In this document: positions 1 through 55,926 of the stretch, piece after piece
Position numbering within the stretch: the stretch's first letter is position 1
How the letters are laid out: every line of letters begins with the position of its first letter
From: a virus
IMG/VR virus record: IMGVR_UViG_3300017971_001822
Coordinates: 1-55,926 of that record
Strand: one strand, 5' to 3'
Length of the DNA: 55,926 nt
Made by a program: the position numbers and the translations under genes
The notes under the pieces: generated by a model
Seen by the model: the letters and a program-made list of their open reading frames with translations, nothing else
Told to the model about the DNA's origin: nothing
Databases searched by the model: none

Positions 1-125
1 CCAGTTTGTTTAGCAGCAGCACACAACTCTTTCGTTGTCCCGCCACCTCTTACCCCAATCTCTACGCATATTTTGCGATTGTTAAAAATAACCAAGTGTT
101 TAAGCAAATTAGAATCAGTCCTCAT
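1..125 (-). CDS. SAM-dependent methyltransferase, N-terminal fragment cut by window edge
   Basis: An ATG at 125 follows a GGGGG ribosome site and opens a frame that runs off the left edge (41 codons visible). The visible part contains CVEIGVRGGGTTKEL, which resembles motif I of class I SAM methyltransferases (E-x-G-x-x-x-G-G-x-T) and the equivalent ELGVFKGGTIRQL of the next gene. It is probably a second methyltransferase of the glycan-modification operon. The substrate cannot be inferred, and only the SAM-binding loop is visible. Confidence 0.6.
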   Translation of the reverse strand, partial: MRTDSNLLKHLVIFNNRKICVEIGVRGGGTTKELCAAAKQT

Positions 126-133
126 GATACCCC

Positions 134-694
134 CTATTCTACAACGACGATTTTTCGCTCTTCACCGGACTCAGACGTATCATTAAAATCGACCAACCTA
201 CACGATCTATCGAACTCTTCTGTCCATTCAAAGAATGCTTTCTGTTCATGATCGTCATAGGCGCTATCGTGATTGTAAACCCATTCGTCGAAAACAATAA
301 CTGTATTCGGCACTATAAGATGATTTAGCAATCTTAGAGACTCTATCGTTGAAGAATATAAGTCACAGTCTACGTGTAGTAAACCGATTGGTTGACCGCT
401 CTCTATGTATTGCGGGAGCGTATCGCTAAACCATCCCTTGTATAATTTGACTCCAGATACTTCTGGTATTTTGTTTTTCGCCGACATAGCACCTTTTGGC
501 TTCACTTGTTTTCCATACTTATCTATCCAAGGTTCTGCTATGCCCTCAAACGAATCGAATCCAAAAATTTCAAACTCCTCCGGTAACAATTTTCTTAATT
601 GCCTAATTGTTCCGCCCTTGAATACACCAAGCTCTAGGACGTGCTTTAGATTCTTATCCATAAGCGAGACGGCATGCGTCAGACTATTATTCAT
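134..694 (-). CDS. TylF/MycF-like SAM-dependent methyltransferase
   Basis: A 186-residue Rossmann-type methyltransferase. ELGVFKGGTIRQL (about residues 21-33) is the SAM-binding loop, FGFDSFEGIAEPW (about 44-56) is the acidic turn plus the DSFEG signature of the TylF/Methyltransf_24 group, and HVDCDLYSST follows with acidic residues likely to bind metal. Relatives O-methylate sugars in antibiotic or polysaccharide pathways. It overlaps the sulfotransferase gene upstream by 8 bases and precedes another methyltransferase, so it probably decorates a glycan. The exact acceptor is unknown. Confidence 0.75.
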   Translation of the reverse strand: MNNSLTHAVSLMDKNLKHVLELGVFKGGTIRQLRKLLPEEFEIFGFDSFEGIAEPWIDKYGKQVKPKGAMSAKNKIPEVSGVKLYKGWFSDTLPQYIESGQPIGLLHVDCDLYSSTIESLRLLNHLIVPNTVIVFDEWVYNHDSAYDDHEQKAFFEWTEEFDRSCRLVDFNDTSESGEERKIVVVE

Positions 695-1340
695 TTGTAG
701 CCTCTTTCCATTTGATAAATTCTTGCCTAAACGAGTCCAGATATATTTGATCTTCCTGCAAGACAGGAAATGGGTCGTTATTTTTGGGTTTCCATCCGAC
801 CGTATCTTTGTGAGATACTTCTCCCTTTCTCGCCCATCCGGTTATGTGTTGAGCAATCTGTATGATATCGTTTTCGTTCTCCTGCATTTGTTCGTATGTT
901 ACGGTATGATCTGCGTGTTCTCCCCAATATTTATTTGACGCCAACCATAAGTCTGGCGGCGTGAAATCTTGATTTCCGATCCAGCTTACAGCCTTCTCTT
1001 GTTTCGGTCTGCCATGCCATAGTATTTCCGTGGTCTTCTTGTCGGTTCTCGGCATATCCTTGTATTTGGTTCTCAGAAATTCTGAGAAGTCGTCAAACTC
1101 AATGGATATCCCATTTCTTTCTCTCATTCGGAATACAGACATTAGAACGGGCTGTATATCCCTGCTGAGATTAAGAATTTTTGCGTTAGGCCGCGTTTTT
1201 CTAACAAGGCTAATGTCCAGATGGTGAGTGGCGAATATTTCGAAATACCAACCATACGGCGATTTTAGATTATCATAGATAGTCTTCAAAATCCAATGCG
1301 TACCACTTCTTGGATGTGAAACTGCGCACAAATTAGGCAT
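687..1340 (-). CDS. Sulfotransferase-like protein
   Basis: A 217-residue protein that begins with SHPRSGTHWILKTI (residues 8-21), matching the 5'-phosphosulfate-binding loop of PAPS-dependent sulfotransferases. A second motif, NLSRDIQPVLMSVFRMR (about 57-73), matches the 3'-phosphate-binding region (R-D-x3-x3-S). A short C-terminal VGWKPKNNDPFP resembles the late nucleotide-binding segment. The start is supported by GGAGG six bases before the ATG. It lies inside a glycan operon, so sulfation of a sugar is the likely role, with PAPS supplied by the host. It could also sulfate a protein or small molecule. Confidence 0.75.
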   Translation of the reverse strand: MPNLCAVSHPRSGTHWILKTIYDNLKSPYGWYFEIFATHHLDISLVRKTRPNAKILNLSRDIQPVLMSVFRMRERNGISIEFDDFSEFLRTKYKDMPRTDKKTTEILWHGRPKQEKAVSWIGNQDFTPPDLWLASNKYWGEHADHTVTYEQMQENENDIIQIAQHITGWARKGEVSHKDTVGWKPKNNDPFPVLQEDQIYLDSFRQEFIKWKEATNE

Positions 1341-2904
1341 TGCTATCCTCCATTAATAAGTGAAGTTGCAGTTTGCCCAGATGGAAAAGCATGTCGGCAT
1401 ATGGCTGATGATGTAGTGGAGATATATTCAAGAAAATCAACGCCGTAAGAATCTGCACTTTCTTCCAATCATAGCCCCTAGATACGACATAATCTTTCAG
1501 ATATTCTTCGTACCAAAGGGCACTGTGTTTTCTAAGGAAATCAAACTTGACTACATCTCCTTCTCCTGAGATGTTATATAAGTCTTTGTTGATTAACTCG
1601 TGCGAAATAATGAATCCATGTAGTAGTTTTGCGAAATCATAATAGATGTCTCCAACATCAAGAGATCCGGCGAACTCCTCTCTCCAGTCTAGCAGACAGA
1701 AATTATCTTCTGAAGCGATATACAGAATATTCTCGAAATGCAAATCGCCATGGAATCTTACAGGACTACCATCTAGAACGTAACCCCAATCTAGATTCGA
1801 AAGTATTTTCCCAAGAGACGGCACTCTTATGTCGTTAATGGTTTGTGCTGTATCCTTTCTGTCAAACCTCTTAAAATATTGGTTAACACGACCCATAGTC
1901 TTTTCGAAGTAAAAGCTCTGACACATTTCTTCAAAACCAGTTATGTGTGCTTTCTTTGTCCATAAGTTCTCAAGCCATCCCAGTAGCTTCTTAAATATCG
2001 TAGGCGATGCGGCTTTCGACATGATTTCTCCATCTACAAGCTCATAGCAATACATGTTTTCTGTGCTATCAATGATAGTCGGCACATAACCTTGCAAATC
2101 GCCAGACCTTAATACTCGTCTACCAATGAACCTTTGGTCTGTGGAAAACTTGATAACCTTGTTGTTGCAAAACCAGATGTGCTCATTCTTTTTAGGAAGT
2201 ATCACAGGATCATCTTCTGATTTAAGTCGTTCGCTAGCGTAGTCTAAAGCCTCGATAGTCCCAGTGTCTAACCAAGTAAACCTCTTGGCCACTATGCTGT
2301 CTTGCATCATCTCTTCCAAAGCATACGACTCTCCCCGCTGTATAGATCCACGATCCTTGCCGTCTTCCATAAGGCTCCAAAACTTTTTATAATCAGCAAC
2401 ACCACAGATGCCGATGTACGCATTGTTCTCTGGATGGACGCCTTTCTCATTCAGGCCCTTCGCAACAGTCTGATCCCAAGTGTCCAGCGTGACTGATCTA
2501 TAGTCATTGCCAGCACGCATATCGGCATACCCCATCCAGTTATGGTCTGGCAACGGGATCTGCTCGCTGACTATCGTATCGTTTGGAAAGAAAACAAATG
2601 GACACTGTAATTCGTCTTTGCAAGACAAAAGGGTATAGCCAAGACCGGAATCTGGTCCCTCGTATGGATCGACATCAACAAAGGTAATTTTTCTCTCAGG
2701 ATAGGCTAACTTCAAAAATTGTTTGATTAGATCACCCTTGTATCCAAGAGCGATTACGATCTCCACATCTCGGTCGAACTTATCTAATATATATGATATG
2801 ATCGGCCTGTTGGCAACGGGAACCAGTGTCTTGTTGATGAAGTTGCAATGTTCATCAAGTCTTGAGCCGACTCCAGCACTTGGAATCACGACTTTGTATC
2901 TCAT
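1333..2904 (-). CDS. Fused sugar/choline nucleotidyltransferase and choline/aminoglycoside kinase-like protein
   Basis: About 523 residues. The N-terminal third is a nucleotidyltransferase: PSAGVGSRLDEHCNFINKTL is the G-x-G-x-R...K signature, followed by VANRPIISYIL and FFPNDTIV. The C-terminal part is an APH/choline-kinase fold, with the Brenner-type loop FHGDLHFENIL and the metal-binding LLDWREE. A nucleotidyltransferase joined to a kinase recalls LicC-LicA (phosphocholine activation) or sugar-1-phosphate activation. I chose the ATG at 2904 because AAAGGGA precedes it and it sits just past the stop of the cupin gene. The substrate (choline, ethanolamine or a sugar) is an inference. Confidence 0.75.
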   Translation of the reverse strand: MRYKVVIPSAGVGSRLDEHCNFINKTLVPVANRPIISYILDKFDRDVEIVIALGYKGDLIKQFLKLAYPERKITFVDVDPYEGPDSGLGYTLLSCKDELQCPFVFFPNDTIVSEQIPLPDHNWMGYADMRAGNDYRSVTLDTWDQTVAKGLNEKGVHPENNAYIGICGVADYKKFWSLMEDGKDRGSIQRGESYALEEMMQDSIVAKRFTWLDTGTIEALDYASERLKSEDDPVILPKKNEHIWFCNNKVIKFSTDQRFIGRRVLRSGDLQGYVPTIIDSTENMYCYELVDGEIMSKAASPTIFKKLLGWLENLWTKKAHITGFEEMCQSFYFEKTMGRVNQYFKRFDRKDTAQTINDIRVPSLGKILSNLDWGYVLDGSPVRFHGDLHFENILYIASEDNFCLLDWREEFAGSLDVGDIYYDFAKLLHGFIISHELINKDLYNISGEGDVVKFDFLRKHSALWYEEYLKDYVVSRGYDWKKVQILTALIFLNISPLHHQPYADMLFHLGKLQLHLLMEDSNA

Positions 2905-2905
2905 T

Positions 2906-3247
2906 TCATTCCCTTTCGTAATCATCCTCTATCCTGATGACATCATCCATCTCTGGCGTGGATGCTTCAAGGTAGATGCAATCGGTAGCGCCTTCCATTC
3001 TGTGCGTTCTTCCGGCGCGAATCGTCATGCTTTCGTCCGCATAGAGACGACATATCATTTCTTTATCGCTGTCTTCATCTATCAAGATTATCCGCAATAT
3101 GCCGCTAATGACATATATCGTTTCTGTCTTGTGCTCGTGATACTGAAGGCTACACCTGTGATTCTCTTTCATTGTGAGCCTCTTAAGACAATATTGATCA
3201 TTAAGTTCAAGAAGTTCTTCGCTGCCCCACGGTTTATCTGTAATCAT
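2906..3247 (-). CDS. Cupin, mannose-6-phosphate isomerase type II-like
   Basis: A 113-residue single cupin domain. KPWGSEELL near the N-terminus is characteristic of the ManC/PMI-II cupin, and LQYHEHKTETIYVISG carries the metal-binding His/His/Glu set. RAGRTHRMEGA supplies the second conserved histidine. Family members isomerise sugar phosphates or bind sugars. The ATG at 3247 has GGAG about 10 bases upstream; a TTG 15 bases earlier is less likely. It is coupled on both sides to the nucleotidyltransferase and the GatZ-like gene, so sugar-nucleotide synthesis fits. Confidence 0.7.
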   Translation of the reverse strand: MITDKPWGSEELLELNDQYCLKRLTMKENHRCSLQYHEHKTETIYVISGILRIILIDEDSDKEMICRLYADESMTIRAGRTHRMEGATDCIYLEASTPEMDDVIRIEDDYERE

Positions 3248-4250
3248 CACAGTGCTCTCCAAAACTTATTGCGTAATGACGAATAACTTTGTAGATTGTA
3301 TCTATAATACACTTTTCAACATCTGTATAGCCCTGTAGGGAACGAATGATCTCTCTGTATTCGTTAGATTGATAATGATAGTGTCCACCCAACATCGTAA
3401 TTGCGAATGCGTTTGGGTAGTCATCTTCAACTATCCATTTGCACCAATTCCCGCTGTTAACAACAAGTCGGCTGAATTCGCTCGTATCTACACCATAGAT
3501 AGACGCCAATAACATGATACATTGAGTTTGTATGACACCAAGTTGTGGCGCGATATTGATGGCATCTACTATCCCTCTTCTCTCCATTATTTGTCGTTTG
3601 TTAAGATAATCTGCATTATGCTCTTTAAGCCTAATATTTTTTGATTTTAGCAATTGTGCAGTTTTGGAAACCGCATCCTTGTCGAATCTACCGATATTGC
3701 CCATCCCCTTAACCAGACTGCCAGTTTGAACAACATAGAATGCAGGATCGCAATGCTCAAGGAACCTGTCCAGAGTTTTTGATAGCTTTTCCGTGTCTGT
3801 CTCGGCAACTCCAACATTCTCATCTGTTCCTATCTCGAAGAGCATATCTGGCTCAATGCTTTTGGCGAATTCAATCAACTCGATGGTTCTTTCTATTTTA
3901 GTATCATAATCTACTTCCATATGGCATAGGTCCAAATGTATCAAATCGAATCCGTTAGAAATATCATTGAATATAGTCCGCTTGACAGAATCCATCGTGT
4001 TTCTTCTCGAACCGAAGCCGGGGCCGCAATGGTCTCTGCATATTTTGACGTCTGAGTTCTTGTATCTAGACTTCATGACATAGATAAATTCGGCATAATC
4101 GTCTGTCATAAATACATATCCTTGATTATAATCAATCTGATTCCTAGAGCAAATTAACATCAATTGCTTTTTATGGTCTTCAGAATACTTGAAGACTGCC
4201 TCTATGACTTCTCTACTCATCGGCCCAAATGCCAATCTAGATGTCAACAC
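3234..4250 (-). CDS. GatZ/KbaZ-like (tagatose-bisphosphate aldolase accessory) TIM-barrel protein
   Basis: 338 residues resembling the GatZ/KbaZ family. ICSRNQIDYNQGYVFMTDDY corresponds to the family's S-N-Q-V...GGYTGMTP stretch, KICRDHCGPGF to its GGDHLGP, IHLDLCHM to its IHLDAS, and SGNWCKWI occurs late in both. Classical GatZ supports the GatY aldolase; no GatY partner is seen here, so it may act alone on a sugar phosphate. The start is a GTG (the next codon is TTG) and is uncertain. It overlaps the HAD and cupin genes, which places it in the glycan precursor pathway. Confidence 0.55.
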   Translation of the reverse strand: MLTSRLAFGPMSREVIEAVFKYSEDHKKQLMLICSRNQIDYNQGYVFMTDDYAEFIYVMKSRYKNSDVKICRDHCGPGFGSRRNTMDSVKRTIFNDISNGFDLIHLDLCHMEVDYDTKIERTIELIEFAKSIEPDMLFEIGTDENVGVAETDTEKLSKTLDRFLEHCDPAFYVVQTGSLVKGMGNIGRFDKDAVSKTAQLLKSKNIRLKEHNADYLNKRQIMERRGIVDAINIAPQLGVIQTQCIMLLASIYGVDTSEFSRLVVNSGNWCKWIVEDDYPNAFAITMLGGHYHYQSNEYREIIRSLQGYTDVEKCIIDTIYKVIRHYAISFGEHCDDYR

Positions 4251-4608
4251 TCCCCAACCCCCTATCTCTAGGTATATTCACACCAGATGCTGTTGGTTGT
4301 CCGTCCGGTTTCTTGTCATTAATAACAATTCTTGATCCTCGCGGTAAGCCCATCACGATATCGTCATAGAATAAGCCGCATTCTTCCAGTTGTTGTTTAG
4401 TGATATCAAACGAACTTGGCGGTCTGCCAGTTGTGAGAACGATTCGATACCCGCTATGTCTCCACTTCGAAAACGCTTCTTTAACTCCGGGCAACAAATC
4501 TTCCGATGGGTTGATCTCATTTATATTGCACCTGCCACCAAAATGTTTGAAGATACATCCGTCTATATCGCAAAAAACGGTCTTAATTTCCTTTGCGGGA
4601 TCATCCAT
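4237..4608 (-). CDS. HAD-superfamily phosphatase, short
   Basis: A 123-residue HAD-like protein. FCDIDGCIF carries the D-x-D nucleophile motif, LTTGRP is motif II, and VINDKKPDGQP provides the K/DD-type metal-binding end. There is no large cap domain, as in KDO-8-phosphate-phosphatase-like small HADs. The ATG at 4608 is chosen because AGGAG lies eight bases before it; longer starts run back into the glycosyltransferase gene. It is likely to dephosphorylate a sugar phosphate made by the neighbouring GatZ-like and cupin enzymes. Confidence 0.65.
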   Translation of the reverse strand: MDDPAKEIKTVFCDIDGCIFKHFGGRCNINEINPSEDLLPGVKEAFSKWRHSGYRIVLTTGRPPSSFDITKQQLEECGLFYDDIVMGLPRGSRIVINDKKPDGQPTASGVNIPRDRGLGSVDI

Positions 4609-5389
4609 TGCCCCACTCCTTTCCTTCGTTTGCCACCAACTCGTTCTTCTTTCGTTTGGATTCAAAAGCTAGCCCATTGTCTCTGACAGTCTTTAGAAAC
4701 TTTTGTCTTCTCATGTGCCAGATATGATATGTGCTTACCTTATTATCCACATAAATATCTGCACCAGATTGAACCAATCTGTGCAGAATGTCGATATCTT
4801 CCCAACCGTAATAGTCTGCGAAATCTTCGTCGTACCCGCCAATATCCATCAATCGTTTCACATGAGCGGCGAATCCTGCATGGAAAGCTCTAGGCTCCAT
4901 AGGATTCCTAAGCGTATGAATAGCACGATGACCAAGTTGCTCGACAGAGACAGTGGGATTGGCCAGAATCTTCGGCGTCTCTGGCTCCTGAAGCTCGACC
5001 ATCCTGATCGGGCGGTAGATTATATCTTTTATCTTAGCCACCCTCTCTATGTGGTCTTCGCCTTCGGTAAAGATCTCAGGATCTCTCGTTGTCATAACTT
5101 CGCACTGGAGTCTCTTGAGAACATAGTTCCTTATCATACATCCATTTCTTTCGACCGCAGGATCTCTCTCAAACGTAAAGTACGCTAGATTATATTCTGC
5201 GAGGTCGGACAGATCTTCGTGAGGCCCGTCATTTACCACCAGAAAGATCCAGTCTTGGTCTGGCAATGTAGTTTTGAATCTCTTGAGCGTAGGAATAAGA
5301 AGATTCTTCCTCTTAAAGTTGGGGATGAACATCACCACTCTGCGATTCGTTACTGACCAGTCAAAATCGTGTTGTGTGATTTTAGCCAT
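4601..5389 (-). CDS. Glycosyltransferase family 2 (GT-A), GalNAc-transferase-like C-terminus
   Basis: About 262 residues. VVMFIPNFKRKNLLIPTLKR is the typical GT-2 N-terminal strand and helix, ERDPAVERNGCMIRNYVLKR resembles the R-N-x-G/A-x-x-x-x motif, and GYDEDFADYYGWEDIDILHR is the acceptor-side motif of Glyco_transf_7/chondroitin-polymerase-like enzymes (G-x-D/E-...-G-W-E-D). The ATG at 5389 has AAGGAAG upstream and overlaps the polymerase stop by eight bases. It probably transfers an activated sugar made by the downstream genes. Donor and acceptor are not identifiable. Confidence 0.75.
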   Translation of the reverse strand: MAKITQHDFDWSVTNRRVVMFIPNFKRKNLLIPTLKRFKTTLPDQDWIFLVVNDGPHEDLSDLAEYNLAYFTFERDPAVERNGCMIRNYVLKRLQCEVMTTRDPEIFTEGEDHIERVAKIKDIIYRPIRMVELQEPETPKILANPTVSVEQLGHRAIHTLRNPMEPRAFHAGFAAHVKRLMDIGGYDEDFADYYGWEDIDILHRLVQSGADIYVDNKVSTYHIWHMRRQKFLKTVRDNGLAFESKRKKNELVANEGKEWGNG

Positions 5390-7697
5390 CGCCTTCTTCC
5401 TTGAAATCTTCATCCAGAACAGTCTCGTCTCCGACATCGTTGATTAGATTCTGCCCAAACCACAGTTTGTCCAGTGCTGCCACGCCGAGGAAATCGAACT
5501 TTACAGCACCAACATATTCGGCATTCGACATTTCGAAGCCGACTACCCTGCTCTTGTCTTTCGCATCATAGGATAGTGGTGCTATCTGATTAATCGGGAC
5601 ATCTGCGATTACCACGCCAGCGGCATGTCTTGATTGAGCCTTATTGGTCCCCTCAATTCGCATCGCTTGGTCAAATAGTGGCTTATACCACTCATAAGCT
5701 TCTGCGACTTGTTCGATGTTGTCTATCGTCCATCTGAGTATGCCATAATCTGGATCGTCATTTTCTTTCCTAAGCTGTTGTAATTCATCTGCTATTGCTG
5801 CTTCGTCAGGAATATGTTTAGTAATCTCGTTACATAAATCGAATGGGCTCATACTAGCTTCGTTGGGATCTTTCCCTTCTTTCTGTGCCTTGACCTTCAT
5901 CAAATGTTTGACAGTTTCGGGTTGAGCCCTAAATACTTCCTTCAGTGCTGCTTTTCCTTGAAGCCTGTTGAATGTGATCATCTGAGCAACATAATCTTCA
6001 CCCCATCTCTCTTTGAGGTATTCCATGATGCTGGATCTGAATGCAACACCAAAGTCGACATCGATATCAGGCAGACTCACACGTCCAGCGTGTCTAGTTG
6101 TCGATTTTGATTCATCTAGCTCGTTTGTGAGACCAATCGCGTATGCTATATGAGAATTGCTCGGATTTTCTTCGCTAGTTTTCGCATCATTAAAATACAA
6201 CCACATCTTAGGATTATGTTCGTCGATCCATCTTGCTTCTTCTTTAAGCAAGTCTAGATTCTTAATTCTCTTCATCTTTGCACAAGTAATAGCTAGACTT
6301 TTTCTCTCTTCGTCCATGTCCCTATTGGAAATGTTCTGAATGTTTTCCATGTACCAAGTCATAAAATCTGTATGCCCGACATCAAAGTGGGGAGGGATGT
6401 TTCTTGATGCATTGTAGAATCTCTCAAAGTACAAGCCATATTCTATCGGGTCAATGCCGGTAATTCCAACCAAATAGTTCACAAGAGAACCAGCGCCTGA
6501 ACCTCTCCCTTTTCCTCTGGGACCATGATTTTCATCTACGAATCTACAGGCGTCTTGCATGATGAGGAAATAATCTGCGAGGCCAGCTTCCTCAATAACT
6601 GTCAATTCCCTTTGGAGTCTTTCCCAATACTGCTTCTTTTCGCTATCAGATTTGTCTCGGAGTTTGACCTTCGCCCCTTCTATGCACAATTGCTTCAGAT
6701 ATTCGTCTGAACCCAGAGAGTCTTTTCCCATGTCTTCATTGACGAATTTAGGCAACCTTGGCTTCTTTGCCAAATTGGATACTTTGATCTTATCGGCAAT
6801 TTCTAGAGATGCTTCTATTTCGTGTGGCTCATAATGCTCTTCCATTTCTTTCTGGTCGAAGATATGAAATTGATCTAGATAGAAAAATGCCATAATGTCG
6901 CCACCGCTTTTCTTAAGCCTGTCCTGTTCTTCTGCTGTCGTATGCATTTGACTATATAACAATATCCTATGATCTTCTGCATCTTTCTTATGCGTATAAT
7001 GGGAATCTAATGTGGCAACAGATTGCACATCCAGATCTTTAGCCATCTGTCTCAAACATTCTAAAACGACCTTCTGTATAGTCATGCCTTCTTCTTGAAG
7101 TTCTAGGTAATAATTCTCTTTGCCAAAAATCTTTTGATGCTTCTCTATGATTTGTGCAGCGACATCTTGCCAATTTGGAACAAGAAGCTCTTTCACCTTC
7201 GCTATATTCTCTGTCTGGCAACCAACCAGACAAGCTTCTCTAAAATCTGTAAACAAAGACATCGGTAATTCACCCGCTATGCATGCAGATAGACACAATA
7301 AGTTTCCAGCAGCAGCATATTGGGCTAAGTTTTCAAGATCTATTCGTGGTTTTCTGTAAAACCAATCTGGTCGATTAGTCGCGCTGACTAAAGCCATAAG
7401 CTCTTTGATTCCGTCGTCATTTTTTGCCAATACTATTAAATGGTTTCTCTTGTCGTTTTCTTTAGTCTTAATGCTTGGGTCGTTCTGGCATATATAAAGT
7501 TCTATGCCAGATATAGGCTTAATTCCTGCTTTCTTACAAGCTTTATGATGATCAACCATTGCCGCTATATTCCCATGATCTGTAATGGCAATTGCTGGAG
7601 CACCGATTTCTTTAGCTCTCTCTACGATTTTGCGGGGAGATGGCAAACCGTCAAGTAGCGAATAGTGAGAATGCACATGTAGTGGGACGTATGACAT
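5382..7697 (-). CDS. dnaE: DNA polymerase III alpha (PHP/C-family), lacking the C-terminal half
   Basis: 771 residues. The PHP domain is intact: HVHSHYS (7-13), TDHGN (39-43), GIELYI (64-69), LDSHYTH (230-236), so Mn/Zn-dependent proofreading is possible. The palm follows, with RGKGRGSGAGS (394-404), PDIDVDF (543-549), SRHAAGVVI (689-697) and KFDFLG (733-738), which carry the catalytic aspartates. Two oddities: about 110 residues are inserted (roughly 431-540) between YFERFYN and SLPDIDVDF, and the protein ends about 30 residues after the last catalytic motif. The fingers, clamp-binding and OB domains of full-length DnaE (about 1,100 residues) are absent. The rest may lie outside the window. 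Confidence 0.9.
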   Translation of the reverse strand: MSYVPLHVHSHYSLLDGLPSPRKIVERAKEIGAPAIAITDHGNIAAMVDHHKACKKAGIKPISGIELYICQNDPSIKTKENDKRNHLIVLAKNDDGIKELMALVSATNRPDWFYRKPRIDLENLAQYAAAGNLLCLSACIAGELPMSLFTDFREACLVGCQTENIAKVKELLVPNWQDVAAQIIEKHQKIFGKENYYLELQEEGMTIQKVVLECLRQMAKDLDVQSVATLDSHYTHKKDAEDHRILLYSQMHTTAEEQDRLKKSGGDIMAFFYLDQFHIFDQKEMEEHYEPHEIEASLEIADKIKVSNLAKKPRLPKFVNEDMGKDSLGSDEYLKQLCIEGAKVKLRDKSDSEKKQYWERLQRELTVIEEAGLADYFLIMQDACRFVDENHGPRGKGRGSGAGSLVNYLVGITGIDPIEYGLYFERFYNASRNIPPHFDVGHTDFMTWYMENIQNISNRDMDEERKSLAITCAKMKRIKNLDLLKEEARWIDEHNPKMWLYFNDAKTSEENPSNSHIAYAIGLTNELDESKSTTRHAGRVSLPDIDVDFGVAFRSSIMEYLKERWGEDYVAQMITFNRLQGKAALKEVFRAQPETVKHLMKVKAQKEGKDPNEASMSPFDLCNEITKHIPDEAAIADELQQLRKENDDPDYGILRWTIDNIEQVAEAYEWYKPLFDQAMRIEGTNKAQSRHAAGVVIADVPINQIAPLSYDAKDKSRVVGFEMSNAEYVGAVKFDFLGVAALDKLWFGQNLINDVGDETVLDEDFKEEGDG

Positions 7698-8569
7698 TAT
7701 TTTTTCTCCTCTTGGCCGTACTTGTTTTGCAAATAATCAGAGCCGAAACAGACGAAATCGCTCCAAACCTTTTGGCAAACATCTTCCTTGTTGAAAGGAC
7801 ACATTCTACATTTCCACGATCTGTTTCTTAGAACTAATGACGTCTTGGCTGTTTTGAAAAATTTCCAGATAGCCGCGATTGTCATGGCGATATCTTGGCA
7901 ATTGAATGAGATCGTTATTGGCCCACCATCTTCCATGTAGTAGAAAGTAATCAAAATGTTTTTGTACTTGCCGTAAAGTTGTGTTCCTGCAAGGTGGTAA
8001 AGGCGGGACTGTACCTGAGACATTAACTCGATTGCATCGATTAACCTTCTTGTATAGAAATCTTCTCGTTTCCCAGTCTTCCAGTCGATGATTTCTAATG
8101 TATCTTCGCTGATCTCGTGAACAAGGTCGATGAATCCTCTTACTCTGAATTGTTCGTCGCCGACTTTCCATTCTTCTCCGGGCATCTCGATCCTGAACCA
8201 TTTTTCGACATCGATTACTTTGAGCTTATATGGATTGTAGAAATCGTCAGCGAGAACAGCTTCAAGGCATAGCCGACATTTCTTGAAATCCGCTGCTTCG
8301 CCACGACTAGTAGTTCGTCGTATTTCCACGCCGGGATTTGCAGATACGTGCATATCCCATGCTCGTTCTAATAACCACTTGTAGTCTATGTGAGTCTTGC
8401 CTCGCTTTTTGAGCTTGGCCATCCATTCAAGAACTTGATGGACTATCTTTCCTTGTAGCGCAGCTTTGCCAGACGTAGACTTCATGGAGAGCATCTGCTG
8501 GAGCATAAATTTGAACGAGCAATGATAGTAAGTATTGATCGAGCTTGCGCTACATTTCTTAACGTCCAT
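7697..8569 (-). CDS. PD-(D/E)xK nuclease with Fe-S-type cysteines (Cas4/RecB-like), copy 1
   Basis: 290 residues. It starts with SASSINTYYHCSFKF, a pattern typical of RecB/AddB-type nucleases with an N-terminal cluster cysteine. It then has QGKIVHQVLE, FRVRGFIDLVHE...LEIIDWKTGK (the D...D-W-K catalytic core) and QVQSRLYHL (the QxxxY motif). The C-terminal CRMCPFNKEDVC completes a likely 4Fe-4S site. Relatives resect DNA ends in recombination. It is adjacent to polymerase and primase genes; a second copy lies at 17124-18095 next to RNase H. Confidence 0.8.
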   Translation of the reverse strand: MDVKKCSASSINTYYHCSFKFMLQQMLSMKSTSGKAALQGKIVHQVLEWMAKLKKRGKTHIDYKWLLERAWDMHVSANPGVEIRRTTSRGEAADFKKCRLCLEAVLADDFYNPYKLKVIDVEKWFRIEMPGEEWKVGDEQFRVRGFIDLVHEISEDTLEIIDWKTGKREDFYTRRLIDAIELMSQVQSRLYHLAGTQLYGKYKNILITFYYMEDGGPITISFNCQDIAMTIAAIWKFFKTAKTSLVLRNRSWKCRMCPFNKEDVCQKVWSDFVCFGSDYLQNKYGQEEKK

Positions 8570-9040
8570 TTAGAATCCGCCTAAATTCATGACTTGTTCT
8601 TGTGGTTTCGTCTCAGGCTGTTCCGGCTTTTCTTTGTGGAACATCTCTCTCACAATTTCGATTAGCTCATCAACATTTTCCATATGGGGAATTCTATCTC
8701 TCATATCATCAAGCTCAGGCTTGTTCTCAAGGTCTTGGAAATGCATGATGCACATAGCGTTGAACACAACAGCAGCAAGATGATCTTCGTCTTTATCTCC
8801 AAGCGCAAATTGCATCATATGTCTGAACATGCTAGAGAAGAATCGGCTGAATTCCATGCCTTGCGCCCAGTTCCATGGATTATATTTCTTGGAACCGTTG
8901 CCGTAATGCATAGCAACCCTATAAAGCGCCGTTGGAGGGATAAGATCAAATCTAGGTTTACCTTCTTGTGTATCTCTAACAGCACCAGTGGTGAAATCCT
9001 GTCGCTGTCCTGAATCTTTAATCTCATACTTCTTGGCCAT
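8570..9040 (-). CDS. dATP/dGTP diphosphohydrolase-like protein (DUF5664)
   Basis: 156 residues. EGKPRFDLIPPTALYRVAMHY followed by GSKKYNPWNWAQGM and FRHMMQFALGDKDEDHLAAVVFNAMC matches the helical dGTP_diPhyd_N/DUF5664 family widespread in phages (all-alpha NTP pyrophosphohydrolase-like, acidic E/D metal ligands). The last 40 residues are a Pro/Glu/Gln-rich tail. It probably adjusts nucleotide pools or removes damaged dNTPs for phage replication. AAGGAG precedes the start. Biochemical activity is inferred from family membership only. Confidence 0.7.
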   Translation of the reverse strand: MAKKYEIKDSGQRQDFTTGAVRDTQEGKPRFDLIPPTALYRVAMHYGNGSKKYNPWNWAQGMEFSRFFSSMFRHMMQFALGDKDEDHLAAVVFNAMCIMHFQDLENKPELDDMRDRIPHMENVDELIEIVREMFHKEKPEQPETKPQEQVMNLGGF

Positions 9041-9049
9041 AAAGACTCC

Positions 9050-10186
9050 TTAATCTCTTAAAAGACTTTCCCTAGAAACGGTTTTAAGTATAGATCCAAT
9101 CTGGTTATTTATTTCTTCAGGGACCATGTCGCCTACGTCATTGACATCTTCCGGCGTGATAAAGAACAACCGGAAATAGTACCCGAAATCTTTGCTTAAT
9201 CTCTCAATTGCTTGTTTACCCGGCTCGTCGTTATCCAGAACGAATACAAGCGTTAAAGCACCAGCTTTTTGTAGCAACTGGCGTTGAGTATTTGACATAC
9301 TCAAACCAAACATAGCAACGCTATTTTTGATTCCAGCAGCATCCAGTGCCCAACAATTGCCGGGACTTTCACAAACAATCGCAGAACCGAATTTTGCTAT
9401 GAATGGCTTGGCATACCAATAATTGTATAAATGTTGTTCTGATCTGAATCCCTTTGAGTGCTTCCATTTCACATAAATGCCACGCTTTGTGTCGTCTGGG
9501 CAGTACATCATTGGCCCATGATACATTTGACATTCAGAGCATTGTTCCCAAACGCTACGACCAGACCAGCCTGCCACGACCCTACCTGTTTCGTCTAGCA
9601 CCGGGAAGAACGCTCTCTGGAAGAACGGCTTTCCTTTTTGCCCACAAAACGATATATGATATCTGTCAATAGTCTCTTTTGATATACCGCGACTCGGATA
9701 ATATACATCATCCGGCTGCAACATTGGCAAAACATCCACAAGAAGCGTTTCCTCTTTGTCGTATTTGTTTTGCTGTCTCTTCTTGTGTTCTTTAATTGCC
9801 TTATTGATTTCAATATCTGCTTCGGTTTCGTCGTCCATTTGGGATAATTGTAGATTCAATACTTTGGCGACGAATGCAACAGCCCTCTGGAATCCCCATT
9901 GATGTCCAGTCTTTTGTGACATTGTTCCTCTGACAAGCCCGAATACGCTATTGGATGGGCCGGTTATCTGTTCTTGTTCACAATGTTTGGTCATACATTT
10001 CCAGTGAGAACTCTGTATGGCCCAGTACAACGATCTTGGATTATCTCCCTCGTGGACTGGACACGCACACTGTATATAGTCGTTTCGTTCACGGTAATCG
10101 ATGCCGAGCGCATCGAAGATCTCGTCGATACGCTCTGACGCTCGCTCTTGTACAAATTGAACTTCTTGTCGTGTGAACTTTTTCAT
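9050..10186 (-). CDS. dnaG: DnaG-type primase (zinc finger plus TOPRIM)
   Basis: 378 residues. A CHC2-like zinc-binding domain comes first: CACPVHEGDNPRSLYW then WKCMTKHC (about 39-72). A middle RNAP-like segment contains FFPVLDETGRVVAGWSGR, the usual F-P-x-x-D-x-x-G-x-x-x-G-x-x-G-R primase motif. A TOPRIM core follows, with VCESPGNCWAL and FVLDNDEPGKQA (D-x-D). An extra Cys cluster (CSECQMYH...YC) sits in the linker. It overlaps the helicase gene by 4 bases, the usual primase-helicase pairing. Confidence 0.85.
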   Translation of the reverse strand: MKKFTRQEVQFVQERASERIDEIFDALGIDYRERNDYIQCACPVHEGDNPRSLYWAIQSSHWKCMTKHCEQEQITGPSNSVFGLVRGTMSQKTGHQWGFQRAVAFVAKVLNLQLSQMDDETEADIEINKAIKEHKKRQQNKYDKEETLLVDVLPMLQPDDVYYPSRGISKETIDRYHISFCGQKGKPFFQRAFFPVLDETGRVVAGWSGRSVWEQCSECQMYHGPMMYCPDDTKRGIYVKWKHSKGFRSEQHLYNYWYAKPFIAKFGSAIVCESPGNCWALDAAGIKNSVAMFGLSMSNTQRQLLQKAGALTLVFVLDNDEPGKQAIERLSKDFGYYFRLFFITPEDVNDVGDMVPEEINNQIGSILKTVSRESLLRD

Positions 10187-11622
10187 TTCTTCTTATTCTG
10201 TTTAAAGCCGCTGTCTATAGCTTGACTAAAAGTCTTGCCCTCTAAGAACTCTGCTTTCTGTAGATTATCTATGACATTGATGTATTCTCCCTGCGGCATT
10301 CCCGGCCCGAATCTCGTGTCAGTTACGATTAGTTTCTTGATTCCATTGGTTGGCGGATCTTCGTTTAGTTCCTCTGTTGTTTTGTACTTCAGTATTGTAA
10401 AGCTCGAACATAACCACAAGACCCTATCGGAACCGGATATCACATGACCGCCCTCTTTTTCCACTCCGTCCCTGTTCAACTGTACGGTCGCGAGAATTGG
10501 CAATCCCCATCGCACAGCAAAGTTGTGGAGAGAAGTCATCAAGAATCCCAACATTTGGAATTCGGATAAATTGCTTTTCAGGTCGTTCGCGTCCATGAGT
10601 TTTATATAATCGTAGATGATTAAACAAGGCTTTGCTTTGCCATTGTCTCTAAAGCCTACGTGTTTGGCCAGCCATCTTCTGGCAATTGAAATAACAGACT
10701 GCACAGACTGTCCAGCGATTGAACAATGTGTGATTGGTAGATTATTGATTTTATCTTTGCAAGACATAATAGCTTCTGCTGCTTCTGGAATCGTGGCGAA
10801 TTGGCCTGATTCTATTTGTTCTAAATCCATCTTCGAGATTAGTGAAGTCAATCTTGCTCTCTGCATAGGCTGAGTCAATTCGGTATCCAAATATAGTACG
10901 GGTATTCCGTTCGAAGCTATTCTCTCTGCCATATTCAAACACAAGAAAGATTTACCCACTTTTGGTCTTGCACCAACCACATTCACAGTGCTTTCTCGCA
11001 ATCCGCCACCTATCGCAGCGTCGAATTTCGGGAATCCAGTTGGTATTCCTATCGTATCTTTTGGATCTTCGGCTAACTCTTTCATTGCGATTTCAAAGTC
11101 TGCCGCTATCGGCTGCATTGTATTTTCTTGCGCCACGATCTTGCCAGTGAAATCAAAAATCGGATCTTCTATGGTAGCTATCAAATCTTCGATTTTCTCT
11201 TCTCCTGTGATACTGGCTAATTTGTTCGCAACGCTTGCCATGCACGAGAATCCGCGCCTTGCTATTGCCAACTTATTTACACAGGCAGCTATCTTTATCG
11301 AGTTGTCCTTGGATGGGGCACCCGCGCCGAAAAGAGACTCGACATATTCTTTCTCTCGCCCCTTACCGGCAAAATCATTGTAGGATAATGTCGCCGCAGC
11401 AGACATAATGCTTGGGACATCAAAATCCTTTGCGTTCCTCTCATGAACAAGATGTCGGAGGATAGAATAGATAACCTGATTGGTTGACAGATGAAAATCT
11501 TTCGGAGAATCGAGGATATCTTCGATTTCAAAGAGCAAATCTGCACCGTGTTGCACGATACCGCACAATACAGATCTTTCCATCCCATAGTCTTTTATTT
11601 TGTCTAGCTTGTTCTCGGCCAT
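10183..11622 (-). CDS. dnaB: DnaB-like replicative helicase
   Basis: 479 residues. The N-terminal helical domain contains MERSVLCGIVQHG, the DnaB primase-binding start. The RecA-type motor has GIPTGFPKFDAAIGGGL, Walker A GARPKVGKSF, Walker B-like CLIIYDYIKLM, and LATVQLNRD as motif III. The DnaB arginine-finger region is degenerate in the C-terminus (SGSDRVLWLCSS...VTDTRFGPG). Length is close to normal DnaB. It lies upstream of the primase and downstream of the RecA-like gene, in a phage replication operon. Confidence 0.88.
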   Translation of the reverse strand: MAENKLDKIKDYGMERSVLCGIVQHGADLLFEIEDILDSPKDFHLSTNQVIYSILRHLVHERNAKDFDVPSIMSAAATLSYNDFAGKGREKEYVESLFGAGAPSKDNSIKIAACVNKLAIARRGFSCMASVANKLASITGEEKIEDLIATIEDPIFDFTGKIVAQENTMQPIAADFEIAMKELAEDPKDTIGIPTGFPKFDAAIGGGLRESTVNVVGARPKVGKSFLCLNMAERIASNGIPVLYLDTELTQPMQRARLTSLISKMDLEQIESGQFATIPEAAEAIMSCKDKINNLPITHCSIAGQSVQSVISIARRWLAKHVGFRDNGKAKPCLIIYDYIKLMDANDLKSNLSEFQMLGFLMTSLHNFAVRWGLPILATVQLNRDGVEKEGGHVISGSDRVLWLCSSFTILKYKTTEELNEDPPTNGIKKLIVTDTRFGPGMPQGEYINVIDNLQKAEFLEGKTFSQAIDSGFKQNKKK

Positions 11623-11623
11623 A

Positions 11624-12205
11624 TTATTTCTTAGAATCGCCTACTTTCCCTCTTAGACATTGTTTACATTGCTGACCAATGTCTCTAGATGGGAAAGGAG
11701 AGTCGAATTTGTCTCCACAATCGCTGCATTCCACACGGAATGTAGTTTGTTTTGGTCTCGAAACTTTTTTCTTCTTGGCTTTTGCCGCAAGCTCTTCGTT
11801 GTATTCCTTTTTCCTTCTCAACTCTGTTGGAGACAGATCGTCTCCTGTAATTAACACCTTCTTGGTTCCATGCAAATTCTTCTTTGCTTTTGCTTTTTGG
11901 GATGAGATTTTTATATCTTCATCAACCTCATCGCCCACGTCGTCGCTTGTTGGGGATTTCTTCTTCTTTGTTTTCTTTTTGGTCTTCTTTCTTGTCTTCT
12001 TTTTCTTTTTTTCTGGCTCTGAGGCAGACATAAAAGCCTTCTTCAAAGCTGTTTCGATCACGCACATTACATCTTCTACAGCAAAATCAACCGGGCTCAT
12101 ATCCGGACCTTCAATGTCAACTCCGGTCAAATCCATATATGCTTCGCAGACCAAGCCCCATTCCTGCTGTTCTATTCCATGTCTAAGTTTATCAATTGGA
12201 CTCAT
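11624..12205 (-). CDS. Lys-rich protein with C-terminal zinc ribbon, function unknown
   Basis: 193 residues in three parts: an N-terminal helical domain (about 1-60), a very basic linker of K/T repeats (about 64-85) and a further charged region, then a zinc ribbon CSDCGDKFDSPF...CKQC near the end. The basic linker suggests DNA or RNA binding. It sits between the helicase and a coiled-coil gene, so a helicase-loader or replisome accessory role is possible but unproven. AGGAG precedes the start. Confidence 0.6.
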   Translation of the reverse strand: MSPIDKLRHGIEQQEWGLVCEAYMDLTGVDIEGPDMSPVDFAVEDVMCVIETALKKAFMSASEPEKKKKKTRKKTKKKTKKKKSPTSDDVGDEVDEDIKISSQKAKAKKNLHGTKKVLITGDDLSPTELRRKKEYNEELAAKAKKKKVSRPKQTTFRVECSDCGDKFDSPFPSRDIGQQCKQCLRGKVGDSKK

Positions 12206-12611
12206 TGTTTTTCTCCTGATATCTTACTCTGCCGAGATTTGATAAGCATTGAACCATCATCTCGACTCGACGGGTTAAATAAGCAACTCTAGATTCTCTC
12301 ATTTTTACTTCTTTAACCCAACTAGCCATCTTCGATTTGTCTTCGATATTGGTCAATCTTTTCTCATTGCCCCTTGCCCAATCCAAGAATGATTTACATT
12401 CGTTCGTTTTCTGTTGCAGGAAAAACGCATACTGAGATAGCATGAAAGCATATTCGGCAATCTGAATAGAAGATATCGCTTGAAGGTCTTCATTCTTAAG
12501 CTGTAAAATAGATTCTATCTCAGACCGTTCCGGCTCATACTTCGGCAAGCCGAGAAACGCTTCCCATTTCTCTAGCTGAGTTTTGTAATTTTCATAATCC
12601 TGACTAAGCAT
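12192..12611 (-). CDS. Alpha-helical protein, possibly UvsY-like recombination mediator
   Basis: 139 residues, predicted almost wholly helical, with two long heptad-like stretches (YKTQLEKWEAFL; MLSQYAFFLQQKTNECKSFL). Size and position, two genes downstream of a RecA/UvsX-like recombinase, resemble UvsY of T4-like phages (about 137 residues). I see no decisive motif, so this rests on size, helicity and context. The start has only a weak GAGATT ribosome site and overlaps the end of the nuclease gene by 8 bases. Confidence 0.4.
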   Translation of the reverse strand: MLSQDYENYKTQLEKWEAFLGLPKYEPERSEIESILQLKNEDLQAISSIQIAEYAFMLSQYAFFLQQKTNECKSFLDWARGNEKRLTNIEDKSKMASWVKEVKMRESRVAYLTRRVEMMVQCLSNLGRVRYQEKNNESN

Positions 12612-12972
12612 CGTAAATCTCGATTAATTTGAACCCGTTTAAATCGCACCACTCTCTCTTGCGCTTGTCTCTGTCTAACTGATTGTGAAAAGCTTTTTTC
12701 GTTGGATGGAAAAATTTCACTTGCTTCGTGTGCTGTTCGCCGTGACACTCCACGACTAGACCTAGTGACGGTATAAAAAAATCCAGAACGAAATTCTCGC
12801 CCGGAATATAGATTTCTTCGAAGATAGAATCGTAAGGATACTTTTCTTGTAGATCTTGTCCAACTCTATACTGGAATTCCGATCTAGATCCACCACTACT
12901 TTTTAGTCTTTTTCCCCTTAGACTTATCTTCGTCGTCCCGCCGCTTGTCAGTTTGACTTCCATATTGCACAT
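12604..12972 (-). CDS. DUF559/Vsr-like small endonuclease fold protein
   Basis: 122 residues. FVLDFFIPSLGLVVECHGEQHT is the D...E-x-H/D core of PD-(D/E)xK nucleases of the DUF559/very-short-patch type. It is followed by a charged helix with DRDKRKREWCDLNG and the terminal LIEIYD strand. The first 25 residues lie inside the RecA-like gene, so the true start may be later; no in-frame ATG with a clear ribosome site is visible. Probably a repair or recombination nuclease acting with its neighbours. Confidence 0.65.
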   Translation of the reverse strand: MCNMEVKLTSGGTTKISLRGKRLKSSGGSRSEFQYRVGQDLQEKYPYDSIFEEIYIPGENFVLDFFIPSLGLVVECHGEQHTKQVKFFHPTKKAFHNQLDRDKRKREWCDLNGFKLIEIYDA

Positions 12973-13996
12973 CCGGCAAAAGAATTTTTCTCACTTCTGC
13001 TTCAAGTTCTTCCAGCTTCTCTGGGTTCTCATTCAAGAACCCGCAAAGACTTGCCATCCCCTGCCACTTTGGTATCGCATCATCTGACGACTTGAACATT
13101 GGTATAGAATACCAAGCTCCAGCTTTTTCAATCAGTCCAAGATTCTCTGCATTAACCGCAACATCCATAGCATTATCAACGCCCGCCCCATATCGTATTG
13201 GTACGGCGCATGGGATATATGGCTTGCCGAGAGCCGAGCAGATAATCTTCAGATGAATATTTTGCCCGTCTATCTCATTTGTATCTTTGTTCGTCTTCCA
13301 TAGCTCGAACCAAGTAGCGTTAATCCAGACTGAACATGCGTATTGTATTCCAACGCCGCCTTTCTCTACCCACTTCTTCCTAGACGCTGGATCTCTATTC
13401 GTTATCATGTGAGAGATAAAGATTAGGATGTTGTTATTGATATCTATGATGTCGGACATTCGCCTAAAGAATGATGATGTTAATTTCGGAGTACCAGCCA
13501 TGTCCTTATTGGCACCAAGCGATTCGCTTTGCTCGACCATGGTGGAGAGTTGTGCCAAGCTATCAACGACTACGACAGCACCGGGATGATCTTTGAGAGC
13601 CCTCTCCAAGATAGTTAGCCAATCCTCTGCGGTCAATATGCTCTGCGCTGTAGATTCAATCCATTTCAACTTATTGATATTCTCGCCGCAAACCTGCTGA
13701 ACCTGTTCTGTCGTGCATCGCCGCTCGATGTTTAGATAGAATGCTTCTCTGCCAGCATTGATAGCATTGTTTAGTATCCCCAAAGATAGATATGTTTTCC
13801 CGGCCTTCGGTTTCCCGGAAATCAAAGCAACTTTGCCTTCTGGTATGCCGCCGCTGAGCGCAATGTCTAAAGACAATGATGTTTTCAGTACGTTCTTTGG
13901 TTTTTGAGCTATGACATCGGCTTTTGTCAAAATGCCTTCGCCATATTGTCTTTTTAGAAACTGATCGAAACTTTCGTTCTCAATCTTCTTTTTCAC
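12896..13996 (-). CDS. RecA/UvsX-like recombinase
   Basis: 366 residues, GTG start. Walker A is SGKPKAGKTYLSLG (about 60-73), Walker B VVVVDSLAQL (about 137-146), and LIFISHM is the motif-C-like strand. FRRMSDIID and the loop with KKWVEKGGVGIQ correspond to the DNA-binding loops. The Lys-rich tail KSKGKKTKK overlaps the downstream nuclease gene. It catalyses strand exchange for phage recombination and repair, with the helicase, Cas4-like nucleases and a possible mediator nearby. Confidence 0.85.
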   Translation of the reverse strand: MKKKIENESFDQFLKRQYGEGILTKADVIAQKPKNVLKTSLSLDIALSGGIPEGKVALISGKPKAGKTYLSLGILNNAINAGREAFYLNIERRCTTEQVQQVCGENINKLKWIESTAQSILTAEDWLTILERALKDHPGAVVVVDSLAQLSTMVEQSESLGANKDMAGTPKLTSSFFRRMSDIIDINNNILIFISHMITNRDPASRKKWVEKGGVGIQYACSVWINATWFELWKTNKDTNEIDGQNIHLKIICSALGKPYIPCAVPIRYGAGVDNAMDVAVNAENLGLIEKAGAWYSIPMFKSSDDAIPKWQGMASLCGFLNENPEKLEELEAEVRKILLPDVQYGSQTDKRRDDEDKSKGKKTKK

Positions 13997-14450
13997 GTTC
14001 TTCTATTTCCTTTAGCTTGGCAAGCTTACTTTTTGCGCCCAAATCTGGAAAAGCAAAATTCTCAAATCCATCAATTGAAACTACGGTTGGCTTTGCTCTG
14101 GCTAGATTCTCTCTGTGTTGTTTCTTCTGTTCGTATTTCTTTTTTACAGCACGCTCTATTTTGTTGATTGTTTTGGTAGCCGACAATGATTTAATATTCA
14201 ACTCCTTGACCACATCTATTATGGCGGACCTGAGAAGAACATCATCAAAGTTGCCGAACCTCTTCTTGAGATTCGACATTCCCCTGATCTCTCTCTTGTA
14301 CTTAGGAGCCCAATACTTACCGTCTTTCCAGAACCTTGGGCCTATTTTCCGATTTACGTTTAGACATACTTGCTCTATAACATAATCGCGGAAAAAGACC
14401 ATAAGTCCCGGCGTAGTCGGAGAAGAGTATGATTTTTCTTCTTTTGGCAT
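13980..14450 (-). CDS. Basic hypothetical protein
   Basis: 156 residues, unrecognised. It has an N-terminal region with FFRDYVIEQVCLNVNRKIG and KDGKYWAPKYKREIRG, then a Lys/Arg-rich helix (ERAVKKKYEQKKQHREN), and ends in a charged segment. The start overlaps the previous stop as TAATG. The position just upstream of the RecA-like gene suggests a DNA-related role. No catalytic motif seen. Confidence 0.55.
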   Translation of the reverse strand: MPKEEKSYSSPTTPGLMVFFRDYVIEQVCLNVNRKIGPRFWKDGKYWAPKYKREIRGMSNLKKRFGNFDDVLLRSAIIDVVKELNIKSLSATKTINKIERAVKKKYEQKKQHRENLARAKPTVVSIDGFENFAFPDLGAKSKLAKLKEIEEREKED

Positions 14451-14860
14451 TACGGGTTCTCGATCAAGAAGAAACCAGCCTTTTGCCTTGTCCTGTCTTC
14501 GGTAAATGAATCGCTGAAGTTTTCTCTATGCCATTGAATCGTGACAACATTCCCGTCATAGTAACCAACACCGACATAGGTAGCTTGTCCGCCCGGAAAT
14601 GTTTTTCTGGCTTTCTTGCCGAAGAAATAGCCTTTCTGATTCGGCGGCATTGGATACTCTCTGCCGCCCGGCCCCTGTAATCTCAAACCAGTGATTGATA
14701 AGCCGGGATTAGTCTCGATGAATTTCTTCAGACGAATCCATGCATTCTTGGCGTTTGGTCTTTCATCTTGGATGACAGTGCGACCATCAGACAATGATGC
14801 CAGAAACCTCGTTTTTGGCGTTGAAGCTACTACCTGAAATTCTACAAGATTCTCATTCAT
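14450..14860 (-). CDS. Hypothetical protein
   Basis: 136 residues from the ATG at 14860, which has AAGGAG upstream. Predicted mixed alpha/beta; segments FLASLSDGRTVIQDERPN and LRLQGPGGREYPMPPNQKGY look like a small beta-rich domain. No family recognised. It overlaps the upstream gene by 8 bases and is translationally coupled within the replication operon. Confidence 0.55.
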   Translation of the reverse strand: MNENLVEFQVVASTPKTRFLASLSDGRTVIQDERPNAKNAWIRLKKFIETNPGLSITGLRLQGPGGREYPMPPNQKGYFFGKKARKTFPGGQATYVGVGYYDGNVVTIQWHRENFSDSFTEDRTRQKAGFFLIENP

Positions 14861-15206
14861 TTGTATCACTCTCCTTGTTAAAAGGTGAATATCCCAATTC
14901 TTCATCTGCTCGAAAAGCATCCGACTCTGTCATACTGGCTCCATGCTTATTGGCGAGCCTGTTTTTCTTCTTGGGTCTGACGCACATAATATTCTTCATA
15001 TTCTGTGGAGGAATTGGTGGTTTCTTTGGCTTCTCTGGTTCTTGTGTTACTCGCCCTTTTTCTGGCGCAACAAAATCTTTGATCAATTCAAGAGCAGACG
15101 AGATGAACTCTTCCCTCTTTTTTGATTTTCTACCGAGGTTGACATTAGACGTAGACAACAGTGCTTCCATATTAACTAAAAGCCTCTCTGCCTTTTCAGA
15201 ATCCAT
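14853..15206 (-). CDS. Hypothetical protein with Pro/Lys-rich middle
   Basis: 117 residues. An N-terminal helix pair (to about residue 50) is followed by a proline-rich linker (EPEKPKKPPIPPQ) and a charged C-terminus. The ribosome site AAGGAG precedes the ATG. No recognised domain; part of the run of unknown proteins upstream of the RecA-like gene. Confidence 0.5.
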   Translation of the reverse strand: MDSEKAERLLVNMEALLSTSNVNLGRKSKKREEFISSALELIKDFVAPEKGRVTQEPEKPKKPPIPPQNMKNIMCVRPKKKNRLANKHGASMTESDAFRADEELGYSPFNKESDTNE

Positions 15207-15543
15207 GCGAAAATCTCCTTTGTGCTACAATAAAGTGTGTTGCGTTCTTGCTGCGGAGATACGTGACGTATGATGAGTAGCATTCTTCGCTACATTTTCG
15301 TAGATTATACACATATCTCGCTTGAACATAACCGGGCCTATCTTGCCTATTCATGTCCGCACCAACCGTATTGGGATTAAATAGCTCGTCGTCATTAGAA
15401 GCCAAAACCCAGTACATAGCCCTATTCCGCTCTTCTGGATGAATCTGTTTGGCAACAACACTCCTTGTTTTGAGCGGGCTTTTCTCTACTGGTCGATCAT
15501 AACAATGCGGAGTACCGTTTATATCAACTAAGGTAACTTTCAT
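15196..15543 (-). CDS. Hypothetical protein
   Basis: 115 residues if translation starts at the ATG overlapping the previous stop (TAATG); an ATG nine bases earlier is also possible. It contains KTRSVVAKQIHPEERNRAMY and a C-terminal segment with several aromatic residues (GYVQARYVYNLRKCSEECYS). Function not recognised. Confidence 0.5.
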   Translation of the reverse strand: MKVTLVDINGTPHCYDRPVEKSPLKTRSVVAKQIHPEERNRAMYWVLASNDDELFNPNTVGADMNRQDRPGYVQARYVYNLRKCSEECYSSYVTYLRSKNATHFIVAQRRFSHGF

Positions 15544-15878
15544 TACTTCCATGCCTTAAAAACAAAATCGCATCCATCAATCTTCTCGCCTGTCGGCTCA
15601 AAAGACATTTCATCGCTCGGTGTACCGGGATAAAACTGCCCATGTACCTCTTGAATATATGATTTACCGTTACATAAGCCACATCTTACCATGACTTTGC
15701 ACGACATAGGATCTAGGCCCCTCTTCGACAATTCCTCGTTGGTCTGTACGATGAGGAATTCCATTAAGATTTCTCCGCAGTCTGCGCAGGCAATGTCAAC
15801 TGTGCCATGGTCTTGTAGTCCCATCGGCTGTCTTTCTTTTGGTCGTGATATCTCGATCTTTGCTTTCTTCTCTTCCAT
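15543..15878 (-). CDS. Zinc-ribbon hypothetical protein
   Basis: 111 residues with CADCG (31-35) and CGLCNG (about 66-71), spaced as a zinc ribbon with a long middle. GGAG lies nine bases before the ATG. It forms a pair with the FmdB-like gene immediately upstream. Function unknown. Confidence 0.55.
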   Translation of the reverse strand: MEEKKAKIEISRPKERQPMGLQDHGTVDIACADCGEILMEFLIVQTNEELSKRGLDPMSCKVMVRCGLCNGKSYIQEVHGQFYPGTPSDEMSFEPTGEKIDGCDFVFKAWK

Positions 15879-15879
15879 T

Positions 15880-16203
15880 TTAAGTTTCTCCAGTTCTTAT
15901 GTACTTTTTGGGATTTTTCAAAATGTCATTTCTGATTTTGCCGTCTTTGTTCGATCTCCACCAAGGTATCTCTTCTGTTTTGTTTTTCCCTTCGCCTAGT
16001 CTGTCGCCAAGCTCTTTCTTCTTTGGTTCCCCGCGACATGGTGTTGTTGTGCCCTTCACAATTGCAGCAGCACCAGCGCCAATCAGTTTCTGAAGCGCTG
16101 GTTTATTGCATTCTGGACAGTCCTTCAAAGGCTCTGCTGTCATACCATGGAAAGCCTCGAATTCATGCCCGCATTCTTCACACTTATAATCATATGTAGG
16201 CAT
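15880..16203 (-). CDS. FmdB-family zinc-ribbon protein
   Basis: 107 residues. MPTYDYKCEECGHEFEAFHG and CPECNKPALQKLIG are diagnostic of the FmdB/CxxC_CxxC_SSSS small zinc-ribbon family. The C-terminal half is charged and shorter than in hosts. It is the first gene after promoter 16218-16247; GGAGG lies seven bases before the ATG. FmdB proteins are suspected regulators, but this one's target is unknown. Confidence 0.75.
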   Translation of the reverse strand: MPTYDYKCEECGHEFEAFHGMTAEPLKDCPECNKPALQKLIGAGAAAIVKGTTTPCRGEPKKKELGDRLGEGKNKTEEIPWWRSNKDGKIRNDILKNPKKYIRTGET

Positions 16204-16217
16204 GTTACCTCCACTCT

Positions 16218-16247
16218 ATTATATCATCATGGGTCAACATTTTCTGC
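16218..16247 (-). promoter_or_regulatory. Conserved phage promoter, copy a (GCAGAAA-N14-TGATATAAT)
   Basis: On the minus strand, GCAGAAA is followed by 14 bases and TGATATAAT. Read as a sigma-70-type site, this is a -35 of CAGAAA, a 17-base spacer and an extended -10. It lies 15 bases upstream of the FmdB-like ATG and overlaps the end of the membrane protein gene. It differs at one position from the other four copies. Confidence 0.7.
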
Positions 16248-16724
16248 AAAAGTTCCACATTTTTTCGCAAAATCAGCTAGCTCTACCTGATGCCTCGGCT
16301 TGAATGACCCGCCATTCCTAACCTCTTTTTCGACTTGCTCTTTAACAGCACGACGGGTATGGTCGGAAGTCTTTGATACAGCACAAGTTACGAGCTTCAG
16401 TAGGTTCGTTTTCTTGACTAACAGGTATAGTGTGATCCCGAACGCCGACAAAAATATGATGATTATTAAACAAGCCCCAAGAACTATCCAGCCACCACCT
16501 CCGTAGTTGATAGTCTCTGCCTGAATCTTCTTATCGAACTTGATTGTTAGATCATCTGCCACTTTCTCAAGGCTATCCAGCCTAGTCGTGACGCTGCCAA
16601 GCTGTGCCTTCATTGCTTCTGGTGAAACACAATTAAGAGACAACGTCGCTAACGCGATGACCGCCGCTGTGACTGCCGCCTTAATTGTTTTCGTCGTTCT
16701 CGTTTGGCTTTTTTTGTATTGCAT
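16227..16724 (-). CDS. Membrane protein with N-terminal signal-like segment
   Basis: 165 residues. A hydrophobic stretch (AAVTAAVIALATLSLNC, about 16-32) resembles a signal peptide ending in Cys, though Asn before Cys makes a poor lipobox. A coiled-coil region follows, then a strong transmembrane helix (about 77-105) and a basic cytoplasmic-looking tail. The first 76 bases overlap the RNase H gene in another frame. A spanin or envelope function is conceivable but unsupported. Confidence 0.55.
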   Translation of the reverse strand: MQYKKSQTRTTKTIKAAVTAAVIALATLSLNCVSPEAMKAQLGSVTTRLDSLEKVADDLTIKFDKKIQAETINYGGGGWIVLGACLIIIIFLSAFGITLYLLVKKTNLLKLVTCAVSKTSDHTRRAVKEQVEKEVRNGGSFKPRHQVELADFAKKCGTFAENVDP

Positions 16725-17143
16725 TTTTCCAGTCTCCGCTTAAACACTTTATTGACTAGAGCGTCGGCCCTTTTGTTCTCTGCGCGAGGAACCCACTTGA
16801 TGCTATAGTCATCAAATTGCGACAATAGGCCAAGAATCTGGTTGCGATGCTCTCTAAGTTCTGGCTTATTCACTTTGAATACCTGCATAACTTGCTTGAT
16901 GACAAGCTGTGAGTCACCAACGATATGCACGACCCGAACTTTATTCCTGATACAATGTCTCAATCCAGATATTAACGCTTTGTATTCGGAAATGTTGGAT
17001 GTGCCTTCGCCGCACATTCTTGATCCTTGGAAAAAGACTTTTTCTTCGTCTTCTGGGTCAACAGCCAAATAGCCTAACGCCATCTTCCCCTGACGAATTC
17101 CGCCATCAAAATACAACACCACCTCAGAATGGGGTGACTCCAT
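16649..17143 (-). CDS. rnhA: Ribonuclease H (type I)
   Basis: 164 residues. All four acidic catalytic positions are visible: D13 in YFDGG, E53 in NISEYKAL, D77 in VGDSQLV, D127 in ENKRADALV. The fold ends near residue 135; the remaining 30 residues are an unusual Arg/Lys-rich tail (KKAKRERRKQLRRQSQRR) encoded where the membrane protein gene overlaps. It likely removes RNA primers during phage replication. Start supported by GGAG. Confidence 0.9.
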   Translation of the reverse strand: MESPHSEVVLYFDGGIRQGKMALGYLAVDPEDEEKVFFQGSRMCGEGTSNISEYKALISGLRHCIRNKVRVVHIVGDSQLVIKQVMQVFKVNKPELREHRNQILGLLSQFDDYSIKWVPRAENKRADALVNKVFKRRLEKCNTKKAKRERRKQLRRQSQRRSSR

Positions 17144-18095
17144 CTTCTATCTCCGTTTCGGCACCAGAGCACATTGCTCGGAAGTGACATCTCTTACATC
17201 TGTATTCGTCGTCTGTCTTCTCGAAAAAATCTGAATCATCTTTTTTGCAATGTGCCTCTTCAAGAATTGGATATTCTTGGCGAATTATTTCTGCTTGCCG
17301 TTTCATCATTGGCATGGTGACATTGAGCTTCGGCATCGCATCGGATCCCATTTCGTTCAGAAACGCGAGATAGACGGGAACGATGATTATATCTTCTGGC
17401 TTCTTCGCCCATCCCTGTTTAAGAGCATACATTGCATATGTCACAAGCTGATCTATGACACTATCGCTGACTCTTCCGGTTTTCCAATCTATTAGATAAA
17501 CTTTCCCGCCATAGCGGAACCCACAGTCTATCTTTACCGTTACTTCTTGGCCAGTATTCAGCTTGAATTTCTGGAACTCTTCTATAGATAACCAGTCATC
17601 TGGTTTCAATCTTTTCATTACATCGTATAGTGGACAATCGTAAAAGGCTTTGACACACGACATAACCTTGTGTTTCTTCTCAAGCATAGATTTTGAATAC
17701 GTCTCGCTGTCGTGCTGGAGTGTTTGGTAGTAATGCTCTTCTAGATTGATATAGTTCTTCGGACTATGCTCCCATCTCTTTCTCATAGAATCGAGCCAGC
17801 CCCGACGCATTCTCTGCACAGCTTCGCTTTGCGCATCTTCTAACGGAATGAAATCTCCATTTTTACGAAGGTGTTGGATAGTCTCTTCTATAATATCATG
17901 GACTATTGATCCTACCCACATTGGGAAGTTGGTCATATTCTTGAGCGTGTACGCCTGTCTCTTTTCTTGTCTAGCATTCTTGAGCCAACCCTCCCAAGCG
18001 ATGTGGTAAGTAAGATGATATTTCCACATACACTCTCTGAGCAACTTGACTCTTGATTCACTCCACGCAAATGTTTGTTCTATTTTTTTACCCAC
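17124..18095 (-). CDS. PD-(D/E)xK nuclease with Fe-S-type cysteines (Cas4/RecB-like), copy 2
   Basis: 323 residues, GTG start. FAWSESRVKLLRECMWKYHL is the RecB-like N-terminal motif with one cysteine, and VKIDCGFRYGGKVYLIDWKTG is the catalytic D...D-W-K core. DQLVTYAMYAL is a Q-x-x-x-Y motif, and YRCKRCHFRAMC completes a likely 4Fe-4S site. It is the same family as the 7697-8569 gene but clearly diverged. It sits just upstream of RNase H, which suggests end-processing or Okazaki-related functions. Confidence 0.8.
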   Translation of the reverse strand: MGKKIEQTFAWSESRVKLLRECMWKYHLTYHIAWEGWLKNARQEKRQAYTLKNMTNFPMWVGSIVHDIIEETIQHLRKNGDFIPLEDAQSEAVQRMRRGWLDSMRKRWEHSPKNYINLEEHYYQTLQHDSETYSKSMLEKKHKVMSCVKAFYDCPLYDVMKRLKPDDWLSIEEFQKFKLNTGQEVTVKIDCGFRYGGKVYLIDWKTGRVSDSVIDQLVTYAMYALKQGWAKKPEDIIIVPVYLAFLNEMGSDAMPKLNVTMPMMKRQAEIIRQEYPILEEAHCKKDDSDFFEKTDDEYRCKRCHFRAMCSGAETEIEDGVTPF

Positions 18096-18804
18096 TACAA
18101 AGCTCTCTAACGTGTTTCATCATGCCCTTTCGTTTCCACAGTCCAAATGCAAAGTGGATAATGGATGGGTTATTTTCTTCTACTCGTTTTAACCACAACT
18201 TGATTTCACCTACAGAGCTAGTGTTCGGATGCGAATTACAATGCTCCATCGGGAGTCCGGTAATGTGGAATTTCGTATCCAACCTTTTCGCACATTCAGA
18301 CAAAGAAGCTTGATCTGCTGACGGTTTATCTGGGCCAGCGAGATCTTCTTGTAATCTATTCCATTCCCTGACGAATTCTATGGTTTTTGGTAAGTTTCTC
18401 AAGAATAGAAATCCAGCACTAATATTGTTCAGCTTATGCTCTTGTTTTATATTCGGATACACTGTAACGCCAATGTCCCCTACGCACCAATTGAGCCATT
18501 CAATGTTTCTGACAACTAGACAATCTATATCCAGAAGCAATAATCCTGTATTTTTCTGGTGAGTATTTTCCATGTGGTACAAAAGAGCTTTTGCTTTTCT
18601 GGCGTAGTGCTCTGCGACATCTTTGGTCGGCTCGAATATGCGATACACCATTGCGCTCTTATCTATGCGACAGTCTTCCCAGAGATGGTCGGTATAGATA
18701 TGTACTTTATTTGCGCCGCTACAAAATAGCCAACTATAAATTGTCTGATCCAGAAGATCAATACAATCGGATGAACAATAAGTGATTATGTCGAAACGAT
18801 CCAT
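18088..18804 (-). CDS. GT-A glycosyltransferase-like protein
   Basis: 238 residues. IITYCSSDCIDLLDQTIYSW begins the nucleotide-sugar fold, LLLLDIDCLVVRN is a D-x-D metal site, NISAGFLFLRNLP and ADQASLSECAKRLD are typical of GT77/GT8-like transferases, and IIHFAFGLWK is a late metal-histidine motif. The ATG at 18804 overlaps the stop of the phosphoesterase gene, with AAGGTGG upstream. It is away from the main glycan cluster, so it may glucosylate DNA, a protein or the virion. Confidence 0.65.
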   Translation of the reverse strand: MDRFDIITYCSSDCIDLLDQTIYSWLFCSGANKVHIYTDHLWEDCRIDKSAMVYRIFEPTKDVAEHYARKAKALLYHMENTHQKNTGLLLLDIDCLVVRNIEWLNWCVGDIGVTVYPNIKQEHKLNNISAGFLFLRNLPKTIEFVREWNRLQEDLAGPDKPSADQASLSECAKRLDTKFHITGLPMEHCNSHPNTSSVGEIKLWLKRVEENNPSIIHFAFGLWKRKGMMKHVRELCSG

Positions 18805-19970
18805 CACCCACCTTTGAGTCTGCTGACCACTTCGTCTCTCTTGAAATAATATCCACGATCATAGAACGGGAAAAACTCTGGAATGAATCTTGCTACGCCA
18901 CCAGCGATGTCTTGTTGAAGCGTACAGATAACAAAACCAACGTGTGCTTCAATTTTCTTTTTCCTCATGAATCTAGTTTGGTCACACACGCAGCCGCACT
19001 GAACGACATGGACGTTTCTAGGATAGCAATAATCAAACTTGTGGTAATGCCCCGCCAGAATCACCGCTGGTTTTTCGCCGCCTTGGAGCGATTCGACTAT
19101 TTTCTGGCTGGCATAAGATACTGCATAGGAAGATCCACCTCCGGGATGCATGGTTTTAATAACACATGAACCTTTGGGTGCCTTGATTTCGATATCTGCT
19201 TCCATGTACCCCATGTATTGCAAATCTTCTCTGCCTTGGGCTTGTGCTTCGAGTTGTAAGTATCTTCCAAACTCAAGACCTTCCCTCTGTTGCCACCATC
19301 CTTCATGATCATCGCCGTCGACATAGTAAGTGACAATACCGTCTCTTTGCGGCCAATTATCGATTGCGTACTGGCATTGATCAGAGATTCCGTGTACCAG
19401 CAACTCGTGTCGATTAAACCTGAACTCGCCGTCGACATAATTACCAGCACAGAAAACTGTATTAACACCTCTCTCTGCAAACGTGTCGTAAGCCGCCTTC
19501 AAAACGTCGAGTCTAGCATTCTTGTTCCCAAGATGCATATCTGTTACAACGCCAAACTTGATTGGTTCGCCATAAAACTGGTTATCCAGAATAACGCCAT
19601 CCGCACCATGTTGGACAGATTTTCCAAGCTGAATGTACGAGCCTTTCCTCTCAATAATATATCCGTGCTCTTCTAGATCTTTTAGCACATTTTCAATATC
19701 GCTCAATTGAGCAGACATATCCTTTGCCAGTTGCTCTGGCGTAACCGATTTCCTGATTTTTCTAATAACTTCAGATCTAAACAGCGGATCTGACGGATCG
19801 ATGCCCACACGAGGAATACCTTCGAGAATTGTTTTCGCCTGAGTGATCATCTTTCTGGCTTTCCAGACAGACACATCCATGGCGTCAGCAATCTCTTCTC
19901 TGGTCTTGCCGCTTCTCAATAGTCTGATTACTTCCTCGATCTCCGGACTTATCTGAGGATTCTTAGACAT
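18804..19970 (-). CDS. HTH plus calcineurin-like metallophosphoesterase
   Basis: 388 residues. Residues about 18-45 (LLRSGKTREEIADAMDVSVWKARKMI) form a helix-turn-helix, and a second winged-helix-like region spans about 75-110. The phosphoesterase core follows: VVTDMHLGNKN, CAGNYVDGE, VDGDDHEGWW, IKTMHPGGG, LAGHYHKF. The usual G-D-x-x-D and G-N-H-D/E motifs appear as GNYVD and GDDHE, so D and N are swapped. First gene after promoter 19998-20027. It may cleave nucleic acid or cyclic nucleotides at bound DNA. Confidence 0.75.
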   Translation of the reverse strand: MSKNPQISPEIEEVIRLLRSGKTREEIADAMDVSVWKARKMITQAKTILEGIPRVGIDPSDPLFRSEVIRKIRKSVTPEQLAKDMSAQLSDIENVLKDLEEHGYIIERKGSYIQLGKSVQHGADGVILDNQFYGEPIKFGVVTDMHLGNKNARLDVLKAAYDTFAERGVNTVFCAGNYVDGEFRFNRHELLVHGISDQCQYAIDNWPQRDGIVTYYVDGDDHEGWWQQREGLEFGRYLQLEAQAQGREDLQYMGYMEADIEIKAPKGSCVIKTMHPGGGSSYAVSYASQKIVESLQGGEKPAVILAGHYHKFDYCYPRNVHVVQCGCVCDQTRFMRKKKIEAHVGFVICTLQQDIAGGVARFIPEFFPFYDRGYYFKRDEVVSRLKGG

Positions 19971-19997
19971 GTACTACCCCCTTCTTTTTGGCACTAT

Positions 19998-20027
19998 ATT
20001 ATATCATTCAGCATAGCTTTTTTCTAC
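19998..20027 (-). promoter_or_regulatory. Conserved phage promoter, copy b (GTAGAAA-N14-TGATATAAT)
   Basis: Minus strand. GTAGAAA, 14 bases, then TGATATAAT, preceded by an A/T-rich GAAATTTA element. It sits in the 56-base gap between the ribonucleotide reductase stop and the phosphoesterase start, with a leader carrying GGGGG before the ATG at 19970. Confidence 0.75.
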
Positions 20028-21787
20028 TAAATTTCGCAAGATCCTTTAGGACAATCATTAACGGACGATGTAGATTCTATGCTGGAAAGATATTTTTTGG
20101 CCTCTTCGATTTCAACGGGAGTCATAGGAGACTCACCCTTACTCCCGTCCCTATAAAGAGTTATGCCCTTAACTTCATCAATGAACTCCCTCATGACGTC
20201 CGATAACTCTTCTAGATCATAATTGTTTGGTAGATTAATCGTCTTTGAGATGGAGTTGTCTATGTGTCGCTGACAGATCGCTTGCATTGCCAAGTGATCA
20301 TATGGGGCTATTTCATGCGCTGTTTGGAAGTGATCTACTGATTTGCCTTCCTGCAAAAACTTCTTAACTAACGGATGGATAACTATCTCGCTACTACTTT
20401 CTCTCTCTGGCGAATGTTGGTTGGCATGTTTGTTGAAACTGCGTTTGTAGACACATTGAAAAATCGGCTCTATGCCAGACGAACACCCTGCCACAATCGA
20501 TGTTGTTCCTGTCGGGGCAATCGTTAATAATGCACAGTTCCTGATCCCATGTTCTTTAATTCTTCTTCTCAAGCTCTTCGTCAAATGCTTTTTGGCGAAT
20601 CCGCTTTGAATATGTTTCTCTGGGTCGAATGAATGAAACGGCCCCTTCTCGACCGCTATCATAATGCTTGTGTCATATGCTCTTTTCTTGATGAAATCCA
20701 TGACTTCTTCCACCATACTTCTTGCGCCATCTGTGTCATATTTAAACCTCATCTGAAGAAGCATGTCATGTAAGCCCATCACTCCAAGACCGATTCTTCT
20801 GTGGTTTTGACATGTCTCTCTGATGATTGGCAAAGGATAATGGTTTTGATCTATTACGTCATCTAAGAATCGGACACTGATGGCGACAGTTTCTTCTAGT
20901 AAGTCCCAGTCCATTTTGCCGCCAACGATGTGTGAAGCGAGATTGATTGCACCAAGACAACAACAGTCATAAGACATAAGCCAAACTTCGCCACAAGGAT
21001 TGGTAGTGACTACTTCGCCAGCGTAATAAGCTGTATTCATATTGTTCGCTAGCCCAATGTTCAACAAGCCCGGATCTCCACTTTCCCAAGCGTTCGTAAC
21101 AATCTTGTTCCATAGTTCCCTTGCTGGCATTCGTCCTCGCTCTTCGCCTTTCCATCTGAAAATTACATCCTCTTCTGCGTCGAGCAATTTTATGAACTGA
21201 TCATCTATGCAAACAGATATATTTGCATTGTTAAGTTGTTTCTCGTCTAACTTAACAGACAGGAATTCCGGAATATCTGGATGGTCGTAATTGAGACAGA
21301 ACAAAAGCGCCGATCTTCGTCCGCCGCCTTCTCTCAATTCTTCGCACATTGCATTTACCATCTTCATAATAGAAACAGATCCTGTGCTCTCGCCACCAGT
21401 CCCACGGATTGGGGTTCCTCTTGGCCTGACATGGGAGAAGTTAACACCCACGCCGCCACCCATTCCAGAGATGATCAAAACTGACCTAAGAAGGTCTCCC
21501 CATCCTTCTCTGCTATCTTCGCAGGGTATAGCAAAGCAATTTAGGAGTTGTCCTCTTGGTCTTCCTGATCCTCTCCAAATTCTTCCCCCACAAGAAAAAC
21601 GATTGGTAACAAGAATATCATAAAATCTGGCAGCATATTCATCCCTCTTCTTTCCGAATTCGGCGCTGGCGATATGATTAGCTACTCTACGGCAAGCATC
21701 GCTAAAAGTCTCGTTTTCATGAATCGCATATCTATCTTTGAATATATCAAGTGCAAACCCCGATGGGGTATAGTGTTCTATATTCAT
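20027..21787 (-). CDS. nrdJ: Ribonucleoside-diphosphate reductase, class II (adenosylcobalamin-dependent)
   Basis: 586 residues. LLNCFAIP carries the first redox cysteine, MGGGVGVNFSHVRPRG and GGGRRSALL are class II signatures, TTNPCGEVWL holds the radical cysteine and glutamate, and IAPTGTTSIVAGCSSGIEP is the C-terminal barrel motif. DCPKGSCEI supplies the terminal redox pair. No small-subunit gene is present, consistent with a B12 enzyme. It makes dNTPs for the phage together with the dCMP deaminase overlapping upstream and ThyX at 28885. The host must supply cobalamin. Confidence 0.92.
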   Translation of the reverse strand: MNIEHYTPSGFALDIFKDRYAIHENETFSDACRRVANHIASAEFGKKRDEYAARFYDILVTNRFSCGGRIWRGSGRPRGQLLNCFAIPCEDSREGWGDLLRSVLIISGMGGGVGVNFSHVRPRGTPIRGTGGESTGSVSIMKMVNAMCEELREGGGRRSALLFCLNYDHPDIPEFLSVKLDEKQLNNANISVCIDDQFIKLLDAEEDVIFRWKGEERGRMPARELWNKIVTNAWESGDPGLLNIGLANNMNTAYYAGEVVTTNPCGEVWLMSYDCCCLGAINLASHIVGGKMDWDLLEETVAISVRFLDDVIDQNHYPLPIIRETCQNHRRIGLGVMGLHDMLLQMRFKYDTDGARSMVEEVMDFIKKRAYDTSIMIAVEKGPFHSFDPEKHIQSGFAKKHLTKSLRRRIKEHGIRNCALLTIAPTGTTSIVAGCSSGIEPIFQCVYKRSFNKHANQHSPERESSSEIVIHPLVKKFLQEGKSVDHFQTAHEIAPYDHLAMQAICQRHIDNSISKTINLPNNYDLEELSDVMREFIDEVKGITLYRDGSKGESPMTPVEIEEAKKYLSSIESTSSVNDCPKGSCEI

Positions 21788-22329
21788 CGGCGAGTAATCC
21801 CCCTTCTTCTCATATGTGATAGCTGGATCAACTGCTTTAATTCGTCCAATTCATCCCATAACAAATCAACATCTTCTGGAATCCATTCCACAACATCTAT
21901 ATCTCGTCCTTCTAGAAGCAAATCTATTAAACGATTTTGAAGTTCACTATCCTCTAGGTGTTGACTATCTTTGTGCGTCGATCTGACTGGGCCGAACACA
22001 ACTCTTGCGATATCTTTCTGTATTAGTTGTGACCAACAATGCGCACATGGTGGGCCTGTAATGTACGCAGTAGCACCTTTCATGGACACATCGCAATTCA
22101 GAATCGCGTTCTCTTCAGAATGCAAGACGATATAATATTTGTCGGGTCTGGTTTGTGGCATCTTCTCGTCGTCGCAATCTTTTGGAAAACCATTGTATCC
22201 TTGCGATAATGGCTTCCCATCTTCCGCTATGACAATGCAACCATGCTGTGTAGACTCGTCTTGGCTCCTAACCCTGATCCATAGGGCTTGAACCATATGA
22301 TAATCATCTCTACATGGCCTATTTCTCAT
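21784..22329 (-). CDS. dCMP deaminase-like zinc deaminase
   Basis: 181 residues. VLHSEENAIL is the H-x-E active site and TGPPCAHCWSQLI the P-C-x-x-C zinc motif of the cytidine/deoxycytidylate deaminase family. STQHGCIVIAEDG and GYNGFPKDC match the dCMP deaminase (ComEB-like) subgroup. It makes dUMP for ThyX. It has a C-terminal helical extension of about 50 residues. It overlaps RNR by 4 bases. Confidence 0.85.
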   Translation of the reverse strand: MRNRPCRDDYHMVQALWIRVRSQDESTQHGCIVIAEDGKPLSQGYNGFPKDCDDEKMPQTRPDKYYIVLHSEENAILNCDVSMKGATAYITGPPCAHCWSQLIQKDIARVVFGPVRSTHKDSQHLEDSELQNRLIDLLLEGRDIDVVEWIPEDVDLLWDELDELKQLIQLSHMRRRGITRR

Positions 22330-22949
22330 TCTTCACCCTCTATTATCATTCCACTGTCGGACGGCAAGCTTGCGTCATCGTCCTTCAGACTGGCAATCTG
22401 TTTATTTATAGAATCACAAAACGGCTGAAGCATATGCGAAATGTAGTCGTCGTCGTTTTGGTATGATGCCGCATCTGCTTTTCGAACCGAGAACCAATTG
22501 TCAATGTTGTATCTGCCGACTACTGCAATGAACTTTCTGACAGATTTTTCTGACAAAGATTGTCTAACATCAAACATATGTGTTTTTATGATGCGGAGAA
22601 CCTTATCCCTTACGTCTGGATCTGCTTCCCATTCCTCAAGCATTTTGTCTGCGATCTCAACTGACGCTCGCTCATGTCCCGGAAAGCCTAGAAGAGTCCC
22701 GTCTTTTTCTACTCTAGTCCGAGGCTTGCCTAGATCATGAAATATTGCAGCGAAAAGTGTAATCTCATTTTTACATTCAAGAGCATCCAGCACGTTCATG
22801 GTGTGATCAAAGACGGTCTGGCCATTTCTCTGGATACATTGGCGAGCACGATCTAGTGCATAAAACGAATTCCAACTATTGCGCCAATACGCACTCGGAC
22901 AGTCTGCGTCTAACATGGCATCTATTATGATCTTGGCTTTAGTTTTCAT
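22326..22949 (-). CDS. HD-domain phosphohydrolase
   Basis: 207 residues. FDHTMNVLDAL, AAIFHDLGKPRTRVE and GFPGHERASVEIADKML are the H...HD...H motifs typical of the HD domain found in tRNA nucleotidyltransferases and phosphodiesterases; KTHMFDVRQ adds the last histidine region. No nucleotidyltransferase domain is attached. It may hydrolyse nucleotides or 2',3'-cyclic phosphates, which would fit the RNA repair genes elsewhere in the window. GGAG precedes the ATG. Confidence 0.75.
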   Translation of the reverse strand: MKTKAKIIIDAMLDADCPSAYWRNSWNSFYALDRARQCIQRNGQTVFDHTMNVLDALECKNEITLFAAIFHDLGKPRTRVEKDGTLLGFPGHERASVEIADKMLEEWEADPDVRDKVLRIIKTHMFDVRQSLSEKSVRKFIAVVGRYNIDNWFSVRKADAASYQNDDDYISHMLQPFCDSINKQIASLKDDDASLPSDSGMIIEGEE

Positions 22950-23799
22950 TCGTCTCCACGAGGTCTTGGTTTAGTTTCGTAATGAAGGTCATGCTGTTTT
23001 CTTCAAGAAATTCATGAATGACAGTCGCAGAAATTGAGTATGCGTAATGTGCGACGAATTGAAAGCCGACACAAGCCACGCTGCTCGGCATACCAATCAA
23101 ATAATATTCACCTTCATATTCTTTGAACAACCCGCCGCCGCTAGACCCCGGAGAAATCTGTGCCGTATGGGAAAACATAAGAATGTCTTCCTGAAGATAG
23201 AAGGCAGAGACAAGTCCCTTGGTCGGCAATGGCTTTTTGCCAAGCTGACATCCAACGGCAAAAACTTCATCGAATATACGAACGTCCATCATTTGTTCAG
23301 CAGACGCAATTCTCGCAATGTTCTCTATCAGATCTTCCGTGAAAAAACTCACGACAGCAAGATCATAATCTTCTGATTCAATCAATATGGTGGCATCATA
23401 AATCTCCCATTCTGTAGCTTCATGCCTGAATACTGTTACCGAACAGCCGGGATCCTCCATGACGTACTCTACTGTGCCTCTTAGTCCGTCAACATCAATG
23501 TCTTTGAGAATCTCTCTATTGTCGACAACGTGGGCATTCGTGATAGCCAGATACCAGTACCTACCTTTTTCGTCTGGCCCATCTCGAAACACCAAGACGC
23601 CAGACCCGCTTGACTCCTCATTTACTACATGGATAATAGGGTCAAGCATAGCCATTTGTTTAATATCTGTTGCTGATAATACAACTTGATTTGCGTCGTT
23701 CGCAGAGTCGATAGAATAATAGACGTAAGCAGCAAGACCAGCAATGGTCAACCCTATCACCACAATAACTACATTGGCAATTTTTTCAAACGTAGACAT
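22939..23799 (-). CDS. Membrane-anchored trypsin-like serine protease (HtrA-like)
   Basis: 286 residues. One transmembrane anchor (about 9-29) precedes a chymotrypsin-fold domain with a complete triad: H90 in ITNAHVVD, D146 in EDYDLAVV, S220 in SPGSSGGGLF. There is no PDZ domain, so it is shorter than DegP. The topology suggests a periplasmic or extracellular protease domain. The neighbouring lipoproteins and collagen-like protein suggest an envelope-directed set, perhaps for superinfection exclusion or host surface remodelling. Confidence 0.8.
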   Translation of the reverse strand: MSTFEKIANVVIVVIGLTIAGLAAYVYYSIDSANDANQVVLSATDIKQMAMLDPIIHVVNEESSGSGVLVFRDGPDEKGRYWYLAITNAHVVDNREILKDIDVDGLRGTVEYVMEDPGCSVTVFRHEATEWEIYDATILIESEDYDLAVVSFFTEDLIENIARIASAEQMMDVRIFDEVFAVGCQLGKKPLPTKGLVSAFYLQEDILMFSHTAQISPGSSGGGLFKEYEGEYYLIGMPSSVACVGFQFVAHYAYSISATVIHEFLEENSMTFITKLNQDLVETNEN

Positions 23800-23808
23800 T
23801 GCTTTCCC

Positions 23809-24255
23809 CTAACGAGATTGATATTCTTCGACCGCTTCGAGCGCGCCAGTCAAGCCAGCAGCGATCAATTTGCTAGCAAGCTCTTGTTCTTCGGTCGGAT
23901 CAACAATTGAAATGACATACCTCTCAATCACGTCGAGGATAGTAAAGCCGATAATTTTGTGTTCTTCTGGTAAATATTGCTCGGCAAGGTCTCTTAGACC
24001 ACCAATGTCTGGACAATCTGGTTCAGACAAAAGGTCTCTCGCCACCTCCACGTATGCGCTTATAACTTCTAGGTCGCCACGGTTCGGTTTGAATTCGTGC
24101 AATGCAATTCTAGTTGCAACTTTAACAAAGAATTTGATATCCTGTCTTTGTCTTTCGGGATCTACTTGGCTGACGCCACCTTTCAAGGCACAACCAGCAA
24201 GACATGGAATTATCAATAACACCGAAAGTGCTGCTGAAATTAGACATTTATTCAT
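23809..24255 (-). CDS. Lipoprotein, unknown function (1)
   Basis: 148 residues from the ATG at 24255, which has GAGGTGG upstream. A clear lipoprotein signal (LSVLLIIPCLAGC, lipobox LAGC) leads into a helical domain rich in charged residues. No known family recognised. It is paired with a second lipoprotein directly upstream. Confidence 0.65.
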   Translation of the reverse strand: MNKCLISAALSVLLIIPCLAGCALKGGVSQVDPERQRQDIKFFVKVATRIALHEFKPNRGDLEVISAYVEVARDLLSEPDCPDIGGLRDLAEQYLPEEHKIIGFTILDVIERYVISIVDPTEEQELASKLIAAGLTGALEAVEEYQSR

Positions 24256-24316
24256 TATCCACCTCTCCACTTTTGGCTACAGAGTTTATACACTCCAAAC
24301 TTAGTCAATCGCCCAA

Positions 24317-24862
24317 CTACTGCGAATTATTTTGCTGTCTTGACAGTGTTTTAGGAATCATCTTTTCAATGTCTCGAATAAGCGGTCGCCACATCTCAAT
24401 TTCTCTAAGTAGCTCTGGTGTAACCTCTTTGCCTTCTTCTGATAAATGCATCCAGATAGGCTTTTGTGATTCGAGGAATGTGTCAACTTGACCGAGATAT
24501 TGGTCTGCACGTTCACCCGCAATTAACAGAAATGCAAGGTACGCAAAGCTTTCCGAGACTACGGCTTCATCTTGACCGATATCATGATTAAGTTTTGCCA
24601 AAATTTCCATCGCATCATTTCTATCAAGCTTACCGTCCACAGACCGATCTAAGATTGCGTTTGCGGCTTCGCCGATCCACTTCTCACGAGCCTCAGTAAT
24701 AAGAGCCCTATTGAGGCCCCAAGACTTGACGAAGAAGGCTGTGCGGACATCGACGTTAATCCTAGTTCCTTGTTCCAAAGAGAGTTGCGCTCTATCGGCA
24801 GCAGAACACCCTGCCAACACCAATAAAGCTAAAAAGAATAGAATACATACAATACCACGCAT
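24317..24862 (-). CDS. Lipoprotein, unknown function (2)
   Basis: 181 residues with a strong signal peptide and lipobox (FFLALLVLAGC). The mature part is predicted helical, with a stretch GKLDRNDAMEILAKLNHD that looks EF-hand-like by eye only. It may be a phage-encoded outer-membrane lipoprotein affecting adsorption of other phages (inference). Confidence 0.65.
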   Translation of the reverse strand: MRGIVCILFFLALLVLAGCSAADRAQLSLEQGTRINVDVRTAFFVKSWGLNRALITEAREKWIGEAANAILDRSVDGKLDRNDAMEILAKLNHDIGQDEAVVSESFAYLAFLLIAGERADQYLGQVDTFLESQKPIWMHLSEEGKEVTPELLREIEMWRPLIRDIEKMIPKTLSRQQNNSQ

Positions 24863-24866
24863 AGCA

Positions 24867-25154
24867 TTATCCCCCCATGATCAGCATAAGCTGAAGAGCA
24901 AAAACGAATCCATCCATCCAGTTCTCGGCTGCGATTGCCCCTGCAAGTTCTCGTCTTGCATTCATAATCTCTTGTCTGGTAGGGGCTTCGACCGCTAAGT
25001 TGAAACGATTGGCATCTCGCAGACCGACAGGGCCTGACGCGAGCGATCTCAACTCTTCTTTTTCCTTTTCGGTCAAGGTGGGATAGATTTTTTCTAGGAT
25101 TGTAAACAATTCTTCTGTTTTGGTTGCAACATCTTTCATCATATCTTCAGTCAT
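24867..25154 (-). CDS. Small helical hypothetical protein
   Basis: 95 residues, helical, ending in a hydrophobic segment (WMDGFVFALQLMLIMGG). It overlaps the HExxH gene by 8 bases. Lies within the envelope group; no function assigned. Confidence 0.5.
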   Translation of the reverse strand: MTEDMMKDVATKTEELFTILEKIYPTLTEKEKEELRSLASGPVGLRDANRFNLAVEAPTRQEIMNARRELAGAIAAENWMDGFVFALQLMLIMGG

Positions 25155-25602
25155 CGAACATCTCCCTTCTCATAGCTGCCGGGAATCTTATTTTTCGGAA
25201 ATCTTTATATCTTAACAACAGTTTCGCGCTGTCAATAGTTTCTTGGGGGTAATGGGACTGGCGTTTTATTGCGTCCTTCACGCTTTGCCAGCCCCATTGT
25301 TCCGATTTTTTCAGGCCAAGTTTCGCACACATCACCAGTGAATAGATTTGTGCATGTGCTTCTTGGACTATACTTGTTTCACACTTTCTGCAATAACACT
25401 TTAGTTTCTCGCATTTGTAGTGTCCCAACTCGTGGAGAAAAATAGAGGCTTTCTGGTAATTCTCCAGTCCTTCATCGATGAAAATCTTTTGAGGTTTTTT
25501 AGCATAAAACCCATAGTAATCTTCATCAATCCTAGTCTCCTCAACCGGAATTGGACTGAGCTTGTATAGCTCGTTCAATTGTCGACGAGAAACTCTCCGC
25601 AT
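25147..25602 (-). CDS. HExxH zinc metallopeptidase-like (ImmA/IrrE-type)
   Basis: 151 residues. ASIFLHELGHYKCEK gives the zinc-binding HExxH, followed by a cysteine-rich KCYCRKCE and a downstream acidic helix (QEAHAQIYS) with a likely third ligand. Length and layout match the ImmA/IrrE (DUF955) group that cleaves repressors. A role in derepression or regulation is possible. Its position next to the collagen-like gene is unexplained. Confidence 0.65.
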   Translation of the reverse strand: MRRVSRRQLNELYKLSPIPVEETRIDEDYYGFYAKKPQKIFIDEGLENYQKASIFLHELGHYKCEKLKCYCRKCETSIVQEAHAQIYSLVMCAKLGLKKSEQWGWQSVKDAIKRQSHYPQETIDSAKLLLRYKDFRKIRFPAAMRREMFDD

Positions 25603-27362
25603 TACAACATCCTACGACGAGTAGTGAATTTGCCGAACATCAGGCCGCAGATGATAGCCCAAGCAGTCCCAATAGTACCGAGACCACACATGACTTCTTC
25701 TTCCAACGGACCTTTGTCCTCAAAATTCGTTCCACTTCCGGCAGGATCGGCTCCACAATCTGGACATTCGCCATCCTCGCCATCCTCGCCGTCTTCGCCG
25801 TCTTTGCCATCCTTACCATCGGCTCCATCCTGACCATCAGCGCCATCTTCGCCCTTCTCGCCATCCTTAACAAGAACTGACGTTCCATCTTCACAAACAA
25901 TCAAGGCACCTTCTTTGGTATTGACAACCGTACAGGATAAGCCGTCTTCGCCATCCTTGCCGTCCTCGCCATCCTTACCATCCTGACCATCCTGACCATC
26001 CTGACCGTCTTGGCCGTCTTCACCATCTTCGCCATCCTGTCCACTATTGCCACTGGATCCATCTTGACCATTTTTACCATCTTCGCCATGACAATCCAAC
26101 ACATCGATTACTTCGTCGCCGTTAAGATCTTCGGTGAAAGTACACCTGAAATCTCCCGGAGCCTCGTCGCAATAGACAACACAGGTAGCTTCTTCAGTGC
26201 TTGCAATAGCGCGGGCATTGTTCGGGACATATTCTGGATTCATTGCGCCAAACCTATCTACTGTTCGACACTCATACTCATAGTAATATCCACCATCGCC
26301 CAACTTAAGATCTGGGTGACGGAAATCCTTCTCGCCGTTACCGTTCAGATCCCAACAGCTAATGCCATCTTCACCGTCTTCGCCATCCTGACCGTCTTCT
26401 CCATCCTTGCCGTCTTGACCGTCCTCGCCATCCTTGCCATCTTCGCCATCCTCGCCATCCTTGCCATCTTCACCATCTTCACCATCTTCGCCGTCACAGA
26501 CGATTGCTGACGTACCGTCTTCACAGTAGACGTATGCACATGGCCCATCCTGCTGAACAGTACATGACGTGCCGGGAATGCCATCTTCACCGTCTTTACC
26601 ATCTTGGCCATCCTCGCCGTCTTTACCATCTTCGCCATCTTTACCGTCTTCACCATCTTGGCCGTCTTCGCCATCCTTGCCATCTTCACCATCTTGGCCG
26701 TCCTGACCATCTTCTCCGTCTTCTCCGTCCTGACCGTCTTCTCCGTCTTCGCCATCACAGACTACAGCCTGAGTACCATCTTCGCAATAGATATAGGCAC
26801 AAGAGCCATCTTGCTCGACAGTACAAGAAGTTCCATCTTCGCCGTCTTCACCGTCTTTCCCCGGAGGGCCTTGACAGTCAAGAACATCGCAGAACCCATC
26901 ATCGTTGACATCTTCATCGGGACTGCACGCGAAGTCACCATCGAAATCCCAACAGTGCAGACCATCTTCACCGTCTTCGCAGCAACAAGTGACAGTTAAG
27001 TTGACAGTCTTAGTCTTTTGGTGGCCAGAGCATCCATCATACTTATATGTTTTAACCTCGATTGGATAAACACCGGGGATATCTGGAGCCGTGATTGTAA
27101 ACGTCTCTGTAAACGTCCCATTCTTGTGATTAGCATGGTCAAAGCATTTACCATCGACTTTCGTGCTCTTCCACCACATGTCCTGATACCAAGAATAATG
27201 CAATTTGACTTGTACGGTTATTTTAACATCTTCTCCCGGACAAGTGATTGCTGGACTGACAGTGACCGACTTGATCTCATGATGACACGCCTCGGCCTGA
27301 GACGGACAACACACGATAGCCGCGATGCCAGCGATTAGGAATAAAACATTACTTAATCTCAT
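25602..27362 (-). CDS. Secreted, membrane-tethered collagen-like protein
   Basis: 586 residues. A signal peptide (about 1-24) is followed by a beta-rich Cys-containing domain (about 28-128). Five tracts of Gly-x-y triplets, mostly EDG/KDG/QDG, follow (about 165-177, 203-264, 290-333, 426-474, 500-532). They are separated by a repeated Cys unit (GTSCTV-x-QDG...YCEDGT at about 177 and 264, degenerate at 474). A C-terminal hydrophobic helix (about 558-577) and RRR follow. Very acidic. Collagen-like phage proteins often form trimeric fibres; the C-terminal anchor here suggests display on the infected cell. Confidence 0.8.
   Translation of the reverse strand: MRLSNVLFLIAGIAAIVCCPSQAEACHHEIKSVTVSPAITCPGEDVKITVQVKLHYSWYQDMWWKSTKVDGKCFDHANHKNGTFTETFTITAPDIPGVYPIEVKTYKYDGCSGHQKTKTVNLTVTCCCEDGEDGLHCWDFDGDFACSPDEDVNDDGFCDVLDCQGPPGKDGEDGEDGTSCTVEQDGSCAYIYCEDGTQAVVCDGEDGEDGQDGEDGEDGQDGQDGEDGKDGEDGQDGEDGKDGEDGKDGEDGQDGKDGEDGIPGTSCTVQQDGPCAYVYCEDGTSAIVCDGEDGEDGEDGKDGEDGEDGKDGEDGQDGKDGEDGQDGEDGEDGISCWDLNGNGEKDFRHPDLKLGDGGYYYEYECRTVDRFGAMNPEYVPNNARAIASTEEATCVVYCDEAPGDFRCTFTEDLNGDEVIDVLDCHGEDGKNGQDGSSGNSGQDGEDGEDGQDGQDGQDGQDGKDGEDGKDGEDGLSCTVVNTKEGALIVCEDGTSVLVKDGEKGEDGADGQDGADGKDGKDGEDGEDGEDGECPDCGADPAGSGTNFEDKGPLEEEVMCGLGTIGTAWAIICGLMFGKFTTRRRML
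25767..26870 (-). repeat. Degenerate tandem repeats coding for Gly-x-y triplets
   Basis: Hundreds of bases built from variants of a 9-base GAxGAxGGx-type unit (on the coding strand) in several blocks within the collagen-like gene. The blocks read through without stops on both strands, which creates long spurious plus-strand frames. The repeats are likely to expand or contract by recombination. Confidence 0.8.
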
Positions 27363-27661
27363 TGATTTTCCCCTTTTTTAGTTTCATGCCTTCTCTTACC
27401 CTTAACTTCTGATTTGAAAGTTTGGAACCTTTTTCTCCTTTTCTTCTTTTGTTTCGGGTTGACTAACTCATAACTAACCTGATATTTTTCTCCGCATTCG
27501 ACTACGCCAGACCCAGTGGTATGAAGTTCTCTGCATTTACCTTCGCACCTGAGACAGTGTAAGGTGCCACAAGCACATAGGTCTTGGCCGACTAGCGGCC
27601 TAAGTCTAGCGGCTTTTTTCTCTTTTTTCTTCTGTTCCTTGTTTTTCCTCTTAACCTTCAT
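27359..27661 (-). CDS. Basic Cys-rich small protein
   Basis: 100 residues, highly basic at both ends (KVKRKNKEQKKKEKK; KKKRRKRF). The middle CACGTLHCLRCEGKC resembles a zinc knuckle. Probably nucleic-acid binding. It overlaps the sigma factor stop by 4 bases, and GAGG precedes the ATG. Confidence 0.55.
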   Translation of the reverse strand: MKVKRKNKEQKKKEKKAARLRPLVGQDLCACGTLHCLRCEGKCRELHTTGSGVVECGEKYQVSYELVNPKQKKKRRKRFQTFKSEVKGKRRHETKKGENQ

Positions 27662-28179
27662 GCCAATACCTCGGACAAATTATCTGGCAACATATCTTTC
27701 ATTTTGCTCATAGCCCTCTGACTGATTTGGCCGACCCTTGCTCTCGACATGCCAATGTTTTCTGCGATCTCTTCTAGGGTTTGGTTCTCAAACCACTTTT
27801 GCCTGACAACCTCTCGTTCGATATCACTGAGTTTGTCAAGCAATTCTTCGACCAGTATCTTCAAGTCCAAGTCCTCTGTGTACGATCTCTCTATGGGCAG
27901 ACTATCTGTCTCTACCGATCTAGCTTTTAAGTCATCTCGTTTTTGGTTTCTGACATGTTGTTCGACATAAGCATACACAAAGGTTGTCATGGAACAATGA
28001 TATCTCTGATCGAAATGAATCATGCAATACAAGAGCCCTCTTTGTGCTATGTCGAGATAATCGTCTATGTCAGATTCAGAGAGCGAATGCTTAAAAACTA
28101 TGTTATTCTTCAGCATCCATTCAAGCTTGTCATAAAAGTAGTTGAAATACGATTTAGTTATTCGTCTTTTTTTGGGCAC
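27658..28179 (-). CDS. Phage sigma factor (sigma-70 family)
   Basis: 173 residues, GTG start with GGAG. Region 2 is recognisable as YLDIAQRGLLYCMIHFDQRY...TFVYAYVEQHVRNQKRD. Region 4 is a clear HTH: LSDIEREVVRQKWFENQTLEEIAENIGMSRARVGQISQRAM. It lacks region 1.1 and the region 3 linker is short, as in alternative sigma factors. It is co-transcribed with clpP from promoter 28848-28877. It may recognise the five conserved GYAGAAA/TGATATAAT promoters, one of which drives its own unit (inference). Confidence 0.85.
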   Translation of the reverse strand: MPKKRRITKSYFNYFYDKLEWMLKNNIVFKHSLSESDIDDYLDIAQRGLLYCMIHFDQRYHCSMTTFVYAYVEQHVRNQKRDDLKARSVETDSLPIERSYTEDLDLKILVEELLDKLSDIEREVVRQKWFENQTLEEIAENIGMSRARVGQISQRAMSKMKDMLPDNLSEVLA

Positions 28180-28804
28180 GTATTTTTCTCCAAATAGTGT
28201 CTACTTCAGCCTCATGTTTGGGCGTCCATATCCTATCGACGAAACCAAGTTTAATGGCAGCTTTCGCGTTCATCCAGTGAGTAGAATTCATTAGCTCTAA
28301 TAGCTTTTTGTATGACACATCAACACGCCTAGACAAATTCTTAACTTTTGCTTTGTAATCTTGTTCAAAGAAATCTGTCGTAAGCTTAGATGTCCCGACT
28401 GGTTCTGGCTGAGACGGGAAGACAGTGATAGAATGTATCATCATAGAGGCATTCGGTGTAATGTATCTTTCATTTTTTTGGCCATACGCGGCAATGATAG
28501 CAGCCATTGAATTAGCTTGGCCCCGGACAATAGTATAGATCGGAAATGGCGCAAGGACCATCTGATCGATGATTGAATATCCGGCGATCATACTGCCGCC
28601 AGCACTTGAGATATACATGTAGACTGGATCTTTTGTTTGTGCGTAGAACTGCAAGTGCCCGTTGACGCGAGCAGCAACGCTATCTGTTATCTCGCCAGAT
28701 ACCAGAACTCTTCTTGTGGTTAGGTTGGTCGCTTCTGTGGTGTCATCTATGATGACCGGACGATCATCACAATCGTCGTCGCACGTCTGTTTGTGGAGAC
28801 TCAC
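28154..28804 (-). CDS. clpP: ClpP-like serine protease
   Basis: 216 residues, GTG start (AGGAG 6 bases upstream). Typical ClpP elements: YISSAGGSMIAGYSIID (oxyanion-loop region), RGQANSMAA with catalytic S99, SMMIHSI with H124, and DRIWTPKHEAE at the end. An acidic Cys-containing N-terminal extension (about 20 residues) is unusual. A phage ClpP may mature virion proteins or act with a host Clp ATPase. It overlaps the sigma factor by 26 bases. Confidence 0.88.
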   Translation of the reverse strand: MSLHKQTCDDDCDDRPVIIDDTTEATNLTTRRVLVSGEITDSVAARVNGHLQFYAQTKDPVYMYISSAGGSMIAGYSIIDQMVLAPFPIYTIVRGQANSMAAIIAAYGQKNERYITPNASMMIHSITVFPSQPEPVGTSKLTTDFFEQDYKAKVKNLSRRVDVSYKKLLELMNSTHWMNAKAAIKLGFVDRIWTPKHEAEVDTIWRKIRAQKKTNN

Positions 28805-28847
28805 TCCATGCTCCTAAATGGACTGCCCCTATTCTTATATTCAGTAT

Positions 28848-28877
28848 ATTATATCAAGATCGGACCCACATTTCTAC
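28848..28877 (-). promoter_or_regulatory. Conserved phage promoter, copy c, upstream of clpP-sigma
   Basis: Minus strand. GTAGAAA-N14-TGATATAAT lies in the 80-base gap between thyX and clpP, leaving a leader of about 35 bases. An upstream GAGAAATTA resembles the A/T element of copies b, d and e. Confidence 0.75.
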
Positions 28878-28884
28878 TAATTTC

Positions 28885-29700
28885 TCAAACTTTTTTGTAT
28901 TCGCTATCGACCGCCTCGGTTTTGTCGTCTAACGTGTAGACTTCCATCCCATGTGCCAGTAGAGGAAATTCCGCCCTGACGATATCGAAAATCTTGACAG
29001 CCAATTTTCGTATCTCTAGGTCAGCAGCAGGGTTAGCTCGCAACTCGACGAGGTGACGGAAGCTCCTGCCATTCATTGTAACAAATATCTTTGTTTCAGT
29101 AGCGTTCGGCAGGACTGATCTAGCCGCTTGGCGAGCCTTTTTCCGTCGTTCAAGCTTGTTGTCAATATCCGAGTACATTTCGGACAAGACGGTTGTCAGG
29201 GTAGAGTATAATTTTCTAGACTGCTCGCAATGATCAGTCCACATCTGATATACATCTGGAGATATTTCTTCGAGTTCTTGAATTGCTGGCGGGACGACGA
29301 ATGTGGTATCGCTTTCATCGACGTATCGTTGAGATAGTTGACTATATGACATACCGATTCTGTGTCTGACGAGTTCGTGAGTCAGGCTCCTGCTGACGTT
29401 CCATACCATGAAATTGAAATTGGAATGTTCGATGCACGCTCCGTGGGCAACTTCGATTAGATGTTTGATATGATCATCATGTGTCCTGCCCTTCTTCCCG
29501 TAGCTCATGTAGCACAATCTTGCAGCCGCTTCAATAATCCACTCGGCATCTCTATCTCCAAGATCCATATTCGAGTTAAGTTTTTCTTGGAACTCTGGCC
29601 ATTCGAGTCCATGACATTCGAGGAATTGCATGATTCCTTGGATGTCCACGACTGGACGACCGACAAGGCACACAGATGGTTCATTAACGAAGGCATCCAT
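28885..29700 (-). CDS. thyX: Flavin-dependent thymidylate synthase ThyX
   Basis: 271 residues. LVRHRIGMSYSQLSQRYV carries the ThyX signature R-H-R-x7-S, with LTHELVRHR before it. FVTMNGRSFRHLVELR contains the second conserved arginine-rich region. It methylates dUMP to dTMP using FAD, NADPH and folate, acting after the dCMP deaminase at 21784. AGGAG precedes the ATG. Confidence 0.9.
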   Translation of the reverse strand: MDAFVNEPSVCLVGRPVVDIQGIMQFLECHGLEWPEFQEKLNSNMDLGDRDAEWIIEAAARLCYMSYGKKGRTHDDHIKHLIEVAHGACIEHSNFNFMVWNVSRSLTHELVRHRIGMSYSQLSQRYVDESDTTFVVPPAIQELEEISPDVYQMWTDHCEQSRKLYSTLTTVLSEMYSDIDNKLERRKKARQAARSVLPNATETKIFVTMNGRSFRHLVELRANPAADLEIRKLAVKIFDIVRAEFPLLAHGMEVYTLDDKTEAVDSEYKKV

Positions 29701-29709
29701 CAGTCTCTC

Positions 29710-31146
29710 CTACTTAAGTTTGTATTCTAGCTTCACGCCACCGAACTCGGCGGGGGCGATTTTCGCTAGCTGATCAACAACACGCTGTCGCAACACTACG
29801 GCAGCGTCGACGACTCTTACAATCTCGCTATCTTCAATTGTATCTATCGTCCTATGAGGATAGATTAGTTTTATAAGCCCAGACGCAATTCTCGTCACCG
29901 CAGTCATATTCCTTTGAGTCATTTCCCCAAAGTCCACTCGGTCGACTACGATATGGGTATAGTTTCTGTCTCGCATTTTGTGCATTATTTCGGACAGATA
30001 GTCTGCCATAAATCCAAAGCCAGTGGCGAAGTTGGCCTCGGCGATCTGGGGGATTCTCCATCCGGGGATATACCCATGAATCCTATCCAGAAACGCTCGG
30101 TCGTTTCTTACCAACTGAGGCAAGGTACTGAATAGGTGTTTGTGCCACCCCTTAACTTCTTTGGTACTTCTGTCACAATCGATATTACCAGCGAAGACTA
30201 CAGAACAATCTGATGCGAATTCTGCTGTATCCCTGCCAAATCTACCAGTGTTCATGAAGTCTTTCAACATGCTGACCATCTCGTCGTCACCATTCCAGTT
30301 GGCGTGCGAAATCTCATCGAACATGACACAGTCTTTGTAGCCAACGACACCAAGCTTCCGCCTGAGCTTATTATAGAATAGCGATGCAATCGTAGTCTTC
30401 GAGCCTGAGACTACAAACCCGTAGCTGCTCAATGATCTATAGTTGAATGTTTTACCAGTTTCTGGCGGGCCAAGCTCGACCAGATTGACGTTGCTCTCGA
30501 CGAAAGGGAGTAGCCTCATGAAATACAACATCTTTTCTTCTTCGGACAGCTTGTCAGGATTGAATCCGACGCTCGATATCATCAGATCAGTCCACTCGTC
30601 GTCTGTGAAATGTGTTCTACTGGCTATCCACTCGTCCAAATCGATTCTGGTAATTTGGAACGGCATGAAGTCTATGACTACAAATGGATAGAGCTTGCTT
30701 CTAATTTTGAAATCCTCGTCGAACGCGACCGTGATTGTTCCCCACGCTCCGGTCGTTAGCAACGCATCGCCATACTCGGCTATGATATGAGGATCGATTC
30801 TAACGAATTGGTCGCCAAGAGCGTCAATGTCACACCAGTATTCATCTTTAGACTGGTCATATCGGCAGATGATGTTCCCAATAAGCGGATGTTGGCCGTT
30901 TTCTTTGATGCAACTCTTGATCCATTCTTTCTGCTCGGATGTCACGAAATGATCCCGCATTAGGAGACTAATCCTTTCGAGACCCGGCCCCGGATCGTCT
31001 GGATCGACTATCGTTGAGATAAGATAATCTACGACAAACTTTGGCAACTTTCGGAACTGGTCGGACATGCTAGACAAACTCTTGTCCACGATGATCCCTT
31101 GACCATAAATACTGGACACTTTGTCGCTTAATTCGGTCTTAACCAC
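29710..31146 (-). CDS. BrxL-like AAA+ ATPase without Lon protease domain
   Basis: 478 residues, GTG start with GGAGG six bases upstream. Walker A is LGPPETGKTFNYRSLS. Then come VSGSKTTIASLFYN, Walker B-type VMFDEISHANW, MLKDFMNTGRFGRD, VFAGNI, FLDRIHGYIPGW and IASGLIKLIYP. This order and wording match the ATPase core of BrxL, the Lon-related protein of BREX systems. It ends where the core ends, so the C-terminal protease domain of BREX BrxL (about 670 residues in all) is missing. No other BREX gene is in the window. It could be a DNA-loading motor or a decoy against host BREX. Confidence 0.8.
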   Translation of the reverse strand: MVKTELSDKVSSIYGQGIIVDKSLSSMSDQFRKLPKFVVDYLISTIVDPDDPGPGLERISLLMRDHFVTSEQKEWIKSCIKENGQHPLIGNIICRYDQSKDEYWCDIDALGDQFVRIDPHIIAEYGDALLTTGAWGTITVAFDEDFKIRSKLYPFVVIDFMPFQITRIDLDEWIASRTHFTDDEWTDLMISSVGFNPDKLSEEEKMLYFMRLLPFVESNVNLVELGPPETGKTFNYRSLSSYGFVVSGSKTTIASLFYNKLRRKLGVVGYKDCVMFDEISHANWNGDDEMVSMLKDFMNTGRFGRDTAEFASDCSVVFAGNIDCDRSTKEVKGWHKHLFSTLPQLVRNDRAFLDRIHGYIPGWRIPQIAEANFATGFGFMADYLSEIMHKMRDRNYTHIVVDRVDFGEMTQRNMTAVTRIASGLIKLIYPHRTIDTIEDSEIVRVVDAAVVLRQRVVDQLAKIAPAEFGGVKLEYKLK

Positions 31147-31148
31147 GA

Positions 31149-31394
31149 CTATCCTCCAACAAACCAAAGAGCGTTAGTTCTTACGACAGAACCTTCCTGC
31201 TCTACCTCTTCGCTGGTCTGGCATTCTTGCGTCTGTGCCGGTGGTTCAAACAAACATTCTACATGCACGTCTCCATGCAGGTCGGAATTGGTGTAATCGA
31301 CATGCTCACTTGATGGGTCAATGACCCTCGCGGAGACTAATCTGATTACATGCTCGCCCGATTTGAATCTTGAATCACACAGGATACATTTCAT
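31149..31394 (-). CDS. Small putative zinc-binding protein
   Basis: 81 residues. CILCDSRFKSGEH and HVECLF give a C-x2-C...H/C pattern of a small treble-clef-like finger; the tail is acidic. The ATG follows GAGGGATTCCA. It is the first gene after the CTAG-rich region and overlaps the BrxL-like gene's ribosome site. Confidence 0.5.
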   Translation of the reverse strand: MKCILCDSRFKSGEHVIRLVSARVIDPSSEHVDYTNSDLHGDVHVECLFEPPAQTQECQTSEEVEQEGSVVRTNALWFVGG

Positions 31395-31413
31395 TGGAAT
31401 CCCTCTATTATTG

Positions 31414-31452
31414 TCATTACTAGCTGATTATTCAAACTTGTACTAGTAATGA
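31414..31452. repeat. Inverted repeat TCATTACTAG...CTAGTAATGA
   Basis: Perfect 10-base arms at 31414-31423 and 31443-31452 with a 19-base loop; the flanking bases would form an additional G-U pair. It is the first of four CTAG-centred palindromes in this region. Confidence 0.8.
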
Positions 31453-31460
31453 TTTCATCC

Positions 31461-31476
31461 AACTAGCTGACTAGTT
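31461..31476. repeat. Inverted repeat AACTAG-CTGA-CTAGTT
   Basis: Perfect 6-base arms around a 4-base loop, followed on the plus strand by CTTTT. The stem is too A/T-rich to be a confident terminator. Confidence 0.7.
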
Positions 31477-31568
31477 CTTTTAGCCCATGTTACTCGTGCT
31501 AGACAAAGGGAATAGATTATACTATCTTAGATCTTAATCGAAGTAGCCACTCTTCTAGTACAAGGTTC

Positions 31569-31589
31569 GTTAGCTAGTATCTTGCTAAC
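31569..31589. repeat. Inverted repeat GTTAGC-N9-GCTAAC
   Basis: Perfect 6-base arms with a 9-base loop containing CTAG at the left junction; third palindrome of the cluster. Confidence 0.7.
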
Positions 31590-31601
31590 CCTAGTTTCTT
31601 C

Positions 31602-31626
31602 ACTAGTATCTATACTATATACTAGT
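31602..31626. repeat. Inverted repeat ACTAGTAT-N9-ATACTAGT
   Basis: Perfect 8-base arms with a 9-base loop, each arm containing ACTAGT. CTAGTTTT follows directly. Fourth palindrome of the cluster. Confidence 0.75.
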
Positions 31627-31693
31627 CTAGTTTTCAAGGATTTGTTCCAACTTTCTTTTAGGTTTTTGTAGATCATGTTATTCTGATTCAAGC

Positions 31694-31861
31694 TTACTTC
31701 TTTACCCTCGGATCTTTACATCCAAGAATCGCCCCGGCAATTCTTTTTGCCGCACTCTGGATCAGTTGTTTTGTTATCGGACCATGAGCGTTGATGGTCG
31801 TCTTCAAGTTCCCGACTATGATCTTATGAATTTTTACATAGTCATCCTTTTTTGACTTCAC
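31694..31861 (-). CDS. Small basic hypothetical protein overlapping the RNA ligase gene
   Basis: 55 residues, GTG start at 31861 preceded by AAAGGAG, ending TAA at 31694. The start lies inside the last codons of the kinase-phosphatase-ligase gene (20-base overlap). The product is basic (DDYVKIHKIIVGNLKTTINA; AAKRIAGAILG; DPRVKK) with two likely helices. No family recognised. It is the last open frame before the CTAG-rich region. Confidence 0.6.
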   Translation of the reverse strand: MKSKKDDYVKIHKIIVGNLKTTINAHGPITKQLIQSAAKRIAGAILGCKDPRVKK

Positions 31862-34064
31862 ACTTCTTCTCCTTTAAAAGATTGTTCTTTGGTTTAATCA
31901 AATCCATGACATATTTGTCTATCGCCTTCTCTTTCTTGTCAAGACATGCGAACATGATTTTGGGATGGGATATATTATATTTCTTTACTCTGTAAGCAAA
32001 CTCCTTTCTATCTTTAGCTAGCTTGTGTGGGCCGTTGAGGATTGTAGCAAAGTCGTCCATAATCGTCCACCTGACTTGGTCGTAAGCCACTTCTAGGGAA
32101 TCCTTTATCTGTTCGTATTCTTTTCTATAGTCTTCATCGATCAGTGAATCATAATCGTCGGAGACTATGCCATTGACCATCGCTCGCCATACAGACAACG
32201 GGGTCAAGTTGGCGAGCAATCTTGCTCGACGGAAATAGTCTTCTGATTTCATTTTGACTCTTGTCCCGTCTGCGAACTTGACTACGACGCCTTCGCAAAC
32301 CCTGCCGTCAGCAGCACTTATGAAGGTTTTGATGTCGTTGATATCTTGGAAATTTAGGATGTTCGGAGTTCTAAATCCGAATTGTTTTGCCCATCTGTCG
32401 ACTTGGTCCCAAGTGATTTCCTCGCCAGTGTTGCGGTCGAACGCACCTAACAAGACAAGATCTTCGTAATCGTAGTTGACTATAATCTTGGTCGTCCTAG
32501 AGACGATTTCGAATACAAGGGTTATTCTGTCTGGCAACCCAGTAAGGTCATAGTTTTTTTGCAAGTGATTGGTTGCCCAGACCGCACCTTCGCTGTGAAA
32601 CGATCCGCGAGTTGCAATCTTGTGTTGTCCGTCGTGACGATATAACGTACCCATCCATCCGTCGAGCTTGTCGAAAATTGTTTGGTGTAGTTTCCACGGG
32701 AGTTTCTTCTCTTGGGTATCTGGTGTTTCGTCCAGATTGAAGAACTTCTTGAACGGCTGTGCTACGATTTCGCCAGTATCGATGTCAAGGATGATGCCAC
32801 GACTGTTGAGAGTGATGTCGTTCCAATTTCGGGAGTGTACGCAGGCATCCGTGTATGTGTAGACCCTTAGATTGTCAAGGTTGTCACATCTCAGTAATCC
32901 TTGAGAGACTAACTCATCTCTAGCCTTAACCATCTCCGGAGTTCCTCTGTTAACATTCGTTAGTCCCGGCACCTCAACCACCTCTGTCTTTCCGTTTTCT
33001 ATAATCAAAGCTCTTAGCACGCCACCGTGACATGCTGCTCCGTCCAAGCAAAACGTGTTTTCGTTCGGCTGAATCTCATCGTGGACTATGTGCCCGCAGA
33101 TTATGTTGTATGATCCATCTAGGAAATCATACCATATTCCGTCTGTGATGTCAAAGTAATCTCTGCTATTGATTCCACGAATATACAAGCAGGTTTCGAC
33201 AGTCTGTTTATCGATTGGGTCTCTTGAGTCAATGCCAGCATGGACGACATACGTCGGCTTGCCGTTAACGTCAGGGACTCTGATCATATGCGGAAGCGAC
33301 GATAACCAGACGGCAACCTCTTGTGGATCAACATTCTGGAGTTGCCGGATAGTTGCATCCAACCCATTGGTCATTTTGACTTTGTTGCCGATACACTGTC
33401 GTTTCAGCTTGTTGTCGTGATTTCCTTCGACAGAATGGACATCTTGAGAAGTCATGGCCCACAATAAGACTTCACGAGATTTCGGACCACGATCTATTAT
33501 ATCCCCAGTAAGAATAATTTTGTCGTCGATACCGAGGTCGCATTTGTCCAACAATTCTCCAAGTTGGTCATAGCATCCATGAACGTCCCCAATTACGATG
33601 CATCTATTTGCATCGCTTAGATCGAGCATCTTGGCATATCTGGGCTTGCCGATTATCTCTATCTCGTCATACTCCCATCTCTGCGGTTTGACGAACAGTT
33701 CCTCAAACGTCCTGATTACTCTCGTGGCAAGTTCGTCGTCGTCTGGGCCAAGGGTTGGATGTTCATTTCTATTTTTAACCCGCTCAAAGCATGTGTGGTA
33801 GTCAATGTCGAACCACACAAACTTGATTTGGTATCCGTATTCCCTCGCTGCTTTGACGTACCTCTGCCGCTGCTCGACGTTGAAGTTCACTCTATCGATG
33901 ACCATAGACTTGCCATCGATCAACCCGCCGCCAAACTCAAGCTTATGCCCATCACGCCCTTGGTCGTCCTGCGAAATTCGCTTATAGTCAGTGAGCGTAG
34001 TTGTGGCGTAATAGGTTTTGCCAGAGCCGGGCAATCCTATTAGGACGACTAGTTTTGGTTTCAT
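31842..34064 (-). CDS. Polynucleotide kinase - phosphatase - RNA ligase fusion (Pnkp-like)
   Basis: 740 residues from the ATG at 34064 (GGAGAG upstream). Three domains in order: a P-loop 5'-kinase (LIGLPGSGKTYYA); a calcineurin-type 2',3'-phosphatase (GDVHGCYDQL, GDIIDRGPKS, EGNHDNKL, YVVHAGID); and a nucleotidyltransferase ligase with KLDGWMGT (adenylated Lys), TRGSFHSEGA, LVFEIVSR and EGVVVKFADGTRVKMKS (motifs IV-V). This is the architecture of bacterial Pnkp, which heals and seals cut RNA, though somewhat shorter. No Hen1 methyltransferase is adjacent. In a phage it would undo host tRNA cleavage. Confidence 0.88.
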   Translation of the reverse strand: MKPKLVVLIGLPGSGKTYYATTTLTDYKRISQDDQGRDGHKLEFGGGLIDGKSMVIDRVNFNVEQRQRYVKAAREYGYQIKFVWFDIDYHTCFERVKNRNEHPTLGPDDDELATRVIRTFEELFVKPQRWEYDEIEIIGKPRYAKMLDLSDANRCIVIGDVHGCYDQLGELLDKCDLGIDDKIILTGDIIDRGPKSREVLLWAMTSQDVHSVEGNHDNKLKRQCIGNKVKMTNGLDATIRQLQNVDPQEVAVWLSSLPHMIRVPDVNGKPTYVVHAGIDSRDPIDKQTVETCLYIRGINSRDYFDITDGIWYDFLDGSYNIICGHIVHDEIQPNENTFCLDGAACHGGVLRALIIENGKTEVVEVPGLTNVNRGTPEMVKARDELVSQGLLRCDNLDNLRVYTYTDACVHSRNWNDITLNSRGIILDIDTGEIVAQPFKKFFNLDETPDTQEKKLPWKLHQTIFDKLDGWMGTLYRHDGQHKIATRGSFHSEGAVWATNHLQKNYDLTGLPDRITLVFEIVSRTTKIIVNYDYEDLVLLGAFDRNTGEEITWDQVDRWAKQFGFRTPNILNFQDINDIKTFISAADGRVCEGVVVKFADGTRVKMKSEDYFRRARLLANLTPLSVWRAMVNGIVSDDYDSLIDEDYRKEYEQIKDSLEVAYDQVRWTIMDDFATILNGPHKLAKDRKEFAYRVKKYNISHPKIMFACLDKKEKAIDKYVMDLIKPKNNLLKEKKCEVKKG

Positions 34065-34264
34065 TACAATCTCTCCATTCCGAACCATCTCATAGTTTGT
34101 TCACCGAACTTGGGCACTTCGATATCTAAGCTTCTCAGTCGTTCTTTCGTATCACGAATTTCTTCCCGAAGCTCGACCACAGTCATATCCTCAAAACTGA
34201 CGGCCTCTCTCTCCAGACAGGCATATAATTCTGCGAGATATGCCATAAGCTGTTTCTTATTCAT
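34064..34264 (-). CDS. Small helical protein
   Basis: 66 residues from the ATG at 34264 (GGAG seven bases upstream); predicted coiled coil (VELREEIRDTKERLRSLD). Its stop overlaps the start of the RNA repair fusion as TAATG. Function unknown. Confidence 0.5.
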   Translation of the reverse strand: MNKKQLMAYLAELYACLEREAVSFEDMTVVELREEIRDTKERLRSLDIEVPKFGEQTMRWFGMERL

Positions 34265-34418
34265 CAATTGGCTCCTCAAGCTTCATGGCCCAACTTACTT
34301 CGTCTGGCCTATGGTTCGCGCCCCAGTTCGACGCTTGTTCTTGGGTCGGGAAAGTTCCTATCGCATCTTCTGGGGTGATCTTGTCCATACCGCATATTAT
34401 CAAGATCCATTGTTCCAC
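34257..34418 (-). CDS. Small hypothetical protein
   Basis: 53 residues. The start is taken as GTG at 34418 because AAGGAG lies eight bases before it; the longer frame would overlap the next gene further. The sequence (TPEDAIGTFPTQEQASNWG) resembles small phage proteins with a single alpha/beta unit. No function assigned. Confidence 0.5.
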   Translation of the reverse strand: MEQWILIICGMDKITPEDAIGTFPTQEQASNWGANHRPDEVSWAMKLEEPIDE

Positions 34419-34429
34419 GTTTTGTCTCC

Positions 34430-34861
34430 TTAGTAGCGGTAGCATTTTTCCCAGACATATTCTGGTTCCAGACTTGTACCAGCGCAGGCTCCTTGGATTA
34501 TATGGAAGATTGCATCTCTACCTTCTGAGTCGGCTGCTCCGACATGAGACCATTTTGACTGGACTTTGACTATGTCGCCTATAACTTCTCTCGCTTTCTT
34601 GAGAGATTCTTCTCTGATGGCGGTGACTAGTTTCACGCCCACGCTATTCAATTCCTGAATGGCTTTTTTCGTGTCTTCCATGTCGCTGAAGCAGTACCAA
34701 GTTTCTGGCATCAAGTCTTCGGGGCTTGATTTAGCCATTTTCGACTCTCTTACCCATTGGGCTTCTTGTTGTGCTCGTCTGGTGACTTCTATAATGCGAT
34801 TGAATTGGTAGTCTTCAAATTCGCCATTCTTTATGGCATCACAGATTTGCTTGATGTTCAT
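34430..34861 (-). CDS. Helical hypothetical protein
   Basis: 143 residues; two long helical regions flank a central ETWYCFSDMEDTKKAIQEL. AAGGAG precedes the ATG. Not recognised. Confidence 0.5.
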   Translation of the reverse strand: MNIKQICDAIKNGEFEDYQFNRIIEVTRRAQQEAQWVRESKMAKSSPEDLMPETWYCFSDMEDTKKAIQELNSVGVKLVTAIREESLKKAREVIGDIVKVQSKWSHVGAADSEGRDAIFHIIQGACAGTSLEPEYVWEKCYRY

Positions 34862-34870
34862 AAAATCTCC

Positions 34871-35059
34871 TTAAGGTTTGAACGTGACCCCAAGCGTTGG
34901 GTGTCTCTTGACATCTTCGATGATCTTCGCTACCAGCCAATGTTCGTACTTATCCAGAGCATCTTTTGAAACTCTGGTAATTTTCATATGTGGTCTGAGT
35001 GACTCCATTTTCTTCAAGATGAACTTCTTTGTTGCTGCTCTGTTTAGGATGTTGTGCAT
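34871..35059 (-). CDS. Small basic protein, possibly histone-fold-like
   Basis: 62 residues: RPHMKITRVSKDALDKYEHW followed by LVAKIIEDVKRHPTLG. The helix-loop-helix with R-V-S-x-x-A-L and a late R-H-P-T turn is reminiscent of a minimal histone or DNA-binding fold, but this is only a visual impression. GGAG precedes the ATG; the start overlaps the gene upstream by 16 bases. Confidence 0.45.
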   Translation of the reverse strand: MHNILNRAATKKFILKKMESLRPHMKITRVSKDALDKYEHWLVAKIIEDVKRHPTLGVTFKP

Positions 35060-35394
35060 TTTGTTCTCCGCATTTCTAAGGCTATGAATGATTGTAGCTG
35101 TTGCTTGCTATCAAATTTGATACAGAACCTGACAGGACAGAAATCTGTATAGAATTCTATTTCTACCCTAGCGTAATCCTTTAGGGACTTCAGGATCATC
35201 GATAGATATTCTGTGTCTTCGCAACAAAAGACGACATATGGCTTGTTCTCCACATCGTCTCCCGGCACGCCTTCGCACGACCATTGTGTTGTTACTCCGG
35301 GGAAGTCATTAAGCCATTGCACTACTGGTAGAATGTAGTCATCGACTTTCGCGGTTTTAACAGCCACATGGGTAGTTGTATGTTCTTCTTCCAT
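35044..35394 (-). CDS. Hypothetical protein
   Basis: 116 residues, alpha/beta. DYILPVVQWLNDFPGVTTQW followed by SCEGVPGDD recalls a small family of phage proteins with a conserved S-C-E-G; function unknown. AAGGAG precedes the start. Confidence 0.5.
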   Translation of the reverse strand: MEEEHTTTHVAVKTAKVDDYILPVVQWLNDFPGVTTQWSCEGVPGDDVENKPYVVFCCEDTEYLSMILKSLKDYARVEIEFYTDFCPVRFCIKFDSKQQLQSFIALEMRRTKCTTS

Positions 35395-35398
35395 TTTT

Positions 35399-36403
35399 CT
35401 ACTCCTTATGTGGGTGACTTTCCTTTATAGACAGCGGAGTTACTAATATATGCTCAACATTTCTAAGCTCTTGGATGTCCCTAGCACCCCCCATTGCCAG
35501 ACCGGATCGTATTCCGTTGGCGTATTCTCTCACGACTTCGTCCGTGGATCCTTTGTAATCCATTGGGATCTCGATTCCTTCCGGGGCGATATCCATTCTG
35601 CCAGATGCGGATCTGCTGGACATTCCTCGGTAGACTTTGTGTCCATCAATGTCTGGTGTGTGGCTTGTCCCTGCAAGCATCCATCCGATCATGCAGGCTT
35701 TTGCCCCTCCCCAGAGAGCTTTGACCATATCTCCGCTGGTTCTCAAGCCGCCGTCTGCTACGATAGCGACGTTGTAGTCTCTGGTCGCATGTGCGCATTC
35801 CATGATTGCCGACAATTGTGGCATACCGAATCCGGTTGTGGTTCTGGTTGTGCAGACAGCACCGGGGCCGATTCCGACTTTGACCGTGTTTACTCCCTCG
35901 GATGCGAACCTCTGTGCCGCTTCTGGGATACAGACATTGCCAGCCATCAACACGAAAGAATATTTTCCCCTCAGTTTATCAAGCTCTCTGAGGGATTTGT
36001 ACATCTTCGTGTGATCGCCATGGGCTATGTCTACGCAGATCAAGTTACATCCTACGTCTAGCAACTTGCTGGCGGTACGATATACATCTTTTTTCACGCC
36101 GACAGCACAGCCGACATTTTGTGCTCCATTATCTCTAGCCCATCCAATCTCTGCGCATTGCCGGTAAAGCTCTTGATCCTCTGGCAGATTGATGTATCTG
36201 GACAGGACTCCTACGCCACCAGCGTCATCCATTGCGACAAGCATCTCTTTCCCTGTGATCGAATCCATCGGGGATGAGATGATCGGCACGCTCAGTTTCA
36301 TAATTCCGCCTAGCAGGATAGAGATGTCTGGTTTCGTGCGAGACTCAAGTGTTGAGTGTTTGGGTAAAAGTAATATGTCATCAAAACATAGCTTTGGGGT
36401 CAT
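35399..36403 (-). CDS. IMP dehydrogenase/GMP reductase family protein
   Basis: 334 residues, no CBS domains. FDDILLLPKHST is the family start, SSPMDSITG follows, VKVGIGPGAVCTTRTTTGFG holds the catalytic Cys loop, and ADGGLRTSGDMVKALWGGA binds phosphate. The stretch CTTRTTTGFGMPQLSAI is closer to GMP reductase (TGVGYPQLSA) than to IMPDH. It would recycle guanine nucleotides for the phage. Whether it is reductase or dehydrogenase is undecided. AAGGAG precedes the ATG. Confidence 0.85.
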   Translation of the reverse strand: MTPKLCFDDILLLPKHSTLESRTKPDISILLGGIMKLSVPIISSPMDSITGKEMLVAMDDAGGVGVLSRYINLPEDQELYRQCAEIGWARDNGAQNVGCAVGVKKDVYRTASKLLDVGCNLICVDIAHGDHTKMYKSLRELDKLRGKYSFVLMAGNVCIPEAAQRFASEGVNTVKVGIGPGAVCTTRTTTGFGMPQLSAIMECAHATRDYNVAIVADGGLRTSGDMVKALWGGAKACMIGWMLAGTSHTPDIDGHKVYRGMSSRSASGRMDIAPEGIEIPMDYKGSTDEVVREYANGIRSGLAMGGARDIQELRNVEHILVTPLSIKESHPHKE

Positions 36404-36449
36404 ACATAACTCCTTGGGTCAAGGGGGTTGACAGTCGAAGAGCGCAAAG

Positions 36450-36776
36450 TCAATCGTCCATATCCTCTTGCTCATGTCCGCAAGAAGGACAGTAGTCGCC
36501 AATCATGCGATCATACTCATATCCGCAATGTTCGCATTCGTAAGTTTCTATAGTGGCAATGTCATCATCATCTTCGCCATTAAATTCTTTGAGTTCGTCC
36601 GCTAGTTCATCTTTGTAATATATCGGATCACCACCCAAAAATTCGTTGGCGTTTTCTGCGATATTCAGCATGGCTTGATACTCATGTTCAGTCCAATTTT
36701 CTGCCAGACCCTCTGTGAGCCTGAACAAGTCTAGACACAGACACTTTAGGTCGTCAACCAACTTCTCTTTAGTCAT
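36450..36776 (-). CDS. Acidic protein with C-terminal zinc ribbon
   Basis: 108 residues. A helical N-terminal half is followed by CEHCGYEYDRMIGDYCPSC (a C-x2-C...C-x2-C zinc ribbon) and a strongly acidic end. The ATG at 36776 overlaps the DUF2997 stop, with GAGG upstream. It may belong to the Ycf46/Ycf35-like module. Confidence 0.55.
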   Translation of the reverse strand: MTKEKLVDDLKCLCLDLFRLTEGLAENWTEHEYQAMLNIAENANEFLGGDPIYYKDELADELKEFNGEDDDDIATIETYECEHCGYEYDRMIGDYCPSCGHEQEDMDD

Positions 36777-36970
36777 CTGCAAGTCCTCTCTCTATTGTTG
36801 TTAGTAACTCGCTGACGATACTCAGGTTTGTGCTGAACCGACGTTCTCTCGCCAAGGGCGCGCTCGATTTCTTGGATATTCTTATCGCACTCAGGGCCAG
36901 AGAAGCCCTTTCCCTCGACTGAGCAGTCGCCGTTTTCGTCGATTTCGATTACAATTTCTTTGCTAGGCAT
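36773..36970 (-). CDS. DUF2997-family small protein
   Basis: 65 residues. KEIVIEIDENGDCSVEGKGF followed by SGPECDKNIQEIERALG matches DUF2997 (I-x-I-x-x-x-G-x-x-x-x-x-x-G-F-x-G-x-x-C...E-x-x-L-G). In cyanobacteria DUF2997 genes occur next to ycf35/DUF1257, and here DUF1257 lies about 700 bases upstream. Function unknown. AGGAGG precedes the ATG. Confidence 0.7.
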   Translation of the reverse strand: MPSKEIVIEIDENGDCSVEGKGFSGPECDKNIQEIERALGERTSVQHKPEYRQRVTNNNRERTCR

Positions 36971-36979
36971 GACTGCCTC

Positions 36980-37135
36980 CTACAGAATGGTGTCGCTAAT
37001 ATAGTTCATCATATCTCCGACAGTTACTCCAAGACTGGTGATCACCGTGAAACAAGCGAACACAATAACAGCCAACAGAATACCGTATTCGGTTGCTGTT
37101 GGCCCAGACTCATCTTTAAGAAATCTCTTCAACAT
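36980..37135 (-). CDS. Flp/Fap-type type IVb pilin
   Basis: 51 residues, ATG at 37135 with GGAG seven bases upstream, stop at 36980. MLKRFLKDESGPTATEYGIL is the classic Flp prepilin start: basic leader, Gly before the cut, then Thr at +4 and Glu at +5 ahead of a hydrophobic helix (ILLAVIVFACFTVITSLGV). A short acidic end follows. The E-Y pair is the Flp hallmark. No prepilin peptidase or Tad genes are in the window, so host machinery would be needed. It lies between DUF2997 and an unknown gene. Confidence 0.8.
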   Translation of the reverse strand: MLKRFLKDESGPTATEYGILLAVIVFACFTVITSLGVTVGDMMNYISDTIL

Positions 37136-37136
37136 T

Positions 37137-37394
37137 TCAACTCTCCAAATAAAGTGAGCCGCCCGGACTGAAGTTTGCTATCTCCCATTCGATAGCGTCG
37201 GTGCGACTCTTGTTTGTGTGAACTATTTTTCCAGTGATCGCATCAATCACTTCCCATTCCTGTCTTGCTTCGCTGAACTCGACATTGGACGCTCGCCGCA
37301 CATCTGCGACGTGTCCAATCTCGTACAGATCTACTTCGTCGGTATAGAGCGTTCGGACATTTCCATTTTCGTCGATTTCGATTGTGGGTATCAT
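37137..37394 (-). CDS. Small acidic hypothetical protein
   Basis: 85 residues. IPTIEIDENGNVRTLYTDEV resembles the N-terminal strand pair of the DUF2997 gene, and the C-terminal VIDAITGKIVHTNKSRTDAI suggests a small beta-rich fold. Function unknown. It is immediately upstream of the pilin gene. Confidence 0.5.
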   Translation of the reverse strand: MIPTIEIDENGNVRTLYTDEVDLYEIGHVADVRRASNVEFSEARQEWEVIDAITGKIVHTNKSRTDAIEWEIANFSPGGSLYLES

Positions 37395-37648
37395 TTGCGA
37401 CCTTTCTTTAACAAATTCTTTCTGGCTTTGTTACAGACCTTACAGTTTGGTTTGACGTTGGGTGAGTAGTCTCGGTCGCCGAATACCACGGCTTGTAAAC
37501 ACGATGCATAAAATGGGACGGACTTCCCACACAGGGTATTCGTCCCGTCTTTGGGCATCCAATGCAACTTGAGCACTGGAGATTTTTCTCTGCCGTACTC
37601 GTCTACCCGAACCCAACTGACTCTTTCGAACGAATCCTTTGTGGCCAT
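37391..37648 (-). CDS. Small zinc-finger-like protein
   Basis: 85 residues from the ATG overlapping the DUF1257 stop (TGATG). LHWMPKDGTNTLCGKSV and CKVCNKARKNL give two Cys positions of a likely zinc knuckle with a basic end. Function unknown. Confidence 0.5.
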   Translation of the reverse strand: MATKDSFERVSWVRVDEYGREKSPVLKLHWMPKDGTNTLCGKSVPFYASCLQAVVFGDRDYSPNVKPNCKVCNKARKNLLKKGRK

Positions 37649-38061
37649 CAACGATACCCTCCGACTAGGACTCGTTGTCTACCATTTGGTAGACGCTCTC
37701 GCCTCACCGAGCGACCACGTCGCTCTTGCTGTTGACGAATGACATGGAACGCATAGTTGCCCTTGAGTCCAGCCATCCATGAATCATTGTATTTACGTTT
37801 ATCAAACTGTGAGACGATAGCTTCGTAGGTTCCGTCTTCTTTCTTCAGAAAGCCGAGGTCGTTGCTTGAGCCACCGACGTTCTGACGACGGATGATGATA
37901 TGTGCAGTTTGTTCTCGCATGTCGCCCTTGTAGCCATATAGGTTTTGGGGCACCTCATGAACTTCAATCTGGGAAGCTTGCCACTGACCAGACTCCATGA
38001 GGGCAGCGATTAGCGCCTCAGCACTTTTGAATTGAGTTTGGACAGAACAATACATACTCAT
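37648..38061 (-). CDS. DUF1257 (Ycf35-like) protein
   Basis: 137 residues. MYCSVQTQFKSAEALIAALM, YGYKGDMREQTAHIIIRRQ, DLGFLKKEDGTYEAIVSQFD and the terminal RLPNGRQRVLVGG match the order of DUF1257 (Ycf35), a plastid/cyanobacterial family of unknown function. It is coupled to the DUF3150-like gene upstream by a 1-base overlap and sits downstream of a Ycf46-like AAA+ gene. AAAGGTGG precedes the ATG. Confidence 0.75.
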   Translation of the reverse strand: MSMYCSVQTQFKSAEALIAALMESGQWQASQIEVHEVPQNLYGYKGDMREQTAHIIIRRQNVGGSSNDLGFLKKEDGTYEAIVSQFDKRKYNDSWMAGLKGNYAFHVIRQQQERRGRSVRRERLPNGRQRVLVGGYR

Positions 38062-39077
38062 CAGATAACCACCTTTCTCTTGAGGCTGTTGATGAACTTG
38101 CTTTCAGCATCGCCGTGGGCCGCTGCTTTCTGGCGAATGGTATCAAGAGTAGTCGTGACAGCCTTCTTCAAGGCGTCGTTTTCGAAGTCCTTCGGAGTTA
38201 CATCACCGCCGAGAAACTTGCTTTTGAATTCGACTAGCATCTTCTCGATCTCCTGATCGCCAAAGATGTTCATTTGCTTGAACCTGTCAACATACTTTCT
38301 GAAGTATGATACGGTTCTGGGCATGAGCTTCTTGGCGTGCTCTTCGTCTTCGAAGGGCTTGCCATTGATTCTTGCCGCCATCAATTCGCAGAAGCGGACA
38401 GTTTCTGCTCGCATCGAATTGACGTACTCTTCGACGAAACCACCAACCTCCTCCTTCATCTGGGTTCGCAGTTCGTGCTTTCTCTCTTCTCGGACAGCCT
38501 CTTTTGCAACGAGTTCGTCGATATTTGCCTCTTGCATTTCTCCGACACCAGCGACCTTGAACGTGTACCAGTTGAACTTGAACTTATGACGAAGAGATTC
38601 TGCGCTCGACGGGTAACAGTGCTTCAGGCATTTTTCCCAGAATTCTGGATACTGACTCTTGACAGTGTCCTTCATGTCTGCGAATCTGGCTACGAAGCTG
38701 TCAACTCTCTGGAAGAACTCTTCTTTCAGGCCCTTAAGCTCTTGTTCGACGCTAGGGAGCATCTTGACAGGGACGAAGTGGCTGCTTGAGATACCGAAGG
38801 GGACTGACCACTTTGCAAGATATACTCTGGCTCTTTGTTGAATGTTGTTCATTACTTTCAACTCAGACTTGGGAACTAAAAGCTTTCTTCCATAGTTGAC
38901 GATGTCCCTCGGAAGACTAGCCGGGTCGATACCCACCTTCCGAAGATCTTCTTCCGTGATCATTTTCCTACCCGACCACATCCCTATGCTCAGGTTCACG
39001 AGACAGCCGACATCGAAGAGATTGACAGCTTGTTCGTCTTTCTCGACGGCTGGCTCTACGACAGTTGCGTTACTCAT
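38061..39077 (-). CDS. DUF3150-like protein
   Basis: 338 residues. LVNLSIGMWSGRKMITEEDL is the start typical of DUF3150 proteins, followed by YGRKLLVPKSELKVM, FGISSSHFVPVKML and long helical regions. Function is not established. Its place between a AAA+ ATPase and DUF1257 suggests it is a partner or substrate of that ATPase, in the way MoxR or CbbQ ATPases pair with von Willebrand partners. GGAGG precedes the ATG. Confidence 0.65.
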   Translation of the reverse strand: MSNATVVEPAVEKDEQAVNLFDVGCLVNLSIGMWSGRKMITEEDLRKVGIDPASLPRDIVNYGRKLLVPKSELKVMNNIQQRARVYLAKWSVPFGISSSHFVPVKMLPSVEQELKGLKEEFFQRVDSFVARFADMKDTVKSQYPEFWEKCLKHCYPSSAESLRHKFKFNWYTFKVAGVGEMQEANIDELVAKEAVREERKHELRTQMKEEVGGFVEEYVNSMRAETVRFCELMAARINGKPFEDEEHAKKLMPRTVSYFRKYVDRFKQMNIFGDQEIEKMLVEFKSKFLGGDVTPKDFENDALKKAVTTTLDTIRQKAAAHGDAESKFINSLKRKVVI

Positions 39078-39090
39078 AATTGCCTCCTAT

Positions 39091-40638
39091 CTAAACAGTA
39101 ACTTTTCTGGTTTTGACTTGTTTATCGACAATCGTCGGGTTGGCTTGCTTTGCTCTTTGGTCACACCATTCACGAATATTCTTAATCCTGCCCGGCTCGG
39201 TCTTGGACAGGGGGACGATACTCTTGATCGCTTCTAGTGCGTGCGGCATATCCAGATCTTCTTCGCGGCTGAATGCGATTTTCAGACTGAGCTTGACAGC
39301 CTGCTCTATATCTGCACCAGTGAACCCGTCAGACTCTTCTGCGAATTTCGTTAATGCGACATCGGTGAATCGACTTCTTCCTCGCTTCTTGAAGTGAATG
39401 TCGAAGATGACTTTTCGTTCGTCTAATTTCGGCAAGTCCATGCCGAAGATCTCATCGAACCTTCCTTTTCGTGCGAACTCAGGCGGAAGACTCTGAACTT
39501 CATTCGCGGTTGCCACAGTGTAGACTGGTGACGTTCTGTCGTTTAACCACTTGATGAACGTCCCGAATACTCGGCGAGACGAACCGCCATCCATATCTCC
39601 AGAGCCGCCAAAGCCTTTTTCAATTTCGTCGAGTTGCAAAACGCACGGTGCTATCCGCTCGATGACTTTGATTGCTTCTCTCATGTTGGCTTCTGAGTCA
39701 CCGACATACTTGGACATCACGTTGCCTATATCCATCGAGATTAGCGGCAGGCCAAACTCAGACGCTATTGCCAGAGATAGCAGCGTCTTTCCACAGCCGG
39801 GGATACCAACCAGCAGCAACCCTTTCGGGAACTCGATGCCGAATTCTCTAGCCTCTTCGCTGAAACATGGTTTATCTAATTCAACGTGATCCTTCAAGGC
39901 TTGATAGCCACCGACGTTATCCAGCCCACCTTCTGGCGGTTCCATGTAAGTCAACAGGCCAGACGACTTAATGACAGTGGCCTTCTCTTTGAGGATCGTT
40001 TGTGTAGCCAGATCGTTTAGGTCTTTGTTCTTTCTTAACGCCAATGCGACACGATCCAGCACCTGCTGTTGCGTCATGCCTCGACAAGCGTTGATGATTT
40101 CTGGGATCATGTCTTCGCTTGGCTCAAACTTATCCCCGTTGCTGTTCTCGACACCCTCGCAGACAAAGCGGATTTGTTTCTCGATCTGTTCCTTATCGGG
40201 GAGATCGAAATCCATCTCGGTGATGTCATGCTTTAACGGGTTGGGGATCTTGAAGTCGGCACCTGCGAAGACTAGGGTTTGTCCCATGTTCGCGGCGGCT
40301 TGTTTGATCTCGTCCAACCAAGCTATGACAATATCGAATTGTGGATACGTTTGATGGTCGAGATAATAGCCGAAGTCTTTGAAGACACAAATTGAATCTT
40401 CGTCAAGTTTCGGCAAGTCCTGAATTGCGACTTCTGGCCCGGTTGCTTGGTCGGCGACCTGTTCGCCGTCCTTGTCTCTCCATCCAGTTGCGATAGACCA
40501 CACGAACACGTTGCGGCCCATCTCTGCTGCGGCTTCCCTGATCTGGTCAATAGCTCTGTCTTTCTCGTGCGTTCGGACTGAGAGCATTGCGTGACCAGAA
40601 AGACAATAGTCGACAAAATCATTCTTGAAGTCGTTCAT
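39091..40638 (-). CDS. Ycf46-like AAA+ ATPase
   Basis: 515 residues from the ATG at 40638 (GGAGG upstream). The N-terminal half is a degenerate ATPase-like domain (AIDQIREAAAEMGRNVFVWS). The C-terminal half is an intact AAA module: LLLVGIPGCGKTLLSLAIA (Walker A), LQLDEIEKGFGG (Walker B), FARKGRFDEIF (R-fingers) and FTGADIEQAV (sensor 2). The bipartite layout and these motifs match Ycf46 of plastids and cyanobacteria. A TTGACT-N17-TAAGCT upstream may be its own promoter. Confidence 0.8.
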   Translation of the reverse strand: MNDFKNDFVDYCLSGHAMLSVRTHEKDRAIDQIREAAAEMGRNVFVWSIATGWRDKDGEQVADQATGPEVAIQDLPKLDEDSICVFKDFGYYLDHQTYPQFDIVIAWLDEIKQAAANMGQTLVFAGADFKIPNPLKHDITEMDFDLPDKEQIEKQIRFVCEGVENSNGDKFEPSEDMIPEIINACRGMTQQQVLDRVALALRKNKDLNDLATQTILKEKATVIKSSGLLTYMEPPEGGLDNVGGYQALKDHVELDKPCFSEEAREFGIEFPKGLLLVGIPGCGKTLLSLAIASEFGLPLISMDIGNVMSKYVGDSEANMREAIKVIERIAPCVLQLDEIEKGFGGSGDMDGGSSRRVFGTFIKWLNDRTSPVYTVATANEVQSLPPEFARKGRFDEIFGMDLPKLDERKVIFDIHFKKRGRSRFTDVALTKFAEESDGFTGADIEQAVKLSLKIAFSREEDLDMPHALEAIKSIVPLSKTEPGRIKNIREWCDQRAKQANPTIVDKQVKTRKVTV

Positions 40639-40683
40639 AAGAGTCCTCCAGTAAGAATAGCTTACCATATTTTTAGAGGTGAG

Positions 40684-40917
40684 TCAATTTAATTCGTCAA
40701 GAAGTTGACGAATTTCGGAAAGTTCTCTTCGGGTTGCTTCCTTGTCGAATCGGAAGTCTTTTATTAGAATAGAGATGTGTTGAATTAGCACGTCGAGGTT
40801 GTCTTCATGCTTTTTCGAGGGTTTGCGGGTTATGAGACCGTCGCTATCCATATCCTCGCGGTCAAGAATCGCTCTTAACTTCTTTGCTAGTTTGGATTTC
40901 TCGCTCTTGGTCATCAC
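40684..40917 (-). CDS. Small charged protein, probably leaderless message
   Basis: 77 residues, GTG-ATG at the start; the ATG at 40914 lies about where transcription would begin from promoter 40921-40950, so no leader or ribosome site exists. The product is basic with a helical C-terminus (KEATRRELSEIRQLLDELN). It is separated by the AAA+ promoter region from the gene below. Function unknown. Confidence 0.55.
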   Translation of the reverse strand: MMTKSEKSKLAKKLRAILDREDMDSDGLITRKPSKKHEDNLDVLIQHISILIKDFRFDKEATRRELSEIRQLLDELN

Positions 40918-40920
40918 ACA

Positions 40921-40950
40921 ATTATATCAAGCTGGACGCTATTTTTCTAC
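40921..40950 (-). promoter_or_regulatory. Conserved phage promoter, copy d
   Basis: Minus strand. GTAGAAA-N14-TGATATAAT with GAAATTTCG directly upstream. The -10 hexamer ends only six bases before the ATG at 40914 (three before the in-frame GTG), so the transcript would be leaderless. Confidence 0.75.
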
Positions 40951-41631
40951 CGAAATTTCACCTTTTTCTATTAATTTCGCCAGACCTAACTTCCGTTTCC
41001 TAAAGAAGTTAGAGAGAGCAATCTGCATCCCAAATGTGCGGTGTCGAACCGTTTGTGTCCATATAATTACGGCTGAATTGGAGAATCTCTCGCCTATAGC
41101 AGCCATCGTTATCTCAGAGAAACTTTCTCTCCGCATGCTCACGACATCTTCCCATAGCGACTTGAGTCGATTTTCATTGGATTGTGGGTATGAGATGCGA
41201 CGATATACTGGTTGCCATAAGCTGTTTTGTTCAGCCGCCCTTATAAATTCCGCCACCTTCTTGTCTACAATAGATTTAGCCTTTTCGATACTTCGTTCTG
41301 GCGACTTGCCAATTGGTCTTCCATGTTTGTCCACCATCATGCCATCTTCGAAGACACGATCTTTTCTACCCTTGTGTTTACTACTGACATACAGTATGCC
41401 TTTTTGTAAGTACACATGTGCAGGGCTGAACCTTGTGACTCTATCCCTAGTCGTCGGAGTGAACCATCCGCCGCTCTTCAGCCTATACCTTCCGTCTGGC
41501 CGGATGGTGACAACATTAGTTTCATGCAGTCTAACAACAAATGCCTTGCCCTTCCTGAACAAGTAAGTGTTGTTTGCTAATTTTCGCTTGTCCCTTTTGC
41601 CCATCATGACTTCTGCTTCTGAGTGAGTCAT
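40939..41631 (-). CDS. Conserved phage-type hypothetical protein
   Basis: 230 residues from the ATG at 41631, which follows GGAG; longer starts are possible. RKLANNTYLFRKGKAFVVRL, DGRYRLKSGGWFTPTTRDRV and MVDKHGRPIGKSPERS are recognisable as a recurring phage/plasmid family that lacks a function. The C-terminal FRKRKLGLAKLIEKG is basic. Confidence 0.55.
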   Translation of the reverse strand: MTHSEAEVMMGKRDKRKLANNTYLFRKGKAFVVRLHETNVVTIRPDGRYRLKSGGWFTPTTRDRVTRFSPAHVYLQKGILYVSSKHKGRKDRVFEDGMMVDKHGRPIGKSPERSIEKAKSIVDKKVAEFIRAAEQNSLWQPVYRRISYPQSNENRLKSLWEDVVSMRRESFSEITMAAIGERFSNSAVIIWTQTVRHRTFGMQIALSNFFRKRKLGLAKLIEKGEISVEK

Positions 41632-41708
41632 AATTGTCTCCATCAATAGACAGACGACGACCACGCTATTTTCCGATAGCGTAGCCGTCGCCATACAGGG
41701 GAAACCTG

Positions 41709-41954
41709 TTAGTCTACTGAGTCTTCCATGTCAGCTTCTGATCCGTACAAGTAATCGCCAGCGTTCGCTAGTTCAAACCCCATTTTTCTGAGGATGCTAG
41801 CGCCTTTTCTGCGATTGCTCGTGTTTTTCAACTGGTTCGCCATCGATCCAATGATACCCTTCTTGATAGCGATAACGCATACGCCGTCTTCTCGATCAAC
41901 CTCGACAATCTCGAACGCCGGGTCTTTTGTCGCTGTCCTAGTTTCTTCTGACAT
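41709..41954 (-). CDS. Small acidic/basic hypothetical protein
   Basis: 81 residues. EIVEVDREDGVCVIAIKKGI is a beta-strand pair, followed by NRRKGASILRKMGFELANAG. First gene after promoter 41992-42021; AAAGGA lies before the ATG. Function unknown. Confidence 0.5.
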   Translation of the reverse strand: MSEETRTATKDPAFEIVEVDREDGVCVIAIKKGIIGSMANQLKNTSNRRKGASILRKMGFELANAGDYLYGSEADMEDSVD

Positions 41955-41991
41955 TTGTTTTCCTTTCTGTTTTTGTTGATCTTAACGCTTA

Positions 41992-42021
41992 ATTATATCA
42001 GCTTCCAGTCGTTTTTTCTAC
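41992..42021 (-). promoter_or_regulatory. Conserved phage promoter, copy e
   Basis: Minus strand. GTAGAAA-N14-TGATATAAT with upstream GAAAATCCG. It lies in the divergent gap next to the HNH gene and drives the 41954 gene with a leader of about 30 bases carrying a ribosome site. Confidence 0.75.
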
Positions 42022-42057
42022 CGGATTTTCAATATTTTTGTCCTCCAAAAGATTCTA

Positions 42058-42086
42058 TTATTTACACACGTAAAAATGTGTATAAT
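42058..42086 (+). promoter_or_regulatory. Promoter of the HNH gene with overlapping inverted repeat
   Basis: Plus-strand TATAAT at 42081-42086, about 19 bases before the GTG start of the HNH gene. An inverted repeat TACACA-N8-TGTGTA (about 42063-42082) overlaps the spacer and -10, and could be an operator or a hairpin. A -35 at 42058 (TTATTT) is poor. It does not match the minus-strand phage promoter. Confidence 0.5.
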
Positions 42087-42104
42087 AGATTAAGGGGGTG
42101 TTTT

Positions 42105-42716
42105 GTGAAAGAAAAAAGGTGTTCCATGTGCAACAAGCCTCTTCCAAGCGGAAGAGCAAGGTGTCGCAGGTGTGAAAATAAGTTTAATAAATACCAAACC
42201 GAGAGGCTCCGCAAGCTGCGAGAAGAGGGTAGATGTACTGTTTGTGCCGTTAAAGTGGAGACTGGCAGATCTCGCTGTGGCGATTGTATCGCGGATGGCC
42301 ATGAGTACGTTGTCAAGAGGCGCTTGCAACTTGCAGATAAAGGCATATGTACTTTTTGTGGCAAGGAGCCGCAACTAGATTCTCTTAGAACTGTTGCCAA
42401 ACAATCTAGGCTAGGCGAAGTTTGCTATTTAAAGAGGAAGTCTTATGATTTCTTTGGCACCAATAAGTATTGGGAGCATATTAGGCTTGTCCTTGAAGAA
42501 CAAGGCTGTAAATGCAGCTACACTGGGCAAGAGATTGTTCTCGGCGAGAATGATTCTCTTGATCATGTCTTGCCAAAAAAGAGATTTCCAGACAAACGAA
42601 AAGATCTTGACAATATTCAGTGGGTTACTCGCAGAGTGAATAAAATGAAAGACGACATGACGGAAGATGAGTTCTTGTCACTCGTCGCTCTCATTCTGAA
42701 TCACTCCGAATTTTGA
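42105..42716 (+). CDS. HNH endonuclease with three Cys-pair modules, free-standing
   Basis: 203 residues, GTG start at 42105 with AAGGGGG upstream. Three repeated Cys-pair units (CSMCNKPLPSGRARCRRC; CTVCAVKVETGRSRCGDC; CTFCGKEP) precede a C-terminal HNH nuclease: DSLDHVLPKKRFPD, DLDNIQWVTRRVNKMKDDM. It is the only plus-strand gene, has its own promoter, and its 3' end overlaps a minus-strand gene by 39 bases. This suggests a mobile homing-type endonuclease inserted in an otherwise one-strand block. No intron is seen. Confidence 0.82.
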   Translation: MKEKRCSMCNKPLPSGRARCRRCENKFNKYQTERLRKLREEGRCTVCAVKVETGRSRCGDCIADGHEYVVKRRLQLADKGICTFCGKEPQLDSLRTVAKQSRLGEVCYLKRKSYDFFGTNKYWEHIRLVLEEQGCKCSYTGQEIVLGENDSLDHVLPKKRFPDKRKDLDNIQWVTRRVNKMKDDMTEDEFLSLVALILNHSEF

Positions 42717-42896
42717 TTGGAGCCAAATTCGCTCATGCACGTAATAAAACCCTAACTTAAGGACGAAGTCAAAAGGCGCAACGGCAAGGCCAACGGCGAG
42801 ATCGCCTGTGACTATGAATGCTGCTAGGCCAGACAGTAGGCTGGCACATATTCTGTATGTGAATGCTTTGGCGATATGCCTTCTTCGTTGAACCAT
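42678..42896 (-). CDS. DUF2061 membrane protein
   Basis: 72 residues. HIAKAFTYRICASLLSGLAA, FDFVLKLGFYYVHERIW and the two hydrophobic segments match DUF2061, a small membrane family. It converges with the HNH gene and overlaps its last 39 bases. GGAGG precedes the ATG. Function unknown. Confidence 0.65.
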   Translation of the reverse strand: MVQRRRHIAKAFTYRICASLLSGLAAFIVTGDLAVGLAVAPFDFVLKLGFYYVHERIWLQSKFGVIQNESDE

Positions 42897-42906
42897 GATT
42901 TTCCTC

Positions 42907-43158
42907 CTAGTATATGACTACCTGACGACCCATCGAGTCTTCTCTGTAGCCTTCGGAATCCGAGAACTCCTGCGGGATTGGTTCTCCATCCGCTGCGAGC
43001 GATGCGACTGCCGGGATGATTGTAGTTATATCGTCTACGACTACAGCATATGTTGTCTTGTCATACATGCCGCGACCAGAGTATGAATCTCTGACGTCGC
43101 AGTCATGCCCAATGAAGTGCATTGCGCTCTGAATAAAATACGCTTCTTCCTGAGTCAT
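42907..43158 (-). CDS. Hypothetical phage protein
   Basis: 83 residues, not recognised. EEAYFIQSAMHFIGHDCDVR begins it, and a Tyr/Asp-rich alternating pattern suggests a small alpha/beta domain. AAGGAG precedes the ATG. Confidence 0.5.
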   Translation of the reverse strand: MTQEEAYFIQSAMHFIGHDCDVRDSYSGRGMYDKTTYAVVVDDITTIIPAVASLAADGEPIPQEFSDSEGYREDSMGRQVVIY

Positions 43159-43159
43159 T

Positions 43160-43357
43160 TTATTTCTCCTTGAAGAATTTGACGTGCAGGTTGAGACAAT
43201 CGATAAATAATCCCAACGTGCATATAACTCCGATTACTGCTTTAATTACCATCGGATGCGCGAGTTGGCCCTTGCTCCCGTATTCGAGAATCATCATGCC
43301 ATTAAACCCGTACAAACCGACTCCGAGTAAAAACATTAATCCGAACCAACAACTCAT
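43160..43357 (-). CDS. Small membrane protein
   Basis: 65 residues from the ATG at 43357 (GGAGG upstream). Two hydrophobic segments (SCWFGLMFLLGVGLYGF; MVIKAVIGVICTLGLFIDCL) with a basic C-terminus. Function unknown; holin-like size but no supporting context. Confidence 0.5.
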   Translation of the reverse strand: MSCWFGLMFLLGVGLYGFNGMMILEYGSKGQLAHPMVIKAVIGVICTLGLFIDCLNLHVKFFKEK

Positions 43358-43359
43358 TG

Positions 43360-43812
43360 TTAACCTCCTACAAACTGTATTCGTTCTTGTTGTTCTTCGT
43401 CTAGGCATTCATAATATGCGTATTCCGGCCAGATGCAGTCTGTTCTCACTTCCACATTGATTTTTGGTTCAAGCTTGACTAGCCAATCTACAGTAGCTGA
43501 GACGCAGCAGTTTCCGTAGACGCCAGCGACGACTAGATCTTTCGGCCACTGTGTCCGCCTAAGCTCATACAAAACTTCCGCAGCGCCGCTCACTCTTTCT
43601 TTGTGGACGACCTTAACGAGATCTTCGTACTCCCAGAGTGCGTCGATTATCTCTTGGTCGGTATCGCTGCAAGCGCAGTCGTACTCTACCAAAATGATCG
43701 GCCATCGCTTTCTGCCAAACTCGTGAATTAGATGTACTACTCTCTGTAAAAGAGAGTAACTGTCATCGCCGAGATACGCTTCTTGCATATCAATTATCAC
43801 AAGAGTTTTCAT
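43360..43812 (-). CDS. Isochorismatase/nicotinamidase-like cysteine hydrolase
   Basis: 150 residues. LVIIDMQEAYLGDD carries the catalytic Asp, KVVHKERVSGA the Lys, and GVYGNCCVSATVDWL the nucleophilic Cys region: the family triad D-K-C. It may act on nicotinamide or a related amide in NAD metabolism, though the isochorismatase-type substrate is open. GAGG precedes the start. Confidence 0.75.
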   Translation of the reverse strand: MKTLVIIDMQEAYLGDDSYSLLQRVVHLIHEFGRKRWPIILVEYDCACSDTDQEIIDALWEYEDLVKVVHKERVSGAAEVLYELRRTQWPKDLVVAGVYGNCCVSATVDWLVKLEPKINVEVRTDCIWPEYAYYECLDEEQQERIQFVGG

Positions 43813-44260
43813 TTTGACGTTCCTCTGCCAGAATCTCCGAGATGGTTGGCTCTCTATTCTCCGATGCTTTCTTTAAAGCGTCTTGGAATTCTTCATCTGA
43901 CACCACTCGTGGATCTGGTAGATCGTGACAGTGAATGCCGAAGAAGTATCCTTGATCTAGAGAGCTTTCTGATGGGCCAGTATATCCGGGCTTTCCGGCT
44001 TTTTCCCAACAGGCGACGTGATACATACACGGCTCATATCCATCGATTTCGACTGTGCCAAAATTGTTTGTGTGCAACCTACCATATCCGTCGTATTCGC
44101 CTTTGATGCTACTGTCGTCTTCTTCCACGACAACCGCCCACATCATCCATTCGTTGTCGTGCCTGTCCTCTGGGTTTGGATCTTCCTGACAGGGGCCGAT
44201 AGAGTATGGATTAAGAATAGAATGTCCACACTGTTTGCAATCCCAACTGAAAAATCCCAT
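43790..44260 (-). CDS. Hypothetical Cys/Gly-rich phage protein
   Basis: 156 residues from the ATG at 44260. GFFSWDCKQCGHSILNPYS begins it, with C-x2-C and later PCMYHVACWEKAGKPGY and HCHDLPDP. It looks like a small zinc-containing domain. AAGGGAAG precedes the ATG. Function unknown. Confidence 0.5.
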   Translation of the reverse strand: MGFFSWDCKQCGHSILNPYSIGPCQEDPNPEDRHDNEWMMWAVVVEEDDSSIKGEYDGYGRLHTNNFGTVEIDGYEPCMYHVACWEKAGKPGYTGPSESSLDQGYFFGIHCHDLPDPRVVSDEEFQDALKKASENREPTISEILAEERQNENSCDN

Positions 44261-44261
44261 G

Positions 44262-44450
44262 TCACTTCCCTTTCTTACTATCTTCTGGCCAGACACCATA
44301 TGGCTCTGAATATTTGGGGGCCATATGTTCTTCGCAGAAAGCTGGTTTATCTTTGACGAACGGCCACATGACCGTTGCGCTCTTACCACATATAACGCAC
44401 TTGCCAAGATCTGTCGTCGTCTTTTGGTTTGATGCTTTTCGGCGTCTCAT
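44262..44450 (-). CDS. Small Cys/His protein
   Basis: 62 residues from the ATG at 44450 (GGAGG upstream). CVICGKSATVMWPF and FCEEHMAP form a probable treble-clef zinc finger. Its stop overlaps the ribosome site of the next gene. Confidence 0.5.
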   Translation of the reverse strand: MRRRKASNQKTTTDLGKCVICGKSATVMWPFVKDKPAFCEEHMAPKYSEPYGVWPEDSKKGK

Positions 44451-44697
44451 CTGATTCCTCCATGTTACGGATTGTCCATGCGAGACCAAGCAGGTATCTG
44501 TCACTGACAGGTTCTCCATGCATTAGTCTGTGCAGCGTTTCGGCGCAAACCTCTGCGAGATTGTTGCCAGAGATCGCACATGACGAAAAGGACTCCAAGT
44601 ATAGGAATAGTTTTGTCATATCGAGCTTGGCAATGTATTCCTGCGCCCTATACGCTGCCGGATGAGGATCTCCGGGCGGTAATTCGCCGTGGCCCAT
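44383..44697 (-). CDS. Hypothetical protein
   Basis: 104 residues, helical centre with a Pro-rich N-terminus (MGHGELPPGDPHPAAYRAQE). It overlaps the next gene by 68 bases in another frame, unusually long here; the start with GGAG is nevertheless good. Function unknown. Confidence 0.5.
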   Translation of the reverse strand: MGHGELPPGDPHPAAYRAQEYIAKLDMTKLFLYLESFSSCAISGNNLAEVCAETLHRLMHGEPVSDRYLLGLAWTIRNMEESDETPKSIKPKDDDRSWQVRYMW

Positions 44698-44699
44698 GA

Positions 44700-44921
44700 C
44701 TATCTCCTAATTGAAGTATTTTGGTACGGCTGGCTTAAGTGGACGGGGAACGTGTGTTCCTCTTCGACGATATCCTCTAGCTCGTCTTCGTCGAGTTCAA
44801 CTTCGTCCATGTCCTCATAGACGGTGGGTTCATTGTAGTCTACTACGAACGATTGATGTACGCACTCTCCGTTCTCGTTGTAGACCTGTATTACTTGTCC
44901 TTTAAGAATTTTTCGATACAT
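44700..44921 (-). CDS. Acidic small protein
   Basis: 73 residues with a strongly acidic stretch (EDMDEVELDEDELEDIVEEE), reminiscent of DNA-mimic proteins but too short to say. AGGAG precedes the ATG. It ends one gene downstream of the conjugation operon. Confidence 0.45.
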   Translation of the reverse strand: MYRKILKGQVIQVYNENGECVHQSFVVDYNEPTVYEDMDEVELDEDELEDIVEEEHTFPVHLSQPYQNTSIRR

Positions 44922-45147
44922 TCTTTTTTCTCCTATGTTTGTTCTTGGACTTCTTCTTGGACTTGTTTTCTTCCTTCTTATCTCCCCCCTCTAACTCAGC
45001 CATTCTCTTCTTGGCGATCCGCCGCCACTGACGAATCGTGTGGTCGCTAGCATACTTGAACCCACTTCCTTCGTCTAGCAGGGCGTGGATCTCTTCCGGG
45101 GTTTGTGCCAGTTTGATACGCTGTTTGAGACCGATTGTGTTAGACAT
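44902..45147 (-). CDS. Small basic protein directly downstream of the E1-like gene
   Basis: 81 residues from the ATG at 45147 (AAGGAG five bases upstream, overlapping the region of the E1 stop). A helical N-terminus (LKQRIKLAQTPEEIHALLDE) is followed by TIRQWRRIAKKRMAELEGG and a very Lys-rich tail. Because it is the next gene after E1, it could be a substrate or partner of the conjugation system. The many lysines would make good acceptors (inference). Confidence 0.5.
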   Translation of the reverse strand: MSNTIGLKQRIKLAQTPEEIHALLDEGSGFKYASDHTIRQWRRIAKKRMAELEGGDKKEENKSKKKSKNKHRRKKNVSKNS

Positions 45148-45160
45148 ATTTGTCTCCTTA

Positions 45161-45823
45161 TTAGCTTCTCGCACGCATCTCGTTCGTCAGAGTGTTCAGT
45201 TCGACCAGACGGTCGATTTCACATCCTCTGAGCCATTTGGCGAACTGTGCGACCATTACGCCAGCGGCTATGTTTGAACAATAGATTGTTGTCTTGGCGG
45301 TACAACTGCCCTGAAAAGATTCGCTCGACGGGAATATTTCATTTTCTTCATACCAGTCGCCGGTTTCGTCGTTGTACACAGATAGGACTCTGAGATATTC
45401 TGCCGACATTCTTCCATCGATCCATAGATCGGCTCGACTACGGACTTGTTGAAAGATCTCTTTGCGGGTATCAATCGAGTCGACGCAGCAGAAGATGACC
45501 CCCCCAGTAAACGATAGATTAGAAAACTTTCTATTTACCGTTGGTACGCTGATCTTGCTGTTGATCTGTTTGCACAAACCAGAGACGGCACTTACCTTTG
45601 ACTTGCCGAGATCTGTCTCGAAGAAACCTTGAGCGGCCAGATTCTCCACTTCGACTGAATCAAAGTCTATCAGCTTGATCTTTGGCACGCCTATCGCAGC
45701 AAGCTGGAGAGCGACTTGTCTTCCGATTGCTCCTACTCCGACAATCGTAACGTCAGTCTGCGACAGTTTCTCTGGTGGAATCAGATCTCTTTGGCGGATG
45801 TCTCGATCATCTAGATTGTTCAT
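45161..45823 (-). CDS. E1-like ThiF/MoeB-family adenylating enzyme
   Basis: 220 residues. GVGAIG at 29-34 with the following helix is the ATP-binding loop, LIDFDSVEVENLAAQGF (51-67) the acidic strand plus the N-L-x-x-Q segment, DLGKSKV the K74 loop, and WIDGRM the later strand. GSCTAKTTIYC (172-182) carries a likely catalytic C174. Single adenylation domain without a separate cysteine domain, as in prokaryotic ThiF-type E1s. It overlaps the JAMM gene by 17 bases and has GGAG. It should activate the 80-residue Ubl encoded at 48094. Confidence 0.85.
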   Translation of the reverse strand: MNNLDDRDIRQRDLIPPEKLSQTDVTIVGVGAIGRQVALQLAAIGVPKIKLIDFDSVEVENLAAQGFFETDLGKSKVSAVSGLCKQINSKISVPTVNRKFSNLSFTGGVIFCCVDSIDTRKEIFQQVRSRADLWIDGRMSAEYLRVLSVYNDETGDWYEENEIFPSSESFQGSCTAKTTIYCSNIAAGVMVAQFAKWLRGCEIDRLVELNTLTNEMRARS

Positions 45824-46766
45824 AAAACTCTCCTGATTTTACTATGTTCGCGTGATTATCTGCCCACTCTCTAACATCGTCCATCCAGTCTTTCTCTCCC
45901 TTGACAAGTTTCCCAGAATCTTCCCAACGGAAAGTGTTCTCGACTGGATCGTAGACGACGTACTCATTTTTCTTGTCATGCCAATACCATACTACTCCGT
46001 TGGCTGTATAGATATCTAAATCTATGAAGTCATCATCTTCGTCGACGACCACTTTGCCGTCTGCAAGGTCTATGACCGCTTTGTCCGTCAGATTGGCTAT
46101 CTCTTCGTCGCTATATCCCATCCTCGCCAGTTCAGCTTGCGGATCCTTGTATGTTTTCATAGTTTGAAATCTATCGCAATAATCATTTGAGTAAGGAGTG
46201 AATGTTTCTATCTTCGTGGCTGAGAAACCAGCGATTTTACATTCTATAACCTTCTCGTCGTACTCTTTCTCCCATTCATCTTTGTTCGTGCCGTTGAATG
46301 GAATAGAATAGTCTATCTGAACGTCAAGTTTAGACTCAAATCCGGGGCCGACATTAAACTTGATTCTGCAATAGTCCTTGCCGCCTTCTGCAAGAATATA
46401 CATGATCGACCAGTGCGGATGACCGAAGTTCTTGACGAAGTTCTCCTCGTCCGTCTTCGATGGCTTTGGGCAGTCGCCCGGATGCGTATGTATCCAGATG
46501 TTGCCAGTTTGCCATGGGGCTAGACCGACATCTAGCATCTTTTCGGCAAACAAGCCAGAGTCCTCTTCATCTAGTTCGACTGACGCCATAGTACACTCCT
46601 GCTTGACCAAGGCGAAGTCGGTGACGAGCATCGGATCTTCAGTGCCGGTGATCCCATACCCTCCCACTTCTGTCTCGCCAACGTCTCTCATAAAGAGAAG
46701 TTTCGCGTAGGCATACGGAGTGAATCGTAGGATTGGATCAGATTTGATTGGTTTCTTGTATTCCAT
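45807..46766 (-). CDS. JAMM/JAB-domain metalloprotease (deubiquitinase-like)
   Basis: 319 residues. The full JAMM set is present: E33 in GETEVGG, then H93-x-H95-x7-S103-x2-D106 in IHTHPGDCPKPSKTD. The N-terminal half (to about 150) is the MPN domain; the C-terminal half has a UBA-like segment (LARMGYSDEEIANLTDKAVI) and an acidic region. Relatives remove ubiquitin-like proteins from targets or trim precursors. It may mature the Ubl, whose last residues are GAVC. It overlaps the E2-like gene by 29 bases. Confidence 0.88.
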   Translation of the reverse strand: MEYKKPIKSDPILRFTPYAYAKLLFMRDVGETEVGGYGITGTEDPMLVTDFALVKQECTMASVELDEEDSGLFAEKMLDVGLAPWQTGNIWIHTHPGDCPKPSKTDEENFVKNFGHPHWSIMYILAEGGKDYCRIKFNVGPGFESKLDVQIDYSIPFNGTNKDEWEKEYDEKVIECKIAGFSATKIETFTPYSNDYCDRFQTMKTYKDPQAELARMGYSDEEIANLTDKAVIDLADGKVVVDEDDDFIDLDIYTANGVVWYWHDKKNEYVVYDPVENTFRWEDSGKLVKGEKDWMDDVREWADNHANIVKSGEFYEQSR

Positions 46767-48039
46767 CTTGTTCTCCGTTTAAGGTTAGTAGACATTCGTG
46801 CCCGCAGTTCCCGCAGGTTGTTTCCCCGCACCCGCCGCACTTTTTGAGACATTCTGCTTTGCACAAGGTTTCACCGCATTCTTCGCATTGACTAATGCAA
46901 TCAGAACAGAGATGTAAATCGGTACATTCATTACACTTTTTAGTACAGTTATTGCATACGATACTTTGACAGTCTTCGCACTTATCTCTGCACTTGTCGC
47001 AAATATCGTCTCCGCATTCGGAACACGACTCTATGCAAGATTCGCAATATTCTTCTTTACATAGGTCGCACGCCTTCACGCACGATTCGCAATGAGTTCC
47101 TCCACAGTAGTAGCAAGATTTCTCACACGATTCGCACACCATACCTCCACATTCGTTGCACGACTGGGCACAGCCCGAATGGAAGATCTCGTCACACGAA
47201 TTACATTTTACTGAACAGTGGCAACACACCCAATCGCCACATTTGCTACATTCATCCATATTGTCGTAGTGATACCAATGGTCACAACTCTCACAATACC
47301 TCTCGTCTTCGCTACCTTGGTCTCCGAACCAATTTTCCAGAGCCACATGCGGAGACTGATCGTTATAGTTGTGTAGAATCGTGTCGATGGTTGTGAACAC
47401 GCTTTCCAGACGACCTTGGTACATTGCTGCTAAAGCAATTTCATCACCATCTCCGAAACACAATACCCCGTCACTTACATGAGGATGTGTGACATAATCG
47501 TTCTCTGCTGCCGGATGTGGATCAAGAGCTTCGATCCATACTAGGACAGACAGCCCGCAGGAAATATCTTTCGACAAGTCCATGTTTATTTGGAACGAGC
47601 CTAGATATACCTCATCGCAATCTCCCCAAAGAGATATTGAGTCAGTCTTTACGCTTAGTACGTTGTTTCTGTACTCGGCTCCACCGAAGAACTTATCTAT
47701 GGCTTTTATCTCATAGAATATTTCCCTGACACTTGGCTCAACCATCTCCTCTCTGGTCTTGCCTTCTATGAGATTTTTAACCATTGCAAGATCTAGGTTT
47801 GCACGCCGACATTGGTCTGTAAGCATGCTGTCCTTGAGATGTTGCTCGGCGACTCTCATACCTTTTCGCTGGCAGTCCAGAGTTTTTCGACACCACTTTT
47901 CAAGTTCTTCGAGCCTTTGTCTTGTTTTGTCGGCGTAGAAGACGATGGTTTCTGTTTCTTTATCTTTCGCCTTCTGTATGCCTCTTACGAGCGTGTCGCA
48001 AAAGGCAGACGCCGCTCGATACATTTGTTTTTCTGTCAT
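46738..48039 (-). CDS. E2-like protein fused to a C-terminal tandem zinc array
   Basis: 433 residues from the ATG at 48039 (GGAG 6 bases upstream). N-terminal helices (1-105) lead to a core (about 112-235) with VWIEALDPHP, THPHVSDGVLCFGDGDEIAL and FTTIDTILHNY. HPH followed by G-x-L/I-C is the E2/RWD-like pattern, with Cys about 194. From about 249 to 416 there are about ten 15-residue units of C-x2-C-x4-C-x2-C, such as CYYCGGTHCESC, CDLCKEEYCESC and CSECGDDICDKC. E2 plus a zinc array suggests a combined E2 and E3-like protein. It sits between Ubl and JAMM genes. Confidence 0.8.
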   Translation of the reverse strand: MTEKQMYRAASAFCDTLVRGIQKAKDKETETIVFYADKTRQRLEELEKWCRKTLDCQRKGMRVAEQHLKDSMLTDQCRRANLDLAMVKNLIEGKTREEMVEPSVREIFYEIKAIDKFFGGAEYRNNVLSVKTDSISLWGDCDEVYLGSFQINMDLSKDISCGLSVLVWIEALDPHPAAENDYVTHPHVSDGVLCFGDGDEIALAAMYQGRLESVFTTIDTILHNYNDQSPHVALENWFGDQGSEDERYCESCDHWYHYDNMDECSKCGDWVCCHCSVKCNSCDEIFHSGCAQSCNECGGMVCESCEKSCYYCGGTHCESCVKACDLCKEEYCESCIESCSECGDDICDKCRDKCEDCQSIVCNNCTKKCNECTDLHLCSDCISQCEECGETLCKAECLKKCGGCGETTCGNCGHECLLTLNGEQDGIQETNQI

Positions 48040-48059
48040 CGTTCGCTCCATAGGAAATA

Positions 48060-48083
48060 GGGGAGCGGCTTCCGCCGCCCCCC
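48060..48083 (-). promoter_or_regulatory. Strong hairpin between the Ubl and E2 genes
   Basis: On the transcript: GGGGGCGGC-GGAA-GCCGCUCCCC, a 10-base-pair stem (one G-U) closed by a GGAA (GNRA-type) loop, starting about ten bases after the Ubl stop. No U-run follows, so it is not a classical terminator. It may attenuate transcription or protect the Ubl message from decay, giving more Ubl than enzyme. Confidence 0.6.
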
Positions 48084-48093
48084 GGAGAGAGAA

Positions 48094-48336
48094 CTAGCAG
48101 ACAGCCCCATCGACCTTCTTCGGACTCAGCGTAACACGCATGTTGTCGTGCAGAGGGGTGTCGAGATTGCTGATCTGCTCGGAGTCGCCATTGGGATACC
48201 GCAGACTTACGGTGAAATCATAGGTATCGCCGCCAAAGTGATTTTGGAGGAACTCGGCGACAGAGACGCCATCTTCCGTCGTGATACGACGGGGCAGACC
48301 GCTACCGTCATTGGTAGCAAGAGTTACATTAATCAT
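48094..48336 (-). CDS. Ubiquitin-like beta-grasp protein
   Basis: 80 residues. The predicted order is strand-strand-helix-strand-strand: MINVTLATND, LPRRITTEDGVSVAEFLQNH (strand and helix), DFTVSLRYPNGDSE, and LDTPLHDNMRVTLSPKKVDG. The turn L-H-D-N-M-R-V-T-L-S-P resembles the ThiS/MoaD stretch L-x-D-G-D-x-V-x-x-x-P before the terminal glycine. The C-terminus is GAVC rather than GG, so processing after G77 or A78 is possible. GGAG precedes the ATG. It is first in the operon with E2, JAMM and E1 genes. Confidence 0.75.
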   Translation of the reverse strand: MINVTLATNDGSGLPRRITTEDGVSVAEFLQNHFGGDTYDFTVSLRYPNGDSEQISNLDTPLHDNMRVTLSPKKVDGAVC

Positions 48337-48365
48337 ACCTTTGCTCCTGTAATAGAGGTGAAGGG

Positions 48366-48390
48366 ATAGACAGTCACGTTAACTGTCTAT
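48366..48390. repeat. Inverted repeat ATAGACAGT...ACTGTCTAT ahead of the Ubl operon
   Basis: Perfect 9-base arms with a 7-base loop, overlapping the stop codon of the upstream gene and lying about 30 bases before the Ubl start. No U-run follows. It is a candidate operator or RNA processing stem. Confidence 0.65.
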
Positions 48391-48590
48391 AAAAGTTCCC
48401 GCATTCGTACAACATCCCTGAGAGAGACAGACTCCATCTCGATTTCGCTTTCCCATCGCCCGGTCTTCGGGTTTTCCTTGGGAACCTTCCAAGATACAGT
48501 CATCGCCTTCTCGCCTATCGAGACAATTTGACACAAGGCAAAATACGCCTTCCTCGTGAGCAACTCAACTTCAGAGCCCTTCTGGATCAT
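48387..48590 (-). CDS. Small hypothetical protein
   Basis: 67 residues from the ATG at 48590 (GGGAG six bases upstream). IQKGSEVELLTRKAYFALCQ and KAMTVSWKVPKENPKTGRW suggest a small beta-barrel of the SH3/KOW kind. It is directly upstream of the Ubl operon and may be part of it. Confidence 0.45.
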   Translation of the reverse strand: MIQKGSEVELLTRKAYFALCQIVSIGEKAMTVSWKVPKENPKTGRWESEIEMESVSLRDVVRMRELL

Positions 48591-48858
48591 AGTCATCTCC
48601 CTCTGCTTGTGCGTCAAGCATTCTTCTTAGGTATCCGTTTTCTCTTCGTGTTGCCTCAAGATCAAACAGAATATACTTAATTGACAACCGAAGGAAGTCG
48701 ATTGAATCTTGTAGAGCACTTACCGTTTCCTTCAGTTCTTTGTGGCGACTTTTAGTCTCTTTCGCCAACTGTTCGAGCTTTGCTCTTTCGGACTGCGGTA
48801 GTGATCCAATCTCTTGAACTAGCTCCGCTAGTTTACGTTGAAATTCTTCTTCTTTCAT
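48571..48858 (-). CDS. Coiled-coil protein
   Basis: 95 residues, continuous coiled coil: ELKETVSALQDSIDFLRLSI then YILFDLEATRRENGYLRRML. The F-D-L-E-A-T-R-R-E-N stretch is something I associate with small planctomycete proteins, but I cannot confirm this. The ATG at 48858 follows AGGAAAT. Function unknown. Confidence 0.5.
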   Translation of the reverse strand: MKEEEFQRKLAELVQEIGSLPQSERAKLEQLAKETKSRHKELKETVSALQDSIDFLRLSIKYILFDLEATRRENGYLRRMLDAQAEGDDYDPEGL

Positions 48859-48866
48859 TTTATTTC

Positions 48867-48971
48867 CTACCACAAGGCTAGAGTAACCAGCACCGTTAGT
48901 GCTGCTGTTTTTGGAAGGCCAGACAGACGATGTATCGTCGGCATGACCAGTAAGATGAATATTACGCCCAT
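48867..48971 (-). CDS. Small membrane peptide
   Basis: 34 residues, ATG at 48971 with GGAG six bases upstream. GVIFILLVMPTIHRL and AALTVLVTLALW are two hydrophobic stretches separated by a short polar turn. It ends just before the coiled-coil gene and lies downstream of another membrane protein. Confidence 0.5.
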   Translation of the reverse strand: MGVIFILLVMPTIHRLSGLPKTAALTVLVTLALW

Positions 48972-48973
48972 AG

Positions 48974-49195
48974 CTATCTCCTGCTTCTACGTTTGCTTGT
49001 TCCGAATAAGCCAGATAGATAGGCTGTGATTAGTACGCACGAGACAACAAAGAGACAAAATGCTCCAGAGATCCAGATAGGAGAAAGCACCCACCACCAA
49101 GACCAGTCGATCTTGTCTATTAGTTTCAGCGTGATGAAGACAAGGGTCAATAGTCCTACAAATCCGATACCTCCAGAACTGTTTGAATCAGCCAT
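48974..49195 (-). CDS. Small membrane protein (transmembrane Fragile-X-F-like)
   Basis: 73 residues. IDWSWWWVLSPIWISGAFCL plus two hydrophobic helices match a phage/bacterial family often labelled transmembrane Fragile-X-F. Basic C-terminus (KRRSRR). AGGAG precedes the ATG. Function unknown. Confidence 0.6.
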   Translation of the reverse strand: MADSNSSGGIGFVGLLTLVFITLKLIDKIDWSWWWVLSPIWISGAFCLFVVSCVLITAYLSGLFGTSKRRSRR

Positions 49196-49205
49196 TTTAA
49201 ATCTC

Positions 49206-49457
49206 CTAATAGTAGTTTGTATTTCTTTTCTGTTTAGTTAAGTCTGGGCGATCATCTGTGATCTCCCATTCCTTGGTTTCGCAGTTAAGACGGAAGCTGC
49301 CGTAGTTGCGCCTTGGGATAGATCTAATAATCCACAGTGCTTCGGCAAAGTCGTCTGATACAGACAATACGAGCTTCGCTAATCTTTTGGCGTGCGATTG
49401 AGGTAGATTTGGGAACACTCGCCGTATCTCGACTACAATTATCTCTATGTCTGTCAT
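49206..49457 (-). CDS. Hypothetical protein
   Basis: 83 residues: IIVVEIRRVFPNLPQSHAKR then LAKLVLSVSDDFAEAL, then a short charged end with IPRRNYGSFRLNCETKEWE. GGGAG precedes the ATG. The 138 bases between this gene and the receiver-domain gene hold no convincing frame. Confidence 0.5.
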   Translation of the reverse strand: MTDIEIIVVEIRRVFPNLPQSHAKRLAKLVLSVSDDFAEALWIIRSIPRRNYGSFRLNCETKEWEITDDRPDLTKQKRNTNYY

Positions 49458-49595
49458 GTCGATCTCCCAAAATGCGCAAAGTCAAGGGGCACGGCACAGG
49501 AGACTGTGAAGGCGCGATGTTTTCTGCTCTCGGAGGAATTCAAAAAAGAGCGAAAACCGACACAATCCCCTATGTCATGCCCCAGACTATAGCCA

Positions 49596-49967
49596 CTATT
49601 CTTCTTCGTTAGTTTCTACGCATGCCCTAATGTTCAGGAAACAGAAAGGCACTTTGATTGCTTTGGGCAGGATGCCCTTCATCCGCTCCGCGCCGCCCGG
49701 ATTTGCGCTGTGAATGACTATGTATGCGTCTTCATTATTCGTTCCAACGATTGCTTTTGCTACCTGATAGCCAGTGTTCCAATAGTCCGAATCCACCATC
49801 TGTTGACCGCCCAGATCGTGATCCAGAAAGATTATATCATACTGCTTTCTCTTGACTAGATCAATCCCAGACGTTGCATCGGTTGCGAAATCAATCTGGT
49901 GTCCGACGAGTTCCTGCGAGAATCTGGCTATCCTCGCATCGTTGTCTTCAACAACTAGGATTTTCAT
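49596..49967 (-). CDS. Receiver-like domain, cREC type (cyclic-phosphate processing)
   Basis: 123 residues. ILVVEDNDARIARFSQEL starts a CheY-like fold and IIFLDHDLGGQ is the phosphoacceptor strand, but with D-H-D-L-G-G. VIHSANPGGAERMKGIL replaces the usual receiver threonine/lysine end with H-S-x-N-P-x-G. That wording matches the cREC group proposed to process cyclic phosphates, rather than two-component signalling. No histidine kinase is nearby. It may work with the Pnkp-like RNA repair enzyme (inference). Confidence 0.7.
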   Translation of the reverse strand: MKILVVEDNDARIARFSQELVGHQIDFATDATSGIDLVKRKQYDIIFLDHDLGGQQMVDSDYWNTGYQVAKAIVGTNNEDAYIVIHSANPGGAERMKGILPKAIKVPFCFLNIRACVETNEEE

Positions 49968-50256
49968 CGTTTTCTCCTGACAGGTAGTCCATGGCTTCTT
50001 TGACCGTCATGCGATTGGCCTTGATTTCCTGTTTGACGTACTCGAATTTCAGACGGCTATCTGGCCGCAGATCCAGTTCGAGCGTTTCGTCAACTGCTTT
50101 CAGGAAATACTTTGGTTTTAGTTGTCGCAGCGCCAGTATTTTTGACTGATTCGAAAACAGAGGATTGCTGGAGATATCCAGCAGCCTCATTTGGTCTGCG
50201 TGCAACTTAGCCGCTCGCTCTTTGTCTCTTTTCTTGTTTTTTCTCTTTTTGGGCAT
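49948..50256 (-). CDS. Basic hypothetical protein
   Basis: 102 residues; a very basic start (PKKRKNKKRDKERAAKLHAD), then helical segments. GGAG precedes the ATG. It could bind nucleic acid. Overlaps the cREC gene by 20 bases. Confidence 0.5.
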   Translation of the reverse strand: MPKKRKNKKRDKERAAKLHADQMRLLDISSNPLFSNQSKILALRQLKPKYFLKAVDETLELDLRPDSRLKFEYVKQEIKANRMTVKEAMDYLSGENDENPSC

Positions 50257-50507
50257 TATGACTCCAGCGTGATGCTATTAACGAGTTCCAGACCGTCCAA
50301 ATCATTCAAGTCGGCGTAGAGGCTTACTCGTCCAGTTTCGAGATCAACGGCCACGAGAGACTGGGTCAGCTTGTCTCTTGGGACAAGGCTGGCAATATTC
50401 CCGGCGAGTTCTACTACCATAAATACTCTTCCATCGCACGAATCCGTAATTATATCGCCGGGCTTGAATTTGTATTCTGTTGCAAGCTTTACGTTTTTGA
50501 CTTTCAT
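50256..50507 (-). CDS. Small beta-rich hypothetical protein
   Basis: 83 residues from the ATG overlapping the previous stop (TAATG), GGAGG upstream. YKFKPGDIITDSCDGRVFMV suggests a small SH3-like barrel. Function unknown. Confidence 0.5.
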   Translation of the reverse strand: MKVKNVKLATEYKFKPGDIITDSCDGRVFMVVELAGNIASLVPRDKLTQSLVAVDLETGRVSLYADLNDLDGLELVNSITLES

Positions 50508-50857
50508 TAGTCGTCCTCCACGCAAGAGCCATCATCGTTGTGCGTTATGTGATGACAGCCGCATCCCTTGCAGAATCTTTTGTCTTCGACAAATCCATCG
50601 CACCCACAACCATGCATCATACATGAGCCGTCATCGGCACAATGCCAGTCTCTCGAACAGCCACACTCACAAATCGGCTCGACATCTGTCAGTCGAAAAA
50701 TATCCAGCCATTCCTTCCCGCAATCGACACATGAGGTGCGCGCCTCTACCCTATCCTCTTCGTCTTGCATTTTGCCGGGAACGATGTTGTCCGATCCGCA
50801 ATATGGACAATGTACGCCACCGCCTTCAAGATATTTCGCCTTTTGTTCTTCAGTCAT
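50507..50857 (-). CDS. Multi-zinc-ribbon protein
   Basis: 116 residues. CPYCGSDNIVPGK...CVDCGKEWLD is a standard zinc ribbon. CECGCSRDWHCADDGSCMMHGCGCDGF and CKGCGCHHITHNDDGSC are two further Cys/His units, with a repeat of D-D-G-S-C. AGGAG precedes the ATG. Function unknown. Confidence 0.55.
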   Translation of the reverse strand: MTEEQKAKYLEGGGVHCPYCGSDNIVPGKMQDEEDRVEARTSCVDCGKEWLDIFRLTDVEPICECGCSRDWHCADDGSCMMHGCGCDGFVEDKRFCKGCGCHHITHNDDGSCVEDD

Positions 50858-51221
50858 CTTTGACTCCTAATGTATGTTTTATATCTCTGAATCTGTAACC
50901 GTCATTGATCAACCGAGCGAGTTCGCTGATGATCCTTTGCCTTTCAGACTCCTCCAAAGGCTTGTATGGTTTGATGCCGCCCACTGGCTCTATCCTTCCA
51001 CGTCCAGCACAGGCATAGCACATCTCTTCTTCATCCTCGTCGCTTGTGATGATATCTCCGAAGCCGCCGCACTCTGGGCACGTCACGACTTTGGCTTTCA
51101 TGTTTCCTTCATACAAACATAAGCCACCCACGTCGCCGCCGCAGCATTCAACGATCATGGCCTGACCATTTTCGTCGGGCTTAAATCCGATACAATCGCA
51201 CGAATACTTGACAAGTTCCAT
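50850..51221 (-). CDS. DnaJ-type zinc-finger-like protein
   Basis: 123 residues. CPECGGFGDI...CYACAGRGRI are C-x-x-C-x-G-x-G repeats as in the DnaJ zinc finger, without a J-domain; CDCIGFKPDENG and ECCGG precede them. A helical tail follows (RIISELARLINDGYRFRDIK). AAGGAG precedes the ATG. Possible RNA or protein binding. Confidence 0.55.
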   Translation of the reverse strand: MELVKYSCDCIGFKPDENGQAMIVECCGGDVGGLCLYEGNMKAKVVTCPECGGFGDIITSDEDEEEMCYACAGRGRIEPVGGIKPYKPLEESERQRIISELARLINDGYRFRDIKHTLGVKDD

Positions 51222-51230
51222 GACAACTCC

Positions 51231-51755
51231 TTATCCAAAGATCTGTCTAAGCTGATCATCTCGCCGCTTCTTCGCGTTTGATTCCCAATCACCAGCAAGC
51301 GTCGTTTTCCTCTGGAAGCTACCCGCTTTCTGAAAACTGCCGACATGGGTAATTCTGGTTTGGCCTCTTGTGTTTTTCCCTCTCATTTTGACAAAGGCAT
51401 CCCAGACATCTATGTGATCTTGGCGAGACAACTGATCCATTATCGCATCCGCCCAAATATCTAGGACTTCTTCGTGAACAGATGAGCCAATGCCGCGAGT
51501 ATAATACTCGAATTGGTCGAGAACTTGATCTACCCCGAAGTCTGTTAGATCGTTGTCCAAGAATGCGCCGACAATCTCGCCGTCAGACAGAGTGATTCTA
51601 TCTTGGCAGTCTTGTCTGTAATAGCAATGATTGTAATAGTCGTCCTCTGTCTGTTGGCCGCAGTAGGGGCCTTTCGGCGTGAATCCTTGCGAGATAAGAT
51701 GAAAATCTGCACATTTCTCACAAATCCACAAGTTGTTGTAGAGATAGAGGTTCAT
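51231..51755 (-). CDS. Zinc-finger-like hypothetical protein
   Basis: 174 residues from the ATG at 51755 (AAGGAG upstream). WICEKCADFHLISQGF with later CYYRQDC give possible zinc ligands. The middle is acidic/helical, the end basic (KKRRDDQLRQIFG). Not recognised. Confidence 0.5.
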   Translation of the reverse strand: MNLYLYNNLWICEKCADFHLISQGFTPKGPYCGQQTEDDYYNHCYYRQDCQDRITLSDGEIVGAFLDNDLTDFGVDQVLDQFEYYTRGIGSSVHEEVLDIWADAIMDQLSRQDHIDVWDAFVKMRGKNTRGQTRITHVGSFQKAGSFQRKTTLAGDWESNAKKRRDDQLRQIFG

Positions 51756-51765
51756 GGTAGCTCCT

Positions 51766-52023
51766 TTAGCCTTGAATGTCACATTTCTCCTGAGCAGACG
51801 CGATTACGTTAAGAAAGATCTCGCCGAGACAACTGTCGGGATGTCTCCAATCTCGATAAGCCTTGAGACCGCCCTTAATCACATCCCACATCACCTTGAC
51901 CGCAGATTCGTGGTCTGGCAATTGCTCGCTGATGTAATGCATATTCGGGCCGACAACCATCACATGAGAGCCAGCGGCATCTGTCGCCGCCGTGATTTTG
52001 ATTTCGTCTACCTTTGTTTGCAT
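51766..52023 (-). CDS. Small hypothetical protein
   Basis: 85 residues from the ATG at 52023 (GAGGAG upstream). TKVDEIKITAATDAAGSHVM then VVGPNMHYISEQLPDHESA look like an alpha/beta domain. Function unknown. Confidence 0.5.
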   Translation of the reverse strand: MQTKVDEIKITAATDAAGSHVMVVGPNMHYISEQLPDHESAVKVMWDVIKGGLKAYRDWRHPDSCLGEIFLNVIASAQEKCDIQG

Positions 52024-52205
52024 GGATAAGCTCCTCTGACCCACCAGCCAGTTATCTGACTAACGGGGATTGTGAATGAGATGAAAGCCAAATGCGCAAG
52101 GGCATGCCATTCTGGAGCCACCTTGCAGATGACTACCAGACTTGTGTACCACAGAATGATCCAGCACCCCATAAGGAATGCGTGTACGACAAGATTGTAT
52201 AACAT
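52008..52205 (-). CDS. Small membrane protein
   Basis: 65 residues with two hydrophobic segments (LMGCWIILWYTSLVVICKV; ALAHLAFISFTIPVSQITG). GGAG precedes the ATG. Function unknown. Confidence 0.5.
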   Translation of the reverse strand: MLYNLVVHAFLMGCWIILWYTSLVVICKVAPEWHALAHLAFISFTIPVSQITGWWVRGAYPCKQR

Positions 52206-52206
52206 A

Positions 52207-52476
52207 TCAGTCTCCTGAATTTCGTTCGTCCCAGTATTTGGACGGATTCAACATATATTCCTCAGCGTTATGAAAGCCGGGGACTTGATCTCTGACGTCT
52301 ACGCTGTGCGCATCCGTGATAGTCCTGCTAGCGTAGCTGTCGACGTTTTGTGGGAGTCCCCTCTTTTGTCGTTGGCGACTTTTGATGTTGGCCAGCGCAA
52401 CTTCGCAGTCATGTATATTACCCGAAAAGACGTGTTCGGTGACGACAGTCGTCGTCTCGATAATCCTGACTACCAT
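52207..52476 (-). CDS. Small hypothetical protein
   Basis: 89 residues: VVRIIETTTVVTEHVFSGNI then a charged loop and FHNAEEYMLNPSKYWDE. AAGGAG precedes the ATG. Not recognised. Confidence 0.5.
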   Translation of the reverse strand: MVVRIIETTTVVTEHVFSGNIHDCEVALANIKSRQRQKRGLPQNVDSYASRTITDAHSVDVRDQVPGFHNAEEYMLNPSKYWDERNSGD

Positions 52477-52479
52477 ATT

Positions 52480-52752
52480 TTACTCCTTCTTTACTATGAT
52501 CTCGCCACAATGGGGGCACTGTTCGTGTTTCTCACAACAGTCTTCGCAGTATGTGTTATTGTCTGCCTTTACCATGCTGTCGTCGCTGACCCATTCGTCG
52601 CAGATTGCACATCGGTTGAAGTAGCCACCTTCTAGGCCAGACTCCATGCATTCTCGCAGATCATCTTCTTTTGTTGTGTTAACGACTAACAGTTCAGTGT
52701 CGTTCCCATCTTCGTCAATCGAGACAATTTTGTACCTCTTTAGCTCTAGCAT
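52480..52752 (-). CDS. Zinc-ribbon protein
   Basis: 90 residues. The N-terminus is beta-rich (ELKRYKIVSIDEDGNDTELL); CAICDEW...CEDCCEKHEQCPHCGE is a Cys array of two zinc sites. AGGAG precedes the ATG; it overlaps the upstream gene by 38 bases. Confidence 0.55.
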   Translation of the reverse strand: MLELKRYKIVSIDEDGNDTELLVVNTTKEDDLRECMESGLEGGYFNRCAICDEWVSDDSMVKADNNTYCEDCCEKHEQCPHCGEIIVKKE

Positions 52753-53344
52753 CCCAAGCTCTCCTTTCGGCTTCGATGACCCCGCTTAGTCTGGGGACTA
52801 TAATTGTTTTCGCATCTTCTCTGTACGACCTTTCGTCTTCCTTTCGAAGTTCTTCTTCGACTTTCCTCAACACAGGCCCGATTGGTTCTCCGAGAGGAAC
52901 GATTATTCCGCGATTCCAACTAATTTTATATCTTCTGACAATACGGAATTCTGTTACCAATCCCCAGTCGATGTCTTTCTCTGCCCATTCCTCGTCATCC
53001 GCCTTTTGTTCTGCTTCCGCCTCTCTTTTGCTCCGCAGCGCGTCAAACAGACTAGCCCAGTGACATGTCCCACCGGCTTGAGTCCATTCGGACGTGTGCT
53101 CTGCGCTGACAGTCCTATTTTGGACTTCCCAAGTTGGCCAGTACACAGAATTGCGCCTGTCGTACCAACTGCGATCCTCTTCCCATTCTTGTTCGCCTTT
53201 CCATTCGAGCCCGCAGACGGGACATAATTTCCATCCGTCCATGCCGCTGCGCAGTTCCCAATCCGCCATGCACCAAAGACACTGGTAGATGCAACACCCG
53301 TCGTCTGTGTATCTGACGTAACGCCAATAAGGAAATTTTGGCAT
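52715..53344 (-). CDS. Hypothetical protein with zinc ribbon start
   Basis: 209 residues. CLWCMADWELRSGMDGWKLC followed by PVCG is a zinc ribbon near the N-terminus (about 23-44). A tryptophan-rich region and a charged helical half follow. GGAG precedes the ATG. Function unknown. Confidence 0.55.
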   Translation of the reverse strand: MPKFPYWRYVRYTDDGCCIYQCLWCMADWELRSGMDGWKLCPVCGLEWKGEQEWEEDRSWYDRRNSVYWPTWEVQNRTVSAEHTSEWTQAGGTCHWASLFDALRSKREAEAEQKADDEEWAEKDIDWGLVTEFRIVRRYKISWNRGIIVPLGEPIGPVLRKVEEELRKEDERSYREDAKTIIVPRLSGVIEAERRAWDARAKEVQNCLD

Positions 53345-53347
53345 TGC

Positions 53348-53623
53348 TTACTCCTTAAGGTATCTGAGATATATTCCAACGGCGGTTTCGACACCTTCGA
53401 TGTACGCTGGACTGGAGATATCGATGCCAGCGCGAGCATGAGCCAGTATCGTTGATTCTATACCGTCGACTGCTGCATTGTAGTATCTTCGATTGCCATG
53501 TTCCACTTCATCTACATCCCAGTCTAGCTCGCCATCGTCTATTGTCAAGTCGGAACAAATACTGCCGCTATTGTCGTCCTCGACTTTTACAACGATTCCG
53601 AAGCATGGTAGTTTAATGGTCAT
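53348..53623 (-). CDS. Hypothetical protein
   Basis: 91 residues from the ATG at 53623 (AAGGAG upstream). IKLPCFGIVVKVEDDNSGSI then a long acidic/helical region with YYNAAVDGIESTILAHARAG. Similar short proteins are common in phages. Function unknown. Confidence 0.5.
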   Translation of the reverse strand: MTIKLPCFGIVVKVEDDNSGSICSDLTIDDGELDWDVDEVEHGNRRYYNAAVDGIESTILAHARAGIDISSPAYIEGVETAVGIYLRYLKE

Positions 53624-53633
53624 GGTTTTCTCC

Positions 53634-54098
53634 TTAATCGTAATTTCCATCGAACGAACAATCGCCGAAGTCGATTAGAACCAGACGACCATCTTTCATG
53701 CCTACGTTTCCACGACCCAAATCGCTTATGAATTCGAATATTTTAAGCAGGTCGATACGAAGCTCTTCCATTTCATACGCAATTCCGCGCCATTTGAGAT
53801 GCACGTCGACAATCTCGGTCTTGTAGCCATACATTGTGTTAGCGAAGTTCCATCGACATTTGTCGTTTAGAATCTTTTTCATGCCTTCGTCGAACCGGAA
53901 GGTCTCAACGCCAGACAGCACTGTGGGGGCGAGGCCAGCGTATTCCGCCCTCTCCTGTCGACTGTGGGATCTTTCGGCGTGTGCTAGTTCGTCGAAGAGT
54001 TTGAGGCCGTAACCATCGAATGCGATGAAAAATGATTCGTATCCGTTGGAGACGTACTTCATCTCTTTCGGCGTTAGCCGTTCATAGACCTTGAGCAT
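53634..54098 (-). CDS. Miniature protein-kinase-like protein, paralog 1
   Basis: 154 residues. Kinase-like landmarks in the right order: YGLKLF with K33 (VAIK-like), QERAEYAGLAPTV with a helix-C Glu, DLGRGNVG with D126 and N131 (catalytic-loop-like) and LIDFG with D143 (DFG). The protein ends about ten residues later, so the activation segment and rest of the C-lobe are missing. Same architecture as 54377-54868 and the fragment at 55821. Whether it is active is unknown. Confidence 0.6.
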   Translation of the reverse strand: MLKVYERLTPKEMKYVSNGYESFFIAFDGYGLKLFDELAHAERSHSRQERAEYAGLAPTVLSGVETFRFDEGMKKILNDKCRWNFANTMYGYKTEIVDVHLKWRGIAYEMEELRIDLLKIFEFISDLGRGNVGMKDGRLVLIDFGDCSFDGNYD

Positions 54099-54112
54099 TG
54101 GGCACCTCTAGA

Positions 54113-54358
54113 TTACTCTGGTTGTGTTCCGATGACACCTTCTTCCTTGTCAACAATTCTGACTAGAAGAACGTAGTCAAAGATGAGACTGTGATTTGAT
54201 GGCTCTTTGAGCCAGTCGAAAAGATCTCGTGCCGCCTGTTCTGATCCCGGCTCGTCAACTTCCCAATCTGCTTGTAATTCGCCTTCGTTTGTCATAACTG
54301 CCCATACTTCGTCCATAGTCGTACTCCCTGTACTTTCGCTGCGTTTCATTTTTGCCAT
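54113..54358 (-). CDS. Small hypothetical protein
   Basis: 81 residues; VWAVMTNEGELQADWEVDEP and RDLFDWLKEPSNHSLI suggest a compact alpha/beta domain. GGGAG precedes the ATG. It lies between two kinase-like paralogs. Confidence 0.5.
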   Translation of the reverse strand: MAKMKRSESTGSTTMDEVWAVMTNEGELQADWEVDEPGSEQAARDLFDWLKEPSNHSLIFDYVLLVRIVDKEEGVIGTQPE

Positions 54359-54376
54359 AGCTGTCGTCTCCCGCGC

Positions 54377-54868
54377 CTACTTGTAAAGATTAGGACACTC
54401 GTGAAACGTATATTCCCCAAAATCAATAGCTACGACCTTAGAGTTTAGCACGCCAACATTTGGCATTCTAAGATCGTGGATTTCCTGCCCAAAAAGATCC
54501 TCCAATCGCATAGTTAGTTCTTCTATCTCGAACTCCCTATAACAATACTCGCCGTATTCCATCATCTTTACTAGCTCAGTTTCGTAACCGAACATCTCCG
54601 GTCTTGGTTTGAACAGACAGTTCTCCATCTGCATCTGATGGATTAGATTCTGAGAAAGATGATAGACATTTACCCCGCCGTAGACTTCTGGGGCGAGGCC
54701 ATGCCATGCCGCCTCTTCCTGTCTTGCACAAGCCCTTACCGCCAGATCTCTTGCTCTGAAGAGCTTCAGGCCATAATCTTCGTATCCCAAGAATACGGCT
54801 TCTGACCCGCCTTTGAAGACTTGAATTTTACGCAGGGTGAGCTTGATTGTTGCAATTGCGGTTTCCAC
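54377..54868 (-). CDS. Miniature protein-kinase-like protein, paralog 2
   Basis: 163 residues, GTG start with GGGGGAAG. YGLKLF with K35, ARQEEAAWHGLAPEVYGGVN, HDLRMPNVGV with D132 and N137, and AIDFGEYTF with D149 align with paralog 1. It too stops soon after the DFG-like motif. The shared segments (GLKLF, GLAP, NVG, IDFG) show duplication. Confidence 0.6.
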   Translation of the reverse strand: METAIATIKLTLRKIQVFKGGSEAVFLGYEDYGLKLFRARDLAVRACARQEEAAWHGLAPEVYGGVNVYHLSQNLIHQMQMENCLFKPRPEMFGYETELVKMMEYGEYCYREFEIEELTMRLEDLFGQEIHDLRMPNVGVLNSKVVAIDFGEYTFHECPNLYK

Positions 54869-54877
54869 AACTTCCCC

Positions 54878-55144
54878 CTAATAGTAGTCGTCATCTTCTT
54901 CGTCGCAGTAGCAATCTGCCCAGTCGTTTCCGCAACACGGACAATAGTCGTCACAAGCGCATTGATTTTTGTGCAAGCCACACTCATAACATTCATCGTC
55001 AATAGCCGATGCCTTCATATCCTCTAGGACTAAGGCTGACTTGCCTTCTGGGGAAGGCTCTGGCTCGGAAAGCGCACAGTCACAGATGACTGGCTTATGG
55101 AACATGACCCTAGACCCTGTGCCATTACAAAGTGGGCACTTCAT
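54878..55144 (-). CDS. Zinc-finger-like acidic protein
   Basis: 88 residues. CPLCNGTGSRVMFHKPVICDC is a C-x2-C...C-x-C unit, and CYECGLHKNQCACDDYCPCC another; the end is Asp/Glu-rich. Resembles the zinc-rich small proteins at 50507 and 55155. AAGGAG precedes the ATG. Function unknown. Confidence 0.55.
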   Translation of the reverse strand: MKCPLCNGTGSRVMFHKPVICDCALSEPEPSPEGKSALVLEDMKASAIDDECYECGLHKNQCACDDYCPCCGNDWADCYCDEEDDDYY

Positions 55145-55154
55145 GACTAGCTCC

Positions 55155-55532
55155 TTATTTTAGAAGGTCTGGTTCGTAGACGAAACAGGTGATAACGTCG
55201 TCGTCGGGGACTTGCCTCTGATCGATTTCCTCTTTGGTCATCACATCCCAATCGTAATCGCCCCACTTTCCAAGTCTGACGACATAGAACGGAACATGCG
55301 GGACAATGGCTATTGTCCTAGCTTTCTCCATAGCCTGTTTTCTTGTCAGACGGCCACGCAGGTTCTCAGACGATTGGAGCGTGTAGAAGTGTCGCCAGTG
55401 TTCGTGACAACCAAGACATCGCACTTCTGTATGAAGCGTTGAGACTGTCTCGGAAAATTCCACCGTTCCGTAAACAAGATCGTACCCGCAGCGCGGACAC
55501 TTCTGCTCTTTGACTTCGGCTGGTTTAGCCAT
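55155..55532 (-). CDS. Zinc-ribbon hypothetical protein
   Basis: 125 residues from the ATG at 55532 (GAGG upstream). CPRCGYDLVYGTV...CLGCHEHWRHF is a zinc ribbon; the C-terminal half has a beta-rich IVPHVPFYVVRLGKWGDYDW. Function unknown. Confidence 0.55.
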   Translation of the reverse strand: MAKPAEVKEQKCPRCGYDLVYGTVEFSETVSTLHTEVRCLGCHEHWRHFYTLQSSENLRGRLTRKQAMEKARTIAIVPHVPFYVVRLGKWGDYDWDVMTKEEIDQRQVPDDDVITCFVYEPDLLK

Positions 55533-55809
55533 TGTTTTCCTCATCCTTATCTTTCTTGCGAGGAACCCATCCTCGACGCTTGTTTTTGTGGTGCGGCCCA
55601 TCTTCGTGGTTCGGCCCGCCCATCTTGTACCCGCACTCGTCACAGATCAGATCGCTGGACGAAGCCTTTAGCGGGATCTGCTTCTTTTTGCAGGTACGCT
55701 TGCCGTTGCCTCTCCAGAGGTTGGGATGGTGCTTGCCCGGTTCGGGAGCAAACTTCCAAGCCTCAGCCGGAAGGATCGTGACTGCTTTTTTGGGTTCTTG
55801 TCTTGCCAT
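55525..55809 (-). CDS. Basic zinc-finger-like protein
   Basis: 94 residues from the ATG at 55809 (AAAGGAG upstream). GNGKRTCKKKQI and LICDECGYKMGG give a probable zinc site; the end is basic (KNKRRGWVPRKKDKDEE). Probably nucleic-acid binding. Confidence 0.5.
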   Translation of the reverse strand: MARQEPKKAVTILPAEAWKFAPEPGKHHPNLWRGNGKRTCKKKQIPLKASSSDLICDECGYKMGGPNHEDGPHHKNKRRGWVPRKKDKDEENNG

Positions 55810-55820
55810 AGTTAGCTCCT

Positions 55821-55926
55821 TTACCAATCGTAGAGTGTTTCATCTCCAAAATCTATTAGAATGACAGCGCCATACTTGACGCCGACATTGTATGTGTCGA
55901 CATCGACCGCTTGTGCTCCAAAAAGC
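55821..55926 (-). CDS. Miniature kinase-like protein, paralog 3, C-terminal fragment at window edge
   Basis: Only the last 35 codons are in the window, ending TAA at 55821. VDVDTYNVGVKYGAVILIDFG, followed by DETLYDW and the stop, matches the D...N-V-G...I-D-F-G end of the two kinase-like genes at 53634 and 54377. It again ends soon after the DFG-like motif. The N-terminus lies to the right. Confidence 0.6.
   Translation of the reverse strand, partial: LFGAQAVDVDTYNVGVKYGAVILIDFGDETLYDW

Follow-up and report, generated by a model that had tools for sequence, protein, structure and literature searches.

A virus-borne ubiquitin-like conjugation operon, probably catalytically complete, in a family of large tailed-phage-type viruses

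Gene layout and components of the operon

On the minus strand of the window (the whole 55,926-nucleotide stretch of virus record IMGVR_UViG_3300017971_001822), positions 45161-48336 carry four co-directional, mostly overlapping genes for a ubiquitin-like protein (Ubl), an E2-like protein, a JAMM protease and a ThiF-type E1 (Table 1). A 42-base gap separates the Ubl and E2 genes, and the overlaps are exactly 29 bases between E2 and JAMM and exactly 17 bases between JAMM and E1, as described in a first-pass annotation made from the sequence alone. The principal claim of that annotation, a full Ubl, E2, JAMM and E1 set inside a viral genome, was borne out, as was its description of the E2 as joined to a (presumed) zinc array, with each component identified as set out below.

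Table 1. Features of the operon and its neighbourhood in the window.
Feature	Position	Strand	Basis or remark
Ubl ORF	48094..48336	(-)	80 aa beta-grasp modifier; AF2 pLDDT 87, VIA Z, C-terminal survey
E2-like (UBC) ORF with C-terminal cysteine array	46738..48051	(-)	437 aa; invariant HP..C.G, hhalign to archaeal UBC
Predicted E2 catalytic Cys198 codon	47458..47460	(-)	9 residues past H189 of HPH; invariant in 20 sequences
Tandem CxxC array in E2, presumed zinc-binding	46804..47295	(-)	about 19 CxxC, motif count
JAMM/MPN+ isopeptidase ORF	45807..46766	(-)	319 aa; invariant columns, Rpn11-like match
E1-like ThiF adenylyltransferase ORF	45161..45823	(-)	220 aa; PF00899 1.4e-27, invariant C174-T175
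Predicted E1 catalytic Cys174 codon	45302..45304	(-)	invariant in 18 sequences
Lysine-rich 90-aa ORF	44902..45174	(-)	14-base overlap with E1 end; no known family
Cdc48/p97-like AAA+ ATPase, possible accessory	39091..40668	(-)	PF00004 1.8e-28; VCP-like 8e-55
DUF3150 protein beside AAA+ ATPase, possible accessory	38061..39077	(-)	PF11348 1.5e-20
Small protein, neighbourhood family f13	37137..37394	(-)	family comes after DUF3150 in planctomycete operons

The Ubl is predicted to adopt the beta-grasp fold of ubiquitin-like modifiers, and structure comparison matched it to MoaD (VIA Z 10.4), SAMP1 (8.8) and C. subterraneum ubiquitin (8.3), in agreement with its earlier description as a beta-grasp-like protein of 80 residues; on its own, the window Ubl matched no family in Pfam, NCBIfam, PHROGs or PADLOC. 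Its C-terminus, ...SPKKVDGAVC, carries an invariant Gly77 followed by Ala, and not Gly-Gly. A P-x-x-[IV]-x-G tail was found in 68 of 71 Ubls surveyed, with the residue after the Gly being A in 61, G in 4, S in 2 and P in 1, so that the C-terminal Gly-Gly of ubiquitin-like modifiers occurs in 4/68 and Gly-Ala in 61/68. None of the 68 tails stops at that Gly and 16 end one residue further on, an indication that Gly-Ala is the mature end, in which case the remaining Ubls would need trimming. A Gly-Ala terminus is unusual for a conjugated Ubl, and counts against reading the four genes as a full conjugation cycle.

The E2-like protein comprises N-terminal helices (residues 7-95) and a UBC domain (about 108-242), in which H189, P190, C198 and G200 are invariant among 20 sequences; a regular expression for HPH..C matched 76 of 81 E2 relatives. 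The model of residues 111-240 (AF2 pLDDT about 93) has the UBC-like order of helix, strands, HPH, Cys, helix and helix. Profile alignment of this domain with archaeal UBC E2s (PF00179 proteins) by hhalign scored 35.1 (P 9e-5; the highest of 200 shuffles scored 19.7) and 41.3 (P 1e-5) with a larger alignment, and placed the window HPH over the HPN/HPH of archaeal UBC with the catalytic cysteines also aligned. Conservation, hhalign and the AF2 model thus all indicate the arrangement of the UBC/E2 superfamily, an HP motif and then a catalytic Cys within a UBC fold, and the domain model and profile alignment agree with the UBC-like fold proposed earlier for residues 112-235. In a structure search with the E2 model, the match lists were filled by the N-terminal helices and not the UBC domain, and the fold search was replaced by hhalign with shuffle controls. 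Searches with the window E2 alone returned no family in Pfam, NCBIfam, PHROGs or PADLOC, no match among the viral contigs scanned and no match among plasmids. The number of CxxC motifs ranges from 0 to 21 per protein across the 81 E2 relatives, and two distant relatives lack the array altogether; whatever it does is therefore not common to all of them. RING-like matches of the array in PDB (E 0.009 and weaker) were set aside as possible matches of Cys composition.

The window JAMM matched Prok-JAB (Pfam) only below threshold, and a 20-member JAMM profile searched against PDB matched Rpn11-like JAMMs (6fjv, E 4e-5). E33 and the JAMM/MPN+ motif H93-x-H95-x7-S103-x2-D106 are invariant in 20 sequences, and HxHx7SxxD/E is present in 86/91 relatives; the full motif reported in the first-pass annotation is confirmed by these columns and by the Rpn11-like match. 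The E1 is a single Rossmann domain with a ThiF match (Table 1) and the GVGAIG form of the GxGxxG motif, and has an invariant Cys174 and T175 (18 sequences), with the CT motif retained in 99 of 103 relatives; these features uphold its earlier assignment as a ThiF-type adenylase with a likely catalytic Cys. It also proved a useful bait for finding the operon in viral contigs.

Distribution in viruses and Planctomycetota

The same four-gene order recurred in all 21 of the other viral contigs examined, which excludes chance. The operon was present in 6/6 contigs of at least 160 kb carrying the family's DnaE-type polymerase and absent from four distant relatives of the virus family; four shorter family contigs (44-140 kb) had no E1, and may be either fragments or real losses. 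The operon is therefore nearly core to this family, whose members are large viruses of the tailed-phage type. What had first appeared to be an unusual find in one phage is instead near-core in a virus family, with close cellular relatives in Planctomycetota. In a tree of E1 proteins, the window sequence grouped with other viral sequences, and with one virus-like copy from an Asgard archaeal MAG, in a clade that had support. A divergent version occurs in the cultured Xanthomonas phage PhiXhv-16 (PV764603.1), where the E1 adjoins an 892-aa protein with an HPH..SLCLG region like that of the window E2 family (hhalign P 2e-4) and a Cys-rich end, so that the E2 part sits within a long protein. A small protein with a GG end lies upstream as a candidate Ubl, and no JAMM was recognised in the stretch read. 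In crAss-like phages encoding JAMM and ThiF, a 426-aa candidate E2 gave no match to the window E2 family, and is a lead only.

Tens of planctomycete loci have the same gene order. Planctomycetota operons share the four genes and their motifs, the Gly-Ala end of the Ubl and the E2 with a cysteine array, and their E1 is about 45-54% identical to that of the window. Unlike the window operon, they are chromosomal and patchy, and are often preceded by an AAA+/DUF3150 or HSP90-type ATPase gene. Among 198 further Planctomycetota genomes sampled, cellular relatives turned up in three, with several copies in some genomes.

Comparison with known systems

The first-pass annotation had named bacterial Bil, CBASS and PRTRC operons as relatives. 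Kinship in kind to these systems holds; membership does not. Judged by its proteins, the operon is not a member of any of the three, because its E1 is a single domain of 220 residues, its E2 has an HPH-Cys and not a CEHH arrangement, and its Ubl tail is Gly-Ala in about 90% of cases. Bil (BilA-D) likewise has Ubl, E2, JAMM and E1 in one operon, with a JAMM that trims the Ubl. In BilA there are two Ubl domains, BilB has a CEHH motif, and BilD has inactive and active adenylation domains with a Cys domain (PMC11354881), whereas the window has one Ubl domain, an HPH-Cys E2 with a cysteine array and a single-domain E1. At the positions of the BilB motif (C, +6 E, +8 H, +13 H; PMC11354881), the window E2 has C198, E204, A206 and Y211, and a single ThiF match stands in place of the IAD and AAD (with Cys domain) of the Bil E1.

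CBASS Cap2/Cap3 and 6A-MBL systems share the E1/E2/JAB chemistry, but have a fused E1-E2, no separate Ubl and an adjoining CD-NTase or metallo-beta-lactamase, whereas the window has separate genes and a Ubl. The type II CBASS arrangement of an E1-E2 fusion next to a CD-NTase was not found, the Cap3 model scored 17.4 bits against a cut-off of 200, and the window E1 scored 37 bits against the 6A-MBL model (cut-off 320). PRTRC similarly pairs a ThiF-type E1 with Ubl-type partners, but the window E1 reached 31.4 bits against the PRTRC_ThiF equivalog cut-off of 144.75. The Caldiarchaeum/Asgard operon encodes Ub, E1, E2, a small RING and an Rpn11-like protein (PMC5654768). It shares with the window an HPN/HPH-type E2, with profile homology between the two, and an Rpn11-like JAMM; its UBC matches PF00179 and its RING is separate, whereas the window E2 has no Pfam match and a fused cysteine array. 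Classes 6d and 6e of Iyer et al. 2006 (PMC1779556) also comprise operons of Ubl, JAB, E1 and E2, with tandem Ubls in some relatives. The class 6d E2 lacks an upstream His, and in class 6e the E2 is inactive and the JAB is fused to E1 (PMC1779556); in contrast to the 6d trait, HPH is present in nearly all relatives of the window E2. We conclude from these comparisons that the operon is a new form of prokaryotic Ubl conjugation system, one that is carried by viruses and is probably catalytically complete. Our literature search found no description of it in phages or planctomycetes; an earlier mention of the planctomycete version is possible.

Proposed modification cycle and alternative explanations

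Based on homology, motifs and operon conservation, we consider it likely that the four genes constitute a complete, reversible ubiquitin-like protein-modification cycle of large tailed-phage-type viruses; the individual catalytic steps, the site of cleavage and what the array does are predictions. In such a cycle, JAMM would trim the Ubl tail and expose a terminal Gly-Ala (...VDGA|VC in the window), after which E1, with ATP, would adenylate the Ubl C-terminus and then hold the Ubl as a thioester on Cys174. The Ubl would then pass to Cys198 of the E2 (its HPH motif occupies the position of the UBC HPN), and the E2 would join it to lysines on target proteins, with help from its presumed zinc array as an in-built substrate- or E3-like module; JAMM would later take the Ubl off again. 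Since the operon is retained in all near-full-length contigs of the family, its main use may well be in the virus's own cycle, through tagging of host or virion proteins, and not as an occasional passenger, although we regard this as an evenly balanced question.

A virus-carried anti-phage or superinfection-exclusion system, which would tag assembly proteins of rival phages in the manner of Bil so that the resident virus keeps the cell, is a possible but less probable role. The related bacterial operons Bil and CBASS are established antiphage defences (PMC11354881, PMC10097602), and the patchy, sometimes multi-copy cellular relatives (3/198, as above), with serine-recombinase genes at several of their loci, fit accessory defence islands. 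However, a near-core operon is unlike a hotspot passenger, and none of the conserved neighbour families was recognised as a toxin or nuclease. A further reading, which we hold slightly more doubtful, is that the operon can function only jointly with two neighbours, the Cdc48-like AAA+ ATPase and the DUF3150 protein: the ATPase would unfold or extract tagged proteins and the Rpn11-like JAMM would take off the tag, much as in a pared-down version of the p97 or 19S machinery. The pairing of a Cdc48-like AAA+ with an Rpn11-like JAMM profile is consistent with this, as are the positions of the AAA+ and DUF3150 genes, which closely precede the operon in Planctomycetaceae and follow it at a distance of about 4.5 kb in the window, their assignment by clustering to 17 and 13 cellular loci, respectively, and DUF3150 in 5/5 close viral relatives and 9/11 further family contigs. 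Against it, the two genes are not adjacent to the operon in the virus, Phycisphaerae operons have an HSP90-type ATPase gene in their place, and two family contigs (G283 and G284) keep DUF3150 without E1. Homologous AAA+ genes also occur in cultured phages of Rhizobium and Pseudomonas, where the approximately 13 kb examined contained neither a DUF3150 match nor a Ubl operon, and because of this AAA+ and DUF3150 as obligate parts were rejected as unproven.

We give little credence to a sulfur-carrier pathway (ThiS/MoaD with ThiF/MoeB-like proteins) that serves a cofactor or tRNA, in which JAMM would trim the carrier and the E2-like protein would be structural. The best curated matches of the E1 are indeed ThiF/MoeB models and the best structural match of the Ubl is MoaD, yet all of those model scores lie far under their curated cut-offs, the E2 HPH and Cys are conserved throughout, and no rhodanese, MoaE or thiazole genes were recognised beside the operon. 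Counter-defence, in which the phage set strips or out-competes host Ubl conjugates, carries very little weight with us: JAMM is a deconjugase and known host defences employ Ubl tagging (PMC11354881), but only a JAMM or decoy would be required. For counter-defence and nothing else, a deconjugase would be enough, yet the family also conserves the catalytic residues of E1 and E2; such a role is thus unlikely.

Most known prokaryotic Ubl operons that have both an E2 and an experimentally examined function serve the host as anti-phage defences; here, the full set is found in viruses, and its presence in nearly every large family member makes viral own-use of ubiquitin-like tagging directly testable. 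The operon adds a lineage (planctomycetes and viruses, along with the virus-like copy of the Asgard archaeal MAG) in which the E2 keeps the HP-x...Cys arrangement of eukaryotic E2s, and so bears on the origin and spread of ubiquitin systems. More speculatively, this may be an undescribed Ubl system with a Gly-Ala modifier and array-bearing E2, near-core in large tailed viruses, that together with the Cdc48-like ATPase remodels host or virion proteins during infection. If true, it would represent virus-encoded, ubiquitin-like control of the infection cycle in prokaryotes.

The four-gene operon and its products

The 55,926-base record, classed as linear, is probably a fragment, and carries Ubl, E2-like, JAMM and E1 genes on the minus strand. 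A 42-base gap separates the Ubl and E2 genes; thereafter E2/JAMM overlap by 29 bases, JAMM/E1 by 17 and E1/the next ORF by 14. Such close packing is that of a compact operon, probably with translational coupling. The 90-aa product of the ORF overlapping the end of E1 has a tail very rich in lysine, and is a possible substrate.

Features of the window
Feature	Position	Strand	Remark
Ubl	48094-48336	minus	
E2	46738-48051	minus	
JAMM	45807-46766	minus	
E1	45161-45823	minus	
Lysine-rich-tail protein	44902-45174		90 aa
HNH-type ORF	41955-42716	plus	
Cdc48-like AAA+ ATPase	39091-40668		adjoins DUF3150
DUF3150	38061-39077		adjoins AAA+
IMP dehydrogenase/GMP reductase family	35399-36403		virus-borne
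Fusion protein	31842-34088		748 aa

The Ubl is confidently modelled as a beta-grasp, nearest in VIA-align to MoaD (Z 10.4), followed by SAMP1 (8.8) and C. subterraneum ubiquitin (8.3); one planctomycete member matches Pfam ThiS at 1e-4. A P-x-x-[IV]-x-G tail occurs in 68 of 71 Ubls; the next residue is A in 61 of them, G in 4, S in 2 and P in 1. No tail among the 68 stops at the Gly, 16 stop exactly one residue after it and the remainder are longer. On the simplest reading, the mature Ubl would end in Gly-Ala, a counterpart of Gly-Gly, after tail trimming by JAMM. Two or three Ubl domains are joined in one protein at three related loci (L005 2384-3121, L019 417-1082 and L022 303-968).

The window E2 comprises N-terminal helices, a domain at residues 111-240 and ~19 CxxC motifs. 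The domain model (pLDDT ~93) runs helix, strands, HPH, Cys, helix, helix. Because the N-terminal helices filled the match lists of the structure search, we used profile comparison against 14 archaeal PF00179 E2s, which placed HPH over HPN and Cys over Cys with a score of 35.1 (P 9e-5), against a maximum of 19.7 in 200 column shuffles and 14-18 for unrelated profiles. With 53 members of the window E2's own family in its profile, the score was 41.3 (P 1e-5). The E1, a single domain of 220 aa, matches the ThiF family at 1.4e-27, and its GVGAIGR, K76, D115 and C174 are unchanged across 18 sequences, as are E33, H93, H95, S103 and D106 of JAMM across 20; the top PDB matches of the JAMM profile are Rpn11-like proteins (4e-5).

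Distribution among viruses and cells

With E1 as bait, all four genes were recovered in the same order and strand in 21 of 21 IMG/VR viral contigs. Relatives are encoded at 140 places in the bacterial and archaeal genome collection; the best 80 are nearly all from Planctomycetota MAGs, with one each from Heimdallarchaeota, Thermoplasmata, Actinomycetes and Emcibacter, and most cellular contigs of sufficient length hold the same operon. Its distribution across Planctomycetota is patchy: 3 of the 198 other genomes sampled have it, and some genomes carry four or five copies. On one 27-kb Thermoplasmata MAG contig (QMTU01000001.1; L029), three genes of E2-like type cluster with two Ubl-like ORFs. 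At L002 (4926-5702), L003 (5278-6000) and L013 (2427-3167), HNH-type ORFs of one family, probably homing endonucleases like their window homologue, lie between E2 and JAMM on the opposite strand.

The window also encodes a DnaE-type DNA polymerase, primase, DnaB-like helicase, UvsX, ribonucleotide reductase and thymidylate synthase. Its fusion protein, which unites kinase-like AAA_33, metallophosphoesterase and T4-type RNA ligase, is probably a one-chain RNA-repair protein; a gene of the IMP dehydrogenase/GMP reductase family lies nearby. Polymerase relatives fall cleanly into two groups, at ≥53% versus ~30% identity. In the close group, E1 is present in all six contigs of at least 160 kb (G010, G011, G014, G280, G281 and G285); among shorter ones, four carry it and four others (44-140 kb) do not. 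None of four distant-group contigs has E1. Portal and terminase genes in the relative G011 mark the window's virus as one of tailed-phage type.

In the E1 tree, the window sits inside a supported clade (100/95) of nine viral sequences and the Heimdallarchaeota copy. The latter lies on a MAG chromosome (CP070695.1; L028, G006:C1) whose ~48-172 kb stretch is largely colinear with G011, including terminase, portal and Ubl operon; a search of this genome for the virus DNA polymerase found none. Either a partial provirus or chimeric assembly may account for this stretch, from which no host is assigned.

Neighbouring genes, other phages and classification

Ahead of the operon, Planctomycetaceae carry genes for a Cdc48-like AAA+ ATPase and DUF3150 along with two small genes, and Phycisphaerae carry an HSP90-type ATPase gene and others. 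The window's AAA+ and DUF3150 genes lie 4.5 kb downstream of E1, and DUF3150 is present in all five close viral relatives and in 9 of the 11 additional virus-family contigs. Cultured phages also carry members of this AAA+ family, with neither a DUF3150 match nor a Ubl operon within the stretch examined. Both genes are possible accessories of the operon, as candidates at most.

In the cultured Xanthomonas phage PhiXhv-16 (PV764603.1 86865-90741; L234), a ThiF E1 adjoins an 892-aa protein with a Cys-rich end, whose HPH...SLCLG region matches the window E2 family (P 2e-4); this E2-like protein is divergent, and a 140-aa protein ending in GG is encoded upstream. In crAss-like phage cr111_1 (MT774387.1 58661-62536; L233), a gene annotated 'thiamine biosynthesis ThiF' adjoins and follows one with a full JAMM motif, itself preceded by a gene with an HSH..GGCLG stretch, possibly forming a Ubl operon. 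Ubl-type enzyme sets in phages therefore extend beyond the window's virus family.

The window operon differs from Bil in E2 motif and E1 architecture, and also departs from the definitions of CBASS, PRTRC and 2006 classes 6d/6e; it belongs to none of these named families. It resembles a Ubl conjugation system and probably functions as one, an active cycle being likely in view of the known homologous chemistry.
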